Of a stretch of DNA of 32,454 nt, positions 1 to 32,454 are shown piece by piece. Position numbers and translations under genes: made by a program. Position 1 is the stretch's first letter; every line of letters begins with the position of its first letter. The notes under the pieces are model-generated. The model ran no database searches and was not told the origin of the DNA. It saw nothing but the letters and a program-made list of their open reading frames with translations. The stretch comes from Herpetosiphonaceae bacterium (GTDB taxonomy: Bacteria > Chloroflexota > Chloroflexia > Chloroflexales > Herpetosiphonaceae), in NCBI GenBank assembly GCA_013538855.1, contig JABXJS010000120.1, positions 1-32,454 of the forward strand, in the 5' to 3' direction.

Positions 1-136
1 GCCATCAGCGGCACGGGCAACAGCTCAGCGCCCGCGCCGTGATCTCATGCGCCGCCTGCTGTGGCCACGACGGCCTGCACCCCACCACCGTGCAGTATTC
101 AGCGCCATGAGAATCGACCGACGAGCGGCGGTAGCG

Positions 137-457
137 CTAGGCGGGAGTGACGAGCTTGAGGCCGACGACGCCGGCGACGATCATCACGATGCAGGCGAGG
201 CGCAGCGGCGTGGCCGACTCGTTGAACAGGAAGATGCCAAGCACGACGGTACCAGCGGTGCCAATGCCAGTCCAGACAGCGTAGGCGGTGCCCAGGGGCA
301 GCGAGCGCAGCGCCGCGCCAAGAAAGACAAAGCTGGCGATCATGCCGCTGACGGTGGCGACGCTGGGCCAAAAAACGCGAAACCCGTGCGAATACTTCAG
401 CCCAATCGCCCAGGCGATCTCGAAGAGGCCAGCGATGAACAGATAGAACCATGCCAT
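137..457 (-). CDS. gdx: SMR-family guanidinium exporter (Gdx/SugE type)
   Basis: A 106-residue protein with four predicted membrane helices (about 2-20, 30-50, 57-77, 84-103), the normal size of small multidrug resistance proteins. These act as antiparallel dimers in the inner membrane and exchange protons for substrate. Glu13, Trp16, Ser42, Tyr59 and Trp62 occupy the positions known from Gdx proteins, and the GTAYAVWTGIGTAG and C-terminal GLK motifs are of the SugE/Gdx subtype, not the EmrE/Qac subtype, so guanidinium export is the likely role (family knowledge). The ATG at 457 follows AAGGAG at 472-467 with 9 nt spacing. It is the last gene of a same-strand run behind a small unknown gene and a USP gene, with a stem-loop in the gap. 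Substrate is inferred; the SMR assignment is firm. Confidence 0.93.
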   Translation of the reverse strand: MAWFYLFIAGLFEIAWAIGLKYSHGFRVFWPSVATVSGMIASFVFLGAALRSLPLGTAYAVWTGIGTAGTVVLGIFLFNESATPLRLACIVMIVAGVVGLKLVTPA

Positions 458-481
458 GCGATGTTGCTCCTTGCAAACAGA

Positions 482-514
482 AGCACCGTCGTCGCAGAGC
501 GAGGAGACGGTGCC
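482..514 (-). promoter_or_regulatory. Stem-loop in the gap before the gdx-type gene
   Basis: GCACCGTC (483-490) and GACGGTGC (506-513) form a perfect 8-bp stem, with an inner CGC/GCG pair around a 3-nt tip (493-501). Read on the minus strand it lies 48 nt after the stop of the unknown small gene and 25 nt before the exporter start. It is not followed by a T run, so it is a weak candidate for an intrinsic terminator. It could be an mRNA processing or leader structure. I could not match it by eye to guanidine-I, -II or -III riboswitches. Confidence 0.45.
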
Positions 515-560
515 AAAAGCCAGTCAACACAGCATGGTACCACTGGTTGAGCGGCACGTG

Positions 561-830
561 CTAGTGCACAGACGAGAGCGCCGGGCGGGCGTGGGGGCGC
601 GGAAACTCGCCGTAGCGCTTGGTCACCAGCCGATACTCAGCCGCATTGCTTGTCTGCCAGATCAAGCTAATCTCACGCGTGATGACCGAGTTATCGAGAT
701 CGTGAGTCTGCGTGTAGCGGTAGGTCAACACGCGATCCGGCGGCGGCGCGGGAGTCGGATCGGACTCGTACTCAATCGGCGTTGCGAGCCAGCCTGTGTG
801 CGTCAAATGCCACTCAACCACTGTCTTCAC
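561..830 (-). CDS. Hypothetical small protein
   Basis: I do not recognise this protein. From the GTG at 830 it has 89 residues. It is soluble-looking, with no signal peptide or membrane helix, a Pro-rich turn (TPAPPPD) near residue 28, and a likely beta-rich core (VLTYRYTQ, EISLIWQ, EYRLVTKRYG). The start is uncertain: GGAGG at 840-836 sits 5 nt before the GTG and is the best ribosome binding site. The in-frame ATG at 842 contains that same GGAGG and has no site of its own, and a GTG at 872 is also open. The gene lies about 55 nt after the USP stop on the same strand, so co-transcription with the stress genes is likely. Its length in a gene-dense run and its clean position support it being real. 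Confidence 0.6.
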   Translation of the reverse strand: MKTVVEWHLTHTGWLATPIEYESDPTPAPPPDRVLTYRYTQTHDLDNSVITREISLIWQTSNAAEYRLVTKRYGEFPRPHARPALSSVH

Positions 831-884
831 TGTTTCCTCCATAGTGATAACCGATGGGCCGTATATCCACACAGCAGCGCCGGG

Positions 885-1865
885 CTACTGTGGCTCGTAG
901 GCAAATGCGGCACCGTGCTCGCGCTGGAGCGGCGGCCGAATAAGCAAGATCGGTGTTGGCGTGTGGCGGATCACGTGCATGGCCACGCCGCTGAACCAGA
1001 AGCGGCTCAGGCCCGAGCGGCGATGGGTCGCCATCACGATCAGGTCGACGTGCTCTTGCTCGGCCAGGGTGGCAATCATCGCATCGGGCGTGCCGCTGAC
1101 CCACTGGGTGCGCACCGTAAGACCGGCGAGCCGCAGCCGCTGCGCCGTTGACTCAAGGTAGCGAATCGCCGAGCGCTGGGCAAGCTGCGGCTCGCTCTCG
1201 GACCAGTGGAAGAGCGCTCGGTTCTCGCGGCCCCACGGCTCGCCGAGCGAGGGCAGCACCGCGAGCAGCACCAGCGTGGCCTGCCAATCGTAGACCAAGC
1301 TTTGCGCCTCGGCTAGGGCCTGCTCAGCAAACACCGAGCCATCGAGTGGCACGAGGACGGAGGTGTAGGGCGGCATGGTCGGCAGCGGGCGCTGCAGCGC
1401 GAGCGGCTCGTGCGCGGCTGGCACCTGCACAACCAAGATCGGCACCGCCGCATTGAGCAGCAGCTTCTCGATACCGCCGCCGCCGAGCCAGCGCTGTCGC
1501 CCGCTCTGCTCGTGGGTGGCCAGCACAACATCGCGAATGTTGGGATGCTCGTCAAGCAGCCGCAGGATTGTATCGGTGGGATGGCCCGTGCGAATGCTGA
1601 CGTGCACGCCCAGGCCGCTGAGGCGCAGCTGCTGCGCGAGATCGGCCAGATAATCGGCGGCGGCCTGCTGCTCAGCGGCGAGCCAGCCGTGGCTCTGCAC
1701 CGGCCCTGGCCGCGTCCACACCAGCGTGTGTGACACCGCCGCAGACTCGATGGTGTAGAGCAGATGGAGCGTGCTGGCGTAGGCGTGGGCCAGCTGCACC
1801 GCGTGGGGCAGCGCGGCCTCGGCCAGCGGCGAGCCATCGAGCGGAACCAGCGTTTGCCGTTCCAT
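885..1865 (-). CDS. Tandem universal stress protein (two UspA domains)
   Basis: The 326-residue protein carries two UspA-type alpha/beta domains, each opening with a VPLDGS strand-turn (residues about 6-12 and 171-177) and each closing with an ATH...SG...PILxV segment. USP domains form homodimers or, in tandem proteins, internal pseudo-dimers, are cytosolic, and often bind ATP. The usual ATP-loop pattern Gx2Gx9G(S/T) is degenerate in both halves: the first reads ATHEQSG...GGG and the second ATHRRSG...FSG, so nucleotide binding may be weakened or lost (inference). The ATG at 1865 has AAAGGATG just upstream. It follows the baeRF-like gene by 57 nt on the same strand and precedes the small unknown gene, consistent with a stress operon. 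Confidence 0.92.
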   Translation of the reverse strand: MERQTLVPLDGSPLAEAALPHAVQLAHAYASTLHLLYTIESAAVSHTLVWTRPGPVQSHGWLAAEQQAAADYLADLAQQLRLSGLGVHVSIRTGHPTDTILRLLDEHPNIRDVVLATHEQSGRQRWLGGGGIEKLLLNAAVPILVVQVPAAHEPLALQRPLPTMPPYTSVLVPLDGSVFAEQALAEAQSLVYDWQATLVLLAVLPSLGEPWGRENRALFHWSESEPQLAQRSAIRYLESTAQRLRLAGLTVRTQWVSGTPDAMIATLAEQEHVDLIVMATHRRSGLSRFWFSGVAMHVIRHTPTPILLIRPPLQREHGAAFAYEPQ

Positions 1866-1922
1866 AGACGCATCCTTTCATCAAATCAACGCGATCCCCC
1901 GGCGTAAGCGCGGCGCAGGCGC

Positions 1923-3101
1923 TTAGTAGCGCAGCAGCGCGGCAACGTGCGTCTGTTTGGAGAGCGTGGCAGGCAGCGGATAGACCATGCCAGCGTGGAG
2001 CAGCGTGTGGATGATCGCAACATTGACCAAGTCCTCATCGTGCGGCCAGGGCGTGTCGTGCATCTCGATGACGTGCGTCTTGGTATCGAAGTGGCCCCAC
2101 TGCTGATAGCCCGGCTGCACAAACAGCAGCTCCACCTGGCCGATGGCGGCGGCGAGCAGCACCATGCGCAGGTTCTCGCTGATGCGCGTAAAGTCGGCGG
2201 CGGCCATCTGCATATAGTGGGCGAAGGCATCCTGCTGCGGCTGCTCGAAGAGCGGGCGCACGAGCGACCAGGCGTGCTGATGCAGCTCATCAAGCGCCCG
2301 CTCTGCGGAGCTGCCGAGGATACCGCCAGGCTGAATCGAGCGATAGCCGCTCACCTGGCGATAGATGTCCTGCAGATACTCCACGCCAGCGAGGATCAGC
2401 GGGTAGTGCTGCGTGCCAAGGTGCTCCAGCACCGCCTGATCGAGGATTTTGAAGTAGTGGGTGATCGTATCCTTCAGCGTGTCGTCGGCAGCGCCGTGGC
2501 CATAGAAAACCAGGCCCTCTTTGCCAGACAGGCCGCTGGTGCCAGCGTGAAACTGCGCGACCTTGGCCGTGTCCAGGCTGGCCAGGTACTCAGCGCAGGT
2601 GGGCGGCAGTGGGTAGATCGCCTCCTCGCGGATGCTGTCGCGGGTGCAGTGATAGAGGCTCACGTGCTGCAGGCCAAGGTCGAGCACAAAGAAGGAGCCA
2701 GAGCCACTGAGCAGCGGCAGCAGCGGCACGACATAGGCGTGCTGGCCAACAACCACCTGCTCCTCGACGCTAAACGGCAGCGAGTACATGCTGAACTGGC
2801 CCGGCGTGATGAAGAGCGCCAGCCCCAGGCCCTGCTGGTACCAGAGCTGCGGATCGTGCAGGCGGTGGTGCAGCGGCGCGAGCAGCATATTGATCGCCGC
2901 CTGGTCAAGGCCGCGCCGCTCTAGCAGGGCCTCGCCTTGGCGCACGAGGTTGCGCAGCCGCACCCCGTCCTGCTGCGCCTGCGGGCCAAACGCAACGGTG
3001 GGCATAAACAGCGACATGGACAGCGCCTCTGGGCTGCGAATCAGGCGGCGCAGATCGGCCATGGTCAAGGTGGTCTTGTGGGAAAGCTCGTGCATCGTCA
3101 T
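1923..3101 (-). CDS. baeRF-type (eRF1-like) protein, family 3/7 group
   Basis: A 392-residue soluble protein. The opening region (LSMSLFMPTVAFGPQAQQD, then RLRNLV), the middle GLALFITPGQFSMY and VVPLLPLL, and the late LFVQPGYQQWGHFD match what I know of bacterial proteins related to archaeo-eukaryotic release factors (baeRF), with an N-terminal region, an Sm-like fold and a C-terminal Pelota-like domain. The exact function of these proteins is unknown; a ribosome- or stress-linked role is proposed from the eRF1/Pelota relation. I see no GGQ tripeptide, so peptide release is unlikely. The ATG at 3101 is preceded by AGGAGG with 8 nt spacing. An extended -10 element about 195 nt upstream on the minus strand would serve the whole baeRF-USP-small ORF-exporter run. 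The subfamily number is uncertain. Confidence 0.75.
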   Translation of the reverse strand: MTMHELSHKTTLTMADLRRLIRSPEALSMSLFMPTVAFGPQAQQDGVRLRNLVRQGEALLERRGLDQAAINMLLAPLHHRLHDPQLWYQQGLGLALFITPGQFSMYSLPFSVEEQVVVGQHAYVVPLLPLLSGSGSFFVLDLGLQHVSLYHCTRDSIREEAIYPLPPTCAEYLASLDTAKVAQFHAGTSGLSGKEGLVFYGHGAADDTLKDTITHYFKILDQAVLEHLGTQHYPLILAGVEYLQDIYRQVSGYRSIQPGGILGSSAERALDELHQHAWSLVRPLFEQPQQDAFAHYMQMAAADFTRISENLRMVLLAAAIGQVELLFVQPGYQQWGHFDTKTHVIEMHDTPWPHDEDLVNVAIIHTLLHAGMVYPLPATLSKQTHVAALLRY

Positions 3102-3303
3102 CGGAGTGCCCTCCTAACGTGTAGCAGTTCTCGCGCACACGCAGCGCTGTGCGTGCACGCAGAAGCCAGATGCAGTTGATTGGTTGACAATCAGGTGATG
3201 CAAAGAAGGCGCGATGCTTTAAACAGGCCAGCCATGCTCACTGGAGATTGCAGCGGAGAAGGTGCACTGCCGAGGGGCGGACAGTAGCGAACATGGTAGA
3301 ACT

Positions 3304-3312
3304 ATTATAGCA
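3304..3312 (-). promoter_or_regulatory. Extended -10 promoter element for the baeRF-USP run
   Basis: On the minus strand the bases read TGC-TATAAT: the TATAAT hexamer is perfect (3309-3304) and TGC (3312-3310) is an extended -10 element. No good -35 hexamer is seen at 16-18 nt, which extended -10 promoters can tolerate. Transcription would leave a 5' leader of about 195 nt before the ATG at 3101, in which I see no recognisable riboswitch. Confidence 0.55.
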
Positions 3313-3368
3313 CGTGCGCTATGCCAGCATGTGCAGAAATGCGCACGGTGCGCAAACAAATCAACACT

Positions 3369-3396
3369 GTACGGATTTTTGTACGAGTTTTTGTAA
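3369..3396. repeat. 12-nt direct repeats upstream of the M23 gene
   Basis: Two adjacent 12-nt units, GTACGGATTTTT (3369-3380) and GTACGAGTTTTT (3381-3392), differ at two positions and are followed by a partial third (GTAAGC). They lie about 70-90 nt before the M23 start at 3462, inside the 360-bp divergent gap 3102-3461. Spacing of about one helical turn is compatible with a regulator binding site, but no protein can be assigned. The rest of the gap shows only the minus-strand -10 element. Confidence 0.45.
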
Positions 3397-3461
3397 GCGT
3401 CGGCGCTGATAAAGCATGGTTTGATAAGAGCATCGTGAGATCAAAGCACCTGGAGAACACC

Positions 3462-6400
3462 ATGTCTTTACAGCGAGGCATTCGATTTGTCATGGCTTGG
3501 CTGTGCATCGCCAGCGTCTGCCTGCCCGCACCGGAGCAAGCGGCGCGCGCCGTGGTGCCAACACCGCCTACCGCAACCACCAGTGCGGCAGCAGCGCCCG
3601 CCGCCGACTGCACACGCGGCATCCATCAGCTTTACCTGCCAGCAGTTGCACGCGACAGCGCAGCGCAAGAGGCCGAGCCAGAGACGCCACCGCCATCGAT
3701 TGAGGTGCCGAGCAGCGCCGCCACACCGACGCTAGTTGGCGCGGATGTGCAGAGCTTTGTGCCGCTGACCAGCACGCTCGGATTCGCGCTTGACTGTGGG
3801 GCCTTCGCGCTGAATCCGGCGGCGACCGAGCTGCGCCTCAACGGCAACACAGTGCCGCTGAGCGCCACCACGCGCACCCAGCAGCAGATCAGCTTTACGC
3901 CGCAGCTTGTCGCAGGCGCGAATCATCTTGTGCTCGAAAGCCGCACAGCGCTTGGCGCGCCGCTCAGCGCCGATGTGACTATCTGGAGCGGCGGCAACAC
4001 GCTGATCGCCACCGTGTTCGACAGCGCGGACCTGCGCGCCAACGGCGTGGTCGTCACCGCCACGCTGGCCCAAGCCCCGCAGATCAGCGCCGTGGCGACC
4101 ACCAGCAACGGCATCGCGATCTTCCGCAACCTGCCCGACCACGCCATCTTCCTGCGCGTCAGCGATGATCAAGGCCACAGCGCCGCCGAGGTGGTCAGCG
4201 GCGACAGCCAATATGTCACGCTGCGGCTGCGCGGAGCCGGCAGCAACCCGCCTAGCCCAATCGACAACAACGACTTTCACCAGGGCACCGACGGCTGGGA
4301 CATTGGCAGCGCCAACGTGCGCCTGATTCCGCACAGCGAGGGTTCGCCGGTCATCAGCGATAGCCTGCGCCCCGATCTTAGCGCCGTCCGCCAGCAGCGC
4401 GGCCAACCAGCCGTCGATCCGCTCCAGCGCAGCGTGGTGCGCCCGGCGGCCCAGCCGAGCGCGATGAGCATGACCGATATGGACCTGATGCTGACCACCG
4501 CTGAGGAGGGCGCGCAGTCGATCAGCCGCACCCTAACGACGAGCTTCGGCACCAGCAGCGTGAGCATCCGCTTTCGCTTTGTGACCAGCGAGATCAACGG
4601 CGGCTACTTCGGCACCGTCTACGACGACGCCTTTAAGGTCACGCTGCGCAGCCGCCAACGCGGCACCGTGGTGACTATCCAGAACAGCATGAACGGCCTG
4701 GGCCTCAGCGCCTTCGACCCCGGCGGCGCGACCAAGTGGTTCGAAACGCTCGTACCCGTGGACACCACCGGCGATGTGATCGAGGTCGGCCTAACCGTCG
4801 AGAACGTGCGCGACGGCCTGCTCAACTCATCACTGATCATCGACGCGGTCGCTGAGAACACCGGCCCGTTCGTCACGATCAGCACCGCCGACGGCAACCT
4901 GCCAGCGATCCAGGGCGATAGCGCCAGCAACACAGCGGCCTCAACGCTCAAGGTTGTGTCCGAGGGCGGCCTAGACAGCGACACCAGCCACTACACCTAC
5001 CAGTGGCTCAAAAGCAGCGGCCAATCCGCCGCCGACTATCAGCCGGTGAGCACCGCCAAAACCTACGCCGTGCAGAGCGGCGATGTCGGCCACCGCATCT
5101 TTGTGCGCGTCAGCGATAGCCACGGCAACCATGCCGACTCCAACGTGATGACGATCGGCCCCAGCCAGCGGCCAGCGCTGCCACACCCCAACAACGAAGA
5201 GATTCGCGTCGAGCGGCCGGTGTTCAACGTCCAGAATGTGCGCCACGACGCCCATGTGCCAGCCAATGCCGACGGCACGTATGTGTACGAGGTGCAGGTC
5301 GCCAGCAACCAGACCTTTACCGCCCTGGTGCTCAGCGACACGCTGAGCTTCGACGAAAAAACCGATAACTTGGGCATCTCCTATGGCCAGCTAGCGCAGA
5401 AACTCGCCCAGAACACGCAGGCCACGCCCTACTACTGGCGCGCGCGTGCGGTGGTGGCAGGCGCGCCTGGGCGCTGGAGCAACCACCGCTCATTCTATGT
5501 CAGCACCGTCTGGTCCGAGGATGGCGAAACATGGCACTGGCCGCTTGACGCCGCCTACAACAATATTCGCATCTCGGGCACCTTTATGGAGGCGTTTCAC
5601 GCCGGGACCCACGGCGGCACCGATATTCCAGTCGCTGGCGTGCCGGTCTACGCTGTGCGCGGCGGCACGCTGCAGACGATTGACCCTGGCCACGGCTGGA
5701 TTACGCTGAAGCACCCAGTCGCAGACCGCCAGACCGACTATCTGCACATGGCCAACATCAATCCAAAGCCCTACCCGCGCGGCACATTCCTGAACCAGGG
5801 CACCAGAATTGGCACAGCCAGCAATGTCGCCACCGTCGGCGCACACCTGCACCTCCAGTATGTCAGCCGCGCAGGCACGACAACCACCTACCTCAACCCG
5901 CTCGCGGTCGATTGGGATGGCTGGACCGCGCCGGCATCGGCAAACCCGCAGGTATCAAACATCTACCTGCGCAGCGACCGCTTCCTAGTCAACACGCAGC
6001 AGCAAAACCTCGGCAACGATGTGTATATCATCGCGCGCACGGTGGACCCGGCCACCAACACAAGTCCGCCGCCGTCTGGGCAGCGCCTCGCACCATATCA
6101 AATCGACTTCTCGATCAACGGGCAGGCCGCCTACAACGTGCAGTTCGACACGTTCGTTTCAGGCGTCAATCCAGAGACCACCTACTATGCCTATGATCGC
6201 CAGGGCATGCGCGGTAACTTTAATCCGCCGGCGCAGCCCAACGGCGCAACGCTGGGCGCATCGACCAACTGGAATCCGTACCTGATCTACTATCGCTGGA
6301 ACACAGCGGGCCTGCCTGACAATGCCGGCCCACAGACGATCACCGTGCAGGCGCGTGATATCGACGGCAACAGCGGCAGCAGCGAGATAGTGATCGGCCC

Positions 6401-6740
6401 GGACCTCAGCGCCAGCGCCAACACCGTCACGATCAGCCAGTGCCATCCACAGCCACAGACGGTGCAGATCCAGCTGCGCAACAGCAACAGCACGACCTTC
6501 GAAATCGCCAACGATGGCTATACGCTGGCGCTCAACGCGCCTGCGGGCATCGCAGCCACGCTTAACACAAACATCACCACCCCGATTGTGCTCAACAACG
6601 GCCAGACGACCACCCTCGTGCTGACGATTAGCTCGGCCAGCGCCAGCGGTGAAATCCACCTCTCAGCCCGCTCGCGCATCGTGCGCAACCTAGGCGACAG
6701 TGTGCGCATCCAGGTTGTCGCCGATCCGACTGGCTGCTAG
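3462..6740 (+). CDS. Large secreted M23 (LytM-type) metallopeptidase
   Basis: From the ATG at 3462 (GGAGA about 6 nt upstream) the product has 1092 residues. A Sec signal peptide occupies about residues 1-30, ending near EQAARA. The N-terminal 650 residues are beta-rich: a carboxypeptidase-regulatory-like segment (about 185-240), a long beta-sandwich region, an Ig-like segment with YQWLKSSG, and a fibronectin-like segment with YYWRARAV. The M23 catalytic domain spans about 690-815: His717 and Asp721 (HGGTD) and His797 (HLH) are the expected zinc ligands, with His762 and His795 as expected catalytic histidines. A further 280-residue beta-rich C-terminus follows. M23 enzymes cut peptide cross-links in peptidoglycan or act on other peptides outside the cell. 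The frame is open further upstream to 3321, but that stretch lacks a ribosome binding site and precedes a clear signal peptide. Confidence 0.9.
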   Translation: MSLQRGIRFVMAWLCIASVCLPAPEQAARAVVPTPPTATTSAAAAPAADCTRGIHQLYLPAVARDSAAQEAEPETPPPSIEVPSSAATPTLVGADVQSFVPLTSTLGFALDCGAFALNPAATELRLNGNTVPLSATTRTQQQISFTPQLVAGANHLVLESRTALGAPLSADVTIWSGGNTLIATVFDSADLRANGVVVTATLAQAPQISAVATTSNGIAIFRNLPDHAIFLRVSDDQGHSAAEVVSGDSQYVTLRLRGAGSNPPSPIDNNDFHQGTDGWDIGSANVRLIPHSEGSPVISDSLRPDLSAVRQQRGQPAVDPLQRSVVRPAAQPSAMSMTDMDLMLTTAEEGAQSISRTLTTSFGTSSVSIRFRFVTSEINGGYFGTVYDDAFKVTLRSRQRGTVVTIQNSMNGLGLSAFDPGGATKWFETLVPVDTTGDVIEVGLTVENVRDGLLNSSLIIDAVAENTGPFVTISTADGNLPAIQGDSASNTAASTLKVVSEGGLDSDTSHYTYQWLKSSGQSAADYQPVSTAKTYAVQSGDVGHRIFVRVSDSHGNHADSNVMTIGPSQRPALPHPNNEEIRVERPVFNVQNVRHDAHVPANADGTYVYEVQVASNQTFTALVLSDTLSFDEKTDNLGISYGQLAQKLAQNTQATPYYWRARAVVAGAPGRWSNHRSFYVSTVWSEDGETWHWPLDAAYNNIRISGTFMEAFHAGTHGGTDIPVAGVPVYAVRGGTLQTIDPGHGWITLKHPVADRQTDYLHMANINPKPYPRGTFLNQGTRIGTASNVATVGAHLHLQYVSRAGTTTTYLNPLAVDWDGWTAPASANPQVSNIYLRSDRFLVNTQQQNLGNDVYIIARTVDPATNTSPPPSGQRLAPYQIDFSINGQAAYNVQFDTFVSGVNPETTYYAYDRQGMRGNFNPPAQPNGATLGASTNWNPYLIYYRWNTAGLPDNAGPQTITVQARDIDGNSGSSEIVIGPDLSASANTVTISQCHPQPQTVQIQLRNSNSTTFEIANDGYTLALNAPAGIAATLNTNITTPIVLNNGQTTTLVLTISSASASGEIHLSARSRIVRNLGDSVRIQVVADPTGC

Positions 6741-6750
6741 CCCCCTTCGC

Positions 6751-6781
6751 GGCGCGGCTGTGTAGCAGGCACAGCCGCGCC
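6751..6781 (+). terminator. GC-rich hairpin after the M23 gene
   Basis: GGCGCGGCTGTG (6751-6762) and CACAGCCGCGCC (6770-6781) form a perfect 12-bp stem around a 7-nt loop, starting 10 nt after the stop codon. There is no T tract, so it is a terminator or 3'-end stabiliser without the classical tail. A smaller inverted repeat, CTCACG-gca-CGTGAG (6800-6814), follows before the next gene. Confidence 0.7.
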
Positions 6782-6858
6782 CCTCCGCAGCGCGCGACGC
6801 TCACGGCACGTGAGATGCTGAACAGGCGAGCAGAACATCCGAACCCGAGGAGATTGCT

Positions 6859-7938
6859 ATGCATACCACAGGCAAGCGCTGGCTTGCAGCGGCGCTCACT
6901 GGCCTTGTCAGCGCCAATTTTTCGACGCTGGCGGTAACGCTTGGCGCGCGCCGCATCGGCCGTGCCGCCAAGCTAGACTGGATGGAGGTAGGCACGGTGC
7001 TGCTGCGCGACAGCGGCGTGCAGGTGCGGCCGGGCCTGCGCGAGATCGCCGCTGGCCTCGCCGTGCACCAGTCCGCCGACATCTTCTGGGCCACCACATT
7101 TCTCGCCTGGCTCGATACCCAGCCAGCAGAGCAGCAGCGCCGCATCCTGCTGGCTGGAGCGGTGCCGTGGGCGGTGGCGACCTCGGCCATCGAGTACTAC
7201 GCGCTGCTGCCCTGGCTCCAGCCGCTGCTGACCATGCAGGTGCCCTACTGGACAGCATGCAGCGTGCATCTTAGCTCCGCTGCGGCCTACCCGGTCTTTT
7301 TTTGGCTACGCGATCAGCTATACGGCCAGCGCTCACGCGACCAGCGGCTGGCGCAAGCTGTCACGGCTGGTCTCGGCGCGGCGGTGGTCGGCCTAGCCGG
7401 GCTGGCCGCCTTTGTCCGTCGCCGCCGCGAGGTGCCGCAGCCCCTTGGCACGGACGCCGCGCAGCAGGCCCAGCGGCGCTTCATCCAGCATATGTACTGG
7501 CACCACGTCGTGGGCCAGCGGCTGGCCGAACAGGTGCTCAACCGTGCCAGCAGCGCCGAGCTGCGCATGCTTGGGCGGCTGATGCTCAGCGGCCATCGCG
7601 CCGAGCTAGCGGTGCTGCACAGCTGGTGGGCCAGCTGGTACGCCGAGCCGCTGCCAGCGCTCAGCGCCGACGAGCGCCGCAGCATGCCCGGCATGCCGCC
7701 GGAGAGCGTCGTAGCCGAGCTAGAGCAGCTGGTCGGCCCCGAGTTCGAGCAGCGCTTCCTGCCGGTGATGATCGCCCACCACGCCGGCGCGATCAGCATG
7801 GTCAATGCGCTGTGGGAGCAGGGCCAAGACCCACGTGTGCTGCTGTTCGGCGACTCCATCTGCCACGCTCAGACCGGCCAGATCGCACGCATGAAGGCGC
7901 TGCTCAACCAGCAGCCGCTACAGCACCAGGTTGAATAA
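6859..7938 (+). CDS. Membrane protein with two DUF305 repeats
   Basis: A 359-residue protein with a good GAGGAG site 7 nt before the ATG. The first 190 residues hold several hydrophobic helices (about 8-28, 97-118, 130-150, 166-187), ending in the basic stop-transfer sequence RRRR at 187-190. The C-terminal half carries two related four-helix segments of the DUF305 type: residues about 207-257, with F..HM..HH at 208-216, and about 298-350, with F..VM..HH at 300-308 and a closing QIARMKALL. DUF305 proteins are usually short exported proteins with His/Met-rich helices; metal or copper binding is suspected for some, but function is not settled. The N-terminal membrane module is not one I recognise. 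The next gene's promoter overlaps this stop codon, so the two are probably separate units. Confidence 0.78.
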   Translation: MHTTGKRWLAAALTGLVSANFSTLAVTLGARRIGRAAKLDWMEVGTVLLRDSGVQVRPGLREIAAGLAVHQSADIFWATTFLAWLDTQPAEQQRRILLAGAVPWAVATSAIEYYALLPWLQPLLTMQVPYWTACSVHLSSAAAYPVFFWLRDQLYGQRSRDQRLAQAVTAGLGAAVVGLAGLAAFVRRRREVPQPLGTDAAQQAQRRFIQHMYWHHVVGQRLAEQVLNRASSAELRMLGRLMLSGHRAELAVLHSWWASWYAEPLPALSADERRSMPGMPPESVVAELEQLVGPEFEQRFLPVMIAHHAGAISMVNALWEQGQDPRVLLFGDSICHAQTGQIARMKALLNQQPLQHQVE

Positions 7939-7959
7939 CGGGCGTGCTCGTGCTAGGAT
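7931..7959 (+). promoter_or_regulatory. Promoter for the M48 peptidase gene
   Basis: TTGAAT (7931-7936) and TAGGAT (7954-7959) are 17 nt apart, and TGC directly precedes the -10, making it an extended -10. The -35 overlaps the TAA stop (7936-7938) of the DUF305 gene. The predicted start point lies about 55 nt before the ATG at 8022. Confidence 0.6.
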
Positions 7960-8021
7960 AGGCGCTCTGATTTAAGGTGTCGGCCTCAACAAACCGAGGC
8001 TCCAGCAGAAAGAGAGCGGCT

Positions 8022-9305
8022 ATGAGCACCGATACAGCGTGCTGTCCACAGTGTGCGGCCCCTTTGTTCAGCAGCAATCAGTATGTTGTCTGGTGCATGG
8101 AGTGCGAGTGGAACATCGAGCCTGCTACCAGCAGCACGCCACCACGCCACTCGATCTACCGCAACCTGCGCCAGCGCCTCAGCCAGCGCCGCTTCGAGCG
8201 GCTGCTGCACCAGCCCATCAGCAAGCCGCGGCTCCGGCTCACCACGCTGCTCGCGTATGCTATCGCGCTCGGCGTACATATGCTCACGCTAGCGCTGCTG
8301 GCTGGCAGTGTGTATGTGCTGCTCTTCAGCGAGCTGCACCGTATCTGGCGGCTGATCGGCGGTGGGGCTGGGCTGGCGGCGGCCTGGATTCTGCGGCCAC
8401 GCCTCCAGCGACGGCCAGCCGCAGCGCAGCAGCGCGCTGCGCTACCAGCGACCTTTGCGCTGGTTGATCATATCGCCGCCCAGCTTGGCATCGCGAGCGT
8501 CGACGGCATCGTCATTGGACCAGAGTTCGCCGCCAGCCTCAGCCAAGACTGGCGGCGACGCTCCTACCTCACGCTCGGCCTGCCGCTGTGGATCATCCTA
8601 ACGCCAGCCGAGAAGGTCGCCCTGATCGGCCACGAGCTAGGCCACAAAATCAACAACGACCCAGCGCGGCGGTTTTGGGTCCACGCGGCGATTGAAAGCT
8701 TAGTGCAGTGGGATCAACTGCTGCGGCCAGAGCAGATCTTCGCTGTCCAGGGCCGGGGAATTATGGCGCTCTTGCTGGCGCTGTTTTACATTCCTGTCAA
8801 TCTCGGTATGCTGCTGCTGGCGCAGATTGCCCGCTTTGTCGCCCAACGCCTTGTGCAGCTGATCTACCTTGAGAGCCAGCAGGCCGAGTACTACGCCGAC
8901 CATATCGCTGCGCAGGCGGCGGGCACGACGGCCTGCCAGAGCCTGCTGCGCAAAACGTGCTGCGAGAGCGTCGTCTCGCTTGCCACTCAGCAGTTGATCG
9001 TCGCCGGAAAACAGCGCCCCAGCACAGGCATCATCAGCGCCATTCGCCAGAGCATGGCGGCCATGCCCGCGCACGAAACCGAGCGGCTCTGGCGCGTCAA
9101 TCTGCGCACTCTGCGGCGCAGCGCTGCGACACATCCGCCGACCGACTACCGCATCCAGCTCCAGCAGGCCCATGCGGCCCAAGCAGGCTGCATCGACACG
9201 CCAGCGCTTGACATCGCCGCCGCCGACAGCGAGATCGAGCAGCTGGAGCCTGCCATCCAGCACCAGATGATCGACAACTTAAAACACGCGCTCTACGGGC
9301 GCTAG
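8022..9305 (+). CDS. Zinc-ribbon M48-family membrane metallopeptidase (HtpX-like)
   Basis: From the ATG at 8022 the protein has 427 residues. An upstream in-frame start at 7977 would add 15 residues but is less likely because it lies close to the predicted promoter. A zinc ribbon with CxxC pairs at Cys8/Cys11 and Cys25/Cys28 opens the protein. Hydrophobic segments at about 71-100, 105-125 and 247-275 place it in the membrane. The catalytic HELGH is at 204-208 and the third zinc ligand is Glu289 in the ExxxD motif (QQAEYYADH). M48 enzymes such as HtpX degrade damaged membrane proteins on the cytoplasmic side. The zinc ribbon is an addition to the basic HtpX plan. The ribosome binding site (GAAAGAGAG) is only moderate. 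The gene appears monocistronic. Confidence 0.9.
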   Translation: MSTDTACCPQCAAPLFSSNQYVVWCMECEWNIEPATSSTPPRHSIYRNLRQRLSQRRFERLLHQPISKPRLRLTTLLAYAIALGVHMLTLALLAGSVYVLLFSELHRIWRLIGGGAGLAAAWILRPRLQRRPAAAQQRAALPATFALVDHIAAQLGIASVDGIVIGPEFAASLSQDWRRRSYLTLGLPLWIILTPAEKVALIGHELGHKINNDPARRFWVHAAIESLVQWDQLLRPEQIFAVQGRGIMALLLALFYIPVNLGMLLLAQIARFVAQRLVQLIYLESQQAEYYADHIAAQAAGTTACQSLLRKTCCESVVSLATQQLIVAGKQRPSTGIISAIRQSMAAMPAHETERLWRVNLRTLRRSAATHPPTDYRIQLQQAHAAQAGCIDTPALDIAAADSEIEQLEPAIQHQMIDNLKHALYGR

Positions 9306-9670
9306 CGCTGGCCTAGCCCACTGCTCTGGCCATCGCACGGCGGCGTGGGGGGTGCGCCTACAGGCGTTGAGAAAACGCGCGGGCGGGACGCTGAGCCGTC
9401 GGCGCTCGCGCTACAGGCTGGCAGGCTAGCGCAGCGCTGCTTTTCAGAAAAAAACCGCCGGTGCTACGCCGCCAGCCTGCGTGGGCCATGCGCCTGCGGC
9501 TCAAGGCCCGCCCGCTATGGCGATTGCTGCCAGCGTGGTTAGCGCAGCGCGCAGCACGCGGCTCCCGCCAGGTTCACGTTGGCGCACCAGCAATGGGCGG
9601 TGAGTTTGGGGCGGCTGCACGCCCCCGGCAGGGGTGCGTCTGCGCGCAGATGGATCGGCATTCCAACGAA
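9306..9670. other. Gap without a convincing gene
   Basis: This GC-rich stretch contains only short open frames without ribosome binding sites or recognisable products. Visible structure: a 9-bp inverted repeat CAGGCTGGC (9414-9422) / GCCAGCCTG (9471-9479), a 10-bp palindrome GCAGCGCTGC (9431-9440) followed by TTTT, and a 6-bp hairpin GGGGCG/CGCCCC (9608-9625). Any of these could end the M48 transcript, but none is a classical terminator. Composition changes to AT-rich at about 9660, where the ABC operon promoter region begins. Confidence 0.5.
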
Positions 9671-9671
9671 G

Positions 9672-9699
9672 TGTTAATTGATTAAAGATATGGTAGACT
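9672..9699 (+). promoter_or_regulatory. Probable promoter of the amino acid ABC operon
   Basis: TAGACT (9694-9699) preceded by TGG resembles an extended -10. TGTTAA (9672-9677) sits 16 nt upstream as a weak -35. The region is the only AT-rich segment of the 486-bp gap before the operon. The leader would be about 86 nt long. Confidence 0.4.
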
Positions 9700-9729
9700 A
9701 GGGGACACCTCGCCACAACATCCCCGCGG

Positions 9730-9759
9730 CTGTTCCGCTGCTGTGCATAGCAGCGACAG
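9730..9759 (+). promoter_or_regulatory. Leader stem-loop upstream of the ABC operon
   Basis: CGCTGCT (9736-9742) and AGCAGCG (9749-9755) form a 7-bp stem with a 6-nt loop, extended by CTGT/ACAG (9730-9733 and 9756-9759) across a 2-nt bulge. It is followed after a few bases by ATTTTT (about 9769-9774), close to an attenuator arrangement, and lies just before the ribosome binding site of the lipoprotein gene. Regulation by this element is an inference. Confidence 0.4.
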
Positions 9760-9791
9760 TAATAGAGATTTTTAGCATGGAGGATCAACCT

Positions 9792-10700
9792 ATGCGCAAG
9801 ACATCGCTTTTGATGTTGCTGCTGCTGGTGCTGGGCATCTTGGCAGCCTGTGGGGCCGAAGAGGCCACCAACACGCCAGCCAGCAGCAGCGCGCCGACGG
9901 CAGCGACCGGCGGCGACACTGGCGGTGACACCGGCGGCCTCGCAGCAATCAAGCAGCGCGGCAAGCTCATCGTCGGTGTCAAGTACGACGTGCCGCTGTT
10001 CGGCTACCTCAACCCAGAGACAAACCAGGTCGAGGGCTTTGACGTGGACATGGCCCGCCTCGTGGCCAAGCAGATTTTCGGCGACCCGAACGCGATCGAG
10101 TTCAAAGAGGCCGTCTCCAAGAACCGCATCCCCTACCTTGATGAGGGCACGGTTGACGTGGTCTTCTCGACGATGACCGCCAACGAGGAGCGCGCGCAGC
10201 AGATCGACTTCTCGGACACCTACTACGTGGCCGGCCAGTCGCTGCTGGTGCCAACCAACAGCGACATCACCGGCATCGACACCTTGGCAGGCAAGACGGT
10301 GGGCACCGTCAAAGGCTCGACCTCGGAGAAAAACGTGCGCGAGTTCGCGCCCGACGCCAAGGTTGAGCTGTACGACACCTACTCGGAGGCCGTGCAGGCC
10401 ATGCAGTCCGGCCGTGTGGACGCCGTCACCACCGACGACATCATCCTCTACGGCTTTGCCAAGCAGAATCCCGACAAGTTCAAGGTGGTGGGCGGCCAGT
10501 TCACCCAAGAGCCATACGCCGCGGGCGTGAAGAAGGGCAACACAGAGCTGCTCGAAGCCGTCAACCAGGCTATCCGCACCTCCAAAGAGGACGGCACGTG
10601 GGTGATGGCCTACCAGAACTGGATCAGCGATCAGGTGCCGACGATTCCGCCGCAGGACTGGCGCGACGTCTACGCCAACGCGCCGCAGACCACCAAGTAG
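9792..10700 (+). CDS. Amino acid ABC transporter substrate-binding lipoprotein
   Basis: The ATG at 9792 is chosen because GGAGG lies 8 nt upstream; the in-frame ATG at 9777 contains that site. The 302-residue product starts with a lipoprotein signal peptide ending in LAAC, so Cys20 is the lipidated residue and the protein is tethered outside the membrane. A flexible Ser/Thr/Gly linker with GGDTGGDTGG follows, then a two-lobe periplasmic-binding fold of family 3 (SBP_bac_3): the GYLN..EGFDVDMA, DVVFSTMTANEERAQQIDFS and GKTVGTVKGSTSEKN motifs are typical of glutamate/aspartate-type binders such as GluB and PEB1. It heads an operon with two permeases and an ATPase. Substrate preference for glutamate or a similar polar amino acid is inferred from family resemblance only. 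Confidence 0.95.
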   Translation: MRKTSLLMLLLLVLGILAACGAEEATNTPASSSAPTAATGGDTGGDTGGLAAIKQRGKLIVGVKYDVPLFGYLNPETNQVEGFDVDMARLVAKQIFGDPNAIEFKEAVSKNRIPYLDEGTVDVVFSTMTANEERAQQIDFSDTYYVAGQSLLVPTNSDITGIDTLAGKTVGTVKGSTSEKNVREFAPDAKVELYDTYSEAVQAMQSGRVDAVTTDDIILYGFAKQNPDKFKVVGGQFTQEPYAAGVKKGNTELLEAVNQAIRTSKEDGTWVMAYQNWISDQVPTIPPQDWRDVYANAPQTTK

Positions 10701-10713
10701 GCACGAAGGCTAC

Positions 10714-10764
10714 GCAGTGCAGAAGGAGTGTCAGAGGCAACTTTGACACTCCTTTTGCCACTGC
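10714..10764 (+). terminator. Intercistronic hairpin between binding protein and permease genes
   Basis: AAGGAGTGTCA (10723-10733) pairs perfectly with TGACACTCCTT (10744-10754), and outer arms GCAGTG (10714-10719) and CACTGC (10759-10764) extend the structure. The inner stem is followed by TT only. Such structures after binding-protein genes commonly act as partial terminators or protect the upstream mRNA, giving more binding protein than permease. Confidence 0.75.
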
Positions 10765-10838
10765 ATTAGCAGCACGCTATCGGGCAATCCTACGCTCCAG
10801 CCCACCGCGCATGGCTGGCGCTTATGCAAGGAGCGCAC

Positions 10839-11474
10839 ATGGATTGGAGTCTTATCGGCCAAGGAGTCATCGTCACGCTGGAGCTGACCGCGCTATCGGC
10901 GGTGCTCAGCCTGGTTGTGGGCATTGTGGTGGCGGTGCTGCGCATCGCGCCCAACGCCGCGCTGCAGTGGATCGGCGGCATATACACCGAGTTCTTCCGC
11001 AACATCCCGCTGCTGGTGGTGTTATTTTTCTTCTACTATGCCCTGCCGAACACCGGCATCGCGCTGCTGCGCCTGAGCGCATTTAGCTGCGCCGTGTGGG
11101 GGCTGGGGCTTTACACAGCGGCCTACGTGGCCGAGGTGATCCGCGCCGGCTTCAACGCGGTGAGCAAGGGCAACACCGAGGCGGCGCGCTCGCTGGGGTT
11201 AAGCTTCTTGCAGACAATTCGCTACGTGCAGCTGCCGCAGGCGCTGCGCTCGGCCATCCCGCCGCTGGGAACGCTGCTGATCGCCCTGCTCAAGAACACC
11301 TCGCTCGCCAGCACGATCACGGTTGCCGACCTCTTTTTCCAAGCGGATTTTATTGGCAACCGCACCTTCAACCCAGACATCCTACTTATCGCAGGCGCAG
11401 TCTACGTCGCCCTCACGTTGCCTATTGCTGGCGCGATCAACCTGGTTGAGCGACGCTGGGCCATCAAGCGCTAG
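10839..11474 (+). CDS. Amino acid ABC transporter permease (first)
   Basis: A 211-residue inner-membrane permease of the HisMQ/GluC type. The ATG at 10839 has AAGGAG 7 nt upstream; an in-frame ATG at 10824 lies before that site and is rejected. Hydrophobic segments occupy about 8-35, 55-75, 85-105, 140-160 and 180-200. The cytoplasmic EAA loop, EAARSLGLSFLQTIRYVQLP (about 114-133), is intact and contacts the ATPase. The conserved TEFFRNIPLLV segment near residue 50 is typical of polar amino acid permeases. It follows the lipoprotein gene across a stem-loop and precedes the second permease by 9 nt. It is shorter than its partner, as is usual for the first of a GluC/GluD pair. Confidence 0.94.
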   Translation: MDWSLIGQGVIVTLELTALSAVLSLVVGIVVAVLRIAPNAALQWIGGIYTEFFRNIPLLVVLFFFYYALPNTGIALLRLSAFSCAVWGLGLYTAAYVAEVIRAGFNAVSKGNTEAARSLGLSFLQTIRYVQLPQALRSAIPPLGTLLIALLKNTSLASTITVADLFFQADFIGNRTFNPDILLIAGAVYVALTLPIAGAINLVERRWAIKR

Positions 11475-11483
11475 GAGGGGCAC

Positions 11484-12359
11484 TTGACACAACAGAATCA
11501 AACCGCACCAGCGCGTGCGATCATCCAGCACCCGGCCGTCAAGTGGCTGCTGCAGGCACTTGGAGCCGCCGCCTTCATCTTGCTGGTGCCGCTGGTCTTC
11601 AAGATGCAGTGGGCCAACTTCAAGCCGCTGTTCACTGCAACATCGCTGCGCTTTTTGAGCCTAGGGATGCTGGCGACGATTGTCGTCTCGATTGAGGCGA
11701 TCATCCTGAGCCTGCCGCTGGCCACACTGCTGGCGCTTGGGCGCATCTCGCCGATCAAGTGGATCAGCTGGCCCTGCATCGCCTTCATCGAGGTGCTGCG
11801 CTCGCTGCCGCTGCTGCTGCTGATCTTCTACATCAACCTGCGCTTTCCAGGGCTAACCATCTTCGCCGACGTGAGCGTCGGCAGCAAGGGCAGCTTCATC
11901 GAGCTGCTGATCACGTCGATTCTCTCGCAGGGCGGCATGGCCACGATGGTCGCGCTGACCTTCTACACAGCGGCGGTGAACGCCGAGCTGCTGCGCTCGG
12001 GCATTCTCTCGCTTGAGCGCGGCCAGGCCGAGGCAGCGCGCTCGCTGGGCCTGTCCTACCGCCAGACCATGCAGCACGTGATTCTGCCACAAGCCTATCG
12101 GCGCATCCTAGCCCCGCTGATCGCCCAGTTCACCATTCTGGTCAAGGACACCTCGCTGGGCGCGATCATCGGCTTTCTGGAGCTGCTGAAGCGTGGGCAG
12201 ATCCTCTACCAGCGCGACTTCAACCCCATGGAGACGCTGTACGTGATCGCGCTGATCTACTTTGTGATCAACTACTGCCTGGGCCTGACGCAAAAGCTGG
12301 TGGCGCGCCGTCAGCCGACGGTGCCCAAAACCCTCACAGACAATCTGGCTGACATTTAA
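11484..12359 (+). CDS. Amino acid ABC transporter permease (second)
   Basis: A 291-residue permease pairing with the preceding one to form the membrane channel. Translation seems to start at TTG (11484), since AGGAGG lies 5 nt upstream at 11473-11478 and no in-frame ATG is nearby. An N-terminal cytoplasmic stretch of about 20 residues and a helix at 21-38 come before the conserved core (helices near 58-85, 97-118, 150-165, and two after the EAA loop). The EAA loop EAARSLGLSYRQTMQHVILP spans about 183-202. EVLRSLPLLLLIF (103-115) is the polar amino acid permease signature. The extra N-terminal length matches GluD-like partners. The next gene follows after 12 nt. Confidence 0.94.
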   Translation: MTQQNQTAPARAIIQHPAVKWLLQALGAAAFILLVPLVFKMQWANFKPLFTATSLRFLSLGMLATIVVSIEAIILSLPLATLLALGRISPIKWISWPCIAFIEVLRSLPLLLLIFYINLRFPGLTIFADVSVGSKGSFIELLITSILSQGGMATMVALTFYTAAVNAELLRSGILSLERGQAEAARSLGLSYRQTMQHVILPQAYRRILAPLIAQFTILVKDTSLGAIIGFLELLKRGQILYQRDFNPMETLYVIALIYFVINYCLGLTQKLVARRQPTVPKTLTDNLADI

Positions 12360-12371
12360 TAAGGAGTTGGT

Positions 12372-13133
12372 ATGAGCGAACGGATACCGCATACGCTCGG
12401 CGAGACGATCATCAGCATGGAGCATATCGTCAAGAAGTTCGGCACCTTCACAGCGCTGCAGGACGTGAGCCTGTCGGTGCGCCAGGGCGAGGTGCTGATG
12501 ATCATCGGGCCAAGCGGCTCGGGCAAGTCGACGCTGCTGCGCTGCATCAACCTGCTGGAGCGGCCGACCAGCGGCACCGTGATTGTCGACGGCATGAACC
12601 TAACCGACAAAAGCATCAACATCAACAAAGTGCGCGAAGAGGTGGGCATGGTCTTTCAGCGCTTTGAGCTGTTCCCGCACCTGAGCGTGCTGGAGAACGT
12701 GATGCTGGCGCAGCGGATCGTGCGCAAGCGCGACAAGGCCGAGGCGGAGCAGATCGCCCGCGAGCTGCTGGAGAAAGTCGGCATCCCCGACAAGGCCGCC
12801 AGCTACCCGGCGCAGCTCTCTGGCGGCCAGCAGCAGCGCGTCGCCATCGCCCGCGCGCTGGCCATGCAGCCCAAGATCATGCTCTTTGACGAGCCAACCT
12901 CGGCCCTCGACCCTGAGATGATCAAAGAGGTGCTCGACGTGATGCTTGACCTGGCGCGCGAGGGCATGACCATGGTGGTGGTGTCGCACGAGATGGGCTT
13001 TGCGCGCAACGCCTCCAACCGCGTCGTCTTCATGGACGGCGGGCAGATCGTCGAGACCGGCGACCCAGACGACGTCTTCACCAATCCGCAGCATGAACGG
13101 ACACAACTTTTCTTGAGTAAAATTTTGCACTAA
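12372..13133 (+). CDS. Amino acid ABC transporter ATP-binding protein
   Basis: A 253-residue ATPase of the GlnQ/GluA group, cytosolic and bound to the two permeases. Walker [10 protein letters not shown] is at 46-54, the Q-loop glutamine at 96, the signature LSGGQQQR at 149-156, Walker B IMLFDEP at 169-175 with catalytic Glu174, and the switch His206. The TSALDPE D-loop follows Walker B. All catalytic elements are present, so the importer should be functional. AAGGAG precedes the ATG. Its stop overlaps the start of the next gene by one base (TAATG), which points to translational coupling. The order binding protein, permease, permease, ATPase differs from gluABCD of corynebacteria but the set is complete. 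Confidence 0.96.
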
Positions 13134-13729
13134 TGCCAGAAGCACCTGTGCCCGCACCGGTTTTACTAAACTGCTGGAAACATCATGCTGGCTATATCCG
13201 CCAGCAGATCGTGCAGCTCCAGCAGCGCGGCGAACCCGCGCTAGAGGATCTGCGCGAGCACTTGAAGATTATCGGCGACTCACAGATGGATCTCTACATC
13301 GGCCCGTTCAGCCCCGAGCAGATCGCCCGCCAGGCCATCGCATGGCTCGACGAGCGGGCGCTGCTCACGCCAGAGGTCTGCGCAAGCTGGCTGAAGATCG
13401 GCGGCGGCTATCAGTCGATTAATCTGTATGCCGCATCGCTGTGGGTGGTGCGCTGGGGCGAGCAGCAGGGCCGCTATGTGCACCTGCACCCGGCGCGCTA
13501 TGCGCCCGACACCATCCGCGTGCGCGCCCCGGTGCTCAAGGCGGCGATCAGTGTGCTGGTGTGGATCGGCATCTACGGCGGCAGCCCCTACCTGATCGGC
13601 ACGATCAACCGCGTACGCCAGCATGTGCTTGGTCTGCCGCTGCTGCCCAACGAAAGCCTGCCCGGCGGGCTGATGCAGATCATCACACTGCTGCAGCCGG
13701 AGCGCCACCAATCGGCAGAAACAGCGTGA
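13133..13729 (+). CDS. Unknown protein coupled to the ABC operon
   Basis: I do not recognise this 198-residue protein. It starts at the ATG within TAATG, sharing one base with the ATPase stop, so it is very probably translated by coupling and belongs to the operon. It has no signal peptide. The N-terminal half is helical and charged (IRQQIVQLQQRGEPALEDLREHL is the clearest helix region, about 22-44). A hydrophobic stretch ISVLVWIGIYGG lies near residues 139-150, too short and isolated to be sure of a membrane span. LNCWKHH near residue 12 and GSPYLIGTINRVRQ near 150 are distinctive. The last 47 bp overlap the convergent histidine kinase gene. A role as an importer accessory or regulator is only suggested by position. 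Confidence 0.75.
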   Translation: MPEAPVPAPVLLNCWKHHAGYIRQQIVQLQQRGEPALEDLREHLKIIGDSQMDLYIGPFSPEQIARQAIAWLDERALLTPEVCASWLKIGGGYQSINLYAASLWVVRWGEQQGRYVHLHPARYAPDTIRVRAPVLKAAISVLVWIGIYGGSPYLIGTINRVRQHVLGLPLLPNESLPGGLMQIITLLQPERHQSAETA

Positions 13730-15671
13730 AGGTTGTGCCGTGGTCAAGCTGGCTATCCACCGTGATTGTGCCGCCGTGGGCCGCAACAATTGAGCGTGCG
13801 CTCATCAGCCCAATGCCGCTGCCCCTGATCGTGCCAACGTTGCTAGCGCGATAGAAGCGCTGGAAGATCGCCGGCAGCTCGGCGGCAGGGATGCCGATGC
13901 CCTGATCGCTGATGGCGATGCGCAGCCGGTCGGCGTCTAGCTCGGCCTTCACGATCACACGGCCGCCGCTCGGGCTATACTTGATCGCATTGGCGATCAA
14001 ATTGTTAAACACCCGCTCTAGCCGCTCTTGGTCGAACATCCCAACCACGCTCTCGACGCTACACAGCACCACGACGGTGTGCAGGTGCGAAACCTGATCC
14101 TGCTCGGCGACGACTTGGCGCAGCAGGGCGATCACATCACAGAGCACTGGGTGCAGCTCAAGCTGCAAGCCGCTGCGAATGCGGGCAAAGTCCAGCAGCT
14201 CGTTGATCTGACGGCCCATCTTGAGCGCCGAGCGCTCGATCTGCTCCAGGCCATCGAGCAGCCGCTGCGGCTGCTCCAGGTTCAGGCGTTTGGCCCGGCG
14301 CTGGAGTAGCTGGGCATAGCCCTGGATGGCGCTCAGTGGATTCTGGAGGTCGTGGGTGACCGCAGAGAACAGATCATCGCGGCTCTGCAGGGCGCGCTGG
14401 GTCTCGGCGTAGAGGCGGGCGTTGTCGATAGCCATGGCCGCCCGGCGCGCTAGCTCCTCGGCTAGCCCGATCGCGTCAGCATCGTAGTGGCGTCCGCCAG
14501 TGATAGAAACAAAGGTGATCATGCCCACGATGTTGCTGCGGGCGATCAGCGGCACAAGCAGGATGGCATCGCAGCCAAGGTGTGTGAGGTGCTCACGCTG
14601 GCCCGGCGCGACGACCAGCTGCTCAAACAGCGGATCATCGCAGTCCTTGATCAGCAGCGTCTGGCCCTGGTCGAGCACCTGGCGTAAGATGGGCATCGCG
14701 TCGCGGCTTAGCGGGTACTGCTCGTAGAGGCGCTCGATGCTGGCCTCCTTCGCTGGATCGCTATGGGCGGCGATAGGTGCCGCCAGATGCTGCTCATCAA
14801 GCACCTGCACCACGCACCAGTGGGCAAACTCGGGCACCACGAGCCGCACAATGCGCTCCAACACTTGCGCATGGTCAAGCGTATCGGCGAGCGCAGTTCC
14901 AGCCTGCACCAGCAGGTGCTGGGTTGCCTGCGACTTGCGCAGCGCCGTCACATCGTTAAATGAGATAACCACGCCCTCGAGTTGGCCGGTGTTGCTGCGC
15001 AGCGGTGCGCCGTTGATGCTGAGCATCACGCGCTGTGTGCCAGCGCTGTGCACCGCCAGCTCGATATTGTAGACTGGTCGGCCTGTGCGCATCACGATGG
15101 CAAAGGGCATGTGCTCGGGGGGCAGCTGCGTGCCGTCATTGTAGGTGGCCTGCCAGAGCGGGTCGTCGTAGGCGCGGGCAAGCATCGCGCTGCGCTGAAG
15201 GCCAAGGATGCGCTCGGCGGCGGCGTTGGCCAGCACCACATTGCCATCCACATCCATGATAACAATGCCATCGGCATTGGTCTCGATGACGCGATTAAGC
15301 CACTCCTCGCGCTCACGCAGCACCAGCTCGGACTGCTTGCGCTGGCTGATGTCGTGGAAGTACACGCTCAGCCCCAGATCGGTGGGGTAGACGCGCACGT
15401 CAAACCACCGATTGAGCGGCGCGTAGTACTCCTCGAAGCTCACGGTTAGCTGGTTGGCCACAGCATGGTGATAGTGCACCCAGAACGTAGTTTGGCGTGC
15501 CTGTGGAAATGCCTCCCAAACACTGCGCCCGATCAACTGATCACGGCTATGCTGCAGCAGCTGCTCCGCCTGCGCATTGAGATAGATAAAGCGCCACGCA
15601 TGATCAAGCGCATAGAAGGCATCGCTGATCTGCTCAAGCAGCTCGGTGGTTTGGACAGTAAAAGGTGACAT
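13683..15671 (-). CDS. Soluble PAS-PAS-GAF sensor histidine kinase
   Basis: A 662-residue kinase without membrane segments, so it probably senses an intracellular signal. Domains in order: PAS (about 7-110), PAS (about 122-245), GAF (about 255-420), HisKA dimerisation domain (about 432-498) and HATPase (about 545-655). The phospho-accepting His440 lies in the H-box VTHDLQNPLSAIQGY. The N-box is NNLIANAIKYSP (556-567), G1 is DQGIG (589-593), the F-box is FQRFYR (603-608) and G2 is GSGIGL (617-622). All are intact. No response regulator is adjacent, so its partner is elsewhere. The ATG at 15671 has AGGA about 9 nt upstream. It follows the methyltransferase gene by 36 nt and appears to be the last gene of a four-gene unit. 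Confidence 0.94.
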   Translation of the reverse strand: MSPFTVQTTELLEQISDAFYALDHAWRFIYLNAQAEQLLQHSRDQLIGRSVWEAFPQARQTTFWVHYHHAVANQLTVSFEEYYAPLNRWFDVRVYPTDLGLSVYFHDISQRKQSELVLREREEWLNRVIETNADGIVIMDVDGNVVLANAAAERILGLQRSAMLARAYDDPLWQATYNDGTQLPPEHMPFAIVMRTGRPVYNIELAVHSAGTQRVMLSINGAPLRSNTGQLEGVVISFNDVTALRKSQATQHLLVQAGTALADTLDHAQVLERIVRLVVPEFAHWCVVQVLDEQHLAAPIAAHSDPAKEASIERLYEQYPLSRDAMPILRQVLDQGQTLLIKDCDDPLFEQLVVAPGQREHLTHLGCDAILLVPLIARSNIVGMITFVSITGGRHYDADAIGLAEELARRAAMAIDNARLYAETQRALQSRDDLFSAVTHDLQNPLSAIQGYAQLLQRRAKRLNLEQPQRLLDGLEQIERSALKMGRQINELLDFARIRSGLQLELHPVLCDVIALLRQVVAEQDQVSHLHTVVVLCSVESVVGMFDQERLERVFNNLIANAIKYSPSGGRVIVKAELDADRLRIAISDQGIGIPAAELPAIFQRFYRASNVGTIRGSGIGLMSARSIVAAHGGTITVDSQLDHGTTFTLFLPIGGAPAAAV

Positions 15672-15707
15672 ACAGGCCTATCCTAAAAACAGCAATGTAT
15701 TTGTTGA

Positions 15708-16361
15708 TTAATCTGGTGGCAGTGGCTCGCCGGTCGCCCGATCAAGCGCTGGACGGCGGAAGGCATAGATTGCGCCAGTCCGCTGGCCGCTGAGGCGGCT
15801 CCAGGTTAACCCCAGCAGCTCGTGCAGGTCATCAGGGGCGATCTGGGCGTGGCTGCGCCAGCGTGCGATACGCCGCTGAAGGCTGCCTGGCGGCTCCGCG
15901 CCAATATCGACGCTGCTGGTGCCCACCACGGTGGCCCCATCAATCGCCACCCGCAGCAGCTCGTCGATCACAGCCTGATAGCGCGGCACGCGCGGCAGCA
16001 CATTCAGGGCGACAATCTGCTCAAACTGATCGGCGGCAAACGGCAGCAGCGCCGGGTCGGCGCAGACCAGCGCCACATTGACGATGCCGCGCTGGCGCAG
16101 CTCCGCCTGACACTGCCGTAGCGCCGCAAACGAAGGATCGACGCCGATCACCTGCAGGGCCGGGCGCTGCGCGTAGATCGCGCTGGTCAGCGCGCCGGTG
16201 CTGATGCCAACCTCCAGCACCCGGCCGCGCCGCCGCAGCGTCTGCGCAACCCACGCAGACTGCGCGCTGGCGCTCATGCCTAACAGCGGCATAAGCACAT
16301 GCTGTTCCAAGCGCAAGCCCCAGCCCGCGACTCCGGCCCGCATCCAATTCCAAAAGCACAT
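15708..16361 (-). CDS. Class I SAM-dependent methyltransferase
   Basis: A 217-residue cytosolic protein with a Rossmann-type methyltransferase core. Motif I is VLEVGISTGALT at about 48-59, which binds S-adenosylmethionine; the acidic residue after the second strand is in IGVDPS (Asp75). CADPALLPFAADQFEQIVALNVL (about 100-122) covers motifs II and III. The substrate is not evident; the fold resembles UbiE/Methyltransf_11 proteins with substrates from quinones to small metabolites. The ATG at 16361 follows the stop of the small membrane protein by 6 nt, and the ribosome binding site overlaps that stop, so the two are co-translated. The C-terminal 40 residues are Pro/Arg-rich and unrecognised. 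Confidence 0.85.
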   Translation of the reverse strand: MCFWNWMRAGVAGWGLRLEQHVLMPLLGMSASAQSAWVAQTLRRRGRVLEVGISTGALTSAIYAQRPALQVIGVDPSFAALRQCQAELRQRGIVNVALVCADPALLPFAADQFEQIVALNVLPRVPRYQAVIDELLRVAIDGATVVGTSSVDIGAEPPGSLQRRIARWRSHAQIAPDDLHELLGLTWSRLSGQRTGAIYAFRRPALDRATGEPLPPD

Positions 16362-16367
16362 GCTTTC

Positions 16368-16679
16368 CTACTCCGATCGCCAAAAGCGCCGCAGGCGCTG
16401 CTTAAAAGCCCGTCCTGAGCGCTGCAAGGCCAGTGCCAAGCCCAGCACCGCCGCGCCGAAGCCCAGCAATCCTAGCCAGCGCGCATCGGTGATCACGGCC
16501 CCAACGATTGAGACGACCGTGACCACCACACATCCATCGATCAGCCATGTTGAGCCGGAGGCGGCGTTAGGCTGCTGGCTCGGCAGATGACGCGCCCGCT
16601 GCCAGAGCAGCCAGAGGCCGCCGAGCAGCGCCATCCACTCCAGCGCCGACAGACGCAGCAGCCAACGCACGATTGTCAT
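16368..16679 (-). CDS. Small membrane protein of unknown function
   Basis: A 103-residue protein with two or three membrane helices (about 10-26, 45-64, 68-86) and a basic C-terminus (RAFKQRLRRFWRSE region). No family is recognised. The ATG at 16679 has AAGGAG 8 nt upstream, and that site lies right after the stop of the ALDH gene. The short spacing on both sides (15 nt to the dehydrogenase stop, 6 nt to the methyltransferase start) ties it to this operon. The positively charged tail suggests an in-facing C-terminus by the positive-inside rule. Confidence 0.75.
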   Translation of the reverse strand: MTIVRWLLRLSALEWMALLGGLWLLWQRARHLPSQQPNAASGSTWLIDGCVVVTVVSIVGAVITDARWLGLLGFGAAVLGLALALQRSGRAFKQRLRRFWRSE

Positions 16680-16694
16680 CCTGCTCGCTCCTTG

Positions 16695-19094
16695 CTAGGC
16701 CCCATAGGGCACCCAGATATTCTTGATCTGCGTGGCGTGGCGCAGGAACTCCTGCCCGTCGCCAACGTCGGCGGCCAGCCAGTCGCGGTCAGCATCGTTA
16801 TGTGTCCACATCTGCTTGAGGTTGCCCACCGAGGCGCGCTCGACCTGGGCGACGCCGTCGGCGCTGCCCCAGTACCACAGCGCATCGACGTTGTTGTGGT
16901 CGGCCAGCACCTGCGCCAGCGCGTCGCGCTCGCCAGTGACAATGTTGACCACGCCAGCGGGCACATCGCTGGTCTCCAGCACCTGGTACAGGTCAATCGC
17001 CGAGAGCGGGTGCGCGGTCGAGGGAACCAGCACCACGGTGTTGCCCAGCGCAATCGTCGGCGCGATCAACGAGATTGGCCCCAGCAGAGGATAGGCCGTG
17101 GGGCAGATCAGGCCAAACACGCCGACTGGCTCGACCATGGCCAGCGTGACGTTGCGCAGCGGCGTTGAGTGCACCGCGCCGTCGTACTTGTCGGCCCACG
17201 CCGCATAGGTGAACAGCCGCTCGATCGCCACCGCCACCTCGCGCTCGCCGTCGCGGCCGGTCTGGGCCTGAATGCGGGCGGCCAGCTCCTCGGCGCGCAC
17301 GTGCAGGTTCTCGGCGATGTAGTAGAGGATCTGCGCGCGCAGGTGGGCGGTCTGCTTGGCCCAGCCGCCAGCCTTGCGGGCGGCCTCCACCGCGTTGCGA
17401 ATATCTTTGCGGTTGCCGTCGGCGACCTCGCCGAGCAGCTCGCCCTGCGGCCCGTAGACCAGGCGGCTGATGCCGCCGTCGGGGCGCGACTGCTTGCCGC
17501 CGATGAAGTGCTTGGGCGTGCGGTCGATGCCGGGCCACTCGTCGCCATCGCCGTTGTGGCCGTTGGCGCTGGCGGGCGCAGGCTTGCGGCGGCTGCGGCT
17601 AGGGCTGGCGGGCGCAGCCACCGGTGGCAGCACGCGGCGCACATACTCGTACAGGCCCTCCTTGCCACCCTCGCGGCCGAAGCCGCTCTCGCGGTAGCCG
17701 CCAAAGCCAGCCGCCGCATCGAAGAGGTTGGTGCTGTTGACCCAGACCACACCGGCCTTGACTTGGCTGGCGGCATCGAGGGCCGTGTTGATATCCTCGC
17801 TCCAGATGCTGGCCGCCAGCCCATAGCGCGTGTTGTTGGCCAGCGCCAGCGCCTCGGCGGGCGTGCGGAAGGTCAGCACCACCAGCACCGGCCCAAAGAT
17901 TTCGACCTGGGCGATGGTCGAGGCCGGGGCCACGTCGGTAAACAGCGTCGGTGGGAAGAAGTAGCCCTCGGTGGGGCAGGCCCACGACGGCTGCCACTTG
18001 GTCGCGCCCTCGCTGACGCCCTGATCAACCAGGTTGGTGATTTTCTCGAGCTGGGCCGGGGCGACAATCGCGCCAATGTCGATGGCCTTGTCCAGCGGAT
18101 CGCCAACGCGCAGCCGCTCCATGCGCTGGCGCAGCTTGTCGATCAGCGCTGGCGCGACATCCTCCTGCACCAGCAGCCGCGAGCCAGCACAGCAGACCTG
18201 GCCCTGGTTGAACCAGATCGCATCGACCACGCCCTCGACCACGCTGTCCAGATCGGCGTTGTCGAACACGATAAACGGCGATTTACCGCCGAGCTCCAGC
18301 GACAGCTTCTTGCCCGAGCCAGCGGTGGCGCTGCGGATGATCTTGCCCACCTCGGTGGAGCCGGTGAAGGCGATCTTGGCGATGTCAGGGTGGTTAACGA
18401 TCTGCGCGCCAACCTGGCCATCGCCGGTGACGATGTTAACAACGCCAGCGGGCAGGCCCACGCTCTGGCATAGCTCGGCAAAGGCCAGCGCCGTGAGCGA
18501 GGTCCACTCGGCAGGCTTGAGCACCACGGTGTTGCCCATCGCCAGGGCGGGCGCGATCTTCCATGCCAGCATCAGCAGCGGAAAGTTCCAGGGGATGATC
18601 TGGCCGACCACGCCAAGCGGCGCGTAGCCCGGCAGCTCGCGCTCCATGAGCTGCGCCCAGCCGGCGTGGTGGTAGAAGTGGCGGGCGACCAGCGGGATGT
18701 CGATGTCGCGCGTCTCGCGAATAGGCTTGCCATTGTCCAGCGTCTCCAGCACCGCCAGGCGGCGCGAGTGCTTCTGGATCTGGCGCGCCAGGGCGTAGAG
18801 GTAGCGTGCGCGCACGTGGCCCGGCGTCTGCGACCACTGCGGGAAGGCGCGCTTGGCAGCGGCCACGGCGGCGTTGACCTCAGCGCTGCTGGCCTGCGTG
18901 ATCTGGGCCAGCTCGGCGCGGTTGGCGGGATTGATCGTGGCAAACAGCCGCTCTTCCGTCGGCTCCGTCCACGCGCCGTCGATAAACATGCCAAAGCGGC
19001 GCTGGTGGGCATCCAGCCAGCTCACAGCTGGCGCGGCGCTCTCTGGCGCAGGTCCATAGCTCATTGTGGTATAAATCTCAGCAACACTGCTCAT
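16695..19094 (-). CDS. Double-domain aldehyde dehydrogenase (ALDH16 type)
   Basis: From the ATG at 19094 (GGGAG 7 nt upstream; a TTG immediately before it is the alternative) the protein has 799 residues. Residues about 25-500 are a full ALDH domain: the PWNFPLLM oxyanion Asn region at 168-175, FTGSTEVG near 243, general base Glu267 in LELGGKSP and catalytic Cys301 in GQVCCAGSR. A Pro/Ala/Ser/Arg-rich linker (about 500-535) leads to a second, shorter ALDH-like domain (about 535-799) that keeps the coenzyme-binding core but lacks any matching Cys/Glu pair. Length and architecture are those of ALDH16 proteins, in which the second domain is a catalytically inactive partner. It oxidises an aldehyde to an acid with NAD(P)+; the substrate is not predictable. 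It is the first gene of a four-gene minus-strand unit. Confidence 0.92.
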   Translation of the reverse strand: MSSVAEIYTTMSYGPAPESAAPAVSWLDAHQRRFGMFIDGAWTEPTEERLFATINPANRAELAQITQASSAEVNAAVAAAKRAFPQWSQTPGHVRARYLYALARQIQKHSRRLAVLETLDNGKPIRETRDIDIPLVARHFYHHAGWAQLMERELPGYAPLGVVGQIIPWNFPLLMLAWKIAPALAMGNTVVLKPAEWTSLTALAFAELCQSVGLPAGVVNIVTGDGQVGAQIVNHPDIAKIAFTGSTEVGKIIRSATAGSGKKLSLELGGKSPFIVFDNADLDSVVEGVVDAIWFNQGQVCCAGSRLLVQEDVAPALIDKLRQRMERLRVGDPLDKAIDIGAIVAPAQLEKITNLVDQGVSEGATKWQPSWACPTEGYFFPPTLFTDVAPASTIAQVEIFGPVLVVLTFRTPAEALALANNTRYGLAASIWSEDINTALDAASQVKAGVVWVNSTNLFDAAAGFGGYRESGFGREGGKEGLYEYVRRVLPPVAAPASPSRSRRKPAPASANGHNGDGDEWPGIDRTPKHFIGGKQSRPDGGISRLVYGPQGELLGEVADGNRKDIRNAVEAARKAGGWAKQTAHLRAQILYYIAENLHVRAEELAARIQAQTGRDGEREVAVAIERLFTYAAWADKYDGAVHSTPLRNVTLAMVEPVGVFGLICPTAYPLLGPISLIAPTIALGNTVVLVPSTAHPLSAIDLYQVLETSDVPAGVVNIVTGERDALAQVLADHNNVDALWYWGSADGVAQVERASVGNLKQMWTHNDADRDWLAADVGDGQEFLRHATQIKNIWVPYGA

Positions 19095-19130
19095 CAAGAT
19101 ACTCCCAAAGGTTTCATCAGGACTATGTCC

Positions 19131-19159
19131 ATGCTACCAGGGGCACGAAATAACAGCAA
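19131..19159 (-). promoter_or_regulatory. Promoter for the ALDH operon
   Basis: On the minus strand TTGCTG (19159-19154) and TAGCAT (19136-19131) are spaced by 17 nt, giving fair matches to both hexamers. The predicted start point is about 30 nt before the ATG at 19094. It is back to back with the plus-strand promoter at 19217-19245. Confidence 0.5.
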
Positions 19160-19216
19160 GCGACCAGTCAGCGCGTACTCACTACGCTGGTAGGCCAAAA
19201 ATCACCGCTGGGGCTA

Positions 19217-19245
19217 TTCGCAAGCGGCGCTATTCACGGTATAAT
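19217..19245 (+). promoter_or_regulatory. Promoter for the dCache-HAMP-STAS gene
   Basis: A perfect TATAAT (19240-19245) lies 17 nt after TTCGCA (19217-19222), a weak -35. The leader to the GTG start at 19354 would be about 100 nt, and I see no recognisable RNA element in it. Confidence 0.6.
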
Positions 19246-19353
19246 AGCGGCTACCACCGGAGCGTTAGGAGTAGCCGCGCAACACAAGGCAGCTGTTGCC
19301 GGTTGAGATCACATCCCGTCATGCCTACCGCCGTAGCTTAGGAGCAGCCGATT

Positions 19354-21015
19354 GTGTTTGCGCTACGCTTCAAACTGCGCACCCGCCTTATAACAGCGTT
19401 TCTGCTTGTTGCGCTGATTCCGATTTTTTTGCTTGAAATTATCAATATCCAGCAAACGCGCCGAGCGCTCACCCATTCCGCCGAAACAACGCTGCGCTCC
19501 GACGCGGCCCAGAGCGCCGCTGGCCTGGAGGCCTTCCTGCAGAACAATCTGGACTCGCTGCGCTCCGAGGCCCAAATCCCCGATCTCCAGCGCATGATGC
19601 TGCGGCGCGCTGCCGGTGCCGATGTCGATATTAATCTGGTGCGTGATGCGCAGGTGGTGCTGCGCGGCCTGGCCAACAAAGACGCGCTCAACATCATCTC
19701 GTATGCCATGCTCGATCAGAACGGCATCAACGTGGCCGACACCTACCCGCTCTACCTGGGGCAGGACGAGTCCACCACCAGCGCCTTCAAGCTGGCCCGC
19801 GACGGCAACCGCGCCAGCATGACGCCGGTTGAGTTCCAAGACGCCTCCGACGAGCCGATGATCACCTTCAGCAGCCCGATCCGCACCGACAACGGCCGCT
19901 TTCTCGGCGTGCTGCGCGTGCGCTACAAGGCGGCGGTGCTGCAGCAGCAGATAGTGCGCTCGACGCAGCAGGTTGGCGGCCAAGCCTTCGGCATGCTGTT
20001 CGACGAGTACGGGCTGCGCCTGGCCGACGGAGCCAACCCAGAGCTGCGCTTCACGCTCGTCGATCAACTCAACCAGATCGAGCAGTCCACGCTAACCGCC
20101 CAGGATCGCCTGCCGGTGATGCAGCCGCGCGTGCTCAATCTGCCACAGCTCGCCGCTGGCCTCAGCAGTGCCGTGCAGGACGACGCCTTTGTCGCCGTGA
20201 CCCGCGCCGATAGCCAGCGCCAGGATCAGGTGGCCGCGATCAAGCTGGAGACACAGCCGTGGACGCTGGCCTTCGCGATGCCGCGTTCGGCCTTCCTCGG
20301 GCCAATTCGCACCCAGACGCTGACCACGATCTTGTTTGCGCTCGTGATTGCAGCGCTCGTGCTCATCGCCGCCTGGTTCTTTGCGCGCCGCCTGCTGCGC
20401 CCGCTCGGTCAGCTCAACAGCGCGGCGACCCAGCTAGAGCAGGGCGACCTCAGCGCCCGCGCCAGCGTGATCAACAGCGACGAGATCGGCCAGCTGGCCC
20501 ACACCTTCAACACCATGGCCGAGCAGCTCCAGCAGACGGTCAGCTCGCTTGAGGAGCGCGTCGCCGAGCGCACCAGCGCGCTGCAGACGGCGCTCGATCA
20601 GCAGGCTCAGCAGGCCCAGCAGCTCCAGCAGGCGCTCGCCACCCAGCAGCAGCTCAACGAGCAGATCGCCAGCCTGGCCATGCCCGCCATCCCCGTGCGC
20701 CACGACACGGTGGTGGTGCCGCTCGTCGGCGTGATCGACCTCGACCAGCTGCACGCCGGGGCCACGCGGGTGCTGCAGATGATCAGCCAGCAGCGTATTC
20801 GCCACGTCGTGCTCGATGTCACCGGCGTCGCGGTCATCGACCCTGCTACCGCGCAGGCTGTCGTCACCATCGGCCGCACCCTGCGCCTGCTTGGCGCGGA
20901 TATGACCCTGGTGGGCGTGCGCCCAGAGATGGCCCAGACCCTCGTGACCATGCTCGACGACCTGAGCGACCTGCCGACCTACGCCACCCTCCAGCAGGCC
21001 CTGCGCCGCACCTAG
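19354..21015 (+). CDS. Membrane sensor with dCache, HAMP and STAS domains
   Basis: A 553-residue protein starting at GTG with AGGAG 9 nt upstream. A helix at 12-31, an extracellular sensor region of Cache/PAS type (about 40-310), a second helix at 323-344, a HAMP domain (345-398), a Gln-rich coiled coil (about 395-440, many QQ pairs) and a C-terminal STAS domain (about 448-550) follow in order. The STAS part resembles RsbR-type stressosome proteins (DVTGVAVIDPATAQAV, then GADMTLVGVRPEMAQTLV). RsbR-like proteins bind and release anti-sigma-factor kinases or RsbT. The residue after the conserved Asp496 is Pro497, where RsbR/SpoIIAA relatives usually carry the Thr/Ser that is phosphorylated. The protein is plausibly a transmembrane input unit for a partner-switching cascade, but no kinase or phosphatase gene is adjacent. 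Confidence 0.87.
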   Translation: MFALRFKLRTRLITAFLLVALIPIFLLEIINIQQTRRALTHSAETTLRSDAAQSAAGLEAFLQNNLDSLRSEAQIPDLQRMMLRRAAGADVDINLVRDAQVVLRGLANKDALNIISYAMLDQNGINVADTYPLYLGQDESTTSAFKLARDGNRASMTPVEFQDASDEPMITFSSPIRTDNGRFLGVLRVRYKAAVLQQQIVRSTQQVGGQAFGMLFDEYGLRLADGANPELRFTLVDQLNQIEQSTLTAQDRLPVMQPRVLNLPQLAAGLSSAVQDDAFVAVTRADSQRQDQVAAIKLETQPWTLAFAMPRSAFLGPIRTQTLTTILFALVIAALVLIAAWFFARRLLRPLGQLNSAATQLEQGDLSARASVINSDEIGQLAHTFNTMAEQLQQTVSSLEERVAERTSALQTALDQQAQQAQQLQQALATQQQLNEQIASLAMPAIPVRHDTVVVPLVGVIDLDQLHAGATRVLQMISQQRIRHVVLDVTGVAVIDPATAQAVVTIGRTLRLLGADMTLVGVRPEMAQTLVTMLDDLSDLPTYATLQQALRRT

Positions 21016-21872
21016 CCCCAGGCGTCGGCTGCGGCCCGCGCCAGCAGATCGGCCACACCTAGCTCCACAGCCCAGTCGCGTAGGTAGTCCAGATCAAGCC
21101 GCTCGCCCTGCACCTTCAGCAGCGCTAGCACATCGCGCCACTGCTGCGCGCCAACCGTACCAGCTTCAAGCTTGGCGAGCACGGTATCCTCAGGCGAGGC
21201 CACAAACGCCGCCTGCTCCGGCTCCAAAACAAGCGTCTCATATACACGTCGCTGAAACTGCGCCACAATAAACGGGCGTGGTGTGGGCACAAAAATATCG
21301 ACTTTAAACCCAGTGCCAAGGTGAATTAAATTAAATGCGGCGCGAAACGCTGGATCATGCGCGTAGGTTGCAGCATCAGCAATCGCGCTAAGAATATCCG
21401 TGAGTTGAACATAGAACTCTGCTTCTAAAGCCGCTACAAAGGGCTGCGCATGCGCAGCCGTGATCGTTGCCACAATATCTGTATCCCGTGTTGTGCGATA
21501 CTCACCATACACAATGCTTGCCAGCGATCCACCAATAAAGTACGGAATACTTAACGCATCAAGTACCTGAGTTACAGCGAGCGTCACACTGAGCGAATCA
21601 TCCACTATAGAACTCCTCTGACTATAGTTGCAGACTGCATGGAGCACCTGCTCAGACAGGTGTGCACCGAGCTTGATCGCGATCAAACGCTGTTGAACTT
21701 CTTGCAGTGTTGCCTCTGGATGGCGACGGCGAATGCCAACGCAGGCAAGCTGATCAGCAGAATGGTTGAGCCTTGTCGCCAACTCAACCTTGCGCCACAC
21801 TGGCATACGCGCAAGTATGGCCATCTCTACGGCCTCAGCCGCCGGTTTCGTATCACGCGCAAGCGTTACCAT
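21012..21872 (-). CDS. Nucleotidyltransferase fused to an upstream helical domain
   Basis: The ATG at 21872 is preceded by AAGGAG with 7 nt spacing and lies about 38 nt after an extended -10 element; the open frame up to 21950 begins upstream of that promoter and is not used. The 286-residue product has a helical N-terminal part (1-85, with WRKVELATRLN and GIRRRHPEATLQEVQQRL) and a nucleotidyltransferase-fold part (about 90-286). The latter shows Gly-Gly-Ser at 114-116 followed by RTTRDTDI with Asp130 and Asp132, the metal-binding pair of the Pol-beta superfamily (AbiEii/MNT-like group). Later segments NLIHLGTGFKVDIFVP and SPEDTVLAKLE are typical of a widespread family often encoded behind a separate small ORF resembling the N-terminal part here. 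GC content is visibly below the neighbours. The biological role is unknown; a toxin-antitoxin link is only a possibility. Confidence 0.72.
   Translation of the reverse strand: MVTLARDTKPAAEAVEMAILARMPVWRKVELATRLNHSADQLACVGIRRRHPEATLQEVQQRLIAIKLGAHLSEQVLHAVCNYSQRSSIVDDSLSVTLAVTQVLDALSIPYFIGGSLASIVYGEYRTTRDTDIVATITAAHAQPFVAALEAEFYVQLTDILSAIADAATYAHDPAFRAAFNLIHLGTGFKVDIFVPTPRPFIVAQFQRRVYETLVLEPEQAAFVASPEDTVLAKLEAGTVGAQQWRDVLALLKVQGERLDLDYLRDWAVELGVADLLARAAADAWG
21603..21619 (-). promoter_or_regulatory. Internal ribosome binding site and GTG start in the nucleotidyltransferase gene
   Basis: AGAGGAG (21619-21613) lies 7 nt before an in-frame GTG (21605-21603, Val90 of the long form), exactly where the nucleotidyltransferase domain begins. 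Initiation there would give a 197-residue stand-alone enzyme ending at 21012. No stop codon separates it from the upstream part. Confidence 0.6.
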
Positions 21873-21916
21873 AGACAGCTCCTTTAGCGCAGCTTCTGGT
21901 GTCAATAATGGGTAGC

Positions 21917-21925
21917 AGTATAGCA
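21917..21925 (-). promoter_or_regulatory. Extended -10 for the nucleotidyltransferase gene
   Basis: On the minus strand the bases read TGC-TATACT (TGC 21925-21923, hexamer 21922-21917), a five-of-six match to TATAAT. No clear -35 is seen. The implied start point lies upstream of the ATG at 21872. Confidence 0.5.
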
Positions 21926-21991
21926 GGCTTTCTTTCCAAACACGGTTCATGGCGCTAGCCGCATGACTTTGCTTTGTGGATGGACAAATTG

Positions 21992-22000
21992 TGCTATGAT
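21992..22000 (+). promoter_or_regulatory. Extended -10 for the pullulanase gene
   Basis: TGC-TATGAT (21992-22000) lies about 38 nt before the pullulanase ATG. TTTGTG (21973-21978) is a possible weak -35 at 16 nt. It argues for the start at 22038, since the frame is open back to 21963 but that ATG would precede the promoter. Confidence 0.5.
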
Positions 22001-22037
22001 GCGCAGCAGCCGTGAGTTTTTAGCTGTGGAGGTTGCG

Positions 22038-25000
22038 ATGCGCCGAGCGCTGTCTGTTTTACTGCTGGCCCTGGTGGTGCTGGGGGCTGTGCCTCCGGCG
22101 GCGCTGTGGGCGTCCGACACGCCCGATCCGGAGACGGTCACGATTCCTGGCACCATCCAGAGCGCGCTGGGCTGTCCCGCCGACTGGCAGCCAGCGTGCG
22201 ACAAGACGTTCTTGACGCTTAAGCAGGGCATCTGGCAGGGCGAGTTTGCGCTGCCCGCCGGCGACTATGAGTACAAGGTCGCCCTTAACCAAAGCTGGGA
22301 CGAGAACTATGGGGCCAACGCCCAGCGCGGCGGGGCCAACATCAAGCTCAGCCTAACCGCGCCGCAGACCGTGACCTTCCTGTATGACCACGCGACGCAC
22401 CTGGTCATCGACAGCGTCAACTCGCCCATCCCGGCCGTCATCGGCACCTTTCAGGATGAGCTGGGCTGCGCCAGCGACAACGAGCCAACCTGCTTGGCTG
22501 GCTGGCTCGGCGACGCCAACGGCGATGGCCTGTACACCTTTGTGACGACAAACATTCCCGCTGGAACCTACGAGGTACGTGTGGCACTTAATCAATCTGC
22601 CGATCAGGTGCTTGGCGCAGATGGCACACCTGACGGCGAACCAGCAACGTTCACCGTCCAGAACGACGGCGATGAGATCTACTTCGCCTTCAATCCGGAC
22701 GCGCCCGCGCTGACCATCAACACCGAGGGCGCGCCCAAGGGCAATATTCGCGCCCAGCAGGCCCACTGGGTCACCACCGACGCGCTGATCTGGAATGTGA
22801 TCGGCTCGCCCAAGTATAGCTATGAGCTGCACTTCAGCCCCGAGGGGACGCTGGAGCTTGGCCCGCGCGGCATCAGCGGCGGCCAGATGCTGCCGCTCAC
22901 CTTTGATCGCGGCGGCGCTGGCGATGCCGTCTTCGACGCCTTCCCGCACTTGATCGGCTCCTCCACGCTGCGCCTCGACCCGGCCGATGTCAGCAAGGTG
23001 CCGGATATTCTGCGCGGCCAGGTGGCCGTGCTGGCCCGCGACGCCGACGGCAATGTCGTGGACGCCAGCGGCGTGCAGATTCCCGGCGTGCTCGATGCGG
23101 TCTATCAGTACGACGGCCCGCTCGGCGTCACCTTCGACGGCGCAGTGCCGACCCTGCGCGTGTGGGCACCGACGGCCCAGCAGGTCGATCTGCTGCGCTA
23201 CAGCGATGCGCTCAGCACAACTGACCCCATCAGCAGCGCCATGAGCTTCGACCCCGCAACCGGCGTGTGGAGCAGCAGCGGCGACGCCGACTGGCGCGGC
23301 CAGTACTATCTCTACGACGTGACCGTGTACGTGCCGAGCACCGGCAAGATCGAGCACAATCTGGTGACCGACCCGTACTCGTTCAGCCTGAGCCAGAACA
23401 GCACACGCTCGCAGATCGTCGATCTCAATGATCCGGCGCTGAAGCCAGCAGGCTGGGACGCTGTACAAAAGCCCGCGCTGGAGTCCTTCAGCGACATCGT
23501 GCTCTACGAGCTGCACATCCGCGACTTCAGCATCGCCGACGCGAGCGTGCCCGAGGAGCTGCGCGGCACCTACAAAGCCTTTACCGTGGCGGACTCAAGC
23601 GGCATGCAGCATCTACGTGGGCTGGCGGCGGCTGGGCTGACGCACATCCACCTGCTGCCGACCTTCGACATCGCCACCATCGAGGAGGATCGTGCCGCGC
23701 AAGAGCGCGTACCCACCGACGTGCTGCGCGCCCTGCCCGCCGACGCCGACCAGCAGCAGGGCCTGCTCGCGCCGCTCCGCGACAAGGACGGCTTCAACTG
23801 GGGCTACGATCCCTACCATTACACCGTGCCGGAAGGCTCCTACAGCACCAACCCCAGCGACACAACCCGCATCGTCGAGTTCCGCGAGATGGTGCAGGCG
23901 CTCAATCAGGCCGACCTGCGCGTGGTGATGGATGTGGTCTACAACCACACCAACTCATCGGGACAGAGCGAGCGCTCGGTGCTGGACAAGATCGTGCCGG
24001 GCTACTACCACCGCCTGAACGGCAAGGGCGAGGTCGAAAACAGCACCTGCTGCTCCAACACGGCCACCGAGCATCGCATGATGGAAAAACTCATGATCGA
24101 CTCGGTGCTGACGTGGGCCAAGCAGTACAAAGTCGATGGCTTCCGCTTCGACCTGATGGGCCACCATATGCGAGCCAACATGGTCGATCTGCGCCAAGCG
24201 CTCGACAGCCTGACACTGGAGCAGGACGGCGTGGACGGCTCGAAGATCTACGTCTACGGCGAGGGCTGGAACTTCGGCGAGGTAGCCGACAACGCGCGCG
24301 GCATCAACGCCACGCAGCTCAACATGGGCGGCACCGGCATCGGCACCTTCAACGACCGCCTGCGTGACGCTGTGCGCGGCGGCGGCCCGTTCAGCGGCTA
24401 CCAGGAGCAAGGCTTCGCCACTGGGCTGCTCGACACGCCCAACGCCAGCGACCAGGGCGCGCCAGAGGATCAGCGCGAGAAGCTGCTGCTCTACAGCGAC
24501 CAGATTCGCGTGGGCCTGGCTGGCAACCTCAAGAGCTACACGCTGACCAACTATCTTGGCGAGCAGGTCAGCGGCGCGCAGGTGCCCTACAACGGCCAGC
24601 CGACCGGCTACACCGAGCAGCCCTACGAGCAAATCGTCTACGTCTCGGCCCACGACAACGAGACGCTGTTCGACGCTGTGCAGGTCAAGGCACCCGACTC
24701 GGCGAGCTTGGCCGACCGCGTGCGCATGCACAACCTGGCCATGAACATCGTGGCCCTGGCGCAGGGCGTGCCCTTCTTCCACGCCGGCGACGACCTGCTG
24801 CGCTCCAAGTCGCTCGACCGCAACAGCTACAACTCCGGCGACTGGTTCAACGCCATCGACTGGACCGGCCAGACCACCAACTGGGGCATCGGGCTGCCGC
24901 CAGCAGGCGACAACCAGGACAAGTGGCCGATCATCCAGCCGCTGCTCGCCAACCCAGCGCTCAAGCCAACGCCCGCCGACACGGCCGCCGCCGCCGCGAA

Positions 25001-25598
25001 CTTCACCGAGATGCTGCGCATCCGCAGAAGCTCGCCGCTGTTCCGCCTGCGCAGCGCCGCCGACATCGAGCAGCGCCTGAGCTTTGCCAACACCGGCCCC
25101 GATCAGCAGCCCGGATTGATCGTGATGCAGCTGACCGACTACGAGCCAGACCTCGACCCGACCTACGATCGCATCGTGGTGCTGTTCAACGCCACCAGCC
25201 AGCAGCTCAGCTACACGCTGCCTGATGCAGGCGACGCCGCATTTGCGCTGCACCCGATCCAGGCCGACTCCGCCGATCCGGTGGTGCGTGAGGCCAGCTA
25301 CAGCGCAGGCACATTCAGCGTGCCCGCCTACACCACGGCGGTGTTTGTGCAGCCCGAGCAGGGCGCGCTCAGCGCAGCGGCAGCCACAGCAGCGCCAGCG
25401 ACCGCTGAACCAGCCACAGCAGCGCCAGCGACCACAGCGCCACAGCCAACCGCCGCGCCGACAGTGGCCGCGCCAACCGCCACAGCGCCTGCCGCCAACG
25501 AGCGCACGGTGAGCACAACCGGCGTCTGGATCGGCCTGGGCATCGTGGCGCTCGCCAGCGTGCTGGCCGCCTTCGTGCTGCGCAAACCACGCCGCTAG
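22038..25598 (+). CDS. pulA: Surface-anchored type I pullulanase (GH13)
   Basis: From the ATG at 22038 (GGAGG 5 nt upstream) the protein has 1186 residues. It hydrolyses alpha-1,6 branches of pullulan and starch outside the cell. A Sec signal peptide covers about 1-29. Two X25-like starch-related repeats follow (about 33-130 and 133-232, each with an IPAGTYE/LPAGDYE turn and a VALNQS strand), then an N-terminal pullulanase domain, a CBM48 (about 355-460) and the GH13 catalytic domain (about 480-1005). FNWGYDP (586-592) is the type I pullulanase signature; DVVYNH is at 632-637, nucleophile Asp705 in [10 protein letters not shown], acid/base Glu742 in GEGWNFG and Asp873 in SAHDNE. All catalytic residues are intact. 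A beta C-domain, an Ala/Pro/Thr linker (about 1112-1155), a membrane helix (about 1158-1180) and a basic tail (RKPRR) suggest anchoring in the membrane with the enzyme facing out. A hairpin terminator follows. Confidence 0.96.
25381..25433 (+). repeat. 30-bp repeat unit in the pullulanase linker
   Basis: Two copies of a 23-base identity (25381-25403 and 25411-25433) are spaced 30 bp apart and encode the Ala/Pro/Thr-rich linker (ATAAPATxxP pattern). The linker appears to have grown by in-frame tandem duplication. Confidence 0.7.
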
Positions 25599-25624
25599 CT
25601 GCATCCACAGCTGGCGGCGCAGCA
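25539..25624 (+). repeat. Copy 1 of an 86-bp duplication (pullulanase 3' end)
   Basis: This copy encodes the membrane anchor and tail of the pullulanase plus the 26 bp after its stop. It matches 25744-25829 without gaps, with only about ten mismatches. The distance between copies is 205 bp. Confidence 0.85.
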
Positions 25625-25688
25625 ATATGCTGGCCCCAACCTACGCTGACCTGCTCGCCCTCGCGGCGCAGCATCCGCACACTAAACC

Positions 25689-25723
25689 CACAGCCCTGAG
25701 CAGCAATAGTGCTCAGGGCTGTG
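25689..25723 (+). terminator. Terminator hairpin after the pullulanase gene
   Basis: CACAGCCCTGAGCA (25689-25702) and TGCTCAGGGCTGTG (25710-25723) form a perfect 14-bp stem around a 7-nt loop, 90 bp after the stop. The following bases include TCTTTAT rather than a clean T run. The stem is symmetric and may act on both strands. Confidence 0.8.
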
Positions 25724-25743
25724 TGATCTTTATGATTGGCCGT

Positions 25744-25829
25744 GGCATGGTTGCGCTCGCCAGCGTGCTGGCCGCCTGCGCGCTACGCAAACCACACCGC
25801 TCGCCGCGTCCACAGCTGGCGGCGCAGCA
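25744..25829 (+). repeat. Copy 2 of the 86-bp duplication, decayed anchor fragment
   Basis: This copy still translates to a [17 protein letters not shown]-like helix-and-basic-tail segment, but it has no upstream catalytic region, the stop codon of copy 1 is changed (TAG to TCG), and it is in a different frame from the pullulanase. It sits between the pullulanase terminator and the promoter of the next gene. The rest of the 316-bp gap holds no gene I can support. Confidence 0.8.
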
Positions 25830-25842
25830 CGGAGCAGGCGAG

Positions 25843-25872
25843 TTGACGAAGCATAAAATACTGTGCTAGGAT
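25843..25872 (+). promoter_or_regulatory. Promoter of the giant secreted protein gene
   Basis: TTGACG (25843-25848) and TAGGAT (25867-25872) are 18 nt apart with TGC directly before the -10. This is the best complete promoter in the window. The leader to the ATG at 25921 is about 42 nt, and AGAGGG at 25908-25913 is the ribosome binding site. Confidence 0.7.
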
Positions 25873-25920
25873 TTGCGGTACCGAACCATCAGCGACAAAA
25901 CGACACAAGAGGGAATGTGT

Positions 25921-28900
25921 ATGTATAGGAAAGGTTTACGTACAGCAAGGTCCATGCGCCTTGCTGTGATGCTCATGCTCGTGATTGTTGGCCTGAATAT
26001 GGTGCCGCCGAATAGCCACCGCTGGCTATCAACAGTTCCGCTGCTCCAGGCTGCTGCGGCCAGCGCCGCTGAGCTGCCACCCAAGCGCACGCAGGAGCCA
26101 GCCAAGCGCGGCCAGCTGCGCTTCGCCCTTGAGATCGACAGCGACGGCCAGCCAGCAACAAACCCGGTTGCAGACACGCCAGTGCCCGTGACCAGGCTCA
26201 GCCAGACCGGCGTAGTGACCGATGTGCGCTACACCAGCGTTATCCTAGCCGTGGAGGTGCTGCCAGAGCACGACTGGGAGAACCCGGCCAACACCGACGT
26301 GCACTTTCGCATCTGGAACAGCGCGATCGGCCTTGATGTCAACCGCACCGTACAGGCCGATGCATGGGGCGCAGCCGCAACGGAGCTAAACCTAGCCCTA
26401 GATCAGCTCAGCGGCACCTTCGCCTATCAGGCCAGCAGCGCTGGCTTCGGCAGCACCGCAGTGCGCACCTTCACCATCGCCAGCGACAGCTTCAGCAGCG
26501 AGACGATCTACGACGCCGCAGCGGCCGCCTGGAGCAGCGCCGCCGACGGCCAGCTGACGCTCAGCATCACCTCGCCCACACCGCTCAACAGTAGCCCAGA
26601 CGCCGTTGAGTTCACCATCGTCAACCTTGACCAAAGCGCCGCCGAGCAGCTGGCGGGGCTATATCCAGCCCTCTTTGGAACAGCAGTCACGGCCCAGCGC
26701 GGGCAGGCGCAGGTCTACCTTGATGCAGGCGACTACATCATCATCGGCATTGCGCGCTCGGGCAGCGTCGAGCGGCACAGCCAGCCGCTACGGGTGCACA
26801 TTGAGCACACCGAAGCACCGCCGGTGGCGCGGGTTATCGCCATGCTGCCGCTCGATGAGCAGCGGGCGCTTGTCAACTATCGCACAGTTGACGATGCAGC
26901 GGCGATCATGGTGTTGGATCAGGCCACGCTGCCAGCTAGCCCGGCAGATGCGCCGGTGATCTTTCAGCAGAGCATACGCCAGGGGCCGTTCACACAGCGC
27001 ACGCTGACCTACGCCTACCAGCCTGCGGAGCATGCGGATGGGCAGCAGCTCATGCTCGATGCGCTACGCTATGATCCAATCAAGCGCCAATATGATCTCA
27101 CGCTGCGGCCGCACATCGACGTCGCGCGCAGCGACCAGCTGACGGTGCAGGTGATCGGCAACAATGGCGCAGTGGTGTTTGAAGAGCGCAGCGCGGTTGA
27201 GCTACAGCCCGACCAGCCATTCGACTACAGCATCAGCGTCCCACTTGAGGCGGGCGAGCCGCAGGGCCTGCGCTTCAGCACCACCGCCAGCGGCGGGCTA
27301 ACGGTGAGGAGCGCCGCTGGCACCTATGAGGATTCACAGGATGAAGGCGGAGGGATTATCAAAGGTCTGTTGACGAAGATAGGCGACGCCACAAAGAGCT
27401 TTTTTCTCGCCATTGGCGAAGGGGTCTACAGTAACTGGCACATTAGCGGCGGACTTTATTTTGTTACGGCCTTCAAAGCGCTGGAGATCAACCTAGCTAC
27501 ACTTGGCGTCCACTGCACAGTACCTGACATCGCATGCACCGCAGACCAACCATCGGGTTTATTTTTTTCACAAACGATTTGGGAAGCGACTGAAACCATC
27601 ATCGAAGGCATCCGCAAGTGGATCTTTATCAACTTTATACCAACCGCATCTATGGATGATTTCTTCGACTGGATCGGCGAAGATGGCATCCTGATGGGCA
27701 GCGGCATGGCGGGCTTCGGGGTTGAGATAGGTGCAACGAAAGTCTTATTCCACCCGAGCAAGTGCCCCGATCCAGCCGCTGAAGAGGCGGCCAGAGTCTA
27801 TGTTAAACACTTAGGCTTTCTCTTCGATGATGTAGCCGGCCTGCTCCAAAAGGCATTTGATGACGCAACAATCGGCAAGTTTGCTAAGCTTGTACAGGTG
27901 CCGATTGGTACAGTGTCCGAGTTTAATATCAAGCCTACTTTAGGGTTCAAGCTTAATACAGCGGCCAGTCCAAGTGATTACTCGATCTCGATCAGCCTAA
28001 AGACAGAGTACAGTTTAGAGGCTGGATTCTATGTTAAAGCAATCGGCGTTTTAGACATACCGTTTGCGATTTATCGTGGCTACCTTTTTATCATCCATAC
28101 CTACGACTACCTCAAGTTTGTACATACAAGCAGAACAATCTTTCAGCTTGCACACAAGGCGGCGCAGAAGGCCGAGGAAAACAACTGCAACCCGCCGCCG
28201 CCGCCCAGCCGCATGCCCGACGACCGCCGTGATGCGCTGGACGCCCAGCTCTGGGAGGCTCCAGAGGGCAACGACACGCTGAGCTACTATCGGGCGCAGA
28301 TCGCCGCTGCCGAGGCGCGCGGCCTTAGCCGCGCCAGCGTCTACTGGGAGCTAAAGCTGCGCCAGCAGGAGCTAAACAACTTCAACAGCGACTCACAGTG
28401 GGATCAGCGTTACGTTGAAGAGGCAAATCAGATCACCCAAGAAGCCACTCTGCATGCCCAAGGGCTGATCAGTAGCACCGTACCGATTTCGCCTGGTAGC
28501 ACCCTCACCGATGAGCTTGAGCTAACCTATAACCAGTTTGGTGACGCGCTTAACAACACCAGCTATGATCGTAAGCACCAGGAGCTGCAAAGCGCACTAG
28601 CGTTTGCCGAGCGGCGCTACAGCCAGCTGCGCGGCCAAGAGCTGGCGCTGCAGCACGAGCTGCGCGAGCTAGAGGCATCCAGCGGCCTTGGCGTCCTCGA
28701 CGCGGGGCTGGCGGTGGAGGCGATTCGCAGCATCCAGAGCTTTGGACTGGAGGTCACGCCGATTCGCATCGCCTATGGTCTCGGCGCAACCGGGCTGCCA
28801 AGCCGCTATGTCTCGCCCTACACGGCCCCGCCGGTGGTGGTGATCCCTAGCGGCGGCCTCTACCGCTTTCAGGAGAGCAAACAGGCCCAGCGCTGGCTAG

Positions 28901-31900
28901 AGACCTACGTTGCAGCCGGCGGCACGCTGATCGTGCTAGCCCAGGCCCATGGCAGCGACTGGCAGATGCTGCCTGGCGGCGAGGTGCGCGGCCTTGGCTA
29001 TGTTGAGGACATTCTCTGCCGTACGCAGTCGGTGCGCGTGGTTGGCCGCTCGCCGTGGACAGCGGGCATCAGCAGCGATCTGCCCGATATTCAGATCGAC
29101 GGCTCATTCACTGCGTGGCCCGCAAACGCCAGCGTCACCCTACTGCGCACCACCGGCAACCAGCTCCCAGCACTGATCGAGTACGCCTATGGCAATGGCC
29201 ACGTTGTGGCGATGAGCGCCTACCCTGATTTTGTGCTCAACGGCCTGCAAAGCCCCGACGACGTCGCCTTCGCTGGCAGCCTGTTCGCCCAGGGCTACCT
29301 TCAGGCCAGCGGCCAAGCGCCACAGCAGATCGTTGCGCCGGGCCAGCAGCTGGCGATCAACACAGCCCTGCGCAACAGCACCGCGACCAGCGCCACGCTG
29401 GCGACTGTGTGGAACAACTACTATGACTACCGCGCCGCCGCCAGCGCACGCTGGGCGCGTGAGATGCCGCTCGCGCTTGTGCGCAGCCGAGCGATCACGC
29501 TGACACCGGCGCTGGCCAGCGGCGAGAGCCGCAGCCTCGATCTCCAGGTTCAGGCCCCGGAGAAGGCGGGCATCTTCCGCCTCAACTACTACCTGGGCAC
29601 GCCGGACGAGTGGTCACGCTCGCTGGCCATCCCTGGGCCGCTGTACCAAGTGCAGCCCGTCGCCGGGCCACAGCCAACGCTGGAGTTTCAAGTTGCCAAG
29701 GATCAGAACAGCTACCTGTTTGGCAGCACGGCCACGCTTACAGCCACACTTATTAACCACGCCAGCAGCGCCCGCACGCTGGTGCTGCGCCCACAAGCAC
29801 CGCTAAGCACCCAGCCGCTCACCATAACCGTCGCCGCCGGAGCCAGCGCCACCAGCGTCTATACAACCGTGGTCAGCGCAGCAACCACGGTGCGCATCCG
29901 TGTCTATGAGCAGCAGACGCAGCTCACAGAGCAAGCGCAGACCCTACAGCTAGCACAGCCAGCGCTGGGGCTGAGCCTCACTCCCGAGCCACTGCTCAGC
30001 GGCCCGGCACAGACGATCACCGCCACCGCTGTCACGGTGGATATGCAGGCGCAGCAGCTCGACTGGCTTGTCAGCATTAACGCCCAGCCAGTGCTCAGCA
30101 GCACCACTGCGCTTAGCGCCAGCGTCGGCTATCAGCAGGGCCAGCTTAGCATCGTTCTGCCTGCACTGAGTGCAAACGCCGATCTGACGGTGCGCGCAGC
30201 GCTGCCCAGCAGTGGCGCCAGCATCGCCCGCACGATCACAGCCCAGGCACCAGTTGCAATCACAGCTGTTGACTTCACTACGCCGCTGCGGCTGGGCCAG
30301 CCAAACACCAGCGCGCTACAGGTGCAAATCAGCGATCACGGCCACAGCGGCAGCGGGGCCATCCAGACGATCATCCGCGCCAGCGATGCGACCAGTGTCA
30401 TCACTGGTCCGCTGCAGCCGCTCAGCCTTGGTGTGGGCCAGCAGAGCCTCGCGCTTAACCTAGCGCTGCCCAGCCTGTGGAGCCAGCAGCTCAACTACAC
30501 GCTGGAGATCAGCGGCTCAGGCACCCTCAGCAATGGGCAGCCATGGTCGCTGCTGTTCGCACGGCGCATGCCAGTGCTGCGCTCAAGCTTACGGCTGACC
30601 ACCGAGCGCAGCGCAGCCGGACGACCGCTGAGCCTTACCAGCGAGCTTGCCGTCGGGCAGCTGGGTCTCAACCTAGACGGCAGCTACAGCCTACAGCTCA
30701 GCAGCAGCACCTTCAGCACTACGCTGCCAGTGAGCGCCAGCGGCAGCGCGAGCCAGCTGCTGCTCAGCACCACGCTGCCCAGCAGCCTCCAGCCTGGCGC
30801 GTACTACCTGACGCTCACGAGTGCGCAGCTCTCAGGATGGCAGCAGCAGCTGGGGCTATGGATCAATGGGCCACAGCTGCACTTTAGCGTGCCCGAGACC
30901 GCCACGGCCGCCACACCGCTGGCTATCGGCATCGTCAACCGCGGTGGTGTCGCTGGCGGTCTGCAGGGCACGCTCACGCTCTACTCGCCAGAGAATCGGC
31001 CGATTCAAGCGCAGCCAATCTCGCTGAGCCTAGCGCTCGACGCTGCGGTGAGTGTGCCGCTCACGCTGACCTTCTCCAGCGGGATTGGGCTGTACGCGCT
31101 GGAGCTAACGGCGCGCGACAATCGTAACGGACGCTTCTACAGCGAGCGCTGGCCCATCCAGCTCAGCGGCTCGATCCAGATGCAGACGACGACCGAGCAT
31201 CCAACCTATATGCCTGGGGCTGTCGTCACCAGCACCACTATCATTACCACCGATCAATACCTTGACCAGGCTTGGCTGCGGCTGCGAACTATCCGTCCAT
31301 CCATCCAGCAAGACTTGACACCAACGCTGCTCGTTGGCACACCATATGGAGCGGTTGGGCCAAGCGAATTTACCCGCCTCGCTGGTATACAGGCAGCGAT
31401 CAGTCCTGACAGCAGCTTTGCAATTATTGGACGGGCCAAGGTTGACCTAAGCACCAACGACAGCACACGCTTTGAGCCATATGGCGAGAGCCTGCCATCA
31501 ACGCTGAACCTGCGTGATATTGCGATCAGCAACGACCAGCGCTGGGCTTTGATGGTCAGCATAGAGCAACCAGTCATCTACCGGGTTGATCTAGAGACGA
31601 TGCATACAAGTATTGTGGCTGGCGCAACCAATCAGCGTGGCGATCAAGATGGTCTCGGCCAACAAGCGCGCTTCACATATCCCTCCAGCATCGAGCTTAG
31701 TCCCGACAACAGCTATGCGCTTGTGCTAGAGAGCACGCTGCCAGCGCGGATGCGCCGCATCGATCTCGCCAACGGTGCCGTGACCACAGTGGGCAGCATC
31801 CCCCAGTTAACAGATATCATTGGCAACTACAACACCTCTATAGCCATGCGGCCAGGAACCACAGTCACATATATTAGCGACTGCCATGGGGCACAAATTC

Positions 31901-32454
31901 TTAGCATCGAGCTCAGTGGCACAGTCGCAGTTGTGGCCGGCGGCAATGGGCGGGGGCATCTTGATGGACTAGGCAGCCAAGCCCAGTTTAGCTGCCCTGG
32001 CAACATCGCGTTTACGCCAAGTGGCACGCTGCTCATCGCTGATCAGGACACGATTCGGCAGATCGATGACTTTACCGCTGGCACTGTCACCACGGTCTAT
32101 GGCAGCTACAATCAGCATGAATTTCAAGATGGCGTGGGCACAAGTGCCCACTTCTCCTCTATCTATGGATTTGATATTGCCCAGAGCGGCGCATTTGCCA
32201 TCGTCAACGACAAGGATGTTGGCCGCCGCATCAACCTAGCAACCCATGAGGTGCAGACCATTTTGGGCATTCCATACCTTGAAGCCGACGGTGGCGTTGG
32301 CCGTGCCACCCGGCTCTACATGGATTTTCTCAACATCAGCCCAGATGAATCGTTTGCCATCATCAGTAGATCACAGGATTGGCTCGGGTGGCGTGTAGGG
32401 TCGGTACGGTGCGAGCGGGATAGCCCGAACCATGCCGTAGATGGCCGTTACGGC
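25921..32454 (+). CDS. Giant secreted multidomain protein, 3' end outside the window
   Basis: I translated this frame codon by codon: 2178 codons with no stop up to the window edge, so the protein is longer. The ATG at 25921 has AGAGGG 7 nt upstream; an ATG at 25915 is also in frame. A signal peptide covers about 1-50. Then: a beta-rich region (60-460); a segment of lower GC with hydrophobic and Lys-rich stretches (about 475-755); a Pro5 hinge near 758-762; a helical, Glu/Gln/Arg-rich region (770-920); an alpha/beta segment resembling a class I glutamine-amidotransferase-like fold (about 925-1125; LETYVAAGGTLIVLAQAHG, then YGNGHVVAMSAYPDF) without a nucleophile Cys in the elbow; many Ser/Thr/Gln-rich beta-sandwich repeats (about 1130-1800); and NHL-like propeller repeats (about 1810 onward; DGLGxxAxF and TVTTV motifs recur). 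Likely extracellular; function unknown. Confidence 0.88.
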   Translation, partial: MYRKGLRTARSMRLAVMLMLVIVGLNMVPPNSHRWLSTVPLLQAAAASAAELPPKRTQEPAKRGQLRFALEIDSDGQPATNPVADTPVPVTRLSQTGVVTDVRYTSVILAVEVLPEHDWENPANTDVHFRIWNSAIGLDVNRTVQADAWGAAATELNLALDQLSGTFAYQASSAGFGSTAVRTFTIASDSFSSETIYDAAAAAWSSAADGQLTLSITSPTPLNSSPDAVEFTIVNLDQSAAEQLAGLYPALFGTAVTAQRGQAQVYLDAGDYIIIGIARSGSVERHSQPLRVHIEHTEAPPVARVIAMLPLDEQRALVNYRTVDDAAAIMVLDQATLPASPADAPVIFQQSIRQGPFTQRTLTYAYQPAEHADGQQLMLDALRYDPIKRQYDLTLRPHIDVARSDQLTVQVIGNNGAVVFEERSAVELQPDQPFDYSISVPLEAGEPQGLRFSTTASGGLTVRSAAGTYEDSQDEGGGIIKGLLTKIGDATKSFFLAIGEGVYSNWHISGGLYFVTAFKALEINLATLGVHCTVPDIACTADQPSGLFFSQTIWEATETIIEGIRKWIFINFIPTASMDDFFDWIGEDGILMGSGMAGFGVEIGATKVLFHPSKCPDPAAEEAARVYVKHLGFLFDDVAGLLQKAFDDATIGKFAKLVQVPIGTVSEFNIKPTLGFKLNTAASPSDYSISISLKTEYSLEAGFYVKAIGVLDIPFAIYRGYLFIIHTYDYLKFVHTSRTIFQLAHKAAQKAEENNCNPPPPPSRMPDDRRDALDAQLWEAPEGNDTLSYYRAQIAAAEARGLSRASVYWELKLRQQELNNFNSDSQWDQRYVEEANQITQEATLHAQGLISSTVPISPGSTLTDELELTYNQFGDALNNTSYDRKHQELQSALAFAERRYSQLRGQELALQHELRELEASSGLGVLDAGLAVEAIRSIQSFGLEVTPIRIAYGLGATGLPSRYVSPYTAPPVVVIPSGGLYRFQESKQAQRWLETYVAAGGTLIVLAQAHGSDWQMLPGGEVRGLGYVEDILCRTQSVRVVGRSPWTAGISSDLPDIQIDGSFTAWPANASVTLLRTTGNQLPALIEYAYGNGHVVAMSAYPDFVLNGLQSPDDVAFAGSLFAQGYLQASGQAPQQIVAPGQQLAINTALRNSTATSATLATVWNNYYDYRAAASARWAREMPLALVRSRAITLTPALASGESRSLDLQVQAPEKAGIFRLNYYLGTPDEWSRSLAIPGPLYQVQPVAGPQPTLEFQVAKDQNSYLFGSTATLTATLINHASSARTLVLRPQAPLSTQPLTITVAAGASATSVYTTVVSAATTVRIRVYEQQTQLTEQAQTLQLAQPALGLSLTPEPLLSGPAQTITATAVTVDMQAQQLDWLVSINAQPVLSSTTALSASVGYQQGQLSIVLPALSANADLTVRAALPSSGASIARTITAQAPVAITAVDFTTPLRLGQPNTSALQVQISDHGHSGSGAIQTIIRASDATSVITGPLQPLSLGVGQQSLALNLALPSLWSQQLNYTLEISGSGTLSNGQPWSLLFARRMPVLRSSLRLTTERSAAGRPLSLTSELAVGQLGLNLDGSYSLQLSSSTFSTTLPVSASGSASQLLLSTTLPSSLQPGAYYLTLTSAQLSGWQQQLGLWINGPQLHFSVPETATAATPLAIGIVNRGGVAGGLQGTLTLYSPENRPIQAQPISLSLALDAAVSVPLTLTFSSGIGLYALELTARDNRNGRFYSERWPIQLSGSIQMQTTTEHPTYMPGAVVTSTTIITTDQYLDQAWLRLRTIRPSIQQDLTPTLLVGTPYGAVGPSEFTRLAGIQAAISPDSSFAIIGRAKVDLSTNDSTRFEPYGESLPSTLNLRDIAISNDQRWALMVSIEQPVIYRVDLETMHTSIVAGATNQRGDQDGLGQQARFTYPSSIELSPDNSYALVLESTLPARMRRIDLANGAVTTVGSIPQLTDIIGNYNTSIAMRPGTTVTYISDCHGAQILSIELSGTVAVVAGGNGRGHLDGLGSQAQFSCPGNIAFTPSGTLLIADQDTIRQIDDFTAGTVTTVYGSYNQHEFQDGVGTSAHFSSIYGFDIAQSGAFAIVNDKDVGRRINLATHEVQTILGIPYLEADGGVGRATRLYMDFLNISPDESFAIISRSQDWLGWRVGSVRCERDSPNHAVDGRYG

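Follow-up and report, generated by a model that had tools for sequence, protein, structure and literature searches.

Bacteria often possess giant surface proteins of mosaic build, the majority of whose parts still lack a name; a further orphan module in such a protein is, taken by itself, an ordinary find. The protein considered here, P0001 of a Herpetosiphonaceae bacterium (Chloroflexota), can be compared with two described groups. The first comprises proteins with NHL repeats (PF01436) or NHL repeats of the teneurin type (PF25021). The NHL repeats of a paralogue can be aligned with the tail of P0001, although the repeats of P0001 itself are too diverged for the Pfam cut-offs and its module of low GC content lies outside them. 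The second is the lipase class 3/alpha-beta hydrolase family (PF01764), to which a domain in the relatives of P0001 is similar; that domain stands at the position of the low-GC module relative to a shared linker, whereas the module itself carries neither the GHSQG motif nor profile similarity to that domain. A search of the literature found no paper that pairs intragenic composition with domain acquisition in those terms.

The giant protein and its scaffold relatives

The window, that is, the whole stretch of DNA analysed, is a complete contig (C53) of 32,454 bases from a 6.3 Mb draft genome of 285 contigs, which is 100% complete with a contamination of 0.3%. P0001 and its parts are laid out in it as follows.

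25921..32454, + strand: giant ORF P0001, in a TTG-initiated frame that runs from 25873 and is open at the contig end
26053..27315, + strand: N-terminal domain (about residues 61-481, 420 residues), normal GC3 of 0.76
27316..28152, + strand: low-GC module, residues 482-760, GC 48%, GC3 0.54
28153..28287, + strand: Cys-Pro-rich linker (NNCNPPPPPSRMPDD), normal GC, aligning with the CPAPPPPAPVPPPQGSPDD linker of the paralogue
28288..28810, + strand: poorly conserved region, its layout common to the paralogue by alignment, presumed helical from its sequence
28811..29592, + strand: best-conserved part of the scaffold, a domain of about residues 980-1240 with 35-41% identity to the paralogue and the paralogue's orthologue
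29593..31197, + strand: Ser/Thr/Gln/Leu-rich beta-type region, normal GC3 of 0.78
31198..32362, + strand: second low-GC3 segment, comprising the scaffold end and an NHL-repeat-like tail, GC3 0.60
32363..32454, + strand: end of a high-copy repeated element, which cuts the P0001 ORF

The start of P0001 is likely the ATG at 25915 or 25921, which follows AAGAGGGA and has a purine-rich site upstream. Residues 27-45 are hydrophobic and signal-like, and P0001 is probably a secreted-type giant protein, its export and surface display being predicted from sequence features of this kind. The N-terminal domain of normal GC (residues 1-481 when counted from the start of the protein) is as much an orphan as the low-GC module that follows it, with no match in Pfam. 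Its weak matches in the phylum turned out to be due to chance and to sit in acidic low-complexity, ribosomal-S1-like, peptidase-like or unrelated proteins. For the most conserved scaffold domain, no family was found in Pfam or the PDB.

Only two relatives of P0001 with the central scaffold were found, namely the paralogue P0002 in the same genome (contig C62, at least 2754 aa) and P0003, the orthologue of P0002, in the Herpetosiphonaceae MAG MGR_bin20 (G003, JACCRK010000290.1). P0002 and P0003 are orthologous to each other along the compared length, with 51% identity overall. Like P0001, both possess a signal-type N-terminus, a Cys-Pro-rich linker, a helical region, Ig-like stretches and an NHL-repeat tail, and they share with it a conserved core of 35-41% identity over about 270-390 aa; a profile match of the linker covers 28177-28287 (E 4e-8). 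They are unlike P0001 in the slot before the linker, which in both relatives holds a lipase-3-like domain with a GHSQGG motif (Lipase_3, E 0.008, below the cut-off) and in P0001 is filled by the domain of residues 1-481 together with the low-GC module. In fact, P0001 differs completely from both proteins upstream of the linker. The low-GC module is missing from P0002 and P0003 alike, in a comparison that sets P0001 against a paralogue and that paralogue's orthologue rather than against its own orthologues, of which searches of the genome and the family found none.

In both genomes, the lipase-like scaffold gene lies beside a gene for a second giant protein of at least 2500 residues (L032 8390-15961 and L033 5402-13984), which contains many NHL-type GDGGPA repeats. 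The gene pair looks conserved as neighbours.

A compositional step at domain edges

Residues 482-760 of P0001 constitute a sharp, compositionally distinct in-frame module within a surface-type protein. The earlier note had drawn attention to this part of the gene with a hand count of 129 G/C in the 300 bases of 27841-28140, and the recount gave exactly that figure (43.0% GC); over 27361-28150, GC is 47.7%. A two-state segmentation of the P0001 ORF, based on synonymous codon choice alone, assigned codons 1-481 (GC3 0.76) and 761-1775 (0.78) to the native state and codons 482-760 (0.54) and 1776-2163 (0.60) to the low state. The first of the low segments, 27316-28152, spans 279 codons with an LLR of +32. 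The dip had been placed at about residues 480-743; it is real, and by segmentation its edges lie at 482 and 760. The two states change sharply between codons 481 and 482 and between codons 760 and 761, and both edges coincide with domain boundaries, in frame. With amino acid content controlled for, GC3 of the segment is 0.53 versus an expected 0.745 (z = -9.8), and only 1.45% of the 280-codon windows in a 345 kb sample of the bacterium's own genome are equally low.

The enrichment of TTA and ATA codons described in the earlier note was borne out by the counts, six TTA and four ATA among the 279 codons of the segment versus two of each among 1480 flanking codons. Lys makes up 5.7% of the encoded residues (0.7-0.9% in the flanks), Phe 8.2% (1.8-2.8%) and Ile 10% (4-5%). 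The module had been characterised as hydrophobic and Lys-rich, of which the first part is correct (GRAVY +0.29 versus about -0.1 in the flanks), whereas the second holds merely relative to flanks that are poor in Lys, the net charge of the module being -11.

No relatives of the module were found in Pfam, NCBIfam, PHROGs, PADLOC or PDB sequences, nor in the GTDB contigs of close relatives, viral contigs, phages or plasmids, and neither of two overlapping genome sets, 158 from the class and 400 from the phylum, yielded a copy. AlphaFold models of the module, made without relatives, reached pLDDT values of 39 and 47 and hint, with low confidence, at a fold that mixes long helices with paired hairpin strands. 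The module contains cysteines at residues 548, 555 and 631, and a fourth lies at residue 772 in the adjacent linker; these four would suit an extracellular domain. The best matches in the phylum (G285 and G481, E 0.003-0.006) fall inside dihydropteroate synthase genes and are due to chance. As a diverged version of the lipase-like domain, the module received an hhalign probability of 0.1%, and the characteristic motif is missing. As to a possible polymorphic toxin with exchangeable modules, which would have a known toxin or immunity domain and an immunity gene nearby, the module had no match in Pfam, NCBIfam or PADLOC, and the downstream neighbour of the gene is lost at the contig end.

Origin of the module

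The earlier note had proposed that a domain from another source was spliced into a surface protein. The splicing half of this proposal agrees well with a distinct in-frame module whose edges are domain boundaries and which is missing from both relatives; the foreign source is plausible, with neither a donor nor a relative of the module detected. The reading that we consider most likely, and hold tentatively, is that a lineage-specific module of about 280 residues was joined in frame into a secreted scaffold, at an N-terminal slot whose content varies. Its observed basis consists of the compositional step, the coincidence of that step with domain edges, slot content that differs in two relatives and the lack of detectable homologues. 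We propose that recombination at domain-linker boundaries would have placed the module in the N-terminal half of the scaffold, in the slot just before the Cys-Pro-rich linker. The history of the module would then differ from that of the scaffold, the module being either foreign or placed there later, and because of this different history its codons would fall short of the GC-rich third positions of the host. The slot and the export signal suggest that the module may serve as an exchangeable business end, binding or enzymatic, on a common scaffold. In an extended version of this idea, which seems unlikely to us, a new family of extracellular domains would be exchanged for the lipase-like domain at one fixed site of a surface scaffold of the Herpetosiphonaceae, a common secreted body that takes cassette-like N-terminal modules. 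Should further genomes show the slot to be a site of swapping, it would offer a tractable case of modules being exchanged on the surface scaffold of a bacterium.

Against a joined module stand the failure to find a donor or homologue, the adjacent N-terminal domain, an orphan with normal GC, the NHL tail, which is GC-poor though collinear with a paralogue of normal GC, and the lipase-like domain, whose composition differs between P0002 and P0003 while the domain stays the same. In addition, GC3 of the segment (0.54) equals the GC of intergenic DNA in this genome (0.533), and such a value needs no donor. Because intergenic GC is 53%, a GC3 of 0.54 is the level that an unselected stretch would reach. 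This equality favours the reading that ranks a close second, which we regard as a serious possibility: the module would be a native domain with a local loss of codon bias, its synonymous sites having drifted towards the mutational equilibrium (about 53% GC) under selection or GC-biased repair that is locally weak, and its relatives being absent because of fast evolution.

Comparisons within the family and the genome also bear on the native-domain reading. The second low-GC3 segment of P0001 (31198-32361, codons 1776-2163), overlooked by the earlier note, is homologous to and collinear with scaffold sequence of normal GC in P0002. The tail that it encodes aligns with the repeats of P0002 at 35% identity (E 5e-20); these are recognised as NHL repeats (E 1e-18), and the tail of P0001 itself scores against TEN_NHL at E 0.19, below the gathering cut-off. 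A similar loss is seen within a conserved domain of P0003 (L033:1-5343, contig C118 of G003), where the lipase-like domain and the helical region that follows it have a GC3 of 0.18-0.62 and the remainder of the protein about 0.68-0.90. The lipase-like domain alone has a GC3 of 0.18-0.55 versus about 0.78 in the orthologous domain of P0002, in which GC3 is normal throughout. The P0001 genome has further long ORFs whose composition switches internally, the clearest comparable case being a 2776-codon ORF of contig C13 (L053:134-8461) with a low-GC3 internal segment at codons 273-564; this ORF carries PKD and Big_1/invasin-type domains and is adhesin-like.

Since the second low-GC3 segment of P0001 has a collinear counterpart of normal GC in the paralogue, and since the lipase-like domain is GC-poor in P0003 and normal in P0002, low GC alone is not a marker of foreign DNA here. 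The useful caution lies in this: codon composition switches domain by domain in one small protein family, and because it does so even between homologous domains, a fall in GC within a gene argues only weakly for a foreign source. What tells against a native domain is that the edges of the module are abrupt and fall at domain boundaries, that its N-terminal neighbour, equally devoid of relatives, keeps a normal GC3 of 0.76, and that the slot holds another domain in the relatives. These features speak for a separate history of the module.

A third reading, that a new domain arose de novo or from captured DNA when a non-coding stretch, intergenic or mobile, was read through in frame, is in our view improbable. 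It would fit the match of the module to intergenic GC, the failure to find a homologue wherever one was sought and the abundance of mobile elements in the genome, but 279 stop-free, well-organised codons with regular helices and paired hairpin strands, both predicted with low confidence, and four cysteines, including that of the linker, look more like an old protein domain than like random translated DNA. An assembly chimera, a frameshift or a chance fluctuation can hardly be the cause, for although the genome is a draft of 285 contigs and a repeat closes the one considered here, a single uninterrupted frame passes through both edges, the deviation is far beyond chance, contamination is as low as 0.3%, and the edges lie at domain boundaries and not at a repeat.

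Other features of the window

The ORF of P0001 is interrupted at 32363 by a repeated (mobile) element that breaks the assembly. The last 92 bases of the contig (32363-32454, beginning TCAGTAGATCACAGGATTGGCTCGGG) are the end of this element and recur identically at no fewer than 40 places among those listed, each with different flanks, all copies touching a contig end or lying only a few bases from one. Because the element breaks the assembly, its copy number is probably very high. Elsewhere in the window, a minus-strand ORF of 312 aa at 21012-21950 has a GC3 of 0.50 and is possibly an acquired gene; its product presumably resembles an AbiEii-type nucleotidyltransferase.
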